This document shows, one piece after another, positions 1 to 64,000 of a stretch of DNA of 64,000 nucleotides; positions within the stretch are counted from its first letter, which is position 1, and every line of letters starts with the position of its first letter. This DNA comes from Margaritispora aquatica. Taxonomy: Eukaryota; Ascomycota; Leotiomycetes; Helotiales; Discinellaceae. The notes below the pieces were generated by a model, which saw nothing but the letters and a program-made list of their open reading frames with translations, was not told the DNA's origin and made no database searches. Location: assembly GCA_007644065.1 (NCBI GenBank), contig VJWN01000021.1, positions 138,271 through 202,270 of the forward strand. Direction: 5' to 3'. The translations under genes were made by a program, and so were the position numbers.

Positions 1-753
1 CTCAAGAAGTACGGCATTACCAATTGGCGTGCAAAACGCCGTCCGTTATTGACGGAAGCTTACGTAGCTACTAGGCTTGCCTAGTGCCTCGCGTATAGGC
101 ACTGGAACTAGGAGGACTAGGGTATAGTCGTATAGAGTGACGAGTGTTTAGTAGAGCGGGGGCGGGGAAAACGACAAGAATAGGTCTTTCGAACACTAGT
201 ATAGAAATAGGATCGGGATAAGGTCTAAACATACGGTATAAATAAGAATATAAAGGTTATGGTCTAGGGATCCTTCTAGGACTACGGGAGAAGCAACCTC
301 TATATTATGGACCGTGATTTCGAGTCTAAAAAGTATGGATATTCGGCCAACTCGTACCTCGAAGTTCTCGACGTAGAGGTAGCACTAGCTTTCGATAAAA
401 TAGAGCCCGGTTACGTATTTATACAAGACAATACACCTATACACTATACGTATAAGGTCCGCGAATAGTTTCGTCTTAGGGGTATTCCTTGCCTTCTAAA
501 CTGGCCTACGTACTCGCTAGACCTTAATCCTATTGAGTACGTCTGGTAGCACCTTAAAACACGGGTCTACGAGATGTTTCCTGACGTTATGGCCGAAAAA
601 AGCGAGTCAGAAGCCGCAAGAGCGAGGCTAGAGAGCTATTTACAGGCTACGTGGGATACACTAGATCAGTCACTTTTCGACAATTTATATAAGAGTATAC
701 ATAGTAGAATAGAGGCCTGTATCGCGGCGGACGGGTGGCATACAAAATACTAG
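1..753 (+). pseudogene. Tc1/mariner-type transposase remnant, RIP-mutated, truncated at the window edge
   Basis: One reading frame from base 1 to the TAG at 751-753 reads as a fungal Tc1/mariner (DDE_3) transposase, interrupted by many in-frame stops, nearly all TAG. Visible landmarks are a WSDEC-like first catalytic Asp region (the Trp is now a stop), the second Asp in FIQDNTPIH, and the third catalytic block in DLNPIEYVW, whose next Trp is also TAG. TGG to TAG corresponds to CpA to TpA on the other strand, the classical RIP signature. The N-terminal DNA-binding part lies outside the window. I could not identify a terminal inverted repeat in the AT-rich DNA downstream. The element cannot make an active transposase. 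Confidence 0.85.
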
Positions 754-1599
754 AGGGTCTACGGTATTATAGTATATTTTTTTTATATATATATTATACG
801 GACGAATCAGAGCTTTTAAATGATTCTATTTTTGTATTTTTAAACTTGTTAGTTAATTTAATATTAATAAAAGTATATGTTTCGAAAAAATCGGAATTTT
901 CGTGTTCTTCGCTTCGTTTAATAGCAGTTGACTAGTACTGTAGGAGGTTGGTGCTGCCTCCGTCTTCGCCTCCTCTCTTTTTCTCCCCGTCTTTTCAAGG
1001 CCCGCCGATTAACTCTCCTAGTTAGGGTATAGTCATTGATTTTCTTGGTCCGCTGGATTTAGGCTGACTATGTGGTTTGCATTAAAAGTTAGGTTGAAGC
1101 TTCTGAGCACTGCTGCTGGCTCAGTTCGTGAGGATGGACATCGGAGGTGGCTGAACACTTGTCTTTTGGGAAGGATGGGATGGGAGCATGTTTGTCCTGA
1201 TAGGTTTAGGTGGTACGAAGAGGTGGTACGAAGAGGGTACGAGCCAGTCATCACTTAGAGAACTCAAATCTATGCAAATAAACATGAGCATATATGAGTT
1301 AGTAATTCGACAATCCATATATGATCGTAATTCCCCTACTACGGTGCTTCGTGCTCACATTTTCGGAATGTTCAAATAACGAGTTCAGGGAATGAATATA
1401 TATAGGGTCTCGGGTTTTGTTTCATTAATTGTCATTATTTTATTCCTGAAAAGCTACAATCGCCTCGATGACAAGTATGTCCAATATTGCAATTTTTTTA
1501 CCTTAACCCACGCTATGCCATATATACCACACAGATAAGTGGTCAATCCCAAACGCAATGCTATGCAATCCAAATCTCATAAATAAACCTCTTCCCAAA
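754..1599. other. Intergenic, AT-rich then mixed; short tandem repeat
   Basis: The first 160 bases are very AT-rich and may be the 3' tail of the transposon remnant. A 13-bp unit (tggtacgaagagg) occurs twice in tandem at 1211-1236. No coding sequence with family resemblance was found. Confidence 0.5.
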
Positions 1600-3371
1600 T
1601 CATATAAGTTTCAACCCCAACTTCGCAAGAATCAGCTCCGCTCCCTTCTCAGCAGCAACCATGATACCAAACTGCGGATTGACAGTCAAAGGCTCAACCA
1701 CACTCCCATCCACCACATATAGATTCTTCATCCCTACCACCTTCAGGTTCGTATCCACACAACTGCCAATGCGACAGCTTGAACTCCAATGATTGACCTG
1801 GCCACGTGCATAGTCTGAGTAAGTAGTGATGTACGTTTGGATATCTTGCACGCTTGCCGTCTGTGGGATGTTAAGCGACGTCAACCCCGAGCCCGGCAGT
1901 TTGGCGAAGAGCTTGTGGATCCAGGTCGCGATGTCGAGAGCGTCTTGCGGGTTGGAGTAGTAGACGTTGCCATTTGCGCCAGGGACAAAGTTCGCATCCA
2001 GGACAACGGCGCCGGTAGAGAGGAGTCCGGAGGTCCCGTAGACGTTCAAAGTGATGGTGTTAGGAGAGGTGTAGGATGCATAGCCTGATGAGTCGATTGT
2101 GCCTTGCAGCCCAGCAATGGTGCCGTCTGCACGGGTGATAGTGTCCCAAAACACGGATGTTTCAGAAGCGAATGTGTAAGGACCGCTGCGACTTGAGAGG
2201 TAGAGTGCTGAATCTGTTGGGATGGGGTCTGAGTAGGAGTAGGTATAGGATTGAACAGAATCGCCAGAGAGCTCGATGAAAGTATTTGGGTTGTCGAATA
2301 ATTTGTCACCAACGGCGGTGTTGTTGATCCACTTGGTGGGTGGAAGGTTAGATGCCAGTTTGCCTGCCGCCGAGAGGGATGCTAGAGTGGAGGCTGGACC
2401 GATTCCAGAATGCATCAATAGACCTGGGCTGGAAATTGCCCCACCACTGAGAATGACTTGGCCTTTGCACTTGGTGTGGATGAATGTCTCAACGCCGTTG
2501 ACGAGAGCTGTAACTCCAGTGGCGCGACTTGAGTTTCTCTCAACACGGATGACCTGAACACCACTCTGAAGAGAAAAATTCGGTAAGGTCAGAGCATGCT
2601 GAAGATAATTGACCACGGGTCCTCCACGCTGCCCATTTGAGTAATCAAAAATGGGATATCCGAAAACCTCTGTCTTATTGTCGGCAGCAGCGTTGATATC
2701 GACATCCTTAAAGCCGAGTCCATCCACAATCCATTTACGAGCAGCATCGTAACCGGACTGAAGATAGCGAATACCGTCTTGGGAAGTGATATTTGTTGAT
2801 GGCTGCTTGGCATACAGACGACGTGTAGCATTTTTCATATCAGCTGACTTCCATCCTGCTGGGAAGTAGAGATCATAATCGCTTGCTGGAGGCTCAAAGA
2901 AGAGACCTGCGTTGATTGATGAACTACCACCGATGTTGCAGCCACCATATGCGTTCATTACAGAACCACTGCACATAAGACCATTTCCATCAGAAAAGAT
3001 AGACTTGTACAACCCTGGGACATCCACACGAGTGAGATTTGTTCCCTCAAGCCACGACTAATTACGTTAGCTGTTATAATTGTGTTTGTTGTAAGTAGAC
3101 CTACAGGTCTCCGTGCAGATAGATCTCCTCCTGTGACACCATACGAAGGCCCTCCAACCTCAAGCAATAGAGTCTGCAGACCTGCCTCTGCGAGACGACT
3201 CGACACTGCTTTTTATCAGCTAGGCACTGTAATTTGAGTTCTGAAATTCTCACCGATGATTCCAGCCGGACCAGCTCCTACAATAATTGCGTCCCATTGC
3301 TCAGTAGTCCAGTCGGCAGCCACGGACATGGCACCAAGGCCAACGAGGAAAAGACGAGGAAGTGAAAACAT
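1600..3371 (-). CDS. Secreted GMC flavin oxidoreductase, cellobiose dehydrogenase-like (AA3)
   Basis: Three exons, 3371-3254, 3205-3105 and 3057-1600, give 558 aa. The introns are 48 and 47 nt; the second has a GCTAAC branch point. Residues 1-19 look like a signal peptide. The FAD dinucleotide-binding motif IIVGAGPAG follows directly, and the GMC signature region lies around YGGCNIGGSSSINAG. The C-terminal block has the catalytic His in QVNHWSSSCRIGS, then LYVVDGSVV and the second active-site position in TVNPQFG. The protein resembles the flavodehydrogenase domain of cellobiose dehydrogenases but has no cytochrome domain, linker or cellulose-binding module. The family oxidises alcohols or sugars to lactones or aldehydes outside the cell. 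The substrate cannot be read from sequence. Confidence 0.85.
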
Positions 3372-4273
3372 TACAAGGTGTATAGATTGGAATAAAGTAG
3401 TGTTGGTAAGACGAGATGAACTCGAGGTATGAGCCTTACTTACATAGACAAAAAGCAAGACATAGTACGGGTTGCGCCGTCTTCTTGTACAACAGCTCAT
3501 GAGCTGAAGTATGACGATCCTCTCGTTTCCGCCACTAAGTAAACAGAAAGGATCTTCTCGCTTCCGACAGGCCAAATGCTAGTCAGCCAGCGAAGAGCCG
3601 AGACAAGAGCTGAACAGAACAAGGCTTCAACAAGCAGAGTGAAAATAGAGGATCCCCAACCCTAGCCAACGAATCTTGTTACGAACGGAGAAACCGCTTG
3701 ATCCTATTTTGGGTGCCCGGGAAAGGTCTCAATCGGTGTATGGCGGGGCGGGATACGAGAAGATGTCTTGGCTATCATCTTTGAAAATAAGCGTGATGAT
3801 CTTGAAATTAGCTTCAAGCTTGAGAGGAAGAAGTTTCTTCGGGGTTTCCACTTATGACGATGATATGCATGTCGATATCGTATTCGATGCTCCTCAGCCT
3901 TACTCGTACTAAGCTCCGAGACTTGTAACATTGGGACGTTACGGTACTAATGGTATGATGCTGCCAATGACCGAATTCATGAGTATATTAACATTGAAGA
4001 AATGCACGAAAACAACAGCATAAGAGTTATCCAAGTTCCTGTTTTGTTGGAAATGAGGTTTTGAGCTGGGGGGTCGTGAATATAAAGTTTACCAGGTTGA
4101 AGGTGATGGGAAGGTTGATGGGTATGAGATGAGATGAGAGGAGCTCAGATTATGCGATGTCCCAGATGAGACTAGTGCGGATGGATACATCACATGACCA
4201 AATATATAACCTTAGGTAATGCCTCGGTTCTTTACTAGGGTACCATAGGTCATTTTGGAAGTCCAAGTAATAT
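3372..4273. other. Intergenic between GMC gene and bZIP gene
   Basis: Holds the 5' flank of the GMC gene and the 3' flank of the bZIP gene. Short overlapping ORFs on both strands show no family resemblance. Nothing else supported. Confidence 0.4.
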
Positions 4274-5491
4274 TTACATCAAAACATCACTCGACTCTTG
4301 CACAAGTAACATCCGCCACTTCTTTAAGAACCAAGGCTCAATCTGCCAGCTGTGCATATCCCATGAAAAGCCACCATTGACGACGATATCCTTCTTCAAC
4401 TCCCGGTGATCGAACAAACGCGGTCTAGCGACAGACATAGCAATTGCCCGAGCTCTCAATGTAGGGAACGGCAAGAGATCAAGATATGCATGATGAGGAT
4501 ACATGATCTGCGGGAGTGTGGGTTGGAGATGTGGTGGGAATGAAGGATTGTATGCAGCTGCAACAAGGGCTTTGGGATCATCTGCTGGCGTCGTCTGGCG
4601 ATAGAATGGTGACAAGTGTCTGGCTGTTAAAAGCTGAGAGATTGTGATGCCTAGCACATGAGCATTTCTCAGGGTCGCATAAAATACCGGTCTTTGGGTG
4701 AGGTCTAGCATATTTGCTACTGGATCGTTGTGGTTGGGAAATGGTGTTGTTTCCTCTGCCTCGTCTTGGATGGGATACAGTGCTGAACTGGCACCAATAC
4801 TTCCACTTCTCTGATCAGTGACCGGAAAGTGGTACTGCTGGTTTGCAATCATGGGCTGAGGTGATGTCGACCCTACCGAGGATAATAACTGGGCGCCAGG
4901 AGACACCTGGAATTGTGGATCTACCCCCAGACTTTCAACATGGAGAGAATCCATGGATGTTGCTCCGAACCATGTGTTTGACGCAAGAAGCTCAGCTCCT
5001 GCTGTGAAGCCTGATGTAAGTGAGAGTTCGTTCCCATTCGCATCTGCATCTCCATCCTCGTTCGCATCATCGTCTATAATCCCAGGAGAAACATCCGGAC
5101 TTTGATCCAGTGATGTAGTATACCAATCATGCTGATTCGATCGTGATGTAACCAGTGGTAGCTGAGATAAATCTCTTGAACTATTGATTAAACCACAAGT
5201 TTCTGTTGGAGCATTGAGGTGCTGGAGTGAGGTTCCTTCCGGAATTGCTATATTCTCGCGAGGTTGAAGTAATCTTGGGGTTTTGCTTTTCTCGGTTTCT
5301 GCATAAAGGATTTGTTGTTTCTTGTCTTTCTGTCTCTGTCCTGATACATGCTCAGTAACTGTCACCCTTTCTGAGCTACGGCGGTATCGAAGCTTACGAT
5401 ATGCTTGCTGAGCCACTCGATTCTGCTCTTTCCGGGCCTTTGTCAAAATCCGTTTTTGCACCCTTCCATTACCCACTCTCAATTGATCCAT
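4274..5491 (-). CDS. bZIP transcription factor with DUF3425 C-terminus
   Basis: Single-exon gene of 405 aa starting at the ATG at 5491. A basic region lies at residues 17-40 (KARKEQNRVAQQAYRKLRYRR), with the N-x7-R spacing of bZIP DNA-contact residues (N-RVAQQAY-R). A leucine zipper after it is short or degenerate, as is common in the fungal DUF3425 group. The middle (about 60-250) is low complexity and acidic, a likely activation or disordered region. From about residue 265 a DUF3425-like domain runs to the end, including LTARHLSPFYRQ, PTLPQIMYPHHAYLDLLPFP and WDMHSWQIEPWFLKKW. Such proteins are nuclear regulators, often of local metabolic genes. It is divergent from the NmrA-like gene with about 460 bp between starts, which suggests shared control. 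The target genes are unknown. Confidence 0.85.
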   Translation of the reverse strand: MDQLRVGNGRVQKRILTKARKEQNRVAQQAYRKLRYRRSSERVTVTEHVSGQRQKDKKQQILYAETEKSKTPRLLQPRENIAIPEGTSLQHLNAPTETCGLINSSRDLSQLPLVTSRSNQHDWYTTSLDQSPDVSPGIIDDDANEDGDADANGNELSLTSGFTAGAELLASNTWFGATSMDSLHVESLGVDPQFQVSPGAQLLSSVGSTSPQPMIANQQYHFPVTDQRSGSIGASSALYPIQDEAEETTPFPNHNDPVANMLDLTQRPVFYATLRNAHVLGITISQLLTARHLSPFYRQTTPADDPKALVAAAYNPSFPPHLQPTLPQIMYPHHAYLDLLPFPTLRARAIAMSVARPRLFDHRELKKDIVVNGGFSWDMHSWQIEPWFLKKWRMLLVQESSDVLM

Positions 5492-5951
5492 TTCAAGACG
5501 AAATATGATGTTCCAACTATGATGAGGTCAAGCCGCATCAGCTGGGAGTAAGCCATAAGCCCTGTTGGTGCAATTGGATTATTGGACAATTCCATCGGGG
5601 TTACGTCTAACTCCGTTTGACTGGCTTACGGTCAAGCAGCCAATCACAAATTCACGCTACTCAAGATATACTTTCATTACTTTGAGCCTCTTCCGCATTT
5701 TGTCCTGGCTTATGTTGCTTGTCGAATCCAAGCTTGCTATCATGTTCGTCCATTTGATCAGTTAGTCTTGGAACATGATGGGCAATGAAGTCGTAAGCCA
5801 TTCGCATGTAAATGCACACATGTTGGTGGCTCGTACTGGGTCATGAAAGTATATAAAAGCTGTTCAGTCCTGTTGCAAGTCATATTAACTTCATCATTTC
5901 CAGTTCAAGTTAAACCACTACTACCACAGCCAACATCCAAGTCATAAAACC
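5492..5951. promoter_or_regulatory. Bidirectional intergenic promoter region with TATA box
   Basis: This is the only DNA between the divergent bZIP and NmrA-like genes. A good TATA element, tatataaaa, sits at 5850-5858, about 95 bp upstream of the NmrA-like ATG, followed by a C/A-rich leader (ccactactaccacagcc). No clear TATA was seen on the bZIP side. Confidence 0.5.
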
Positions 5952-6923
5952 ATGTCTTCTCAGGCCAAAAAGATCATTGTTGTATTTGGAGCAACAGGCA
6001 ACCAAGGCTTCTCGGTTGCACAGGCCTTCCTCGCCCTTTCGAACTGGCACGTCCGTTGCATCACTCGCTCCCCATCATCCTTAGCAGCTCTCTCCCTCGC
6101 CTCCTCTGGCGCCGAAATAACCCAAGCCGACATTTCAGACCCAAATTCCCTCGTCCCAGCCCTGACCAAGGCCAGTGCCGTATTCCTCAACACCGACTTC
6201 TGGGCAACATACCAATCCGCACTTTCTGATCCCGCAACAGCTTCAAAGGCAAGCGAGCTTGGCTTTAAATATGAGCTCCAGAACGGCAAGAACGTAGTCG
6301 ATGCAGCGGCCTCTGTCCCCGAGCTTGAGCGATTTGTCTACTCTGCTCTTGGACCAGCGAACAGACATTCCAAGGGAAGATATCCATCGATGCATTGGGA
6401 TGCCAAGGCCGGGATTGTGGACTACATCTCCTCAACCTATCCTTCACTTAAGGCAAAAACCTCGTATATCTATCTGGGCGCCTACAATACCAATGCGTTC
6501 CTCACACCCCATCTCAGTCCTGCCACTAACATGCACCAATTCATCATGCCCTTCCGAGCAAGCTCTCGAATGCCAATCGTTGATCCTAAACATTCCACTG
6601 GTCCCTTCGTCCGCGCGCTCATTGAAGACGAAAAGCCAGATATCACGCTGCTAGCGTATGACCCAGACAGCTATGTTGATATGCATGAGCTTGTTGCGTT
6701 GTGGAGTCGAGTCACCGGAAAGAAAGCAGAGTTCGTACCAACTAGTCGTGAGGATATGAATGCTAGGTTTGGAATTCCAATGGAGATTCTGGCAGGACCG
6801 GCGTTTATTGATGAGTTTGGGTATATGGGTGGTGTGGAGGGTTATATTGAGCCCAAGGACTTGAAGAGAAAAGTTGAGACTGTCAGTTTTGAGAATTGGT
6901 TGAAGACGCAGCAAAGTGCTTAA
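5952..6923 (+). CDS. NmrA-like / HSCARG-type NAD(P)-binding protein
   Basis: Single exon, 323 aa. The N-terminus has a Rossmann strand and the glycine motif VVFGATGNQGFSVAQAF (residues 9-25), which matches NmrA-like atypical short-chain dehydrogenases. Next come CITRSPSS, where NADP selectivity is usually set, and AEITQADISDPNSL. The Tyr-x3-Lys of active dehydrogenases is not evident; the equivalent segment is VYSALGPANRHSKG. That fits a redox sensor or isoflavone-reductase-like role rather than a standard dehydrogenase. In Aspergillus NmrA restrains the GATA factor AreA, but this wider family includes many uncharacterised paralogues. The divergent bZIP neighbour makes a local regulator-sensor pair plausible, which is inference. 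Confidence 0.85.
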   Translation: MSSQAKKIIVVFGATGNQGFSVAQAFLALSNWHVRCITRSPSSLAALSLASSGAEITQADISDPNSLVPALTKASAVFLNTDFWATYQSALSDPATASKASELGFKYELQNGKNVVDAAASVPELERFVYSALGPANRHSKGRYPSMHWDAKAGIVDYISSTYPSLKAKTSYIYLGAYNTNAFLTPHLSPATNMHQFIMPFRASSRMPIVDPKHSTGPFVRALIEDEKPDITLLAYDPDSYVDMHELVALWSRVTGKKAEFVPTSREDMNARFGIPMEILAGPAFIDEFGYMGGVEGYIEPKDLKRKVETVSFENWLKTQQSA

Positions 6924-7630
6924 GTCTAGGGAGATGGGAGCTGGGAGCTGAGAGAACTTTAGATACTTAAGCTATATAGTGAGTACGAGGCGTTTTGTGC
7001 ATACCTCATGGCGTTTAGCGACCTTAACCTCATATATATTTGCTCATTTAAGTCTACTCAAGTATTGAATCGTTTGCAAGGCTATTGGTGTATCAAAACA
7101 GATTGTCATAATTACACATCTCCTCTGTCGTGCATTTTTTCATTAGTATAATTTTTGTTCATTCATCTCCCGCTTTAAATCTCGAGCCTTGTGCAGGGAA
7201 TTATAGGACTAGGAGTGTGCCCCAGGTTGCCTCTAGCAGTGTAACTTGACTGTTCTAAACTACAGTCAGTAGCCAAGACCTCGTTTAGGGACAACCCTTG
7301 GTAAAAGATAGGGGATGAAAACTCGCTTACTGTACTTGTACTACACTCTCAAACAGAAACTCGATGCAGCAGTAGCGATACATCTTTTACGACTCTCAAA
7401 GAGGTGCACTAGAAGCAGAACACCTGGAGAGATTACGATTCTAGTCAACTATATATCCGGATTGCTTCGGTCAAGGAAGTCTTGGGAGGCAATGTTCTTT
7501 ACTAGATTACGCAATGGGTGTTGTCAATTTAGGAGAAACGCGATTGCTATGGAATTCTTCAAGAACTAGTCTATCTTATTCTAATGATTGTGTCACTCTA
7601 CTCTTATGTCTATGTTTAGCTTCCACATAT
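6924..7630. other. Intergenic between convergent NmrA-like and methyltransferase genes
   Basis: Both neighbouring genes end here, so this is 3' flanking DNA. No ORF with family resemblance or RNA gene was recognised. Confidence 0.4.
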
Positions 7631-9261
7631 CTAGACAGGCAACTCCGGCTTCCTTCCATAAACGAAATTGCTACAAAGTTAGTCCAATCACCACATATCC
7701 GATGAAAGGTCAAACTTACATAGGCATATAGGCATGAACATTCGTATCCTTAATATCCTCTCTCACCTCGACCAAAAACTCCTTAATCTTATCGGCCTCC
7801 CACCCCAGCGCCCCCATAACCTTCAGACTAATCGCCTCCAAGCCCTTCAGCAAATCCGCCTGAAAGTACAATGCAACATGCTTGAAGTACCTGCCCGCAG
7901 CCCACGCGCTCGTCGGCCAAAAGAAGCGCTTCTCCACCACGTCCACGAAGCCAATCTCTTCCATCCAGCGTTTGTAGTGCTGGGCGTTCGTCCACGGGCG
8001 TCCGGACGACGCTGCCCCTTCCACGACCAGGTTGCTCCATTTGTAGAACGCCCTGTCTGTAGGCGGTGGCCCGATATACTGGAATGGGAAGGTGCCGTCT
8101 TGCAGCTCGAGAATCCCGCCCGGAGCGAGCGCGTCGAAGGCTTGCCGGATTACGGCCGACGGGTCCGTGAAGCAGGAGAGCAGGGCCCGTCCGTGGATGT
8201 AGTCGAATTTGGTGCTGAAGTTCCATTCGTCTTCTGCGTCGTCAATTTCGAAGCGGAGGTTGGGTGGGAGGCTGGTGGTGGGGGTTAGTTCTTGTGTGAT
8301 GGGATGAGACGGGATGGCGATAGGAGGAAGGGAGGGATGGAAAAACTGGAAGTATAATACTAGAGTGGCTGGATGGTACTGAGATCTGTGCCTAGGACTG
8401 AGGCATTTGGATATTGCTCGGCTGGAAGAGGATGTGAGCATTCAGTGTACGACTTCACGTCGTAATGTAGATAAGACTAACCGAACTCGATTGCCCAAAT
8501 TCCCGTGCCTGTGCCGCAGTTAGACGTAATCGTAAGGAGTAATCAGGGGAGGAGGGGGGTCATACCAGTTGCGACATCCAAGACGTTGTGGATCTTACTC
8601 TCGTCTAATGGAGCTAAATGAAGCCTGCCATCTGTGGCAATCAAGAAGAGCGTATGCTGCAGGTCTAGCGAGTTCAGCTCAGCTTCACTCGTAAGAGTGA
8701 AGACTGAAACTCACCTAATCTCTCTTGCTCTTCCTACCATTGTGAAAATCAGAAGCCAATTATGAGATCTTAACCACAACGAGACTTACCTCGTCATTTG
8801 GAAGCGGGTATTCTGATACGATCCCGTCAGATCTCAACAACCTCAAATATTATACCGATAAGATTGACTTACTCCCTTGTTTGAAACTCGTGTACGTCCT
8901 GCCATTCTCCTCGATGTTGCGATAATCGCTCGACCGCAACGACGCCGTTGAAGTACTTTCAAACCCGCCATTAGCTGCCACCCACCACATAAACTTAGCA
9001 AAGAGAACTAACGCCATGCTCATGCTGCCAAGACCTGAGTCCGCTATACTCTGTCGCAAGTCAGCAAATTTTTAGTCCACATATGAATATATCGACAAGG
9101 GAACCCACGTTATCGTCATCAACACTCGGCAACGAGGGCGCACTCCCACTGCCCCACGGCATAGTGGAAGATTGCACCACCGATTCCGTGGCAGTCTCAC
9201 CAGGAACAGAGGTAGAGCCCAGAACGGAAGCCGAACCGAGTCCATCGTTAGCAGTTGCCAT
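7631..9261 (-). CDS. LaeA-like SAM-dependent methyltransferase, ten exons
   Basis: Exons: 9261-9109, 9050-9035, 8974-8873, 8812-8790, 8733-8715, 8664-8566, 8508-8482, 8421-8361, 8271-7720, 7670-7631, giving 363 aa. Evidence for the splicing is frame continuity and family match: SSDYRNIEENGRTY, then FKQGKYPLPNDEEEQERLDLQH, then the SAM motif I LDVATGTGIWAIEFAEQYPN, ASVLGTDLSTIQP, LPPNLRFEIDDAEDEW and the final VYGRKP. The N-terminal 50 residues are Ser/Thr-rich. This architecture is that of fungal LaeA-like or TAM-type methyltransferases. LaeA itself is a velvet-complex regulator of secondary metabolism, but the many paralogues in moulds often act on other substrates. The second intron (8975-9034) is exactly 60 nt with no in-frame stop, so a retained form would add 20 residues. 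The exon 2 boundaries are the least certain. Confidence 0.85.
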
Positions 9262-10130
9262 GACTCTCGCGAATGAGGTTGTGGTGGTGGCGGTAGTAGT
9301 GGTGGTACAAAGTGTAATTAGCGTTTGTAAGTGGGAATGTGATATCTGAGGGGAACGGGGAACAAGGAACGGGAGGGGAATAAGGAACGGAACGGATAGA
9401 CGCGAATCAAGCATGCGGGCAGACGGCACAAGAATTACTGTATGTGTGCATGCGAGACTAGGACCCAAGAAGCGAGTGCATGAGCATCCTGGTAGAGGAG
9501 GTGGTGGTGATAGGGAGATGTGAGATGTCGTGCTTAAGCGAGCAGAGGGGTTGAATTGATTTCACATCGAGAATGGATTGGGAAAGCTTCACCATGAAAA
9601 CGGCATTTTCATTCAAGGATGTAGGCACAGTTTGGGATTAGTTTGACACACTGAAACTAAGAATAAAAGGTAGGGAAGGCTTGCTCTTTTGATCGTGTTG
9701 ATCATTTTGTGAGATACGCCAATGATGATTGAAACGTCAGAAATGAGGATTTGAGACCGAATTCCATTTCGGGACGAAGTAAATCCCATATATATTTTGG
9801 TCAAGGAGAAACCAACAAGTAGGATTTGACATCTCGTTGTTGGGTGATGAAGGAGATGATTGATAAGGATCGCGGGCCTTAGACAGCAATTGACTTTTGT
9901 TTCGTCCATACTGGAATTTCATCTTCTGTATGCGCTTGATGTACACGGAAGCCACCTGAAAGCATTCATGCAATGCAGTAATATTACAACCGAACAATCT
10001 GCAACCCCAAATTGTCTGCGAACGACCTGATCAACAGAGGGTATACCATCCATGCGCCATGATACCAATGTCCAGATCCAGGACCCATTTACGCCAATCC
10101 ACCATCTCGACCCCACACAAATACAATTGT
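9262..10130. other. Intergenic between methyltransferase promoter and hir3 3' end
   Basis: Contains the 5' flank of the LaeA-like gene, with a short GGT-rich simple tract near 9280-9306, and the 3' flank of hir3. No gene supported. Confidence 0.4.
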
Positions 10131-13100
10131 TTATTCCTTCGGTGTCCCCACATCACCCACACTGCTACCCGCTGTTCGATTACTTCTGACCAGATTTGGA
10201 AATACCATATCACTCTCTATATCGTCCATATCCGGCAAATCGCTCAGATCACTCTCATCATCGGCGTCATCCTGCACGCTGCCCCTTTCACTCTCTTCAC
10301 CGTCGCCATGGCCATTGTCGTCTCTAGACGCTTCCCTCCCATTCAGAGTGCGAGCGGCGGAACCACTGCCACTTACGCTTCGCCGCTGGCGGCCTGACCC
10401 CGAGCCTGATCCATCGTTGGATCCAAGAATCAAAGCCTGTGATGGCCCAGAAAGCGAAGGGCGAGATCCAGCAGATGCAATTGCGCGTGGCGCTTCAGTA
10501 GGTCGATTGACTGCCATTTCTGCCCGGCGGAGAATTTCACGACGGCCGATAGTACCGACTTTTCGAGGTCGAGATGCCTCAGATCCAGCAAAAGTGACGG
10601 GTATAGGCACCTGAGCGCCATCCATATCCATTACAAGATTTGCAAGATTCATCGGTCCTAGTGAGCGTGGTGTTGGAGAAACAGCTGGTTCGTTTTCCAC
10701 TTGAGCAGACTGTAATGAATGAGGATGTGGACCTGGTAAGTTCTTGGCAATGTGAAGGTAAAGCACAGCCCAAGATTCACTGATCAGATCATCAATCGGT
10801 GCTGGCGGTTTCATATAATTTGCGTTAAGCTTCTTCAGCTCTGTGGCTTCACGAAGTGCGTCCAAGGCCGGATGTTGATTGGCCGGATCAGCAATCCATG
10901 CCGTCAGTCGATCCGAATATACTTCAAACTCTTCATGGCTTTCGCCCTTGAATGATTCTTCTGAAGCTGGAATATTAGCTACCCGTCGAATGAGACGTAG
11001 GTAGGTGGTACAGCATTCAGTCCAAACAGCACTAAATCTAAAGAAGTCTGGACTTCTTTTCCGCACCCGTCTAATCAAAGCCTCCATGTTTGTCTTATCG
11101 TTAACTTTGGAGAGGAGCTTGATCATTAAGGAGACATATCTTTCCATATAAACGCAATGGCGACCTGCTCGCTCTGCCTCGGGTTTCCACACCTGTATAG
11201 ACATGGTTTTTGTAAAGATCGATTGTCTGAAGGCATCTATGGCTGCCTGAGCCTGTAGGTAGTCGGGATTCGCAAGGTCGTAAATGATGTTAACAGCTCT
11301 CCAAACCATACGGTGATGCCAACCTTGCTTATCATATTGACCCAGGTGTCGAATATATTCAAGAATATACTTCTCCCATAGCCCGTAATCAGTAATAGAA
11401 ACCGCTTCGCCCTTTTTGGGTGCAAATGGCTGTTGCTGCAATAGATCCGCTCCATCTTGTATGCCCATGGCTCCAAGTATGACAAACTTATGGACAATCG
11501 ATACTAGCTTGTAGTGTGGCTCAAGAATAGGCTCTGATCGACTGTCTCGGGGTCTGGGAACTGTTGCTATAGCTTTCACAAATGATTTGAGAACTTGCTC
11601 AACAGTTGGCTTGTTCGCCTTGACCTTCACGTCATACTCATCCTCAGCCTTGCAGTACATCTTCCACAAGCACTTGCCAAGCATAAAATGACCCCTAGCC
11701 AAGTTAGCACCACCACTACTACTTTAGCTGAATTCAAACTCACATCCAATTGTTGGGCCGGTCTTGGAGAGACGCCTTGAAAAGTTGCGCTGCGTATTTC
11801 CATACCCTGTACCTCGTCATTTCCTCATGCAAATGCTTCTTGTACATACCCGATGGACCACTCATGTGCTTCTCAAAATCATCAACCCAGAAGGCTTCCA
11901 TGACAAATGGCTCCCTGGAGGAGGCATACATACGCATGCCAAAGTCATAGTACATTTCCGAGAGTTTCTCTGAGGTTTCATGAGAATGGTCTGCTGAACG
12001 CATGGCACAAGACAATGCAATAGCATAGCAATGAATAGCACTACGCTGCAGCCTCACGATACCTTTATCCTCTTTTTGATTATTGATCTTATCGGCACTC
12101 CACATGACTTCTTCTTCCAGCTCAAAATCAAAGCATTGAGCCATGCGAAACCAAGTTTCCCAGTGGTTTGCATCAAATTGTAGTTGTAGTCTGAAGAAAG
12201 ATGCTCCAATACGAAGATCATCTTGTTGTGCACCTGGGCCAACTCTTTTTTGCGCCCGAGACTTTGTAAGTGCTATCATACCGAGAAGGAAGTACCAGTG
12301 CTTATCTGCTAGAGGAGACTCTGGAGTGGTTGCAGGAAGCGAGTCAACCTGAAGTTGACCTTTCCACGCTTTGTACAGATCGAGTGGCCGAATAGATGTC
12401 TTGAGATATTCAGTGTAATTGCGAAGATTGTGGAGCATCTGAAATGACTGCTTTGTAGGTCCAACAGCGGTCTGCATTCTCTCGATCGTACCGCGAAGCT
12501 CGTGCTTGAGCAGATCTTTCATCGGCATGCTACTAGCCAAGATTATGACTTGATCCGCAATGTTCAACACCGTGCGTCTATCCAGCTGTTCCACTGGACA
12601 TCCGTGATCTTCAAGCATGTATGTGCCGACTCCAAGACTGATACCGTACAAGTCAAAAAGGACTTGGCCAATGTAGTCCTCCCATCTGTCGATGTGTTTC
12701 AAGCGAATCATTTCCACCTTCATCATCTTCAAGAAAATCTTATTTGATGTCCGACAAGCCTTCCGCATGCCGAGTGTATAGTGCACCAGGGCAAGATAAT
12801 CTGCAAGATCATGATCGGGAGTGAGAAAGCTCTCTACATTTTGCGTCATAGCTTCCTTGATCATTGTGTATTGCAAGGCCCATGTGCGTACCTGCATTTC
12901 TTTCAATTTGTTGAAGAATAGATGATATGAGCCATTTGGAAGCAAGAATGCGGCAGACTCAGGAAGTTTAGTCATCCCTACTCGGATTTCATCATCGTAC
13001 ACAGCTGCCGTGTGTAATAGCCTACTCAGTTGAGCAAGTGCAGCACATGTTGATTTGATATGTCGGTCATCGATGATTTCGAAACATGTTGTCGCATCAT

Positions 13101-15827
13101 TAAGTGCAAGACTGAGAGCCTTGACTAATTGATCATCTAAAGCTTTGAGCCATCTTAAAAGTTCGTGATGACGCGAGGCTTGATTACTATCAATGTAGTC
13201 GGTCGTTCGGAAGGTTTCCATGATTATTTCAATGCACTTCAAGTAGCAGGAAAGCACCTTTGTGTTGTAACTGATACTAGCATAAGCTTCGCAAAGCCTT
13301 TGCCACAAGTAGAGACGAAGTGATATGCTCCCGGTTTTCAAGAACTTCCACATGTCTCTTAAGCCGACCGAGATGTTGTCTGTTCGGTGAGGACTAGAGT
13401 CGCCATCGAGCATATCTGAGCGAGAAGAATCAGGGTCCAAAACGGGCTCGAGAGTTTCAATGATTGTTATTGGATCCGAATTCTGGGTTTGGAACAGGTT
13501 ATAGAAGAAATCCATGCTGCTCAATCTTGACACTTCTCGTTCCGCGGCTTCGATGGAAATTTGAGGCATGACTGCATTATTTTGAAGTTCGATCAACACA
13601 CCACCAGCGTCTCGTAGTGTAGATTTCAGATCTGACCAGCATATGACTTTGTGTTCACGAGAAACACCTTCAGACACCGTGGCGCAAAAGACTGTTGCCC
13701 ACAAGTATCGAAGCTGAAGATGGTCTGTCACATCTGGAGAACGCATGCTGATTACGTCGCCGGCAAGCTCTTTCCATCTGTCTAATTGGTCATTTGTCTT
13801 CACTCGAACTTCAAACTCCACAACACTATCCGGCGACGTAATTCGAGTGTATAAATCAATATTTAGCTCGAAAATTGTTTGTACCATCTCCTGCAACATT
13901 CCAAGCTTTTCATGATCTGCATTCTCGAGCTCAAAGGTCAGGCGTTGGTAAAGCTCCACGTGCACGATGCTAATAAGGCGCACTGCTGCTGTCTTCACAG
14001 GTATATTCCAGAGGTGTGTTGTATATGTTGGTAGAACCGTGCACAGCCACTCCCATATGGCATCCTGAAGAGGCAGCCAGGATCCATTCAGCAATTTGGC
14101 AAACAATTCAAGGCCTTTAGAGTCGTCAAAATCCGGAATGCTACTACATTTCAACGGACCGGTTTTTGAGTGCTCGAGAAAAGCTGCTAATCCAGCATTT
14201 GCAGTTCCTGAAGAAGTACCCAGAATTTCCGAAGGGTTGCAGGAAATAAATATGGAGGCCATGGAATCATTCCAAGTTCTCAAAATATCTCGCAAGTCTC
14301 TCATAGCCGTATTTTTCAGAATCTCAGCGCGATCGAATGGGGTTTCGAGAGCTATTGCAGTACGCAGATCTTCCGAAGAACCCAAATCGTCCACTCCCAC
14401 CTTGGTCAATAAGTTTCCAACAAAGTTAAACACATCCTCATCTGCTTTGATGAACACTGCAAGCTTTTCAGCAAACTGGGCAGCTTGATCAAGCGGACCT
14501 TCGGTCGTATGATCGCGATCTCGAATACGTTTGCTCCGTTTCTGAGTGCCGCTATCGTCTTCTGGCGTCGCACGAATCCCAGCTGTAGATTGGGACCGTT
14601 TCCTATTTGGAAGAGCAACACTGGACTCGCGAGTATCATCTGATATAGGGATCGTTGTAGTGGTAGTCTCATTTGCATCATTTACTGCTTCTGTATCAGC
14701 AGTCATAATGATCGATACAGCACGTCCAGATTCACCCGGTTCGGCGGATGGAGAAGCTATAATGGGCGCATCATCCATAATTTGATCGGGGACATTTGGA
14801 AGAGCTACTGCAAGAATGGGTTCAGATGCCATTATCATAGGAGGGAGAAGAAGGGTGACGCGAGACTCAGATGTGCCTCCAGTTTGAAAGAAGTGGTTCC
14901 ATAGCATTTCGCCAACTGTTGCCCATGTTCGTACGGGAACATGGATCTCGATGATGCCAGTTTGGTCTGCTGTTTGTCTGGTTCGATGGACTGCGAGATC
15001 CTTCGTTGGATCTGGTAGGAAAGCATACGGGTCCATATGAGGAGTGAGGAAGGATGGCATTGACTTTTCAACAAAGGGCGCCATAATCGGATGGGATAGA
15101 GCTGTCTCATCGGAGAGGATCTCCAGATGTTGCAACAGCTGCTCACCAGCGAATCCTTCTTCTAGTGAAGACGGGTCAATTTCTCTGACTGTCGGGTCGT
15201 CATCAACTTCGACAGCTGCCTCCAGGCAATATCGAGCTATCCTGCGACTGCCCAGCATTGCACCCACTCGTGCAGCCTTCCTCCATAGCTCGGTATCCGA
15301 CTCATCACTGACAAGAGCACGAGAAAAATAATCAATCGCAGCTTTTGCTTGATAGTCTAGATTTGTTTGCTCCAAGCGCTGATCAAAGTTCAATGTGCCC
15401 TTAACACAGTCCAGAATAAATTGGCCGTGGTTCTTGTAGGAGAGGTAGAGAATCTGAGGCAGGGTGCTAGGTGGTCCATCCGCTCCAGCAGCAGCCAATT
15501 CGAGACCTAAGGCGTATGAAGCATCAAGTTCCAGCTCTGGGTGATTGTATACTCGTTCGAATTCGGACTGACTTTCGGGGTATAAGAAAATCTCGGACCT
15601 AAATAGTCTCGTGTATGCATCTGCTGCCTCGGAGTAATGGTTAACACCCTGGGCATGAAGCTTCAAGGCGGCTTGGTAGAGCTTGAGGGCTTCTTCAATC
15701 TGTATCTCCTTGGTATTGTCGACCTCATCGTCAGAGTGCTCATCAGGCTCGATGTTCAAAGCCGTCCAACTTGCCTAAGATACTGTTAAAAATATTCTGT
15801 CTCTTCCTACCCGAACCAACTTACCAT
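10131..15827 (-). CDS. hir3: Histone transcription regulator 3 homologue (HIR complex)
   Basis: Three exons: 15827-15825 (the ATG alone), 15774-11744 and 11694-10131, giving 1865 aa. The introns are 50 and 49 nt, the second with a GCTAAC branch point. The start MASWTALNIEPDEHSDDEVD, then KEIQIEEALKLYQAALKLHAQG, matches the N-terminus of fungal Hir3/CABIN1-like proteins. The body is a long alpha-helical TPR-like solenoid, for example EEALKLYQAALKLH, AAIDYFSRALVSDES and FFRLQLQFDANHWETWFRMAQCF. A disordered patch lies around residues 340-430 and contains a basic KRSKRIRDRDH stretch. The C-terminal 170 residues are disordered and end in an acidic run (DDADDESDLSDLPDMDD). Hir3 is a scaffold subunit of the nuclear HIR complex, which deposits H3-H4 independently of replication and represses histone genes. 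Length agrees with the family (about 1,900-2,000 aa). The first exon consisting only of the initiator codon is unusual. Confidence 0.9.
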
Positions 15828-17365
15828 TGTAGCGGAAATCAGGACGTTTATTGAGAAATACTATTGCGCATCGCATCAAACACAAGAACACCAGATGGTT
15901 GGCGGATTCAGAACAGTAAGTAGGAGTGTAGTTCTGCGTGCGCGCAGTACTAGATAGTATCTTTGGGCCAATTTGATGGCGTCAGCTTTATATCGAGCTG
16001 GAAGTCTTGACGCAGTATATTTATTGTACAAGGCAGTATTCAGTGATGTCGTGGGTGTTGCTGGGAGTTATGAGCCAGCTCTAAATCAATAGGCAGGTAG
16101 AGACAGGTGTTGCAGAAGTCTGCAGACCAGTGAAGCTGGTGGGTGATTTCACGAGGCAGCACAGTACATTGATATGCAGTTTCTTGCTGGCAACGTCAAT
16201 TAGCTTCAAAAAGCATCGACGCATTGAAGCAGGTGTTATGTTGAAGACCGAGGAAATATACTGCCGCAGGCGGTGAAGGACGAAATGGCGACGAGTCGCG
16301 GTCGTGCGATCAACAACTACCAACCACTGCATACATCCGACGTGTCAAAAGTATATTCGATTATTGTTAATCAACCGGCAAGACTTCCATTCAGCATCTT
16401 TACGAACTCGATATCTTTAGATAACGGAGACTACTAGGACTATTCTTTGTATGAGTCGATGAGTCAATCTACCGAAAGAAGACTCCAATATTAGCTTGCT
16501 TAACTTATTAGCGACATAGGTACATCTCATTGAAAGGTGGCAGGAATGCCATTTCCCTCTCTTTTTTCTGTAGCCTGACCCGAGGCTCTACATCTAAATG
16601 TATAGAGCATCAGTATATTACATGGCCTCACCGTTACTATACAAATCTGATGTGGACGAAGCCGATTTCAGGCACAGCCTCATGATCCCATTGCGTGATG
16701 TCTCATCGTCCATGAATTTTCTTCATTCTTTCCAAGACACATCGCCAAATAGTAGGTTCGTCAGATAAGCTAGAGTGGTTGAGCCTTATAGATAGTCATT
16801 GAGGTAACTAAAGGAGCAAGATCATCTCTTAAATGTTTTCCTTCTAGTCGACTCCATCAGCTAATTTCATGTTATTGGGGTTGTGTGTTCATGCGCTAAA
16901 GAATGACCTTAAGTCAGTGGAGACGCTATCTAAGGCTCTCCGCTTCTTGGAGCATATTCAATTTTGGCTCTCGCTTTCAGACATCAACGCGGCTGGGTTG
17001 GCTGTCATATGCAATGTCTCGTTGCGAGAAGGATCGTGGCTCTCAGATAGTCATGCGTGTTCTTCCGAAGGATTGCCTTGCATCCGCCACGTCGAGACCT
17101 TCTTTCTTTTCTACCGAAGAGTCAGTATCACAAGGAAGTTTCATTGGAGTCTCTTTTTCAGCTTTTCATCCATCCCACCCAGAAAGGCAATGCGGCTTGC
17201 ATAAGCGAGCCATGTGCTCCCAAATGTCTGGAGCCTTGCATACGATACTGAACACCCTCCGATATTTTATGGCATATATGGTCTCAGGCACATTATCTCA
17301 GAATCATCTAAAGATAAGTTTGTTCCTCATGTCGTCGCGGGCCGGTAAGAAGAGATATTGGCGCT
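15828..17365. other. 1.5-kb divergent intergenic region, no gene seen
   Basis: Lies between the divergent hir3 and the gene at 17366, so it should hold both promoters. Only short ORFs without family resemblance occur. Confidence 0.4.
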
Positions 17366-18661
17366 ATGTCCCGTTCACACCAGCAGAGTGATGAGCTCTT
17401 CCTACCACCATCAGCACACCCACACAGGGAATCCTTTTTTGACCATCCGTTGAGTCCTACGTATATGTACGACGAAGAAACAGGCACTTTCAAAACGATC
17501 TGGCCGCCAACTTCAGCAATACCAACAGAGACGGATACCATCGATGAAGCAGCATATTGGGAAGATGTTAAACCTCCATCTCCTCTTCGGACACCACCAA
17601 GGAAGCAGGTATATCAACCTCCTCCAATCGATATTCAGCATGTGCAGGTGAAGGCACATGGCTACTTTGACAAAGAACTACACTTTGATACAACTGTCGC
17701 CACCCAACCTACTATCGAAGCGAGAAGAGCATCTCCGGAAACACAAATAGCTGTGCCAGGACTGGCGACTGTTCATTTGAGATCTGATCTTGAAGGTACC
17801 GCAGCCTTACCACCGCCACACAGGACAACGATAACCTTATATGACAAACCTGTAAATGAATACGATGATTTTGATCGAGGAGGTTTGGTTGCTGATGATG
17901 TCTCTGAAGTCTCCTTCTCAGAAGACACCCCTGTGAGCCCGAACGACGACAGGACGATTCTATCATCGAATCGCGAAACGATTCAACCAAAATTTGAGAC
18001 ATCTACTGCAAAGTTGTGGTCGACCCCAAGGCGTGATGTTGCCGCAGAAGCACCGATAGTAGTGCATCCCGAGCCAAGCGAGGTCGAGTATTCACATCCA
18101 TACCAAGCGAATCATCTAGATGATTCCGACTCACGGCATCACAAGCCAAGAATCCTATCAGATCCTGGGGGAGGATACAATATGGCACAAGCCCATTCTA
18201 TGTACGGACGCTCAGCCGACACGAGCATGGCCCAGGGAGGGGTGAGGCAAAGTTATCAAAGACCACCGGAACCGCAATATCAACAGCAGCAGCAGCAATC
18301 GCCTCACCCACAACGTCCACAGCAAGATAGGCAACGGATATTCTCCGATCCTGGAACTAGTCAGCACTGGACATTGCAGCAAGGATACCAAAGAGAGCAG
18401 GACGAGCGCCAGCAGAGGCCAAGGTTATTTTCCGAACCTGCTGGAGGGAGCCATTGGGAACGGCGACGGGATATGGCGACGGGAAGGAGCTCGGTACCGC
18501 CTCCTATAAGTGCATATCAGGAAAACTCAAGCTCTTCGTTCAAAGTTCATCATGTTCAACGTATTCCGGTTGGAAGTCTGGATTTCCAGGTGATGCGACC
18601 GAATAAGGAGGAGGGCAAGAAACTGAGCAAGTGGAAAAGGCTAAAGGGATATCTGTCTTGA
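17366..18661 (+). CDS. Disordered Pro/Gln-rich protein with three R-x-x-S-x-P motifs
   Basis: Single exon of 431 aa. I do not recognise the family. The protein is almost entirely low complexity: many SP/TP sites, a poly-Gln run (YQQQQQQSPHPQ) and no predicted fold. Three related segments stand out in the C-terminal half: PRILSDPGGG, QRIFSDPGTSQHW and PRLFSEPAGGSHW. Each carries R-x-x-S-[DE]-P, the pattern of a mode-1 14-3-3 site if the serine is phosphorylated. The C-terminus is basic and possibly amphipathic (KKLSKWKRLKGYLS), which could bind membrane or nucleic acid. It could be a signalling scaffold; that is inference. The long uninterrupted frame supports a real gene. Confidence 0.65.
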   Translation: MSRSHQQSDELFLPPSAHPHRESFFDHPLSPTYMYDEETGTFKTIWPPTSAIPTETDTIDEAAYWEDVKPPSPLRTPPRKQVYQPPPIDIQHVQVKAHGYFDKELHFDTTVATQPTIEARRASPETQIAVPGLATVHLRSDLEGTAALPPPHRTTITLYDKPVNEYDDFDRGGLVADDVSEVSFSEDTPVSPNDDRTILSSNRETIQPKFETSTAKLWSTPRRDVAAEAPIVVHPEPSEVEYSHPYQANHLDDSDSRHHKPRILSDPGGGYNMAQAHSMYGRSADTSMAQGGVRQSYQRPPEPQYQQQQQQSPHPQRPQQDRQRIFSDPGTSQHWTLQQGYQREQDERQQRPRLFSEPAGGSHWERRRDMATGRSSVPPPISAYQENSSSSFKVHHVQRIPVGSLDFQVMRPNKEEGKKLSKWKRLKGYLS

Positions 18662-19820
18662 AGCGACTCGAGGCTACAGAGAAAATTTCGACATTATTGG
18701 AGATCGATCCAGACTTCTTCACAAATTGGATTCGAAGCAGATCATTGTGTACCTCAATAGAAACACCAGACTTATACGCTCAGGTAGAAGTTGAATGTCA
18801 TTCCACAACTTTTACACGGTGTGAAGACAGAGATCTACTGGCGCACTGAAACTGCAACCATGTACATCATGTCCAAGCTTATGCTCACATCATATTCTGA
18901 ACCCACCATTTGGTCCCACATCAGGTCGACGAAACCTTTCAGAAACGCATTTTCACTCTTCTTCGGGCCTTTTGTTAATACATGGGCCATAATTTCGAAG
19001 TTGGTCGTAATCGCCACGCGTGAATAAATACGCTAAACGGCTGTAATTGTGCCATGTAGTCACATTTGATGGAGAACGTTGCAGGCAACATTTTTACAGT
19101 TCGATGTGACAAATTATCCGAATTTTTTTCTGTTCACTCGACGCGCTCACGGTGGACGACACCACTCGAGGACACATTCGGGGTTGACGATATGGAAGTT
19201 ATGGAAGTTGTTATTTGGTTGGTGTGACAGAGGAAATCTTTTGACTGTCTAAGGTGGGGACGAGAATGGAGACGAGAACAGGTTCGTGGCTGCGTAGTAT
19301 TGAGTTCGAGCACCGTTGGTATACCAGGTACTACGAAGAAGTCGGGAAGCTTCTGAGTGTGTTAGAAAGACCGCAAGATGTAGTCATTCGCCTGGAACTA
19401 ATTTTCAAACTAGTAAATCAGTACTTGCATATTGCAAGATTAAACTTCACCTTCCTCAGTACTTTAAAGTTCAACTGTCCGTTTCTTCATGTTCAATTCT
19501 TCATTTCAGCCTGGAGTATTTTCGAATCGCGTCCCGTCAACCTTCGACTTGACTTTCTGACTTGAACAATATCATGTCAGCTTCTCAACTGAACTTCACA
19601 TCTTTCCACTCCCTAACTTTCATCCTTTCTGGATAGAAGTTTTCTCATTCCCATCCATTCTCTCAACTCCTCACGCATATCAACAGCCTCCTTCCACCAT
19701 CCACGGAGAATACCCAACGATCTTAACTTTAACCTGCCTCAACAAAACCCAACTATAAGCTTTGGAATCTGGGTCGCGGTTGCAAAAAGCTACAACGAGC
19801 TCATCCGCAGTCGCGAAATC
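18662..19820. other. Intergenic between disordered protein and first BTB gene
   Basis: The last 250 bases are C/T-rich, a usual leader composition upstream of fungal start codons. No gene recognised in the remainder. Confidence 0.4.
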
Positions 19821-20823
19821 ATGCCTGCTTCAAACGCAAACGCAAACACCGGCACCAAAGGAAAGTCGAATGCAAACCAAACGCAAAGTCCCGCAAAATC
19901 AGCAACAAAACCAAAGCAAACAAACAACGCCATGGCAGGAGCAACAAACAACAACAATAAGAGACCAAGAGGAGCAGCAGCAAACAGCCAAGCTACCGAA
20001 CATGCTGAAACAGCTTCCAATGGTAGCAGGAACAGCTCTCCAAACATGCCTCCTCCTAAGAAGAAATTTAAGCTGAACTTCTCGTGAGTTTGGCTCTTTC
20101 TTAACCCAACTTCTATCTCACCGAGATAAACTGACAATGCAATCCAGCAAGCCCGACGCACCCATGGTGAAGCTCCTCATCGGGGCAGACGAAGTCGCCT
20201 TCGCAATCCATAAAGACGCCATTTGCACTCACTCCTCCTATTTCCGCAGCATCTTCAACGATCACAGCATCACGACCACGGAAGGCGAAGTCGAGACCAA
20301 GATCATCAAGCTCCTCGCCGTCGAACCAAAGGTCTTCGGCCTATTCAGCAATTACATCTACACCCAAGAGGTCGAGCACGACGGAGACACGGCGCTCGAG
20401 GTCATGGAGCTCGCTAAGCTGTGGAGTCATGCTGAGGAGTGGAATGTTCCTGGACTGCAGAACAAGGTGGTGGAGTTCTTGGTCCCTATGGTGGCTGATG
20501 AGCAGTTTGGTGTCGGAATTGGCGGTGATGCTGGTGTTTATGAGGGCAGCTTACTTCAGGAGTTTGTTGAACATGCGTATGCCGCCACGACTGCGACGGT
20601 TGACGGCAACAAGCCTCTTAAAAGACTAGCGGCATTGAAGGTGATGACGCGGGTTTCTCGCGCTGGTGGCTCTCGCTCAATCAGAGAGTGGTCGAATGAT
20701 TTCCCCGAGGGACTAGTCATGGATCTTGCGGAGGCGTTGATTGAGCATTTCAATGGTCTGCCTAAGGGAGCGAGAACACCAAGATTTAATGTCGCTTCTT
20801 ATTGCGTTTGCGAGGAAGATTGA
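19821..20823 (+). CDS. BTB/POZ domain protein with N-terminal nuclear-localisation-like sequence
   Basis: Two exons, 19821-20083 and 20148-20823, with a 64-nt intron, give 312 aa. Residues 1-75 are Asn/Ala/Thr-rich and disordered and end in PPPKKKFKLNF, a good basic nuclear-localisation candidate. The BTB fold follows: VKLLIGADEVAFAIHKDAIC, HSSYFRSIF, IKLLAVEPKVFGLFSNYIYT and VMELAKLWSHAEEWNVPGLQNKV. This is the fungal-type BTB protein without Kelch or other C-terminal partner domain. Such proteins are candidates for dimerisation or Cullin-3 adaptors; function is unknown. The intron is phase 2 immediately before the BTB core, as in the other BTB loci of this window. Confidence 0.85.
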
Positions 20824-21483
20824 GGTGGTGGATGGATTGTGGGGGCTGTCTGTGGGAATAGTACGCATGGTGGTAAGGTCCGATGATGATGGTGGGTAAG
20901 TCCTCCTCGAAGCAAGTATTTTATCATTTTTCTAGATGGCAGGACACCAAGATCTTAGGGTAGCTGGGCGGATAGTAGGAAGTGTATCGGCTACCACAAT
21001 AACATATCATTTCTACATACTATGCTAGTCGTTTGTCTTGAAGATGTCTTAATTCTCTTGAAAGAATATTCTTAAGAAGCAGATTTCAAGCTCCTCTTTG
21101 AGCAAGACAATTATGTGAACTGTGCAGTGTTTAATTCGAATCTGAATGAGAATCGCATGTCTAACCGAGATCGCTTGATTTGACTAGCCTTCCCCTCCCC
21201 AGACGTGGTCTTCTACTCTGGTAGATAGCTCATTCATGCTTCCATACTGAGCTACATGACTATTCTTTTTAATTCAAACAATCAAAGGGAAATGAGGGTG
21301 TTTCAACGGTTACAAAGAGACTGGATTGCTAGATTTCACACGAGAAGGTTCTAGTGGCCGCTTGATATAAATTTGAACTCAGCCGAAACTCTAAAGATCT
21401 TCATGTTACCAGACACCTTTCAAATAAATACACCAAGTAAGGTGGTGACTGCCAAGTTTAGCGAACTTGAAGTCACGATCAAA
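20824..21483. other. Intergenic between two tandem BTB genes
   Basis: No separate gene supported. An upstream in-frame ATG at 21373 could extend the next gene by 37 residues, but the added segment lacks similarity that I recognise. Confidence 0.4.
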
Positions 21484-22333
21484 ATGTCTGATAATTTGTT
21501 TGGTGTCCACGGCCCCGATCTGCAACCGCATATCATCAAACAACCGTTAACCCGGCGGAAAGATCGAAAGTCCTCAACCCTTCGTCGTGCTTCCAAATAT
21601 CGCGCAAACATGGAAGAAAAAGAACAGACTCGAGAGCGGGACGAGCAGGCTCCTATTTTCATGTAACTTGCGCGCGCTCCAAACTTCTGTAACAATGCTG
21701 ACTCCCTGCAGCGGCTCGCAGCTTGTTGTCGAGATCACGGTGTCGATCCCAGACCAATCTCCTGCTGACAACAATCTGCAAACATTCACAATCCACAGAC
21801 ACGTCTTGGCATACTATTCCCTCCTCTTCCGTCGCACTTTTGAGGCGCAAGAGCTGGCACAAGCACAAGGCCAAATATCCACCAACGAAGACCAGAACAC
21901 AAACGCAGAATTTGAATTCGAAATCAACAGCATCACGCCCTCTCACTTCGCCACGATAACCAACTGGCTCTATAACCGCGTCCTTCTCTCTCCCACCGGC
22001 GAGACCATCAACAACATCCTCGCGCTCGCCGAGATCTGGAAGGGTGCTGAATATCTCGAGATCAGCGGTCTACAGCACGAAGTAGTGCAATCAATCGAGA
22101 TCCTGTGCGCAGAGAAAAAGGTCAGCATGTCTGAGCTGGGCGTGTTTTGGAATCTGGTGTACTTTTACAAAGGAGGTGAAAATGCGTTGGCTGAGATGGC
22201 CGTCAGGTCGTTCGTGAAAACGGAGAAGGGCGCTTTCAACTCTATGATTGGCTTGCTGCCGGAGAAGATGGTGGTAGATGTTCTGAGCGCATTGAAAGAC
22301 AATTATGATGACGCAGCTGTTATGGAGATGTAG
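21484..22333 (+). CDS. BTB/POZ domain protein
   Basis: Two exons, 21484-21662 and 21712-22333, with a 49-nt intron (donor GTAACT, branch GCTGAC), give 266 aa. Splicing joins a basic N-terminus (LTRRKDRKSSTLRRASKYR) to the BTB core: GSQLVVEITVSIP, TFTIHRHVLAYYSLLFRRTFE, SHFATITNWLYNRVL and ILALAEIWKGAEYLEISGLQHEV. Intron phase and position match the neighbouring BTB gene. Without splicing, the frame could also open at a downstream ATG at 21694, inside the intron as I model it, so the 5' end needs transcript support. No catalytic domain is visible. Confidence 0.7.
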
Positions 22334-23214
22334 GTTATATGGGTTTGATATTGGCTGTGAGTTGGGGGGGTTTTTTTTAATACAAAAAAACGACGCTCAT
22401 CTCGTTAGGCGATGAAAGCTCCACACGAAATGACTGACGCTTGGTCCCTTAACACAATCGCACTGTTGCGGGTTTGCAAACCAGAACAATCAGAACATGT
22501 AGTCTCAACACTCAAGTGCCTTCATAATCGCAATGAATGAATAGTGAAACCGATTGGTTTCAATCGTCTATGCAATTCCCATTAGCGCGTTTTCTCACGC
22601 AAACAAGTCGCTTAAGCAATCATTGGTAAATTTCGGTATAGATATATCTGCTTCCATTCTTGTTTCTGAGTTCATTCCACCCTTTTTATGGTGTTTTTTC
22701 CTCTTCAGGTACTCTGTTTACAGTATTTTCTTTTATCCAGAGAATTTCTTGGCTAGGTTCATATGGATATATATCATTAACTTAACAAGACTAGGCAGGC
22801 TTAAAAGATAAGTACTGATACTTTACACACCAAGCAACTTGAATAGGCGGACAAGATCCCTTCAAAGAGAGAGTTCCCTACAATTATCCCACAAGGCTAT
22901 AAGAAGGCAAGAGTAGTCGCCAAGCCCGTCACACCAACCAGTAACCATGAATACCTAGTAAAGGCCGAAGCAACTATTGTCCCAAGAAATCTAGGCTTAG
23001 GTAAAGTAGGCAGCTCCAAGAATATGTCCAGAAGCGAGCGTCTAGCTCCAATCTGATCTTTGATAACACTCGTAACTCCAAAGATTTACGACTTTCTCAT
23101 CGCAACAAGTGTCGTATTTCGCATTGCGTTATGATAGCAATCACAGGCCAAAAGCATTCCACAAAGACTCATGATTAACGTGACCAAAAACTACAAGTTC
23201 AAATCTACTTCATC
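22334..23214. other. Intergenic, includes homopolymer tract
   Basis: A G8-T8-like run occurs around 22363-22378, just after the BTB gene. No gene recognised. Confidence 0.4.
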
Positions 23215-23400
23215 ATGGCCACTGCACCTGGACCAACCTTCCTGTATGTGCAAATTTATTCGTCTAGTAGATATTTAGATCCACAGATCGCTAACGACTG
23301 ATTGCAAGGACACTCACACTTTGAGCCAACTCCGCCTTCCATGTCAATATGCACAATCAAAGAAGAATCGTTGGCGAAGAATTAAGGGCATTAAGAACAT
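23215..23400 (+). pseudogene. Decayed BTB-gene start (first exon plus fragment)
   Basis: An ATG at 23215 opens MATAPGPTF, followed by a GTATGT donor at phase 2 and, after a plausible GCTAAC/CTGAT...AAG acceptor, a segment TLTL followed directly by TGA. The first exon closely resembles that at 24054 (MADANPGPNF, GTACGT donor, same phase). I read both as copies of one ancestral BTB gene. Nothing recognisable of the BTB core survives here. The assignment rests on similarity to the neighbouring copy. Confidence 0.4.
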
Positions 23401-24053
23401 AGTGTCTCATCCTATACAATTCATACGTAGTAGTACACTATAGAATATTACCGCTGTATGTATTGCTGCGAAAAAGAAGGAGCCGAGCAAAATCAGGTTG
23501 ACGAACACAATCAAACTCTACATATCAAGACTTTCTTGGTTCACAAGATCTTCGTACTGCGTGTATTCCCACGCAGTAGTTACTGGAAACGAAAGCTCCC
23601 ACAAGGAGATGGAATCCGCTGCCGAGAAGGAGAAGATTGGCGCTACGGATCCTACCTGTAAGAGCTCAGAAGAAACTCTGGTTTGATCTAAGAATAGCAC
23701 ACTCCTGGAGGCCCGAAAGGATTTCAGAAAGAAGGTTACACAAGAGATTTTCGGGATTTACGAAGATTTACCTGGCGAATATGCTCCTTTGTTTACTTAA
23801 AAACATGCATCAAAAACCCGAACAATCACGAATACCATAAAGACTTCATACCCCGCCTATCTAGAACAAAGCATCGCGCAAAGCCAAAGAAGTTAGCAAG
23901 AAAGTAGTCACTAGAGCAACTGTAAACCTCAACTTCACCGATCTGATGTCAAAAACCAATCATAGTAGAACCGCGTTCTCGCTACGTCAAACTTTTGTAT
24001 TCTTGGATATGAAGCGTATGAATAATATTCATCCAATATCAACAGATTTCGAA

Positions 24054-25142
24054 ATGGCTGACGCTAATCCCGGGCCGAATTTTCTGTACGTACTTAATCC
24101 AACGCAGATCTAAAATTCGTAGATGGACGCTAATATAACCGATAGAGACCAGTAGATGGTAACCACTACCGTTATATCCGATCGAGCCCCAACAGTGGTA
24201 CTACTTAGATCCTCTAAGACTTTGATACAGGTAGTCGAGTTTTTTTTACCATGTTGTCAGCATGGACTGGTAGGACAGAACTGTCCCTGTCTTTCGTCAG
24301 ACACCCATTCAGGTTGAAGAGATTGTTTTGCGTGGTCTATACCAAGGTCTGAATGTCACTGCCCTTCATGATGCCATCAATCGACACCGCCGCTTCCATC
24401 GTCACTCGCGCCCATAAGTGGTGTTTGTCCACTGCCACTGGCACTACTTTGCTGAGTTGTGTTTCGGTGCTGGTCTGGTTTTTTAAATACTTTGCAAATG
24501 ATTTGCCTATGGCGATGGCATTGGGGATAGAATTCTTCGTGTTCTGCCACTGCCACGGCAAGCAGTTAGTTGGTTTTACCTGCGTCTAAAATTGAAAAGC
24601 ACTAACAAGAAATCTTCAGATGACACCACTACAAATAAAATACAGTCACATTCTCGCTACACAAATCCTTTGTAACACATCAATAACAATTCTTCCGCGG
24701 AGCTTTCACCGGCCAATCCTTGGAAGCGACCACCATGACAACAAAATTGCACTAGGCCAACCCGGAAATGTTCGCGGTCACTACACAATTCATGTACGCT
24801 GACACCTTTCAAGGAAGTTTCTTACTTCGAGAAATCAAGCAAAGCTACAGAATTTCTGAACATAGAAATCTCTGGATCATCGCAGATCGTTTCATGATGG
24901 ACGACTTGAAGTACCACATCCAACGCGACCTGGGTAGAGAGTGCGGCAGAAAGATGTACCTGGGTTTTGAGACTTTATCCAACATCACATACGAGCACAT
25001 GGATTGGGATAAAGTACTGGTCACTATACTGGTACACCACGCCATCCTCATGGACAAGGCTCACTTTACCATAATCGCCGACGACCTGCCTGAGCTGCTG
25101 ATTTTGAAGCTAGCAAAGGGGATGAAGGCAGCTTTTACATAG
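24054..25142 (+). pseudogene. Degenerate BTB/POZ gene with frameshift or stop in the BTB core
   Basis: A first exon at 24054-24085 (MADANPGPNF, phase-2 donor) lies 0.6 kb upstream of a BTB-like tail. The tail is open from 24768 to 25142: MFAVTTQFMYADTFQGSFLL, then HRNLWIIADRFMMDDLKYHI, as in the helices after the BTB core. The preceding part (DNKIALGQP, 24739-24765) is in a different frame, and the tail's own frame has TAG at 24753-24755. So a small indel and/or nonsense change breaks the core. Read-through from an internal ATG at 24768 could still make a 124-aa fragment, but it would lack the dimerisation half. Confidence 0.6.
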
Positions 25143-25468
25143 AGAATGGGATCTTGGAGGGTGTATTGCAATCCAATAGCACATTGGCATCGATTCTTTT
25201 CTTCTTGCCTACATGTGATCTTTGATTCCTCTGGTCGTTTTGCTGCCTTCTCAATATCGTCTACCTTCAGGGGTAGTAGACTTTGCCAAGCATTCAAGCG
25301 AGTGCCGTGATCGTAAAGAACTACAAGCCCCACTCCTGTGCCACAATGAACTTTCAAGTAAGCACTACTCGTACAACCCCAAAGTCTTGTGTATGACCCC
25401 TCTCCCAACCGAACCATAATTTGTTGACCTTGTTCTATAAGTTGACCTGGAAACACTTCGGGAGCACT

Positions 25469-26692
25469 ATGGCGAAAGGAACACCATCCCTCATCTTTGG
25501 CGCGGGAGGTATAGGCGAAGGCCGTATCTCGCATACTTGGACGACGCCAGAGCAGACAGCAGAGCTTCTTTCCCGTGCTTTCAATCCATCTCCAAGTCCT
25601 GTGAGAGATACGAGAGCTAACAACACTCAGAACTCTTAGCCTTAACCCCAAAACCACTCACCCGCCTCGACTCCGCCGCCTCCTACCCACCCGGCAGCCA
25701 CTGGGTAACCGAGACTCTCCTCGGGCAAGGACAGCCCAAATCGACCTTGTCCAACTTCACGATCGATACTAAAGTAATCGTCACGCGAACCGATCCTGCT
25801 GTTTCTGGATCAGGCCACCTGACGCCGGAGAAGATTCGCGAGAGTTTGTTGAAGAGTCTGGAGTTGATGGGCGTGAGCAAAGTCGCGGTTCTATATGCGC
25901 ATTGCTTTGACCCTGTGACGCCGGTTGTAGATATCGCGAGGGGGTTTGATGCTGTTTTGAAGGAGGGGCTGTGTGAGGAGGTGAGTGAAGAGTATAGCGG
26001 ATTGTAGTAGAAGTTTCTTATTGCTGGTAGATTGGATTGTGTAATTTCAACACGGAGAGAATGGTTGCGTATCTTGAAGAATGCGAGAAGAATGGATTTG
26101 CCAAGCCAACTGTGTATCAAGGGCATTACAACGCTATCTGCCGCTTTCCAGAAGACTCGCTATATCCCCTCCTTCGCAAGAACGGAATCAGGATCATTGC
26201 TTACGGGTACGGCCGCTAACTAATTTCATTGCCGAAAGAAATAAAAGTTGATAGATCCACAGACCATTAGCTGGAGGTTTCTTGACTGGCAAAGTCTCCA
26301 AGCAAAATGCCAACCTGAAAGGCGGGCGCTGGGAACTTGGAAATTTCCCAATATACAACAAAGCTTTTGACAAACCTGCTGTACACAAGGCAATGCTGGA
26401 GTTCTGTGATAGCTGCGAGGCTCACGGTTTTTCGAGTACTGAGGTTAGCTTGAGATGGTTGATGCATCATTCTGAATTGCGGGATGGTGATGGCGTTATT
26501 CTTGGAGCTACTAGGTATGCTTGTAACAGCCCGAGGAAGGGTTCACATGAAACTAATGTTTTGGATAGGGTCGATCAGTTGCAAAATAATATTGAGATAT
26601 GTAGTAAGGGAGATTTGCCGGATGAGATCTTGGTAGCTGCTGAGAAGTTGTGGGAGAATGTGAAAGGGGAGGTCATTGACTTCAGTGATTGA
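25469..26692 (+). CDS. Aldo-keto reductase (AKR7 / aflatoxin-aldehyde reductase type)
   Basis: Five exons: 25469-25574, 25640-25980, 26031-26206, 26263-26514, 26569-26692, giving 332 aa. Introns are 50-65 nt, several with CTAAC branch points. The order of landmarks is normal for AKR7-like enzymes: LIFGAGGIGEG near the N-terminus, the active-site Asp and Tyr in RLDSAASYPPGS, the active-site Lys in TKVIVTRT, the active-site His in VAVLYAHCFDP, then IGLCNFNTERMVAYLE, KPTVYQGHYNAICR, IIAYGPLAGGFLTGKV and GVILGAT. These enzymes reduce aldehydes and ketones with NADPH in the cytosol. The strand 1 region lacks a usual M-x-x-G-T start but is otherwise complete. It lies directly after the BTB remnants with no sign of shared function. 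Confidence 0.88.
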
Positions 26693-28000
26693 TAGTGAAG
26701 TAAGAACTTGAAGTTCGCAGCGAGATGTGTGGAAATGAACCTTTCATTCTCTTTTACTAGTCCAGAATCGAAGTCAAAGGAAAGAAGATCGGATACGCCG
26801 AAGTTGACGCAAAACAAAATCGCAAAACATACAACAGTAGGTATTCGCTGGTGGTCACCCACCCAACTACTAATCTACCGATCTGAGGCTTGTGTATGGC
26901 AGAGCGGACGGGATGCCCAATTCTCCTCAGTCTATGGTCGTATGTGACAGTAACTCCTCAACTTAGAACTATGAATGAGCAAATGATGACAAATTTTCAG
27001 AGCCAAGCTAAGGCGCAACGAAATTGAAATTGGGCGCAAGTATTCAGAGATATTGAGTTATTCTAAGAGGAAGATATCTTATTTTGAAGCGCTGAAGTGA
27101 TCGACCGTAGACACGGCTTAGTCGTCACAACGTTGCCTTCGCGTCCCCAAAGTCTACCAGCCAAAACCAAATCAACCTCGCCTAATCGCGACACCCACCC
27201 ATTGACCCCTTCCACGCCCCCCAAAAGCCCCAAAAATCCAAACCACATAATCACCAAAACAAATAAATAGAAAGGATCCAAACGGCAAAATCCACGCCCG
27301 CTACCAGGGGAAGGTATTAGGCATTATAAAACCCAACCTGTCGGAAGGATTTTCTAGGACCAGGTCCTAGAAGCAACCATGGTTTCCCGCAGCCCCACTG
27401 CACAATATCAATTGTCCACGACTCGGGGTGCGGATTTTGATTTTATATACCTAGGTAGGCCTTGGAAGAGAAGGGTCATGTGATTGGTGATTGATGTCTT
27501 TGCCACCCAAGGCAGCTGAGTGCAGGTAGGGTTTAGGATAGTTTGCTTGGACTTTGTAGAATAAGTTGAACTATAGAGCCTGATTATTCTCCCCTGTCAA
27601 AGACCCATGCACTCAAACGTACTGTTTCTGTAGGACTGAAGGAGCAAGACATAACCCAAAGGATTAGTAGTGTGCTTCGCTTGTGCAAAGTCATCGAATT
27701 CCGAAGATGAGAACTTCGAAACAAGAGAATACGAAGGATAGATACGAGTACTTCTCCTGGTTGTTGGATTGCACTCGCTTATGGAATGCCTGGGGGTTGG
27801 TATCTTCATTACAAGACTTCCTAAAGTCTGTCAGCTTATAGAGCTGAGTTTCTCCATCGTCAACACAGCCACCTCCTCCTACGAACTAAAGAGTGCCCGT
27901 TCACTCACTTATCCATCTCCATGTTCCAGCTTCTCATCCAAGTATCGCCATCTCGAACATAGGTGCCTCCCACCAACCTCATACACTCGGTATACCTTAA
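26693..28000. other. Intergenic, no gene seen
   Basis: 1.3 kb between convergent genes. Short ORFs on both strands show no family resemblance. Confidence 0.4.
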
Positions 28001-29557
28001 CTATCTAGCTCCTGCCCTCCTGGCACGAAATCGATCCCACAGACTCCCTCCTTCTTTCGGCTGCACATAATCCAGAATCTCCCTCTTTCCGAAATCCCTC
28101 GCCTTCTTCCATTTACAATACAAAACCACGATATCCTTCAACACGACCATCAGACATCCACCCACCAGACTACGGCCCCACTGCTCGGTTAATAGCCCCT
28201 TGCCGCGTGAAGCTAAAATCCAAGAGCGAGGCAATGTATGTCGGAGCAAATTGCCCATCACTGAGGATAAAGCTGGGAATAGAAGAGCACCCATTATAGT
28301 GGAGGAGATGCCAGATTCGAAGACATTCCATTGCTGGGCGTTGGCTCCCTGTTGGCGATTCCTCCTTCGGGCACCTGCAGGCTGGTCTTCATTTGGGTTG
28401 GCTGGTGCAGGATCGACATTGTCTACGATGAGATCGGGAACCCCAATATCGATTCGTAGGTCGAAAAGGGCTTCTTCGTCTCCTTCTAAGACCTCTTCAT
28501 CTTCGTTTACGGGGGCTTCACCAGCGATTTGCTCGGCTGTCTCGCCTTCTCGTGGGGCTCGTAGGATGGCTGAGTCCCATTTCTTCTCGAGGTCTGCGAA
28601 AGCTGCGCCGTAGAGATTGCTGTAGAGTGTTTTCATGAAGGGGATCATTGCGAATGCTAGTCCGGGCCGGGGTGGCCAGGTGAGTTGGCGGTGGGCAGGC
28701 CAAAGGAAGTACTATTGCTATTAGCACACTCTGATGGTACAAAAAGAGTGGAGAGTACATACTATTGGAAGGACCATAGGAAAGAACTGGTCTGTGAGAG
28801 TTGTCCGTAGCAAAATAAGCGTCGGTGCTACAGATGGTAAACCAACCCATAAAAGCCACGGAGTTCCAGTAACAGTAACCGTCGACCAATAATTATGTGA
28901 AAGGACAGCTGAGAGCTCCGTAGGCCATGTCCATTGCTGCAGAGTCCTCAGCCCAAGCATCGATACCGTGTCCTCCAGTCCAAACACAAGGTTCATACTA
29001 GTCCATCCATATATCCATAGACCTGAGTACGTCGTTCCCAATATCGTTCCTACAAACGTTGGTGCTATCAAAGCCCTCGAAGTCGATGCCACCAGCTCAG
29101 CCACAGCTACAATAGGATCTCTTGGTCTCCGGACCTTGATCTCAGAACCGCATTGTGGACACGAGAGCTTCTTCGTCGTGGAGAGCGCCCCCTTCCTTGG
29201 TGTCTCCTCCGCAGCTATCCATTGCAACAGACAATCATCGTGTGCCTCGAGAGAGCAAGGGCAAGGCTTCCGCCAGATTCTGGGAGGGTCGTCCGGCGAG
29301 CTATCTTCTGTCGAGTCGAGCTGGCAGATCCAGCATTTCTTGGGTTCTGGTCCCTCGATGGCACTGGTAGGCTGCAGTGGCAAAGTCGCAGCCTCGATAG
29401 ATGATGCTGCAGATTGCGGTCGGTTAAGATGCACGTATTCTTGGTCGTTTATGTGTGATTCGGACGCGTGGGAAGCTTCTTGAGCTGAAGTTGAGGACGA
29501 TGCTTGCTCTACTGGAGGAGATCTCCGCCATGATGAATGTGATGGTAGGGACGCCAT
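28001..29557 (-). CDS. RING-CH (MARCH-type) membrane ubiquitin ligase candidate
   Basis: Two exons, 29557-28763 and 28711-28001, with a 51-nt phase-0 intron, give 501 aa. After a Ser-rich N-terminus the RING-variant C4HC3 set is visible: CWIC, then CPCSLEAHDDC with its His, and CPQC, over about residues 75-140. Hydrophobic segments follow (LIAPTFVGTILGTTYSGLWI, WLLWVGLPSVAPTLILL), and further weaker ones lie in the C-terminal half. An acidic loop (EDEEVLEGDEEALFD) and an Arg/Asn-rich patch separate them. The family comprises E3 ligases of the ER, Golgi or mitochondria that ubiquitinate membrane proteins. The target is unknown. Splicing joins MVLPI to YFLWPAHRQLTWPPRPG in one frame. Confidence 0.85.
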
Positions 29558-30449
29558 AATGACTGTGGTGATTCCGAAGTTGTGACCAGTGCAAGGAAAT
29601 GTTGAAGTACGGTATACACTCAAAAATCCATGCGAATATTTGTACAGAGTAATTAACTGTTTTGTGATTGTGGCATAGTTGTGAAGTGAGAGGTTCTCAA
29701 TGCTGCAATCATGATGCCTCGGTGAATTGTCGTCACCAACAAGTGCGGCCGCACCCATGTCATCGTGGCTTTGTTCACAATATTTTTGTCATCGTCCTCA
29801 TTCACATCTTCTCGTTCACTTTTTGAATCACTCACTTAATAAATCACAAGATATAGAAGCTTTCAACCTTGCAATCGGTATTTTATTGGTTCTGGTGTTC
29901 ATCTGATCTTATTGCTTTTGCTTTTGATCATTCATGATCATGGTAGTGTTACAAGCTGATCTAACAACATATCCCAAAAACAAAAACAAATCCATATATG
30001 TCATGATAACAAAACCCTGTAGGACCTTTACCTCTCTGTATTGTAGGACCTCTCCGGGCTGTCATAGATGCTCGCAAGCACACTTCAACGCATTATGTCT
30101 ATACTTTGGACCTCCGAGTTCTCTTAAGTTTCTGTGTCATTCCTCGTTATATGATCTATACAAAAGTACAATACATAGTTTACTTGACTAACTCAAGCTG
30201 TTTCTGTTCGTCTCTGGAATTCAGCCGACGTTGCCAATCAAACCACGAGTAACCTCTCCATCCATTAATATCGTGGTGATCGTCCATCTCTTCGTGGTGT
30301 ATAAAAATGACACGCCGTGGTGCATGCACACATGCAGCCCTGAGTTCGTCTCAAAAATCAGACTACAGCCATAACCCAAACCGAACGCCTTTCTTGGTTT
30401 CGGGTAAATATCCCATCTCTTGGTTTGTCTTTGTTCTTCTTCACAAACT
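29558..30449. other. Intergenic between RING-CH gene promoter and GT31 3' end
   Basis: Contains the RING-CH 5' flank. No additional gene was recognised. Confidence 0.4.
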
Positions 30450-32093
30450 TCAAACATTGATACCTCTCCTCCTTGACCTAATCTTTACAGCTGGCGTTGG
30501 ACTTGCCGTGTCTGGAACCGCAGTCGTGCTTGGCTCGGGTTCAGGTAGTGGATCGCCTTTTCTCCAATTCAGCACCAATACGGTATCTTGCTCTTTGCCT
30601 CCGCCCTCCTTCTCCAGCCCCTCCTTAAAATATACTTGCCTCACGGTATCTCTCAAATGATCGGAGTCGCTGTCCACAATCATGCTATCAAGTAGCTTAT
30701 ATCCGATCTTCTTCTCATCGGTCATCTTCTCTCTTGTTGGCGCTAAGCTGTGCAGCACGTTTATATCATCTCCCCATGTCTGCTCCATTTGCTGCAGGTT
30801 GATCTTGTCAACCTGCGCACCAACACCTGTGCCTAACAGTCCACCAGGCTTCTGTCCAGAAATGTGGCCTAGCGGGTAGTGGCTTATGGAAAATCCATTC
30901 GTGAGAACATATTCGTTGGGGAACTGCCAGCGTTGGAGGAAACAGGAGTCGCAAATATCGGCCACCAAATGCATCTTCTCCATCTCAAGCTTGTAGCCTG
31001 CTGCTGAACCCTCCTTCCAGTGATGGAGAGATGTCATTTCTCGCCCTGATTCATAAAATCCAGACAAATCGCCGTGCATGTCGACTTGGTGCAGTCCTGG
31101 GACGTGGGTGAGCTTGGTAGAGCTGAATCTATACACACAGTCCATGACACTGATATCCCCTGCCGTAGTTCGAAGATGTTCTTTGCATTCATCATTGTGT
31201 TCGTGTATCACTTGCGCCAAAGGGAGCGAAATCAAAATTCCAGCTCCTCCAAACCCCATCAATCCATAATGATTTACTGCCCACCAATCCTCACTCAGAG
31301 AACCAACGTAATGCGGCTTCTTGGGATCGAACTTTGAAAGGAGTGCCTGCAGGTCGTGTGTGCTTGGGAAAAAGGTATCGTCGTCGATGCATATGGTCCA
31401 TTCAGTCTTCGCATTTCGTTCCTGGTACATAACGCTGACCAACGAGAAATATCTTTGTGCAAAAGAGTCGGATGGTCGCACTGGGTGCATGATCGTAACG
31501 TTCATTCCCTTGTTCATAAATTCCTTCTGCAAAGCAGCCATCTCTCCATCATCTGCCCTCTGCTCTTCGTCATTTGTCACAATCGCGAAAAGCCTCGCAT
31601 TTGTATGCGGCAGCCATCGTTCCAGATGCTTAACGGTCGCCTTCAATCGATTTAATTTTGTCTGTAGTCCAAAAATTAAGTTTGAAGAATCTGGAGGTCC
31701 CATCTGATTATGCGCAACATTTAATCGCAGTGGTGGCAGACATTTCTGGATATTGACCGTCGCAGATTTTCCCAGGTCAATCGTGGTAAATTCGTCCGCA
31801 AAAAGAGGCTCCTCCTTCACAGTCAACGATGGCCTCTCATTCACCTTCATTGGTGCAGTGAGGATATCGCGCGAGACATATCGAATTGGATATGAGAACT
31901 GATATGGTTCCAGCCATCCCAAATGCTCTGCGCATGGCGTAGGCTCAGGCGCCTTCGCCTTTGGTGCTGTGTTTCCCCCACTAATCCATTTCTCACCAGG
32001 CAGCGCTCCAACGTGATTCGAGCGCGATATCAGAAGAACAGCGGCGAAAAAGAGGACGAAGCCGGTGAGGAGGATATACCTGCGTGGTACCAT
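30450..32093 (-). CDS. Type II membrane glycosyltransferase, GT31 (Fringe/beta-1,3-galactosyltransferase-like)
   Basis: Single exon of 547 aa; ATG at 32093 is chosen because the frame upstream has only non-ATG codons. A short cytosolic tail (MVPRR) precedes one hydrophobic segment (residues 6-23), the signal-anchor pattern of Golgi enzymes. The GT-A metal-binding motif appears as TICIDDDTFFP with the three Asp at 237-239. It follows NARLFAIVTNDEEQRADDGEM and is followed by GGAGILISLPLAQVI, both typical of fungal GT31/DUF604-like proteins. The last 50 residues are low complexity. The enzyme probably adds a sugar in beta-1,3 linkage to a secretory glycan; donor and acceptor cannot be predicted. 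Confidence 0.85.
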   Translation of the reverse strand: MVPRRYILLTGFVLFFAAVLLISRSNHVGALPGEKWISGGNTAPKAKAPEPTPCAEHLGWLEPYQFSYPIRYVSRDILTAPMKVNERPSLTVKEEPLFADEFTTIDLGKSATVNIQKCLPPLRLNVAHNQMGPPDSSNLIFGLQTKLNRLKATVKHLERWLPHTNARLFAIVTNDEEQRADDGEMAALQKEFMNKGMNVTIMHPVRPSDSFAQRYFSLVSVMYQERNAKTEWTICIDDDTFFPSTHDLQALLSKFDPKKPHYVGSLSEDWWAVNHYGLMGFGGAGILISLPLAQVIHEHNDECKEHLRTTAGDISVMDCVYRFSSTKLTHVPGLHQVDMHGDLSGFYESGREMTSLHHWKEGSAAGYKLEMEKMHLVADICDSCFLQRWQFPNEYVLTNGFSISHYPLGHISGQKPGGLLGTGVGAQVDKINLQQMEQTWGDDINVLHSLAPTREKMTDEKKIGYKLLDSMIVDSDSDHLRDTVRQVYFKEGLEKEGGGKEQDTVLVLNWRKGDPLPEPEPSTTAVPDTASPTPAVKIRSRRRGINV

Positions 32094-34307
32094 GACCCCA
32101 CATGCGAGTTGCGCAATCAATTGCGCTCCGAAACAAATAATATGCAGAGAAGAGAGAGAGGACGAGACAACAGGAAAAGAAAGGAAAGACGTTCGAGGTT
32201 GACGACACCAGAGATGTTGAAATGGGAAAGAAAGGTCTCCACTTGTCGGCTGTCAAGCCCCATTTGGTTGCAGATTCAAGATTAGCTTGGTTCCAGATCC
32301 AGGAATGTGCAATGGGGGTCTTTAAGTGGCTGTTTGCGGTGCCAGGGAGCTGTTTGAGGCTTGTGATTGGGAGAGTTTTTGTTACAGTAGTACAGTATCT
32401 GTGTCTTGCCGGATAATCTCTTCTTGGCAGAGGCACAGCCCTTTTATGGGGAATTATTCCATGGGGATATAAGATTGTTCATCAAGTTGTGCTTGAACAA
32501 TGATTGCATGGAATGGAAGTATTTCACGGTCACAGGTTCCACCTATTGATATACGCCTCACCATATTTGTCTGAAACTTCAACTTTGCATACAGCCTTCA
32601 GATCTGGAGATATAGAAATGAGAATTTAGCATATTCATATATAATCATGCGATTGTCAAGTTGCACTTCATCGCTTCCATGACTTAAAACACTTTCCTAA
32701 ACTCAAACATTTCCATGAATTAAAATATTTCATTGCTATCAACCAAGCTCTTAGCTTGAAGTATTCGTCACTTTCGACTTAGCTATCTCGTACATAAGGT
32801 ACAAAACTCGCGCCTTTGGTAGCTTTATAGAACTACTTGAATCAGCTTGTTTCTTAACAATATACGAGTCAACACAAAGGCTTTCATCGATCGCTTGCCA
32901 AGATCGACCATTAGCTCGACTCCAGATCTTAGATATTCTAAACTCATCAACTCCCCACACCCTGCACAAAGAACGGAATATAGCAGATCAGTCTATCAAG
33001 ATCCAAGATGGGAAAGTAGAAGTGATGAATGATCGTGAGCTCACTGAGGAAAGTCTCAAGGAAACATGAAGCTGCAAGATTGTATCATACTGATATCTGA
33101 ACTAAATGAGGATCCACATGAGTGGGCAAGAGGGATTGATATTCTGTAGAAGTTATAGTAGTAGAAGGTGATGAAGTAAAAGGTTCTATGGCAGCCACCT
33201 CGTCTTCACCCCCCTTAAATAAGCGACTTTGCTCTCTATTCCCAAGGTTTACGATCCTGTTCAACCCGTTTTGCTTTCGGCCATTCAAATCCTCATACAA
33301 ATGAATTACTTACAGCCCATCCCCAATCAAAGGCACAAGGACGAACAAAAGGCATCTTTGTCTCACAACAAGCCTTCAACAATATCGGAAATCGGAGCTC
33401 AAGGCATTCAACTCTCCAAATCCCGACAGAACTGCCTTAGCTACCACTTACCTCCTCAAATCGTCCAACCATCGCGTGAAATGTGAAGGAAAAGGCATAA
33501 TGGAATGCCGACGGATATTATCGGCATTTTCGCGACGTGCAACAGAAGCTCGAACTCCGCACTTGGGCTGACTTATGATGCTTTTGATATCAAAGGGGAG
33601 AGATTCTCGAGGCAATGGTGCTTGGATGGGGAGATTTGTGAGTTTGGTGGCGTGAGTGTGGGGTGATGAGAAAGGAGATCTGTCACGTGGTGCGGGATTG
33701 AGCTCAAGTTCCGTCCGCGTGTTGGATGGTGGTAGTGTGCTTCGGGATTGGATTCCGATGGACTTCCGGGTCTTTTCTTTGGAGATGAGACTGTGTGGTG
33801 CGAGGTGGGATTATTGCAATTGTTGTCATATGTAAAGGTATGTTGTGTGGTGGATGGTAGTTGATCTCGGGTTATGGAGCGAAGTCGGTGATGTGCGGGA
33901 TTCGGTGTCTGGAATCGGTGTTGTGATATGGGAGCAGAGGAGCGAATCACGTTCATGAAATCGAGAATAGAAATGAGAAATGTCGTGTCGTGCATGCGTG
34001 AGAGGTAGATCGTATGTATTGGTAAGTGATAGTCAAGTTATGCTGTTGTTGACACTTGGATGTAGTTTGATGGAAAAGGACGGAGCTCGCTTAATGCTGA
34101 GCATTAAAAGGGGGACGGGAGGCGAGGATACCGTTTGATCACATATTGAGAAAGTGGATGATGTGTTGGACTCCCACTATTTCCAATGATCTATGGCTTA
34201 ATGTGAGTTTGTCCTCTTAGAATCCAAGAGATCTAAGTCAGCTCTACCAATCCCGTCACGCCTTGGACTTTTGGTGGCCTAGATTGCCTCAATCTCCATG
34301 ATCAAGC
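32094..34307. other. 2.2-kb intergenic region, no gene supported
   Basis: Includes the GT31 promoter (A/G-rich leader upstream of 32093). An ORF of 140 codons on the minus strand (33995-33573) is His/Ser/Thr/Pro-rich without recognisable domain and I do not call it. Confidence 0.4.
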
Positions 34308-35407
34308 TCAATCATCCAGCTCAATCACACCGCGAACAATTCTCTTTACACCTGTCTCCTTCCATTCACCTTTGCTGAGCTTCTTGAATAATTCATCATA
34401 CCACCTTTCATGTCCCGTCTTTCTTGGGCTTTTCCCAGCATTGGCACCGCGAACTCTAGCTCTCCTATGCCGCGCCGCTTCCCTAAAATCCGCATACATC
34501 TCGACCGGCATCGAATCCAAGAGAAGCTTCTTCTGACCCAGTCTTCTGAGCGCCAGTTTGCAACTCTTGTACATCATCATCCTCTTCAGCTGCGAGTGCT
34601 CGATCTCGGGCTGGTCGGACTCCCAGTAAGCGTACGCCTGTGCATCACTCAGTGTATTTCCACCTTCTTCGACCTCATCTGGCTCCGTAGTCTCAGCTTT
34701 TGCCTTTGCTTGCTCCACTAGAGCACAGATCAAAAACCGATCGGCCAAAACCCAAAGCTGCAGGTACTCCATCAACTTGAGCGGCTCATCTGGTCGGGAG
34801 GCTTGGGACAGCGTCTCTTTGTACAGCCAGTTGACTAAGAGGCCGAAGATCGATGGCTCAATGTCTGGAATATCCATATGAGCGGTACGGGCTTCAACCA
34901 AGGAGCTATTGAATGCGGCGTGGAAGAATGGCGAGTGGTACGCTAGGAGACAGAGGTGGACTGTGAAAGTTTCAGGCTGAGATGCTAGGTCGGCGCCGAT
35001 TGTTATGGTTACTGTTTTTTGTGGCTTGCTATGAGGGTGGGTCAGTCTTGTTTCTGTATTTTGGATATAGGAGGATGAAGCGCATACGTGAAGTCAACAA
35101 GAGTGCGAGCGTCTTCGAAAGATTGGCGTTTGATGAATGTGGTTGGCATCCGTTCCACAAAGGTTCTACCTCCGTTCAGTGTCTCGATTCCAGAACGCGA
35201 ATCGCGAGACACAGGATCGCCATCGGTGGTGAGGTCAACGAATAAGGCTTTTTCAAACGAGATATCCGCTCGGGAGAACTTGCGACGCTTTGTAGGGGCC
35301 GATTCAAGCTCCGATACAAAGCCTTGAGCGCTGGAAGAGTTGGCGGGTTGTACAGACTGGGATTTGTGAGGTTGCGACGATTCCGACGCTGGTGCTGATG
35401 GTATCAT
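34308..35407 (-). CDS. BTB/POZ domain protein
   Basis: Two exons, 35407-35088 and 35028-34308, with a 59-nt intron, give 346 aa. The N-terminal 90 residues are disordered with a basic TKRRKFSR patch. The intron splits DFT and KPQK at phase 2, right before the BTB core: KTVTITIGADL, FTVHLCLLAYHSPFFHAAFNSS, IEPSIFGLLVNWLYKE and EYLQLWVLADRFLICALVEQAK. A Lys/Arg-rich C-terminal part (ARHRRARVRG) follows. It is a paralogue of the BTB genes at 19.8-25.1 kb; no enzyme or Kelch domain is present. Confidence 0.88.
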
Positions 35408-36397
35408 CTTCAAGGAATTGAGTTGTTATCAAAGGCAGAAAACCGAAGGTTTGAGCAAGTCGGAGGAGAGCTGAGCAATTGTTGAGATTTTCGTGGAGTG
35501 TTGTGCGCAAACTCGACGTAAGTTTGTCGAAAATCGCGATATGACTTGAGAGTTGCGCAAGAAGAAATATTGCGATCGGAAAGGGTGATTGGTGGTTGTT
35601 CAAATAGTGCAGCATCTGCAAAGGTGAATTCTAAGTCGCTGGCCAAAAAGATGAATCTATATATGGTGTGCTTTGTTTGCGTGAATGCCGAGAGTGTCTC
35701 GCAAAAACTCAACTTCAATGCTCGAAATTCTAGGTCGATTTACTACGAGATAAAGACATATACGCATCACAAAATGCATCAAATGGGTGACTCGCCTTCG
35801 TCAATAGGTACTTAGAACGTCTAAAAGAAACTAGTCAAGGGCTGTAGAGCCTCGGTCATAGTGTCACTACAAAACGCATCGATCAATACCTATCTTTATG
35901 GAGTGCCACCAAGTTATGCGAAAAGACAACTTCATTCCGAAATCTTTCATTACCTGCCAACTATCTATGCTAAGAAGACAAAGCGCCCACATACCAGTTG
36001 CCTGATCTGATATCGTGTAATCTAATGCGACGGACCAAATCGGCAATATCCAGAGAGCCATTCTGCTCTGTGTGCTGTCCATACAAGCACAAAAATGACT
36101 ACGATTGTAAAGCCTAGAGATATTACAAGCTCATCCTGCAGTCTCTAAAGCCCTTTTCCTTTCAAATGTCCGAATGGTGCGAATAACTAACACGCGAAGT
36201 TGACCTTCCAAAACCATCTTCCAATGCTATCTCCCAACTTTGAAGCCAGATCCTCAACCCCGATCCTAAAGAACAGAACACCGAATAACCCTTATTCAGC
36301 CAGAATCGACAAAGAGAGAGCTCTAGAGAATTCCAATGTAAATTCTGTAAGAAATAGCTCAGTCGCATTCTTCGCTTCCAAAGCGTTATTAGAGAGG
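35408..36397. other. Intergenic, no gene seen
   Basis: Upstream DNA of the BTB gene and downstream DNA of the CTD-like pseudogene. Short ORFs only. Confidence 0.4.
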
Positions 36398-37424
36398 TCA
36401 GAAGGGTTTGTAACTTGGAGAGCCCCGAGAATATGCTGGGGAGCTTGGAGCGGTTCCAGGGCAGCATGGCGCGTATGCTGGCGATGCGGGTGTACAATTC
36501 ATCGAATGATCCAAATATCCCGATGATCTTGCTCTGCAGCGAGACAGTTCGGGAACGTGGATAGTCGTAGCAGGAGAGTACAATGACGAAGACGAAGCAA
36601 AGACTGAAGATGATTGAGTCCAGGTTGGAGAGGTTGACATGTAGTCTTGTGAATCCGAGGTATAGCTTGGTGAGCCGGGAGAATAGGTTGGTGAAGTGGA
36701 AGCAGAGCCAAGAAAGGTTTGATCAAACGTCGGGAATGTTGGAGTAAATCCTGGTGAAAGAGCGATGTCCATTGGTGAAGACGGGTAGTAGGATGGCTAA
36801 GGAGAATTATCGTCTGCTGAGTCTCGAGGGAAGTCTGAAGATGCTGAAGAATAAGCTAGGAAGCTTGAGCAATAAGGTGGCGACTTGGGATTGAAGCTTT
36901 CCGAAACAGACATCTCATGTGAAGACATCGGGAGGTTGGGTCCGAAACAGACATCTCATGTGAAGACATCGGGAGGTTGGGTGGCGAATCTTCTGCGAGC
37001 ACTGGCAAGTGAAGAGCAAAATCTGGTCTTGTTGTATATTGAGCCTGTTGAGTTGACAAAGTAACACCATAACGATCCGCACCTACATGATCAGAAAAGG
37101 CATGGCTTCGCTTTCTGCGACCTGCGGCGTTCTCTTCTATTGGCAATCTGCGTTCGTTAGACAACTGAAAGTGGAAGAGATCTCCGTTGTCATGAAATTG
37201 GTAACTTACGTAGGCGAGTTGTGAACTGCAGCTCTATCTCCGATAGCTACAAGTCTGAATTTTAGCTGACCTCGTTCTTCATTGTTACCTAATAATTGAG
37301 CCCAGAGTGGTTCATTGATCTCCTCTTGCATTGGAGTGAAGTGATCAATGTGACGACTGCGTTTCTGTTGATGAAAGTCCTCGCTTTCGTAATCTGCAGA
37401 GCGCTTCTTCGAACGGTAAGCCAT
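36398..37424 (-). pseudogene. Broken gene for a protein with RNA polymerase II CTD-like (Y/S/P) repeats
   Basis: Exon 1, 37424-37210, encodes a basic start (MAYRSKKRSADYES). A 62-nt intron (GTAAGT donor, CTAAC branch, GCAG acceptor) leads to exon 2 from 37147 (LPIEENAAGRRKRSHAF). The frame then breaks inside an exact 41-bp tandem duplication (36901-36982); 41 is not a multiple of three. Discounting one copy, the frame continues to the TGA at 36398 except for one TAG at 36797-36799. The downstream part (36772-36398) is rich in SPxY/YSP units, e.g. TSPTYSPGSPSYTSDS, TPASPAYAP and SSPAYSRGSPSYKPF, resembling degenerate CTD heptads. No other domain is recognisable, so it is not a polymerase subunit. 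The native function is unknown. Confidence 0.65.
36900..36982. repeat. Exact 41-bp tandem duplication
   Basis: Positions 36901-36941 and 36942-36982 are identical, and the match extends one further base to 36900. The flanking bases then differ. The identity suggests a recent event. It lies in the second exon of the CTD-like gene and shifts its frame. Confidence 0.95.
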
Positions 37425-38663
37425 TTTGATGGTGGGAGGGATACAATTTGAGTTACTTTGATGCTATTTGCAATGCGAAATTGTGTAAATAAAGAGATCT
37501 TTTTGTTGCGCGGTTTGATAGACGCTGATGTAGCTATTTTTATTGTAAGGCAGAGTGGCTCGGCACAAAAACCTTAGGGCATCGCGTCCAGATTTATGTT
37601 TTCAAGCTAAAAAGTGAAGTTCTGACAATTTTTGAAGCGCATACAAACATCTGAATTAGACAACACGTCACTCTTATTTTGATCATCAAAAAGCCGAACG
37701 CTTTAAAACGTCAATAACACCGCCGACATAACCAAGTATCTCCTTGGTAAAGGAGCCCTGCTGAGCAATGTAGTATGAATTGCAGATCTCGAGGCGAGGT
37801 AAGACAACGGGCTATGAAAACAAGAAGCTATAGTCTCCTCATACACCTTGAGTTTGTATTTTTCTGGGAACGACATTTAAAATAGAGCTGGCTTTTGAAA
37901 TAATTTCTGCTGCTAACTAGAGCACGGAACCACATGGACAAGCAAAATTCCAAAAGTAGTGCGTGGCTGGATTAAGCCTGGTTGAGTACGATGAGAATCA
38001 CAGTAGAGCGGCTGCACCATGCCATTTTCTCTACCGAAAGAAGCACAATCTATTCACAGAATGGTGATCGCTTCAGAGACAAAACGTAGGTAGCAGCATC
38101 AAAAACAAGACTTGTGTGAGGAATGAGGGAAGAAACAAGAATCAGTTCCACTCTGTTTCTGCTAACTTTCATGTCGTCAACTCTGAATGCAGTGTTGCCT
38201 TGGAATTACTGAAATGAAAATTATCTACGAGGGCACGACTAACTAGCATCAAGTTGGAAGCTTAGAGGACTTGAAAGCTTTGAACTGGTCAAGGCACAAC
38301 TCTGACGTGTCTTAACAGGCCTTCGTCTTCATCTGCTTATGAAGTCAAGGATGGATGACGCGAGACAAGGGACGTAGCAATGCAAGTCTCAATTTTTGAA
38401 TCTAAACTCACCATAGTATAGCTTGAAATACGCAAGGTCGATAACCTGAGCTGTGAAGCAGGTATCTCGAGATCAATTCTAGGAGTGAGGTTAGGATGAG
38501 AACTAATGATACGCGGCTAAATTGTGGGGGGCGCGCGCTTGAACATAGTGGAAACAACGATTCTTGGAACTTCAGTCCATCAGTCCTGCAACTCCTCAAC
38601 AACTTGTTAGTCCAGCATCAATTTCGGAAGCAATACGCTAGCGTACACTATTGAAGTGACAAG
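37425..38663. other. Intergenic between divergent genes, no gene seen
   Basis: 1.2 kb between the CTD-like locus and the ketopantoate reductase gene. Nothing with coding character was recognised. Confidence 0.4.
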
Positions 38664-39779
38664 ATGGCTAGCCAGATCACTACGAGTCTGCGACACTTCA
38701 CAGATGGCGCTGCAATGAGTTCGAAACGCATCCATATTCTGGGCACAGGGAATATAGGGAAGTTATTTGCAAAGGCATTGGCAATCAAACTTCAACCACC
38801 TCCAATTACATTACTCTTGCATCGTGCGAGCCTCCTGAATGCGTGGGAAGAAGCAGGGAAAACGATTGAGATTATTACCGAGGGGCAAAGCAATCGCGAA
38901 GGCACATTTGAAGTAGAAGCAATCCACAATAGCTCGGGACAGAGGCAAGACTCAATTATTGAGAACTTGATCGTTGCAACCAAAACTATACATACTGCCG
39001 TCGCACTGTCAGCAATCAAGCACCGTTTGAACTCTACCTCGACCATTCTCTTTGCACAGAATGGTATGGGTACCGTTGATGAAGTCGAGGAGAAAGTTTT
39101 CCCCAAATCTACGACCCCACCACGATATCTTTCTTGTGTCGTTTCTCATGGTCTTTATACTCAGGGCCCATTTTCATCCGTTCATGCTGGCCAGGGAACT
39201 ATTGCTATCGGCGATGTATACGGTACTGGGGATACACAGTCGTATCTCGAGCAACAAGCTCTCCAGGCTCCCTTATTGTCAGCAAGAGAAGTCTCACCCA
39301 ATGATCTCAAAGTTTTACAACTAGAGAAACTCGTCATGAATGCGATGATAAACCCGCTGACAGTCATCTTCAATCGCCGAAATGGCGAGTTATTCTCAAG
39401 TCCTCCAATCTTACGGCTCATGAATCTATTGCTGTCTGAGGTCAGTCAAGTCATTTGCGCACTGCCTGAGATACAAGTCAATCCGACTCTCCAGGACAGA
39501 TTCTCTACTGCAAGTCTCCACGCGATTGTCCTCCACGTAGCAGATATCACTGCCAAAAATACGAGCTCCATGCTGCAGGATGTACGAGCTAAGAAGGCCA
39601 CGGAAATTGACTATATCAATGGATATATTGTCCAGAATGGACTAGAGCTCAGTATTGACTGTGATAATAATGCGATATTGATAGAGCTTGTAAGAGAAGG
39701 TCAAGTTATCACAGAATCTCAGATCGCACAGCATTTTCCAGATGTTGATTCGATCCATGGTTATCCTCCCCACGAATGA
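38664..39779 (+). CDS. 2-dehydropantoate 2-reductase (ketopantoate reductase) family protein
   Basis: Single exon of 371 aa. The Rossmann motif is HILGTGNIGKLFAKAL at about residues 25-40. It is followed by LLLHRASLL and by the mid-domain segment STILFAQNGMG, which corresponds to the NADP/substrate-binding region of the family. The C-terminal ApbA/PanE domain has LEKLVMNAMINPLT with the conserved Lys and Asn, and the signature SSMLQDVRAKKATEIDYINGYI. The family reduces ketopantoate to pantoate with NADPH in pantothenate and CoA synthesis. Fungi carry several paralogues, so this copy may act on another 2-oxo acid. The upstream ATG gives a plausible 17-residue leader before the alternative start MSSKRIHI. 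Confidence 0.85.
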   Translation: MASQITTSLRHFTDGAAMSSKRIHILGTGNIGKLFAKALAIKLQPPPITLLLHRASLLNAWEEAGKTIEIITEGQSNREGTFEVEAIHNSSGQRQDSIIENLIVATKTIHTAVALSAIKHRLNSTSTILFAQNGMGTVDEVEEKVFPKSTTPPRYLSCVVSHGLYTQGPFSSVHAGQGTIAIGDVYGTGDTQSYLEQQALQAPLLSAREVSPNDLKVLQLEKLVMNAMINPLTVIFNRRNGELFSSPPILRLMNLLLSEVSQVICALPEIQVNPTLQDRFSTASLHAIVLHVADITAKNTSSMLQDVRAKKATEIDYINGYIVQNGLELSIDCDNNAILIELVREGQVITESQIAQHFPDVDSIHGYPPHE

Positions 39780-39985
39780 AGGCTCAGTGGACACCCTGAA
39801 CTCCTGTTGCAAACACCATTCTGACTGTGTTGGACCAAGAATAGTAAGATCTACTTTCTCAACTTTGAATCACCGGTCTCGCGATCCCTGGTATATACAC
39901 CCCCTTGAAGTCGCAAAATTCCACTGAACGCCTTTCCGTTGCAACCAGTCATATTACTCATTATGATGGTTCTATCTATTGCCTA

Positions 39986-42616
39986 TTATACTAGTGTAAT
40001 GACAAATCTCTGCTCGGGATATTCCCGGTCATAAAGCTCCTCAGCACAGAGAGATGCGGCCGTTGCGCGTCCACGACCTTCATTTTCCAATTCGGCACTA
40101 AGCCGATATCCAGCCTCTGTAGGAACTCGATAGAAGAAGTATCCAATTCGGTGAAACACCGACTTGAGTCCCTCGACTTCTTCAATAGCAATGCCGTTTA
40201 TCTGCTCGTGTATATGATCGACCAACGGCAACAGATATGCTGGTCTTGTGACTTCGTCGTCGGTATCGAAGATGATACCTGTCATTCTTCTGGCTAGAAA
40301 TATGTAGGAAATCCCATCCTTGTTTCTAGCTTTTCGCTCGACTTTGAAGGGGTCGAGAGGAACAAGCGCTGAACATGCTAGTTTGATAGTCCCAGCAGAA
40401 ATTTGGCCAAAGAGGTCCTTTCCAGATGGAGTTGTGTGGGCGTCGAGAATTCGGGCAAGTGGAAGTACAGGCGCATCTTTAGATGTGATAGTCATTTCGC
40501 AATCTAGTGATGCCCAAGACCTTTAGATGCGAATATCAGCTGGTAAATTTCAGATATCCAAAAGTAAATAGGCAAAAATGAAGAGGAGAGAAGCTGATCT
40601 CTTTCACTGTGATATATGAAATCCTCGAACGTACCACGTCGGAGCGATATATGGAGAGTATCGCGGGTGAATATGCGGTTTGTTAATGGAAACCGTGTTT
40701 CTGGACCAGCACAGCTGGTCAACCAGATTCTCTCTCCACATCCCTGCCAAATACTGGTCTTGATTCTGATTTTGAGCCTGTCGAGCGAGACCAGCCAACG
40801 CTACCAGCTTGTCGCTTGGGAACGTAAGATTGGCTGCTGAATATTTCATCACAATATCGTACCAGGCTTTCTTCCTTCCTTCATAAGAGTCCAACCCCTC
40901 TGGCCACGCCTCAGATGCGAATTTTGAGTCACATTCCCAGAAGATTCCCAAGGGGCTGAAGAATATCGTCCGTGGTGCTAATATTCTCTCTTGTAACGCC
41001 CCTACTCGAATGCCGATTAGCTCAAGATTTCAGATTTACTGATTACATATAAAGCTAGGAATGAAGCACCTCGGAGCTGGAACAACTTTCTGACCAAATG
41101 TTGTGTGCGATATTGATATCTCGGTTGGGATGACTCTGCCACAGAAAGGATTTTAAAGACTTACATGCCCTACTGGACAGATGACTACGGTCCACAAATG
41201 TTTCAAACTGAGCCATTTTCCTTATGATGAACTTGTGTGCGACCCCGGAAGAAGTTATAGAGCCATGTACATTTACTTTTTGACATAATCCGGGTTGTGC
41301 AAGTTGGCAGCCTCCACGACCATCGGACGATGATGCCGCTGCTAAGTTGATAGTCGAGTTTCCGTATACACTAGTGGAAGAAAATGGAGTTAGACTAAAT
41401 TTCAATGTTAAGGAATAGCTAACTTTTGGCGACGCAGTCGGGATTTATCTAGGGGAACACACTGCAAGCTAGTTGAAAAGATTAACACTAGAGGAGTGTG
41501 GCACTTACTCGCACATCAGTGAAGCTTCCTTTTCCCAGTCTTCAGGTGAGTCTTGAATGATGCATAGAGAGTCTATCCATAGGTAATGTATGCCAAGTTG
41601 TTGTGTGACAGAAATTGCGTCTTGAAATGTTTTGGGGAGATTCTCAACTGGAATTTTCATCTCAAATTCCTTCTGTGTGTTCTTAGTCAATCGTAAGAAC
41701 TTGTACATACCCCAGCAATGACTGAGGGTCGCGTATCTGGGACAGCCTTCCAAATTTTTTGACTTGATAAGCTTGAGATTGGCACCATCAAGAGCAAGGA
41801 ACCTTGTTGGCAGCTGGTGAGATGACCTCCGGTCGCATGAGCTGTGGGTAGCAAGACATGCAGAAAGCCACTGTTTTGCAAGCTCAAATGGTTCAGCTTC
41901 ATCTTGTGGTGGTACTGGTAGAGACAATGGCACACGAGTCTCGGAGAAGAATGCTTTGACAGATGAGTGCTCGGTTCAAATCAGCATTTGGGGCAAGACT
42001 CACATTGACTGCCATCTTGTATCTCTGCTACAAGGAATTCGTCTAATAGTATTTTACTGTAAACGTGATTCCCCGCCTTGAATAAGAAACGAATAACTTG
42101 TGAAGTTTGGGCACGGAAGGTCAATTCATGTGATAGTTTTTTTCCGAGATAGAATAGTCGATGCTGAAATTTCTGGTACTTGATCAAGTCGGCGCCATAC
42201 GGCCTCTTGACACCAGGCTGCATTATTATGTCGCAAAGTTTACAGCCCGCTCGACGAGATGCTTCCCACTCGCAGTAATCATTGTAATGGGATTTTGTGA
42301 CTTGTCCAACATCTGGCAACTTTTCGGCATCACCGCCGACGTATGGCGCTAGAATACTAATAAAATCCTGGCACTTTGGACAGTGTCCGTCAGTGGATAA
42401 CTGCACGGAAAGCTTTTGTCTCTCAATCTCTGCCTCGATAGCTTCCATATTAAGTGTGTCATCTTCGACAACTTTCAACCATGGTGGGTCTCTTTCATCT
42501 CCGAGGTCCAGAGGCTCAGAATTGTCATATTCATTGAACCAATTCTCAAGAGAGCATTGTGTTCTGATGACTCCGAAGCGATGAACTATTTCCACTTTTG
42601 CGACGCTTGAGGCCAT
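39986..42616 (-). CDS. HET (heterokaryon incompatibility) domain protein
   Basis: Five exons: 42616-42004, 41953-41509, 41370-41070, 41020-40635, 40520-39986, giving 759 aa. Introns are 50, 138, 49 and 114 nt. The N-terminal 200 residues include paired cysteines (HCPKC, GCKLC), common before HET domains. The HET core has YATLSHCWG, LPKTFQDAISVTQQLGIHYLWIDSLCIIQDS, VYGNSTINLAAASSSDGRGGC and LQERILAPRTIFF. FWECDSKFASE and APTWSWASLDCE follow, as is usual. In place of the usual RGWALQE the sequence reads RVGALQE. HET proteins trigger or modulate non-self recognition and cell death in filamentous fungi; no NACHT, TPR or ankyrin partner domain is present. The gene looks intact; the junction at 41070/41020 is the least certain. 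Confidence 0.85.
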
Positions 42617-42884
42617 TTAGAAGGATTCGACCTGCGATATTTTCGATTGGCCTGGTGTCGTTGCAGGTCATGAGATACTCGGTGGTGGGAGCATGAAGCT
42701 TTTGGTAGCAAAGTCCGGCGATCCTTTCCACAGGGACGAGATTAGGCTGCATTGAACACCAGATTGTGACACTTGTAGCCGAGGCAGTGCAGCGCAGGAG
42801 ACCAATCGAGAACCATCGTCAGCCTTGATCGACAGAAGCTTAGGGTTGCATGTACTTTTATTTCTTTTATCTATCTACTTCAAA

Positions 42885-43729
42885 TATTACGGCCACTAAC
42901 TTACGCCAAGCGTCAATACGACGAACTCATACGGCTCTCACTCCTGGGATACAGCATTCTCACGTCTTCTGGAGACTTAGGTGTCGCTTGATCACCATTC
43001 TCAGACTTCCCATCATGTCTAGGGCCAGAAGATACCATCTTCCAGTCCGGCGGCTTCCTCGACTGCCCGTACATTACTGCTGTCGATGCCACGATTCTGT
43101 ATCCAGTTCAAACCGTCAAAGATCTAGAGAGCGCGATGCATGTTGACTTTGGTCGACGCTGCCCCAATTTCAGCTCTCCTGGCGGCTTCAGCAATGAGTT
43201 TTTGCAACCTCTTTATCAGAAAGGCGCGGTTAAGAAGTAATTCGAGCGTGAGAAGGAGGGGTATCCTACTTATTCGGAACTTGGCGCGAACTTCAATAAG
43301 AACAAGGGGCTGTATAACAAGATTGAACGAGTGTATCCAGATATTTCTGCCAATGGGACATTTTCCCGCTGTACAATATGCTAGATATCTATCATGCTTC
43401 GAGAACGAGCACGGCTACCCAATCTTTGCCAGTATACTGAATCTGGTATGAACTCTTTTCGTCCTCACTGTTGGATGCCACTAACATTGCCCTAGGTTAA
43501 CGAGGAGAATTTAGCCGTTGGCAAGAGCGCATTTACATTTGCCAACCCTGATTTTTTGACTGACATCAAGAACGGGTCGAGCTTCAGGTGCGGATCTCAG
43601 GGGTGAGTCTCGTTGCTACACTCCTTTGAAGGGCTACAATTACTGAAAGGCCACATATGGGATCCAGTGACTGGTCTTGGGACACCGAATTATCCAAAAA
43701 TGCCAGAGCTGTTTTTATCTCTGCCCTAA
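42885..43729 (+). pseudogene. Sedolisin (S53, tripeptidyl-peptidase-like) protease, 3' half, inactivated
   Basis: Recognisable family blocks occur in order: YAKRQYDEL, ILTSSGDLGVA followed by TGA, CPYITAVDAT, FSSPGGFSNEFL, PLYQKGAVKK followed by TAA, YPDISANGTF, PIFASILNLVNEENLAVGKS, FTFANPDFL, TDIKNGSS and DPVTGLGTPNYPKM, ending at TAA 43727-43729. Two introns are still visible (about 43448-43496 and 43602-43650). The catalytic Ser motif (G-T-S-x-x-x-P) is split by a frame change: TSTAT is read in one frame and PIFAS in another. With two internal stops and this shift the copy is dead. The N-terminal propeptide and first half of the catalytic domain are missing upstream, where the HET gene begins. 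Live members are secreted acid proteases. Confidence 0.85.
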
Positions 43730-44202
43730 TTTTTTGGGGACTTAAATCAACGTATTAGACCTGCCTGAACCTCCGCATCTCTGATAATGTTGATTCAGAT
43801 GAAGGCATTGAGCAGTTGGAAAATTGAGTGCTTGTTCGTTTACTTTGAATTAGTTATAATGAAAGAACCATACAGTCATAAGATTCAAAGTTTAAATGGA
43901 GATGATAAAGTTTGACGACCGTCATGTTCGAACTTCGTCCATTGAGAACAAAGGTTCAGGTTCTGAAAGACCACACAGTTCGCTGTCACAGATTAGTCTA
44001 ATTTCGGTAAATGTTTTGATTCAAAATCATACTACTACAATTGCTACTTGTGCAAGAAACGCACACACACACACACATCAAGCTCCAGAAGCTGCCAACC
44101 ATCTCCTTCATATAAGAGAAGCCAACTACCTCCCTCTGATACCAAAAGACCTATCTCTCCAATCCAACCCCTCTTTCCATCTCCTCCTCACTCTCGACTC
44201 CC
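43730..44202. other. Intergenic, no gene seen
   Basis: Contains a short (AC)n-like tract near 44060-44074. No gene was recognised. Confidence 0.4.
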
Positions 44203-44523
44203 TCACCAACCACGCCATTTCCCATCCTCCCTCAGCGCCCCCCAGAGCGCAAACAAATCTTCAGGATGCATAGACGCCCACACCTCCGGCACAAGCGGCA
44301 AGACCTCCTCCAGTGTATCGTCTGCTTCGACGGCTTGTTTTACCGCAAGGGCAGAAAGATACCAGCCTTCAAGCTCCTCGAGACCTGGTCGATATGCCGG
44401 TGAGGTGGTTTGTCGAGACGGGAGAAGTGAGTGGATGTAGTAGATGATGATACTGCAGGTAAGGATTGAGAAGACGATGGTGATTATTAGGTAGAGGTTC
44501 TGGAGTTGTATTAGGGATGTCAT
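44203..44523 (-). CDS. Small membrane-anchored hypothetical protein
   Basis: Single ORF of 106 aa with ATG at 44523. Residues 9-32 (LYLIITIVFSILTCSIIIYYI region) form one strong hydrophobic helix, followed by a soluble acidic tail with many Leu and Glu (GLEELEGWYLSALAVKQAVE). No family recognised. The gene-like composition (hydrophobic segment then amphipathic helices) supports it, but the length is small and there is no homology evidence. Confidence 0.4.
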   Translation of the reverse strand: MTSLIQLQNLYLIITIVFSILTCSIIIYYIHSLLPSRQTTSPAYRPGLEELEGWYLSALAVKQAVEADDTLEEVLPLVPEVWASMHPEDLFALWGALREDGKWRGW

Positions 44524-45007
44524 TGTGGTGGGTTGATGGTTGGTAGTGAGCGGCGAGTGCTAATTCTTTTGAGATTTGAATGTAGGGGTTGACTGTGAAT
44601 TGGACGATGATAACGAGGACACAAAGCTTATGGTCCTTAAGCTTATGAGGGAGATGGGTCAATTCAAACTTTATTCGAAGCTATTGTCGCTCTCTTTGTT
44701 CTTGGTCTGTTCACAGTAAACGATACTAGCATCTAGCAGCTTTGTTCTTGCTTCCTACCCCTGGAATAAGCGAGGGACAAGGCCGTGTCCATGTTGTGCT
44801 TTCAGAACAACACATGAAACCTACATGATAACAGCATAATGTGCTACTATATAAGTGCTTCTCCCACGAGTAAGATTTTCAAGGTATTCTACCATTCAGT
44901 TTCTGAATATCGAAAGCACCAATAGCTAGCTAACAACCAAAGACTAACCATAGCAGCGCCAGCACAACAACCCACGATTCCAAACCACCAGCAAAGACCA
45001 ATTCAAA
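44524..45007. promoter_or_regulatory. Divergent intergenic region with TATA-like element
   Basis: A TATA-like sequence (tatataag) lies near 44849-44858, about 150 bp upstream of the ATG at 45008. A C/A-rich leader precedes that ATG. This is the best support for transcription of the small ORF to the right. Confidence 0.35.
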
Positions 45008-45307
45008 ATGTCCTTCCCAAGCTCCCCATGCACATGCGCACCACCACCACCACCATCCCCCCTAATAACTTCCTCGCCCTCCACAGATGCCCCTTTCTTC
45101 CGCAACCTCTCGCACGTGATCTCTCCATCCCTAGAAATAGCTTCATTGTCGTCCTCTAGCTCTAGCGTTGATTCAGAACAAGCGTGGATGGAGACGCATA
45201 CGAGAATTTATGGCGCTGAGGTGGCGGGTAGTTATCGTGGGTGTAATGGCAATAGGGATGGCGATGGCGATGGGGAGGACTTGGATTTTTTGGGAGTTTT
45301 TGGCTGA
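45008..45307 (+). CDS. Small Ser/Pro-rich hypothetical protein
   Basis: ORF of 99 aa starting with MSFPSSPCTCAPPPPPSP, then a Ser-rich middle and a Gly/Asp-rich tail (RDGDGDGEDLDF). No family recognised. The TATA-like box and C/A-rich leader upstream support a transcript, but the coding frame is uncertain and could be an exon of a larger gene or spurious. Confidence 0.3.
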   Translation: MSFPSSPCTCAPPPPPSPLITSSPSTDAPFFRNLSHVISPSLEIASLSSSSSSVDSEQAWMETHTRIYGAEVAGSYRGCNGNRDGDGDGEDLDFLGVFG

Positions 45308-45496
45308 TTTGGACGGTTTTGAGGAAGTGGTTTTTGTTGATGATGGAAGGCTATGGGGTGAGAATAGAAGTAGAAGGGAGTTAATGATGCTACTGTAAGT
45401 TTCTCCTCCAATTTTCCTTGTGTATTCCGTGTTATGATGGTATCAGGATGGATGGAGCATTGATTATAGAAAATAAAAGGATGCCAACCATGCTTA

Positions 45497-46672
45497 CCCT
45501 ACTAAAGCAGGTTCGTTATATATTATAACCAAATTTACTATAACTAGCGGCGATCTCGTTATAATATATAGTGATTCGGTTTCGAGTATAACGAGGTTTT
45601 ATAAGTAGATTTTTACTTCGTTATAATTAATAGTAAGGACAACTATACTACGATTTTAATAGTATATCTTACTATACTTTATAACGGCTTTGTTATATAG
45701 TATAGATATACGTATAGATATCGTATCCGGATTCTTTATATAATATAAAATAGATAATACCCGGATATTTTACTACTCTATTGCCCTTTATTCCCCTTAT
45801 TCCCCTTATTCTTTTTCTTTATTCTCTTTTGAATTCGTTCTCTTATAGATCCAAAGGTAGGTAGCAGATCTAGTAGATCCAAAGGTAGGTTAGGAGTAGA
45901 TCTACAGGTAGTATATAGATCAGAGTGGCCAATAAGCAAGCCAGTTAATCAGCTAGCTTATAAGCTACGCCAAGAAGCCTATTAGCTTAAGAGTTAATTT
46001 ATATTAGCAAGTAAGCGTAGTATTCCTCCGCTAATAGGCTAGCTTCTAAGTTTAAAGGTTAATTTTTATAGTTTTCGAAGTCTATTTATAGTTAAATAAA
46101 GCTCTTTTATTAGTCGAAATCGACGAGTTTTTAATTATACTTTTCGCTTCTACCTTAGTTATATAATATAAGATTTATATTATTATAGTGTAAAGTTTTA
46201 TAAATTTTATACCTTAATTTTATACTTTTATACTCTATATAATTAATTATAACTAAGGATATTATTATATTCTTCGCTATTAGCGAGCTTATAAGCCGCT
46301 GTTAGTAAGTTAACGAAGATTCTTAATTATATCAGCGAGTTAGCTATAAGTTCCTCTCGCTAATTAGCTGACTAACTGACTTATTGGCCACTCTGATATA
46401 GATCGTAGATAGATTCGTAAATAGATTCGTAGATAGATTCGTAGATTCCTAGGGTTTTAAACTTATAGTAAAAGTCGTTGTTTTTAATAATAATACCGTT
46501 ATAAAATATAATAAAGATATATAACGAAGTCCGAAAAGTAGCTATAAAAAAAGTCGAATTTCGTTATAATTAATAGTAAGTACCGTTATAAATAGTTAAA
46601 ATTCCCGTTGCTTTTTATAACGATCGTAATAGTAATATTTCTATATATTATAACGAATCTACTTCCGTAGGG
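45497..46672. mobile_element. AT-rich non-autonomous DNA transposon with TTA target duplication
   Basis: The left end begins CCCTACTAAAGCAGGTTCGT and the right end, read on the other strand, begins CCCTACGGAAGTAGATTCGT. These are imperfect inverted repeats continuing with TTATA. The element is flanked on each side by TTA, the duplication expected of PIF/Harbinger-type insertion; a TA duplication with one unmatched base is an alternative. The interior is AT-rich, has no coding frame, and contains a second element at 45921-46395. Superfamily assignment is inference from the duplication alone. Confidence 0.65.
45921..46395. mobile_element. hAT-like MITE nested in the TTA element
   Basis: The 475-bp element starts CAGAGTGGCCAATAAG and ends in the exact complement of these 16 bases, with further imperfect inverted repeat inward. 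It is flanked by a perfect 8-bp direct repeat, atatagat, at 45913-45920 and 46396-46403. An 8-bp duplication with CAG-starting inverted ends is diagnostic for the hAT superfamily. There is no transposase, so it is a miniature element moved in trans. Confidence 0.85.
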
Positions 46673-46675
46673 TTA

Positions 46676-46790
46676 CACTAGCTTATAAGCTCGCTAACAG
46701 CGAAAGTATGATAATATACCTAGTTATTATTAACTCTAAAAGTAATAAACCAATATATAAAATTTATCACTATATAATGAAAAGATAATG
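46676..46790. repeat. Truncated inverted copy of the hAT-like MITE interior
   Basis: The segment beginning agcttataagctcgctaaca resembles the reverse complement of the nested MITE interior near 46200-46310 (cggcttataagctcgctaat), and similarity continues through the AT-rich stretch. It has no inverted-repeat ends. It lies immediately outside the right end of the TTA element. Confidence 0.5.
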
Positions 46791-47188
46791 GTCAAGTAGC
46801 GAAGGCGAGAATAGTCGGTAGAATCTAAGCTCGGCCAATCAAAAAGCTTTAGGTAAGGTAGTGTATAGTATTACAAACTTTTTCAGAAAAAACCTAAGCT
46901 AACAAATTTACCTTCAAACTGACTTCATAAACCGTAAATATCATACCTCGAGTTATTAGCGAGTTTAACAACGCAAGAGTGCAGAAATTGAGGCGCCAGA
47001 GCCAACGAACAAGGCAGTATGGTGAGCAATGCTCCCAGGCCAGTGAGTGTCTTGGTAATGTAGGCTGGTAGAGCACTAACTACTGATAATAAGATTGCGT
47101 TGAAACCGTATATAGGACCAATAGCACGGATATATTAGCGTAGGCCACAAAGGTGGCTTGGAGAGACATGCTCTTGCTGGCGATAGCG
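46791..47188. other. Intergenic, no gene seen
   Basis: Short sequence between the transposon cluster and the deaminase gene 3' end. Nothing recognised. Confidence 0.35.
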
Positions 47189-48688
47189 CTAATTGCTTCC
47201 AACTTGCTCCCCGACACAAAAGATTTGTATCTTAACGTTCATAAAACACTTACGGAATTGTTTTATAAAGGCCGAACAGTCAGAACACATCCGCAATTTG
47301 CTGACCGTGATAGTCGCAGGTGGTGGACGTGGAAGAACGTCACGCAAGCTCTTAAGTTGCGACCAATCCATAATTGCAGCTGAACAATCATCCTCGTCGT
47401 AAATCCAATGCCGATCCATATAGTACGCAATTAGCTGCTTCTCTACATGGGATGCGCAGCTCCGTGAGACGTCAAAGCCGATGGTTCTGCAAAGATTTTG
47501 TGCTTTCTCCGTCCATATCTCATTGTTCAGAACATCCACCCTATAACCCTGCGAGTAGCCACTCATTGCACTTATGACAGGATATTGCAATCCTCGATCA
47601 AGCCTCGCGAATGCTTTGACTTCCTCCCCTCGTCCGATCTGATAGCTTGTATCGGCCCTGTAATACCAAAGCAAGTTAGGTGATATCTTGCCAAAATACC
47701 CTTGATGGATTTGCAATGACTCCATCCCGTTGAGGGTATTCCGGCCTATGGATTCGTGTCGTGTCAAGCAAGCCAAGATTTGTTTCCGCTTTCTGTTCGC
47801 GTCCGGGCGTACCATAACTATACCGCCTGCTCGAGATATACGCTCTTCTTCATTCCGTTCAGAATCAGCTGCGAAATCAGCTGCACGGTGTCCATTAGCA
47901 TCCTCTACATATATATCTACACCACTATCGATGAGGAATTGAACAGTTTCAAGGCGTCCCCATAGAGCGGCCTCCATTAATGCAGTTCTTCCATAATAGT
48001 TCCTCTGGTCAATAGAGACTCCCTTTTCTTTTAACCATTTAACAGTATCCAACCCAGCATCTTCAGCTGCGGCAAGAAGGATCCCGTTGTTCCCTTCGTT
48101 ATCAACATTATTCGCAAATGAGTCTTTGGGATATTCGCGGAAAAGAGCTTTGAGTTGTTCTATATCCTTTAGACAGCATGATGAAAGATAAAGTTTGGAG
48201 CGAAATGATTGGTCTTTCATGAAACCTTTCCATTCATCATACGGATCGGTTGGATGTACGTCGGGTTCTTCGGAATCAGATAATCTCATACTATTCAGAG
48301 AGTCTGTGATCGCGAATTCATCTTTTGCGGCAGCCTTATCGTTCTCACCTAGCCAGCTCGAGTTCTGGTGTTCATCGAGCAGACGCCGTGGCTGAAAACT
48401 CAGCAAAAGAGGATCATCGAGTCGGCCTTGGTGTGTCACAGTGTAGATTCTGCTTTCTTCTTTGTCCAACTCCCAGCCAAAAGGGACAGTGAAGTCGGAT
48501 TCTTCGTCAGGATACAAGATTCGATAGGATTGGCCACCAGATATATCATAGCAATCAGCAGAACGGCGCTGCATTTCTCTGGGGAGTTTTCCGACACCAT
48601 GCCCATGGGAACTGAGGCAGAAGGGGCACTTGACTCGGAGAGTTTTTGCAGACCAACAGAGCACTAATGCTGTCGGAAGAGCTTCCAT
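47189..48688 (-). CDS. Ankyrin-repeat protein with C-terminal nucleic-acid deaminase-like domain
   Basis: Single exon of 499 aa with ATG at 48688. Three parts are visible. (1) A Cys/His-rich N-terminus, VKCPFCLSSHGHGVG...SADC (about 19-47), is a likely zinc-binding motif. (2) Ankyrin repeats around 190-270 include GRTALMEAALWGRLETVQFL and DANGHRAADFA. (3) A C-terminal cytidine-deaminase-fold-like domain follows, with HVE at 414-416 in SCASHVEKQLIAYY (zinc His and catalytic Glu) and CSDC at 468-471 in SKLRMCSDCSAF (zinc cysteines). The H-x-E and C-x2-C spacing is that of the DYW/toxin-type deaminases known from fungal genomes. The substrate (RNA, DNA or nucleotide) is unknown. All zinc and catalytic residues are present. 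It sits beside a transposon cluster and near a HET gene, an accessory-type setting. Confidence 0.75.
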   Translation of the reverse strand: MEALPTALVLCWSAKTLRVKCPFCLSSHGHGVGKLPREMQRRSADCYDISGGQSYRILYPDEESDFTVPFGWELDKEESRIYTVTHQGRLDDPLLLSFQPRRLLDEHQNSSWLGENDKAAAKDEFAITDSLNSMRLSDSEEPDVHPTDPYDEWKGFMKDQSFRSKLYLSSCCLKDIEQLKALFREYPKDSFANNVDNEGNNGILLAAAEDAGLDTVKWLKEKGVSIDQRNYYGRTALMEAALWGRLETVQFLIDSGVDIYVEDANGHRAADFAADSERNEEERISRAGGIVMVRPDANRKRKQILACLTRHESIGRNTLNGMESLQIHQGYFGKISPNLLWYYRADTSYQIGRGEEVKAFARLDRGLQYPVISAMSGYSQGYRVDVLNNEIWTEKAQNLCRTIGFDVSRSCASHVEKQLIAYYMDRHWIYDEDDCSAAIMDWSQLKSLRDVLPRPPPATITVSKLRMCSDCSAFIKQFRKCFMNVKIQIFCVGEQVGSN

Positions 48689-49790
48689 TATCGTTACTAT
48701 TTGTGCGTGGTAGAGGAGGTGGACGTAGAAGTCGCTGTCTTGGTTGATATATTGTGGAGTGTCAGCAATGGATATATGTAAGGAATGTGTACTCTAGCGT
48801 ATTTGTGTCACCATATGAGTCACTGTTAATGTCTCGCCAATTGTCATCACAGTCTTGGGTACTAACACGTGCTGATGTAGGCAGTCCTCAACCCATCGAT
48901 AAGGGCATCTTGTAATTCATTAGCAATCTGTGCCAGAGGATTCCGCTTAAAATCCTGGCCTAAAATCCGAAGAAGTTCGACGTCCTGGGATTTTATTGTG
49001 TAGCAGAACGTAGTTCAAAGAGATATGGAAATAGAAAACTAAAAACGGGCATTTCTTACCATAAGGAGGGGTCCAATTGAATCTAAAATAAGCTACTCTA
49101 TAAACTCAAGTAGCCAGCAATGACGCAATAAAAATTTTCGGAATTAAGAGGTCAGAAGTATTCGGAAAAGGTATAAAATAAATAAGTTTATAGATTTAAA
49201 TTCGCTTAAACTCGAAGTATTTAAGGTACGATTAGTTTCGTTACAGCATATATTTCGAGACAAGAATAGACCTTGTTGGTAATATCAGGATTATCAATGT
49301 AGTATTAGCAGCAAGGTTAGTATTAGTATTTATATAATCGCATTAGCACTTCTATCTGTAAATAGAAATATAACGAACTCTAGACTTCTATCTATCTACC
49401 ATTTAAAATGTCAGGTGGGATAGTACTTTCTAAAAACGAATTTTATATGTTTTCAGCATTAGCTCTATAGCTAGTGCTATTAGCTTTAATGGAAATAAAT
49501 TTTAAGTAGAAGCTAGTGCGAAAGTTCGAGGGGTTGCGAATTCAAAAAGATAGAAAAAGAAGATCGTCTCGTCCTTCTACGTTGGAATTGTAACTTCTCT
49601 GCTTTTGTCAATCATCAGTATAGTAGATGACCAAATCCAAGCAAATCAATAAATGCTCAGGTCAGATTAACACTTTTTGTAATTCGATACCCACCAGACC
49701 GATGTAATCTATCTATCTAGCTTCGCCAAAAACAAGAGCAACCGTAATGATAAAACGACCCAGCAAGAAAAGAACAAGCAATTGGTAATT
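48689..49790. other. AT-rich intergenic region
   Basis: The part from 49050 to 49560 is AT-rich with repeated short words (e.g. agtgctattagc-like), suggestive of an old RIP-degraded repeat, but I found no inverted ends or coding frame. The rest is flanking DNA of the two neighbours. Confidence 0.35.
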
Positions 49791-51851
49791 CTAATCCTCA
49801 TCATCATCCGCGTCGTGGTAATATCCATCAGTATCTTGCTGTTCCCGCTCAACCATCAAACGCCTCGCTTCAGCAGCTGCTGCCGCCACATCAACAATAA
49901 CGGACTCGCCAGCACCACGATCAAACCCACCAGTAGCAGTAGCAGTTTCGCCACCCAGCAAGATCTCCTTCTCCATCTCAACGGCATCATCCAAACCCGC
50001 GCCGCTTCTTGAGCCCAAGAACCCGGCAACGATATCGTCAGGCAGAGGAGCACTACTCGCTTGCTTTCCTCGGTGCGCAGGTGTGGGTGTAGGAGCAACC
50101 TCATCACCACCAAAGCCAAAGCCGCGCTGTCTATCAAAAGCAATAGTTGAGGCAAAACTCTCGCCAAACGACATATTAGCATTGTCCTTGGTGCTGCTAT
50201 CATGACGTCTAAATCTCGCACCGCGATCGTTGAATCTACCAAAGGACTCCCTAGACGCAGCAGCCATGATATCATCGTCGTCTGAATCGAGGGTTAGATC
50301 AATGAACTGAGATGCTGCACCATTGCGCTTGTTGATACCAGCTGCAGTCTTGCGATCCAAGCTCTCCATGGAATGAGTCGCTTGTCTCTCTTTCTCGACC
50401 TGGCGGTCTCGCTTACGTTCATCCTTGGCCTTGGCCTTGTATATGCGCTTCTCCTTCTTCTCTTTCTTTGTCTGCTTTCGCGTCTTCTTTTTCTCCTCGC
50501 GATGAAATCGATATCCAGATTCAGAACGACGCTTCTTCCTCTTCTTGGTTGGTGTTGAGTCCGAGTCTGCACTGTCTTCACTGTCGTCGCTGTCGTCACC
50601 ACTGTCCTCGTCATCATCGGAGATATCAAGAGATGAAAATGAGCGTTTCTTAGACGAGCTCGGCCCTTCGCCGTTGGACGTGTTGAAGGAGCTGCTGGGA
50701 GATGATTTGCACTTGCGCTTCCCCTTCTTCGAGATATCGGATTTGAAAGACATGGTTGAGCCGATATAGTTCTGCGCTCGCTTCTTAGCAGCTTCGTGAA
50801 TAGCGTTGACAGTTGGTTCCATCCAACCACTTTGGTTCGCCTTAGCGGATTTCCGTCTCTTGCTGCCGCTACCCGTGCCACCTCGATTCTTCTCGTCATC
50901 CGAGGAATCCGCTGCAAGGTCGAATTCAGCTTGCGCTTCATCGTCCTCGCTGTCTTCGTCGAGATCAATGGCATGCTGCTTCTTGGACTTGATAGGGGTG
51001 TGTAACTTCCCACCATTACCGCTCTTACCAAATAGCTGACTCGCTCCACCTACAGCCCCACGGGCGTTGAGACCAGCTTTGACATTGAAAGCACCAAAGG
51101 AGTGCGAGTAAGACGTGTTTTGAGTGTCATCGACTACCTCCTTGCGAGTAGCTGGCATCTCGGCAGATGGACGAGCAGGGTGCTTAGACGTAGATCCAGT
51201 TTTATTCGCAGAGGAGTTCGGTCTTGCTTTACTTGCTGTTGCACCGACGAACAAGCTATCCTCGTCCGATTTCTCACTATCTGAGTTGACATTGACCACA
51301 TCCTCACTCAACTTGAAGCGGCCCTTCTGAGCTCCAGCTTTCTTGTTTGCATTTTGAAACGCGGTATCTGGAAGCGAGCCACTTGACTGTGGGGTGACAT
51401 ACGATTTGCGAAATGGATCAAGGCCGCTTCTTTGTAAGGGCGTGAGGCTCGATGTCGGGAACGCTTTTCTGGTGAGTGATTGCAGGCGTCCGAGGTGACG
51501 TTCTAGGATCTCGGATATTTCGTCTTGGTCGATTTCGGTTTCTCGGGTTTTGGTGATGACTGCGGTGAGGAAATCATCGTAGGCGCTGGCTTGAGTTTTG
51601 AGAAGCGCTTCGATCGATTCAAGGTCAAGCTGAAAGTGAGGTATTAGTGAGGGAGTGTGGTTTGAGTGAGAAAGGATGCTTGGATGGAGCGAGTCGTGAA
51701 AGTTGTCAAGAATGAAAGTGAAATCTGGTGAGACCTCTCGAGAGTGAGGCTCTTGCTTTCATCGTTGAGATGATAGAGAAGGTCGGAACTAAATGTAGTA
51801 GGAAGAATAGATGCATACCTTGTCAGCAGACGCTGCAGCTTTTCGATTCAT
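49791..51851 (-). CDS. Highly charged, probably nuclear protein with a SUMO-interaction-like motif
   Basis: Two exons, 51851-51819 (11 codons) and 51629-49791, with a 189-nt phase-0 intron, give 623 aa. The first 70 residues look helical (LESIEALLKTQASAYDDFL, DEISEILERHLGRLQSLTRKA). The rest is low complexity: acidic runs (DDDEDSGDDSDDSEDSADSD), basic runs (KKRKKRRSE, EEKKKTRKQTKKEKKEKR) and Gly/Ser stretches. FIDLTLDSDDDD is a textbook SUMO-interacting motif, a hydrophobic core followed by acids. This composition suggests a nuclear or nucleolar protein. I do not recognise the family and give no function. Confidence 0.75.
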
Positions 51852-53426
51852 CGTTGCGATGAGTCTTATGTACTTTCAAGCTGAAGTATCAGATATGTCA
51901 AGACACATGACCGAGTTCGAAGATCGAAAGTAACAGAATCGAAGCCAAACTAGCAAAGTCGCGAAGACCTTCAACTCTGTGCGTGAACTTGAGATTGTTA
52001 GCTAAGCTTAGAATTGTAAAGATGTAGAAGTGATACCTCACCGGATAATTTCTGGGATGGCTCAGTAGGCTCTACTTGGATCGCAGCAGTATGGTAAGCA
52101 ACTGCTTGCTGTCATATAAAATCAAGTACCGCTCCAATATTTTTGCAGATTGAAGGAGAAGTCGTACTTGAGTATCAGCGTAGAGATTCCCAATGGCTGA
52201 AGCTGCGAATAGCTGTGTGGATTTGTGTTGAGAATAAACGGCTGAAGGTGAATACACAAAGTATGGAAGAAGTGAGGATATCTTCGATCTGACGGTTTTG
52301 GAGCTGAGTAGCTTGTAGCGTGTAGTGTGTAGTCAACAAAGGAAGCAGGCAAGCTGTGAGACAGTGAGTATCTCCTGAAGTACCGCTGAGCAGAGCCAAC
52401 TTGAGAGGAAGTCTTTGTGCTTCTGCTATTGCTGCTATTCCTTTGAGTGCAGATAGATCGGGTGAAGCAAGGTTGAGTAAAGAAGGAGAAGAGTAGTTAA
52501 TCGAAAGCAGAAAGATGAGAGTCGAAAGAGAGAAGTAGGAAGCAGCCAGATCGAAAGCTAAAGCTAAAGTCAGCATACGAAGGCTGGAAAGGTGTGAGGA
52601 AAAAAGTAGAAGTGAAGTAATGTGAAGTGTGTAGATGGCTGTTGGGAGGTAGGCATTTAAGTCCATAAGAACCAAGCTCAAAATCTCAGTAAATCGCTAA
52701 CCTCAAGATCCAACAATGTGTGTGGTACAAGTAAAACCAGAACACCAGACGAGAGGGAGTAATCTTCCCAAAATCTGTCCTCAGATTCCAAGCCAGTCTC
52801 CAACTTTGAGAATTAAGCGGGCGAGAATTAAACAAACTGTCCGACCCAGAGCAAAGATTAAGCGAGTAGTAGAGGTCGATGAAGCAAGCCTCTTTACTAC
52901 CTACCTATACAACCAATTTTGGGATTCCTAACATGTAAAGAAATGAATGCTAAGCCTAGAAGCTTCCAAGGTACTGTAAAATAAGAACATCAAAGCAATT
53001 TTGTGGAGCTATAGCATTACCTATTTATGGACAAAAGAGAGAGTTGATGACTTGGATTTTGGTGTAGTTTCTGCTTGATTTTGGCATCGGGTAGAGAAAT
53101 CCATTGACTACCGGTAGAGGTGTGGGTGAAGAGACATGCTCGATGCAGATGCGCCACTTAGAGGAGGAATTGAAGGAGGGTTGAGAGGAGCGAAAACTGC
53201 TGTTGAAAGATTGCAAATTTAAACTTTTTATCCTTGGTGGATCGGACTTGCCCTCAACCAGATTTGTGTCAAATTTGATCTCCAAAGCTGTGAAGTATAA
53301 GTAGGTAGACGAATAAAAAAAATCAAGTAAGTCATCTCATTTCAGCCGAAGAGATCTATCTCGTCCCCTGCAAAGCTATCCCTGCTTCGCAGATCTAATA
53401 GCTAGCCATTCTTTCCTAAGGCCCAC
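51852..53426. other. 1.6-kb intergenic region, no gene supported
   Basis: An ORF of 168 codons on the minus strand (52681-52175) is Leu/Ser-rich and hydrophobic, a product expected from reading the pyrimidine-rich strand of A/G-rich DNA. I do not call it. Nothing else recognised. Confidence 0.4.
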
Positions 53427-54418
53427 TCAAAGACCATTCACAAAGCCCAAAACCCTCTTCACCAACCCCTGCACAACAACCTCATCATTCTTCTCCAAAT
53501 TATGGCTCGCGCCCTCCAACACCCCGGAGTTAACCTCATCCACGGTCCCCTTGCCCAACTTCACGAACCCAATCCACCGGTCCACCAGCGCCTGCTTATC
53601 AATACTCTTCGGGACATGCTCATCGGCTCCCGAGTAGAGGATACACAGCGGGCGTCCCACCGGCAAGGCCCCAAAGCTCTTCATGAGCTGCTCGTCCTTC
53701 AGATCCGAGCTAAAGTAGTCGTCGTCGCCATCATGGTTCGGACTCGCAACCGAGAGCCAGCGCTTCGCGGTCACGGGACAGGGGCTCTGCTTCCCGGGGA
53801 GGATCTCGTCGCCTTGGCCCGCGTCGACCATCTCCTGGGCTTTCTTGCACGTCTCGTCGTAGTCGGCCTGCTTGGTCGACATCAAGATGGCCTCGCGATC
53901 ACTGACCGGTGCTTGGATGATGCCTGCGTCGATAGGCTCGCGGCCCTCGTGGCCTTTGCCGGTGAAATACTCCATCACGTCCTGGCAGCCGGTCGAGTGG
54001 CCCATCAGGATGATCTTGCCGGGCTTGAGGGCCCGGAAATACGCCACGGCTTTGGAGAGCTCCTTGACGTCTGTTTGCAGCGACGAGGTTCCCCAGCCGT
54101 TGTAGGACGAGGAGAGAAGCACTTGGGCGATCCCCCATGTGGGTGGGAGGGCCTCGGAGAGAGTGGCGGGGTAAGGGACCGTGAGGAGCCCATCGAAGAG
54201 ACCGCCGATGAAGATTATGAGGTTTTGGGATGGTGGAAGTGTGGGCTTGGGGATATATTCAAATGCTGCCAAGCGAGATGCCTATTTTTGTCAGCTCGCT
54301 TGTCCCACTCAGGTTCTTTTATCATTTTTTGCTGTGCAATACAATAAATATATCATGTGCCATAAGTGGAGGACCAACATACATAAGGATGCAAAACGCC
54401 ATTTCTCGCCCCAGCCAT
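53427..54418 (-). CDS. Alpha/beta hydrolase of the DUF1749 (SidJ-like) family
   Basis: Two exons, 54418-54383 and 54281-53427, with a 101-nt intron ending GAGCTGACAAAAATAG, give 296 aa. Splicing joins NGVLHPY to ASRLAAFEYIP, as in the family N-terminus. LIIFIGGLFDGLL carries the oxyanion-type turn. The nucleophile elbow is GHSTG with Ser near residue 108, the acid is probably in LYSGADEHVP, and the His is in LEGASHNLEKND. Family members include SidJ of Aspergillus fumigatus, which hydrolyses fusarinine-type siderophores; other members are uncharacterised. Siderophore esterase is therefore a guess. An in-frame ATG six codons upstream (MLVRT) is an alternative start. Confidence 0.85.
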
Positions 54419-54910
54419 GGTGCGAACGAGCATATCAGACACCGGTTTCTCCTCCTCGCACACGTACAAGAACTGTTGATAGCACAAAAAAAGCGCAAAC
54501 GAAGAGAGCAGGGCCAAAGTGCGAGTTCGTTCGTTTCTGAGTGCGTCGAAAAACATTTATGTCCGGAGGATGAGGAGCTGCATGATCTCAGGATCTGATA
54601 AGATCTTGATCTCGTAGCGTGGAGAGTGGAGTCGGAATTGCATGGCTTGAGTGGTAGGAGAACGGGGGAGGAAAATATTTGTAGGGCGGAGATCCCGAGA
54701 GCGGAGGCTTCAGGTTTGCGGTAGGGGGGACTTGGCTTTCAATGCCTAGTTTTGGAATGACACGTTCAGAGAGGGTATTTGTGATTACATCACGTGAAAT
54801 ATATCTCGGAGCATCAAAAATATCCAGAGCTTCAACAACACCTCAGTACCAACCTTGCTGTACAATCGAACCACCACCACCACCACTGTTGCCAATTAAC
54901 CACCACAACA

Positions 54911-55572
54911 ATGGCACCCCACCACACGCCCATCCGGACGCTGTTGACGCCCCTCCTCTCCAGCTTCCGCAGTCTCAGCATCGGCGCCTCCAAACCCTCA
55001 TCCTCAATCCTCTCTCTCACCAAAGCCTCACCAAGCCATGTGTCGCTCTCCACGTCCGCCAGCAGGAGCTTCAGCGTCTCGGCCGCCCTCGCGGCAAAGG
55101 AGTCCAAGAGGATCAAGATCGACCCACGCATCACCCTGATCAGATACCACATGCAGCACCCGCGAACACCGCGCCCCCTGCGTCTCTCCCGCAACCGCGC
55201 CCTGCGACACTGGACGATCCACCGGGCGTGGCAGCTGTTCAGGCGGAAGAAGAGCGAGGCTGAGGCGAATGAGTTGGAACGGTACGTGTGCCTCTGTTAC
55301 GCTGGTTGAGCAATGGATGGATGGGGGAATAAAATGGACGCATCGAGATGAAAATGAGCTAATGAGCATATAGCATGTACGAATCCACCCACGAAGCCAT
55401 GGAGGCTCTGCGCAACTTAGATGAGCCTGGCACGCCTGGAGCGGGAAGATTGTACCGTATTGCGCTGGAGAAGAAGGGGCTTTGGGGCCATGGGGGTGTG
55501 CCGATTGAGTATGCGAGGTTGCAGACTGATACGCCGGCGAAGGAGCCATGGAATCACGGATGGACGCGATAG
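54911..55572 (+). CDS. mrpl28: Mitochondrial large-subunit ribosomal protein mL40 (yeast Mrpl28)
   Basis: Two exons, 54911-55281 and 55374-55572, with a 92-nt intron, give 189 aa. The N-terminal 60 residues are rich in Ser, Leu and Arg without acids, a mitochondrial presequence. The conserved mL40 core follows: RIKIDPRITLIRYHMQHPR, then RNRALRHWTIHRAWQLFRRK. The C-terminal part has MYESTHEAMEALRNLD. It is a structural component of the mitoribosome 54S subunit. The splice restores R-MYES across the junction. The neighbour at 54418 is divergent, with about 490 bp between the starts. Confidence 0.88.
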
Positions 55573-56431
55573 GGGATGAATCAAGGTAGCGAGTGAGTGG
55601 ATTGAGATAGAGATAGAGAGAGAGGTGCCAGTGGAAGCGTTGTGCTGTCTTCTATGATGCAGAAGGCGGTGTTAACGTCTGGGGATGGAATCCGAGGAGT
55701 GCTGTGTATTACATATTTGGAGAGGAAGTTTCAATGGTCAAGTGAGATGGTAGGAGTATGTATGATATGTAGAACAAGACATGTATCATAGAGGCACAAG
55801 CAATACGGAATCACATAACCCAGTAAACCCACGCCACTGAACAATAGTTATAATGCCATGCAAGCTGGTATGTAGACCCTATGTACAAGTTTCATCGTTT
55901 TAGGCCAATCTTCCTTCACCCAGTTTGGTGATATTCCACATCCTTATCCCCGTGCAATGCAAATATTACAACGAGCGAGATCCATCCCACCATTTTCACC
56001 TGCCTCGCGCTTTATCTCAAATTTCGTCTGCAAATCTGGGGTATGTGACATTATTAGGAAACAGCACACATGAAGGGGAAAAAAGCAAGACAAAGGAGTG
56101 TGTGGACATCAAGTCATTAAAGTGCTCTATTTCGTTGGTCGGATACAATTCCTTCCAAGCGTAGGTAAACCTCCCATTAGTTTGCAAAGTGAAAGGTTAG
56201 GTGGTGGTCGTGGTCGTAGTCGTAGTCTGAGGTAAGAATCTTTGGTGGTTGTAGATGTATGCGTTACTGAGCCATGCAATATGCCGTATTTTTGGGGCTG
56301 ATAGCAAGAAAGTTACTCGTGATCGTGTGAACCACAACTCCCATGCCAATGATTGCTTCCCAGCTTGGCTTTAACCGCGCATCTAACATTCTTCCTGCTC
56401 GGAGGTGATTGGTTCAAGAAGCCCCTCCTCC
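55573..56431. other. Intergenic between convergent genes
   Basis: 3' flanks of mL40 and the Rho gene. No gene recognised. Confidence 0.4.
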
Positions 56432-57421
56432 TCATAGGATAATACAGCAACCTCCACCGCCTTCGCCTTTCTCAAACGTGAGCAGTGCAGCTCTTGTCGC
56501 GGCTTCGAAAACGTCGTCGACCCCCTCGCCAGTCAATGAGGAACATTCCAGATATTTCCGGGCTCCAATGTCATGCGCAATGTCTGTAGCTTCTCGAGTC
56601 CCAATGAAGTGTTGTGACTTCTTTCGCATTTCCTCAATGGCCAATGGATCCTCCCGCAGATCTTTCTTTAATCCCACGAGTATGATAGGAACGCCAGGGC
56701 ATCTTTCATTCGCCTCTTCCACCCACTAGTTATGCGTTAAAAATAATTTCTTTATAACTTCCATCTTGACCAAATAATCACTCACCTTGTGCTTGACGTT
56801 GTCCAGAGAATCTGGTGTATCGATGGAAAATCCAATTAAAATAACATGTGCTTTCGAGTATGCAAGCGGTCGTAATCTTTCATAGTCTTCTTGTCCAGCC
56901 GTATCCCAAAGAGCTAATTGCACACTCTTGCCATCCACTCTGCAGTCCGTCACATAGTTCTCGAATACTGTCGGAACCTAGTCTGGTGATAAGTAACAAG
57001 GATGATGATTCAGCACGCCGCATTGCACTTACGTAGTGCTACAAATGTAAGTCAGTAAATGGTAGTATTGTGTACTGATGGAAACCTGCTTACTGTAGGA
57101 AAGTACCCGAGGGTAAAGACGCTCAACAATGAAGTCTTTCCGCACGCTCCATCTCCAATAATCACCAGCTTCCTAGACAAATTAAGTCAGCCCACTGTGT
57201 GTATACCCCTCGCAGAACAAATGTCCCTCCGTCATGAGGTTACACAGGCCAATTGGCATGTGAACTTCTTCAACATTTGTATGCAAGTAATTGACTCTCT
57301 GTAACCGTCGTTGCAAATGATAGTCCTGCTCCATGTTTCTCCAATCCCATGCCCCCTAAAAATTCAGGTCTCGGATGTTTTCGACGTACCTTCGCATGAC
57401 ATTCTGGACTTGTTGAGCCAT
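56432..57421 (-). CDS. Rho-family small GTPase, probably Rho2, with a 6-nt microexon
   Basis: Five exons: 57421-57390, 57172-57094, 57038-57033, 56977-56786, 56725-56432, giving 200 aa. The P-loop is GDGACGKT (17-24). Switch I runs through [26 protein letters not shown] is the switch II region, [10 protein letters not shown] corresponds to the guanine-specificity motif (KKDL in place of NKxD, with the usual Rho TKxDLR spacing), and ECSSLTGEG follows. The end GGGGCCIIL is a CAAX box with an extra Cys, predicting geranylgeranylation (terminal Leu) and possible palmitoylation. The doubled Cys and overall sequence favour Rho2 over Rho1; Rho2 acts at the plasma membrane in cell-wall and morphogenesis signalling. 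Exon 3 is only CACTAC, encoding His38-Tyr39 in switch I. Confidence 0.88.
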
Positions 57422-57993
57422 GGCAGAGGGAATGATGGGTCGTTGGAAGGAGAGATTCGAGGTGGTTAAATATTCTTTGGACCTGTACCAGCTAAGGTCA
57501 GGATAAAGTTGTCGTAAGAAACAATTCGCGGATGGTGAGGAGAGATTATCAGAAGTTAAAGGTCAGGACGAGAAGGAAGTTGATGATACGAGACACGCCA
57601 GGCGTTTGCGGGTCGGCGCTCGGATAAGCCGAGTAGGAGTGCTGAGGCCTAGGTACTGAGGTTACGAAGTAAGGTAAGGTAACTAGGTAGGGACTAGGGA
57701 ATTGAATAGGTTCGTATTAAATGAAAAGCAGGAGAAGGAGAATTGAATGGTAGATCAGAGGTCAGAGGAATGAATGCAGAAAGTAGAGAGAAAGGCTGCA
57801 GCAGGTATAAAGTAAAGTACAGTACAGTGTTGGGGTAGTTTGCTTAACCCTTTTTAGTCTTTTTCCTTGGTGTCGCAGATTGATGATTATTCTTGGAACT
57901 GGAAGTAGGCTGAGCAATTGGGGGAGGGGAGGGAAGAAGCCGCCCAGATGTATGTACGAGTATGGCCGTGATGTCCGTGATGCCCTGAGGTGT

Positions 57994-58046
57994 GCAGGTG
58001 GTTGCAGGTGGTGCAGGTGGTGCAGGTGGTGCAGGTAGTGCAGGTC
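57994..58046. repeat. Short minisatellite, unit gcaggtggt
   Basis: About five imperfect tandem copies of the 9-bp unit gcaggtggt. Variants are gcaggtggtt, gcaggtagt and gcaggtcgtt. Confidence 0.8.
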
Positions 58047-58289
58047 GTTGCAGCGAAGGAGTGTGGGCCGGGTCTGGTTTAGGTTTAGCTTTTGCCTTTG
58101 ACGATCCGGCAAAAGTTAAAAAAGCCTCCTATGAAAGCAAAGCCCGACCAACACAATACTGTACAGTACCAGTACCACAATACTGTATGGAGGATGTCTG
58201 GCGAGTGGATGGAAATTGCGGAGAGAAAACCTGGAATACGGAATACGGTAGGAGGAAAGAAAGGTAAGTAAGGAACTTCCCTCCCCTTA

Positions 58290-58590
58290 CCACTGCTTAC
58301 CTAACCTGACCTTAGGTGAGGTACCTTTACCTAAGGTACCTTAGAAATAATTAAATCCCGTGATCATAAAAATGATACCTTCTCTACCTTATGGTAAGGT
58401 ACCTTACCTCATCCACCCCAATTGACTGAAAATGAAGATATACATCATTTTCTCTCCAAATACAGGTAATTCTAGTCGATTACCAACAAATTCTAAAGCT
58501 ACCTGCTGTCCCTTGTACTTTCCTCAATTAGGAATGATCCATACCTACGTACCTTACCTAATCGATAAAATAAATACCCTAAGATACCTA
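58290..58590. repeat. Cluster of palindromic TACCTTAGGTA-type words
   Basis: Repeated self-complementary words such as taccttaccta, tacctaaggtacctta and aaggtaccttacc are scattered through the segment, with related words near 57645-57700. They are not a single tandem array. Origin and role are unknown. Confidence 0.6.
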
Positions 58591-59100
58591 CAGGAAGATA
58601 CCTAAGATACCCTTACTTTAATCTTCTCCCTTAATAATGGATGAGGTAATCCCAATCCGGGGCATTAGAATTCAGGAATTTTGGCCTTGGAAAGTTCTGC
58701 CTCAGATTTCGGTAGGGCCTGGCATCTTCTTGACGAAGCAACACCAATTGTGACATTGACCTCAACGTCAGCTCGGATTCCATTTCCCAACCTTCAATGA
58801 CCAAGTGACCACTATTCGATTCGACTGCCACCTCCGAAGCCTTCACAATACTTCGGGATCGACGACTACACGCACTCAACCAGTTCCATCCTCGGCGCCG
58901 AATCAACAGAACACAACTCCTTGGTGGGGCAGCAATACCTTCAACTTCCTTCTGAGCCTGCTTGTGAGTCTTGAGATTCACTTCGCCAGTGCAATCTGTC
59001 TCTACCGAACAAGAAGCTACTGGTCTGCGTCTAATACTTGTTCTGGGAACAGTTATCACTCCTCCATGCGCGGATCTTGACCACCATAATCTTCATCGGA

Positions 59101-62100
59101 ATGCCCGCAAACCAAAGACGCCAGGCCGCACAATCTCCGCCTTCTCCAACCTCGAGAAACACCGCAAAGTATACGAATAAGGATGGTTCGAAGTTTATAA
59201 CTGTGCCGAAAGTTTCCAATCCCTCTACATCGTCTGAGACATCACCAACCATGGCCCAAAATACGATCAAGACAAACGGACAACTCCCAGCTTCATCCTC
59301 AGCTCCAAATGGCTCTGCACCTACCGTCAACAGGAAGAAGCAAAAGCGAAGGGAGAAGGAGGCGGCAAAGCGAGCTGCTGAGCAGTCTGCCAATCCGGTT
59401 CACAATGGCGCACAACCTGCGAGCCACAATCAGAGGCAGATGCAGGAACTGGAGGCGCGTTTTCGAGAACATGGGCTGGACGAACAATACGAGGAGAATG
59501 GACAATTTGAGCATGCGGAAGGGGAACAGTACTACAGTGACGAGGAAGTGGATAGATATTCGGGCTCCTACGATCAAAATGCCTCTCCGACAAATGGATA
59601 CACGATGCAGCATTCAAATCCGTCCGAGAAGAAATCGAAGAAGAAGAAGAGGTCAAAAGCAGATTCTTTAGATCACGTTCATACTAACGGTCATTCTCAT
59701 AACAATCACCTTGTCCCACCACTACCTCCTCTGTCATCCACAAGCTTGTCACGAGGCCCAGGGATTTCCAAAGAAAAAATCTGGAACACTTCTTCTCAGG
59801 AAGAGCGCCAGAGGATAAAAGAGTTTTGGTTGTCACTTGGTGAAGATGAACGCAAAAGTTTAGTAAAAGTGGAGAAGGATGCAGTGCTGAAGAAAATGAA
59901 AGAACAACAAAAGCATTCATGCAGCTGTACTGTGTGTGGGCGAAAGCGGACAGCGATTGAGGAGGAACTTGAGGTTTTATACGATGCATATTACGAAGAA
60001 CTAGAACAGTATGCGAATATCCAAGGTGATGGGGTTCCTCCAATAATGGCCACATCGCGTCGTTTTGGCGATTTGGGAGGCCTTCAACCTCCAAATCGTT
60101 TACCACCTTTCAGCTCCCGGCAGCCCTCAAGAGGCAGGATAATGGAGCAAAGTGGGGATGAAGAAGATGAGGATGAAAGTGAGGACGACTACAGCGATAG
60201 AGATGAGAGGGAAGGTGACGAGGACGAGTATAGTGAAGAAGATGATGAACCTGCGGAGGAAGAAGAGCCCGCAGAAATTATTCCTCGGAATGATCATGCG
60301 ACAGACTTCTTCAATTTTGGGAATAGTCTTACTGTACAGGGTGGCATTTTGACTGTAGCCGATGATCTTCTGAAAAATGACGGGAAAAAGTTTATAGAGA
60401 TGATGGAACAACTTGCTGAACGTCGCATGGCTCGCGAAGAGGATGCTCGAGAACCATACCAGAATCGGAATTTCATTCATTCGCCAAATGGCGCCATGCA
60501 CTCTCATGCCCCACATACTCATAATCACCCACCTCCACAAGACGAGGAGGAGTATGATGATGAAGATGAGGACGACGAAGAGTATGGCAGTGATGAAGAG
60601 GACTACGATGAGGAGGAAATGGTACGTGATTGGCGGTGCTTACGCTAGCAAAATTCTAACTCGAGACAGGATACGATGACTGATGCGCAGCGAATGGAGG
60701 AAGGACGACGGATGTTCCAGATATTCGCTGCGAGGATGTTTGAGCAGAGAGTTTTGACAGCCTATAAAGAAAAGGTTGCAAATGAACGACAGCGGAAGCT
60801 TCTTGAAGAACTAGCAGACGAAGAACAAACGTCAGTCCAGAAGAAAGCCAAGAAGGCAAAAGATGCCCAGAAGAAGAAGGAAAAGGCCGCACAGAAGAAA
60901 CAAGCTCTTGCTGAGGAGAAAGCTAAGCGAGAAGCCGAAAAGGCCGCTGAGGAATCCGCTCTGCGCGAAGCCGAAGCCAAAAAACTGGAAGAGCAACGTG
61001 CCAAAGCTGAAGAGAAACGTCGAAAGCGTGAGGCTGAAAAGAAGGCTGCAGAGGAAGATAAACTACGGAAAGAGGCTGAGAAGCAACGCCGACTTGCTGA
61101 AGCACGGGACCGCCAGGCCGAGTTGGAGCGCAAGCAGCGTGAAGCCAAGGATAAGGATCGCCGTGAGAAGGAAGAATTGCGCCTACGGGAGAAAGAGGCC
61201 AAGGAGACGAAGGAGCGGGAGGCAAAAGAGCGTCGTGAAAACCAAGAAAAGGAGAAGCGTGCAAAGGACGCCCGACTCAAAGCCGAGAAATTGGCCCGAG
61301 AGAAGCAGAAACTCGAGGAAGCAGCCGCACAACAGGCTGCCGCCCAAGCTGCCAATGCTGCCATCAAGCGACCTCCTGTTCCAATACCTGCAAGCTTGCA
61401 ACCTCACCCAATTGCCTCGCCTCATATCGGACATGTGACTCCTGTGATACCCAAAGCAACAACTCCAATGAAACTCCGGACGACTTCCTCGCAGCAGGAC
61501 TCAAATTCTCCTGTACCACAGACACCACTAACAAACAATCTCAGTCAAAATGTCTCGCCTGTGCCATCAACTCCAAATCAAGGCAGTCCAGGCCCCATTG
61601 GACCTCCCAGCAGGAATCAAAATCAAGCGCCTCACTTGTTCCAACCACAAGCGACCTCGCCTGTACATTCATCACTCAAGAGCCCACCTGGTATGCCACA
61701 GCCAAACTTATTCGGGGGAATGCCCCCAGCGCATATGGGTTTCCCTCCCGGAATGCCAATGATGGGTCCTGCCTTCGGTGGACGTATGCAACATGAACCA
61801 ATGTTTCCACATCCAATTCCACACTTGATGGGAGGACCTTTTCAACCTCTGAGGGCTCCTAATGGTATACCCCAATATCAGCCTGGCATAGGCATTCAAC
61901 AAATGCCGCCAGGAAGGGGGTTCCCATTGCAACATGGTCCACCTGGATTCTCACAGCAGCCACCGCCTTTGAGTGGTATTACTCATCTCTTTAATGCTCA
62001 TAAAGAAGGTCTCGCCTCACAAGCTCATTCTCGTCAACATTCAGGAACGTTTGATAAACTCTTTGAAGGACTAGGAAATTCCCAAGCACAGCCAATTGCA

Positions 62101-62820
62101 CGCCCTGCACCAATTGGACGTCCATCAAGCATCGTGCATGGCCAACGAAATGGTGACGGTGACAAGCTTGACATCGACGATGTGAACAGCCATCTGGGCA
62201 GTAGTGCACTCCTAGACGATTCAGATGAACCCATTAGTTCTGGAGACGGGCAAAGACGATCGAGTGCTGCGCCAGGAAACCCTTCTCGACAGAGTTTTCC
62301 ACCACCATATGGAATGGATCACATGTTGTTTGGAAGTCCTGTGCCACCTGGCTTCAGTAACACATGGGGACCGCCAAACCCATATACTCCCTCATCTTTA
62401 CCCGGTCCTGGCTATATGGGTGGCTGGGGGGTTCCACCAAATCAATTTGGAGCTATGGGGAACAACAATCCACTTCGATCTTCACAATCACGTTCCGTTG
62501 CCGTCAGGTTAAACATGTGTCGAGCTTGCAAGACATTTGAATCTTCGACATCAGATGGCTTTGTCAATCTCAACACGATCAAAAATCATTTGGACCAGAT
62601 ATTTGCTGATCAGCCAGTTTCTGACAAGGAAATTCTCGACCTTTGCGAAACCGAAGGCAACGCGATCAATGGCGGGGGTGTATTTCACATTGGACCAGAC
62701 GAGGGTTCTATTCGATTCGAGCAAGAAACTCATCCCCCACATCGACCTTTTGGAGCACCGGGTGAGATAGGCAGCCCGATTATTGGTGGAGGTGGACTAT
62801 CACGACCTCCAGGCTTTTGA
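59101..62820 (+). CDS. nst1: Stress response protein NST1
   Basis: Two exons, 59101-60621 and 60670-62820, with a 48-nt phase-0 intron, give 1223 aa. The N-terminus is basic ([18 protein letters not shown]). A conserved segment holds [44 protein letters not shown], with paired cysteines in [11 protein letters not shown] next to it. Acidic runs (60150-60290 and 60540-60620) follow. After the intron comes [25 protein letters not shown], then a coiled coil of about 200 residues rich in Lys/Glu/Arg (60830-61350). A Pro/Met/Gly/Gln-rich tail and a short folded C-terminus ([12 protein letters not shown]) end the protein. This order is that of fungal Nst1, a cytoplasmic factor linked to salt and stress tolerance. 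Start chosen at the first ATG of the frame. Confidence 0.9.
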
Positions 62821-64000
62821 GAGATACCATTGCATTCCTCGCCTCTGTTATTCAGAGCCCAGTTCTTCTTTGTATCATTGCATCGACGCATTTCACGTGC
62901 TCGATCGGCGTCCTTCTGCTTCAGCATTTTCGCTTCTAGCACGTTCACTGGCTTTTTCTGAATGGGAAGTGTGACTGGGCCAGGGGTTACCCAGTGGATG
63001 ATGGGGTCTATCTTGCGTGCAATATTTGCTGCTGCGATGAGATAGAGTGAGTGAGTCGACGATTGATGGATGTCACTCTATGTATTAGCCGAGAGAGGAG
63101 GAGGGACCTTTATGCCGCTACCGCATCTACTTGGTGAAATGAAGCATGAACTACCAAGCAGATCCACCTCAATTCTAAATGCATATGCACGTGACGTACT
63201 CTCTAAATTAAACCAACGTTTTCTCATTTCCTACCTTATGTATGTACACATACCATCTTACATTTTATCCAACACCGCCGGAGATGTTTTCCCTTTTCGC
63301 AAGTGGTATGGTGTGGCTTATCGTTCGAAACCTCCAATTCGTAAGTCTCGTATCTACCTATGATCTTTCACCTTGGTCTGTGTTTCCAAATGTTTTGCTA
63401 CAGCATGCAAAACCTCGTGTTTACATCTGATCATTCGTTCATCCGACCACCATCACCATCCGATTCTCCATCGGCATCAGATGCTGCACTTCTCGAAAGG
63501 TTCCAGTGCTGAGTGCTCACAACGAGTGCCAAACTGCCAATGGCAGTGTTTGATTCACCCCAACCCGCCAATCAACCTCAGTGCCTAGGGATGCTCAAAC
63601 CACTTGACGGAAAGCAAGCAAGTGAACCCCTCGTACTTTCGAAACACCTGACCCTCTTCTGAATGAAATTTAAAAATAGCACGCCTCACTGACTGTCCTG
63701 TATCCACTGACCCACTACCGTGCTGACGAACATCAAAAAACCGCATCTACTGACATCTTTGGAAGCTCATGCAGGAATGATGGTAGAAATTTGATGGGTT
63801 ATAGAGAAACAAAGAGAGGTCTTTCTTGATTGGTATAGACATAGTCCACAGCCTCTCTCGATCAAACTTGCAATAGGCTGGAATAATATCATGGCTTCTG
63901 GTGGTGATGACGGTTCTTTCCGGCATGCACCTGCATACACCCCAGCACTGACGAACGCACGCACTGAAGAAAATTTGCCGATCAATGCGTCGAATGCGCA
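62821..64000. other. Downstream of nst1, no gene seen
   Basis: The last 1.2 kb contains only short ORFs without family resemblance. A gene starting beyond the window edge cannot be excluded. Confidence 0.4.

What the first reader, a model, noticed from the sequence alone, without database searches (positions are those of the whole stretch)
47189..48688. Ankyrin-repeat protein fused to an intact deaminase-like domain
The C-terminus carries the zinc and catalytic residue set of the cytidine deaminase fold (H414-x-E416 and C468-x2-C471), after a Cys/His-rich N-terminus and ankyrin repeats. Deaminases of this DYW/toxin-like type are reported in fungal genomes, but their substrates are essentially unknown. 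An RNA or DNA editor targeted by ankyrin repeats, lying next to transposons and near a HET gene, could act in genome defence or self/non-self conflict. The motifs are seen directly; the role is inference.
Basis: partly seen in the sequence, partly recalled or inferred. Interest (0 to 1): 0.75.

Follow-up and report, generated by a model that had tools for sequence, protein, structure and literature searches.

The report
Fungal ankyrin-linked DNA/RNA-base deaminase
A fungus carries an intact gene for a likely base-changing enzyme, fused to ankyrin repeats, that resembles a bacterial DNA-damaging toxin more than plant RNA editors; such fungal proteins were already recorded, but what they act on is unknown.

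Summary

The interpretation needs correction. The protein lacks the PG, CxC and DYW marks of DYW editors and has SGY where SsdA-type toxins have SGW (family: 50 SGW, 32 SGY of 93). SsdA acts on single-stranded DNA, so DNA is at least as likely a substrate as RNA. The ankyrin segment GRTALMEAALWGR is the most conserved part of the protein, unlike a variable targeting device.

The gene is intact beside repeats of RIP-like composition; a decayed relative lies elsewhere in the genome. Sordariomycete copies nest among its close relatives, hinting at horizontal transfer. A HET gene is near, but the genome has 151 HET matches.

Verdict: new member of a known fungal family whose function, as far as I saw, is unexplored.

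The parts
47189..48688 (-). Ank-SsdA_C deaminase gene, one intact ORF of 499 aa
   Evidence: ORF; full-length homologue of equal length at 82% identity
48551..48628 (-). residues 21-46: conserved C-x2-C-x3-H-x-H...C motif, probably a zinc-binding N-terminal module
   Evidence: 63/63, 64/64, 62/64, 64/66, 70/71 of rows with a letter there; zinc itself inferred
47849..48223 (-). residues 156-280: ankyrin region, about three repeats
   Evidence: Ank_4, Ank_2, Ank matches; helices in model
47954..47992 (-). residues 233-245 GRTALMEAALWGR, most conserved segment of the family
   Evidence: best 15-column stretch starts at residue 233; R234 92/92, M238 93/93, L242 93/93, W243 88/93
47204..47707 (-). 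residues 328-495: deaminase-fold domain
47555..47563 (-). residues 376-378 SGY, counterpart of the SGW motif of BaDTF2 toxins
   Evidence: 50 SGW, 32 SGY of 93 rows; motif defined in PMC7901873
47441..47449 (-). residues 414-416 HVE, zinc ligand and catalytic glutamate (roles inferred from the superfamily)
   Evidence: H and E in 93 of 93 rows
47276..47287 (-). residues 468-471 CSDC, zinc ligands (role inferred)
   Evidence: C468 88 of 93 (2 R, 3 gaps), C471 89 of 93 (4 gaps)
45497..46674 (.). nested dispersed repeats with RIP-like composition, about 0.5 kb beyond the 3' end of the gene
   Evidence: 108 match pieces of 45300-47189 in the genome, itself included; TpA/ApT 1.41-1.49 and (CpA+TpG)/(ApC+GpT) 0.23-0.48 in the three 500-base stretches from 45501 to 47000, against 0.72 and 1.29 for the whole window
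41505..41933 (-). ORF with the N-terminal half of a HET domain, downstream on the same strand; link to the deaminase not shown
   Evidence: PF06985 E 6.4e-21, profile 1-73 of 146

Best explanation
The gene encodes an intracellular, zinc-dependent nucleic-acid base deaminase of the SsdA/DYW branch, closest to the SsdA side, that fungi took over for their own use. Shown: deaminase fold (model), intact catalytic set, conservation across several ascomycete classes. Inferred: the enzyme is active and turns cytosine into uracil; single-stranded DNA (exposed during replication, transcription or in invading elements) is the likelier substrate, RNA second; the N-terminal zinc-type module and the fixed ankyrin surface hold the deaminase in check or dock it to one conserved partner instead of choosing sequence targets; and the protein serves in an intracellular conflict, against selfish elements or viruses or as a damaging effector on self/non-self mismatch.
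Against: No substrate, expression or phenotype data. SGW is SGY here and in about a third of the family. 15 of 93 members also match OTT_1508_deam weakly, a family with A-to-I RNA editors in Neurospora (PMC12754623). Foldseek alone gave no match at E <= 0.001. The full-length model has pTM 0.64, so domain packing, and thus autoinhibition, is not shown. Gene neighbourhoods in other fungi could not be read, so a linked antidote or partner was not excluded.
Confidence: 0.45

Rival explanations
1. It is an RNA editor: a C-to-U editor like DYW proteins, recruited to transcripts by the ankyrin repeats or a partner.
Against: No PG, CxC or DYW marks; DYW_deaminase not listed at E <= 10; no PPR match; that passage cites other papers and I saw no fungal data.
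Confidence: 0.22
2. It is an A-to-I RNA editor acting in antiviral signalling, as the OTT_1508-like OLD proteins of Neurospora do by correcting a stop codon in a neighbouring regulator.
For: 15 of 93 members match OTT_1508_deam at E <= 0.1, best 4.8e-4. OLD proteins share the HxE...CxxC centre and are antiviral (PMC12754623, first of three parts of the text read).
Against: OTT_1508_deam is not listed for the window protein at E <= 10; SsdA_C is far stronger in the family (best 4e-27); no C2H2 zinc-finger regulator among the 29 window ORFs scanned, of 59 of 120 aa or more.
Confidence: 0.13
3. It is the effector half of a heterokaryon-incompatibility pair with the neighbouring HET gene.
For: HET match 5.5 kb downstream on the same strand; the decayed relative on C6 lies 2.0 kb from another HET match; one of 113 homologues (P0035, Cadophora) is a deaminase piece joined to a HET domain. 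Chance under uniform placement 0.040 and 0.016.
Against: 151 HET match pieces in the genome (a lower bound), and HET genes and repeats may both gather in accessory regions, so the uniform model overstates the signal; the HET genes concerned are not specially alike (P0035 to window 42% over 59 aa, to C6 31% over 165 aa); the gene order differs (deaminase first in the window, HET first on C6); P0035 may be a gene-model fusion.
Confidence: 0.12
4. It is a mobile or decaying accessory gene without present function.
For: One relative in the same genome is decayed with five stops; long branch of the Oculimacula copy.
Against: Open over 499 codons beside repeats with strong RIP-like composition; motifs kept in 93 of 93 and 88-89 of 93 rows.
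Confidence: 0.08

Closest known systems
[quoted passage not shown] BaDTF2; PDB 7jtu, 9c63; Pfam PF24120)
   Same: Pfam profile above cut-off, best fold match, SG-aromatic motif before the HxE helix, no PG/CxC/DYW marks
   Different: Fungal, fused to ankyrin repeats and a Cys/His module; SGY not SGW; no secretion domain in Pfam; 21% identity over 109 aligned residues
PPR-DYW RNA editors of plants and protists (OTP86 DYW domain, 7o4f)
   Same: Deaminase fold and HxE...CxDC set, repeat domain plus C-terminal deaminase
   Different: No PPRs, no PG box, no CxC second zinc site, no DYW end; profile not listed
Fungal ankyrin-deaminase proteins already in databases (for example P0048, Aspergillus nidulans AN3871.2; others named 'DYW family of nucleic acid deaminases-domain-containing protein')
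   Same: Same domain order: Cys/His module, ankyrin repeats, SsdA_C deaminase
   Different: About 25-31% identity; many about 85-110 aa longer, with an extra charged stretch between HxE and CxxC
OTT_1508-like deaminases, including the OLD-1/OLD-2 antiviral A-to-I editors of Neurospora crassa
   Same: Fungal deaminase with HxE...CxxC; weak profile overlap in 15 of 93 members
   Different: Profile not listed for the window protein; no linked C2H2 regulator found among the ORFs scanned

Membership tests
SsdA / BaDTF2 | Sequence profile PF24120 above curated cut-off | tested here: met
   32.5 bits, cut-off 27; 86 of 93 members at E <= 0.1
SsdA / BaDTF2 | Deaminase fold with closest match to SsdA | tested here: met
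SsdA / BaDTF2 | SGW motif in the insertion before the HxE helix | tested here: inconclusive
   SGY in the window; family 50 SGW, 32 SGY, 11 other or gap of 93
SsdA / BaDTF2 | Place in an interbacterial toxin system with immunity gene | tested here: not met
   Fungal genome; no secretion domain on the protein in Pfam; no Pfam immunity family among 29 of 59 window ORFs scanned; so not filed as a BaDTF2 toxin
SsdA / BaDTF2 | Activity on cytosine in ssDNA | not testable with these tools
   needs an enzyme assay
DYW RNA editors | DYW_deaminase profile PF14432 | tested here: not met
   not listed at E <= 10 for this protein (filters drop most matches above 0.1); not among the 25 families shown of 47 for the 93 members, so matched by at most one
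DYW RNA editors | PG box, CxC second zinc site, C-terminal DYW | tested here: not met
   chain ends CSAFIKQFRKCFMNVKIQIFCVGEQVGSN; SGY in place of PG
DYW RNA editors | HxE and CxxC zinc set | tested here: met
   93/93, 93/93, 88/93, 89/93
DYW RNA editors | PPR repeats for RNA recognition | tested here: not met
   only ankyrin repeats match
OTT_1508-like deaminases | Profile PF14441 | tested here: not met
   not listed at E <= 10 for the window protein; 15 of 93 members at E <= 0.1
AID/APOBEC | APOBEC profile and fold | tested here: inconclusive
Fungal ankyrin-SsdA_C deaminases | Cys/His module + ankyrin + SsdA_C deaminase in one protein | tested here: met

The most novel reading that the evidence does not exclude
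Filamentous ascomycetes keep, and exchange between classes, a DNA cytosine deaminase of bacterial-toxin type, held by a fixed ankyrin surface, as a mutator used against invading or repeated DNA or as a suicide weapon when self/non-self recognition fails: a fungal counterpart of APOBEC defence, separate from the RIP methyltransferase pathway.
Probability: 0.2. Interest if true: 0.78.

Novelty: new member of a known kind. Interest (0 to 1): 0.42.

Why it matters
Fungi mutate repeated DNA from C to T (RIP, recalled) and edit RNA from A to I (PMC12754623), and this deaminase family has, as far as I saw, no known substrate. If it edits DNA, fungi would have an APOBEC-like mutator; if RNA, one more fungal editing machinery. 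The motif result (SG-aromatic, no DYW marks) gives a definite prediction, ssDNA first, that one enzyme assay can test, and the fixed ankyrin surface points to a single partner to look for. The SsdA-type domain is also of practical interest, as SsdA has been made into base editors (PMC11789416, start of abstract and passages; PMC12628173, search listing).

Tried and rejected
DYW search of the own genome gave nothing, but no control genome rang, so it carries no weight. Sequence searches of the PDB with the whole protein (60 of 443 matches shown) and with alignment A2 (60 of 586 shown) were filled by matches through the ankyrin region; the 180-aa domain alone gave two weak matches, a latex protein (E 0.02) and plant DYW1 (E 0.029). 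Foldseek with the full model showed ankyrin-type entries in the 50 rows listed of 1118; with the domain model no match reached E 0.001, so the fold claim rests on VIA-align 2 and Pfam. A scan of prokaryote genomes for relatives found 36 pattern matches, none confirmed, so a bacterial source is not traced. PADLOC and NCBIfam matches fall in the ankyrin region.

Considered and dropped: that this is the missing RIP deaminase. No Neurospora name is among the named hits, but only some hits bear names, so this is weak; of the papers, two hold all terms (listing only). Considered and left open: HET pairing (see rivals).

Horizontal transfer, for and against. In the 24-row tree Trichoderma and Stachybotrys sit in a 14-row clade (bootstrap 90, SH-aLRT 96, not starred) with the window that excludes leotiomycete Pseudogymnoascus. 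Against: holding window and Pseudogymnoascus together is rejected only at p 0.048, and I chose that test after seeing the tree; the leotiomycete Oculimacula is placed next to the window, on a long branch (0.92); most rows are unnamed; paralogy is possible; the Sticta sequence could be contamination. A yardstick gene (DUF1749, 53427-54272) is 54-69% identical to named Leotiomycetes (best 120 of 613 hits listed, no Sordariomycete among their names, classes by recall), while the deaminase is 73% to Trichoderma and 75% to Stachybotrys.

Caveats on counts: of 113 homologues I aligned 92 plus the window; 21 were left out by me (18 ankyrin proteins without the deaminase, and P0023, P0035, P0067, which are partial or fused). 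The database search collects candidates by shared 5-residue words, so very conserved motifs, GRTALMEAALWGR included, are favoured by the way the rows were found. Contact positions in designed ankyrin proteins are recalled, from no call. Iyer et al. 2011 is recalled; its look-up failed (not held).

Full report
What is there. The ORF at 47189-48688 on the - strand is open for 499 codons. Its closest homologues have about the same length and start alike, so it is probably a complete single-exon gene. Pfam finds ankyrin repeats (Ank_4 E 1e-14, best at residues 204-253) and PF24120 SsdA_C at residues 373-420, 32.5 bits against a cut-off of 27. The window lies in a 42.36-Mb genome in 49 contigs; a neighbouring conserved gene (DUF1749, 53427-54272) is, among named hits, most like Leotiomycetes (Mollisia 69%, Acephala 67%, Lachnellula 65-67%, Cadophora gregata 59%; class by recall), so the host is probably a leotiomycete.

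Conservation. From 113 homologues I aligned 92 with the window (A1). H414 and E416 are in 93 of 93 rows, C468 in 88 (2 Arg, 3 gaps) and C471 in 89 (4 gaps); the six rows lacking a cysteine are 274-420 aa long. The N-terminal motif C21-x2-C24-x3-H28-x-H30...C46 is kept in 62-70 of the 63-71 rows that have a letter there, which suggests a zinc-binding module. The best conserved 15 columns of the protein begin at residue 233 in the ankyrin region (mean 0.90), ahead of the HxE helix (0.80 at residue 413). In that repeat R234, L242 and W243, positions 5, 13 and 14, which are target contacts in designed ankyrin proteins (recalled), are kept in 92 of 92, 93 of 93 and 88 of 93 rows, while positions 2 and 3, also contacts, vary. 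Among the 70 rows under 40% identity the repeat core 230-257 is 63% identical to the window, the catalytic helices 53%, the whole deaminase 30%. Rows were gathered through shared 5-residue words, which favours such motifs. Still, this is unlike a variable recognition surface.

SsdA or DYW. The paper on SsdA (PMC7901873; passages, and section 9 whole) gives the marks: DYW editors have a PG motif, a CxC second zinc site and the DYW end; BaDTF2 toxins lack these and carry SGW. Here the chain ends 28 residues after C471 with none of the DYW marks, and residues 376-378 are SGY; the family has SGW in 50, SGY in 32 of 93 rows. Pfam's DYW profile is not listed at E <= 10. SsdA_C matches 86 of 93 members, OTT_1508_deam 15, APOBEC_N 2 (E <= 0.1). 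The protein therefore belongs to a fungal group nearer to SsdA than to DYW editors; it is not filed as a BaDTF2 toxin because no toxin system was seen around it. SsdA itself deaminates ssDNA with only residual RNA activity, which makes ssDNA the first guess here.

Genome setting. The flank 45497-46674 holds nested dispersed repeats (108 match pieces in the genome) with a RIP-like composition; the stretch 49001-49500 on the other side is also AT-rich (GC 0.31), while the gene itself has ordinary indices. The searches show one intact copy; a relative on C6 (266750-267043) matches residues 170-267 at 44% with five stops and RIP-like indices (TpA/ApT 1.37, (CpA+TpG)/(ApC+GpT) 0.63). A second, more distant deaminase without ankyrin repeats lies on C49 (L012), related by profile comparison (probability 98.5, E 3.4e-15). 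A HET match lies 5.5 kb downstream; the C6 relative lies 2.0 kb from another HET match; and P0035 of Cadophora joins a deaminase piece to a HET domain. With 151 HET match pieces the chance of each nearness is 0.040 and 0.016 under uniform placement, which is only a hint, since HET genes may cluster.

Spread. Named homologues fall in Leotiomycetes, Sordariomycetes, Lecanoromycetes, Dothideomycetes, Eurotiomycetes and Geoglossomycetes (classes by recall from the names). By identity Trichoderma austrokoningii (73%) and Stachybotrys (75%) are closer to the window than the leotiomycetes Pseudogymnoascus (66%) and Oculimacula (57%). In the careful 24-row tree the two Sordariomycetes lie inside a 14-row clade (90/96) with the window that excludes Pseudogymnoascus; Oculimacula is placed next to the window on a long branch. 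Holding Pseudogymnoascus with the window is rejected at p 0.048, a test chosen. Horizontal transfer is a fair reading, not proven.

What it does. Most likely an active cytosine deaminase on ssDNA (or RNA), kept in check or docked through a fixed ankyrin surface, used in an intracellular conflict. The last step rests on spread, possible transfer and published opinion on fungal deaminases (PMC3482391 passage), not on data about this protein. Fungal members of the DYW family fused to ankyrin repeats are mentioned in print (PMC11789416 passage), and database entries already name such proteins, so the kind is known. In nine paper searches, judged from listings, I saw no experimental study of an ankyrin-SsdA_C protein; the library is incomplete.

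Noticed in passing
L012:682-2277 (-), G000 C49: A second deaminase-like gene, 531 aa, no ankyrin match, HVE and CANC motifs, an ISG motif and a long basic tail; five homologues found, SsdA_C below cut-off (18 bits), related to this family by hhalign.
   Followed up: partly
L002:1501-1794, G000 C6:266750-267043: Decayed relative of the ankyrin part of the deaminase, five stops, RIP-like composition, near a 721-aa HET ORF (L017:5713-7878).
   Followed up: partly
45497-46674: Outer repeat interrupted by a roughly 475-base repeat (45921-46395) that has ten other copies at 91-95% identity in the genome.
   Followed up: partly
P0035 (Cadophora sp. DSE1049): Deaminase C-terminal piece (82% identity) joined to a HET domain; real fusion or gene-model error not settled.
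   Followed up: partly
P0067 (Geoglossum MAG): Radical-SAM domain joined in front of an ankyrin-deaminase; probably a gene-model fusion.
   Followed up: no
49791-51311 (-): 506-codon ORF upstream of the deaminase, rich in acidic and lysine stretches, no Pfam match at E 0.001.
   Followed up: no
20137-20823 and 21587-22333 (+): Two neighbouring BTB-domain ORFs.
   Followed up: no
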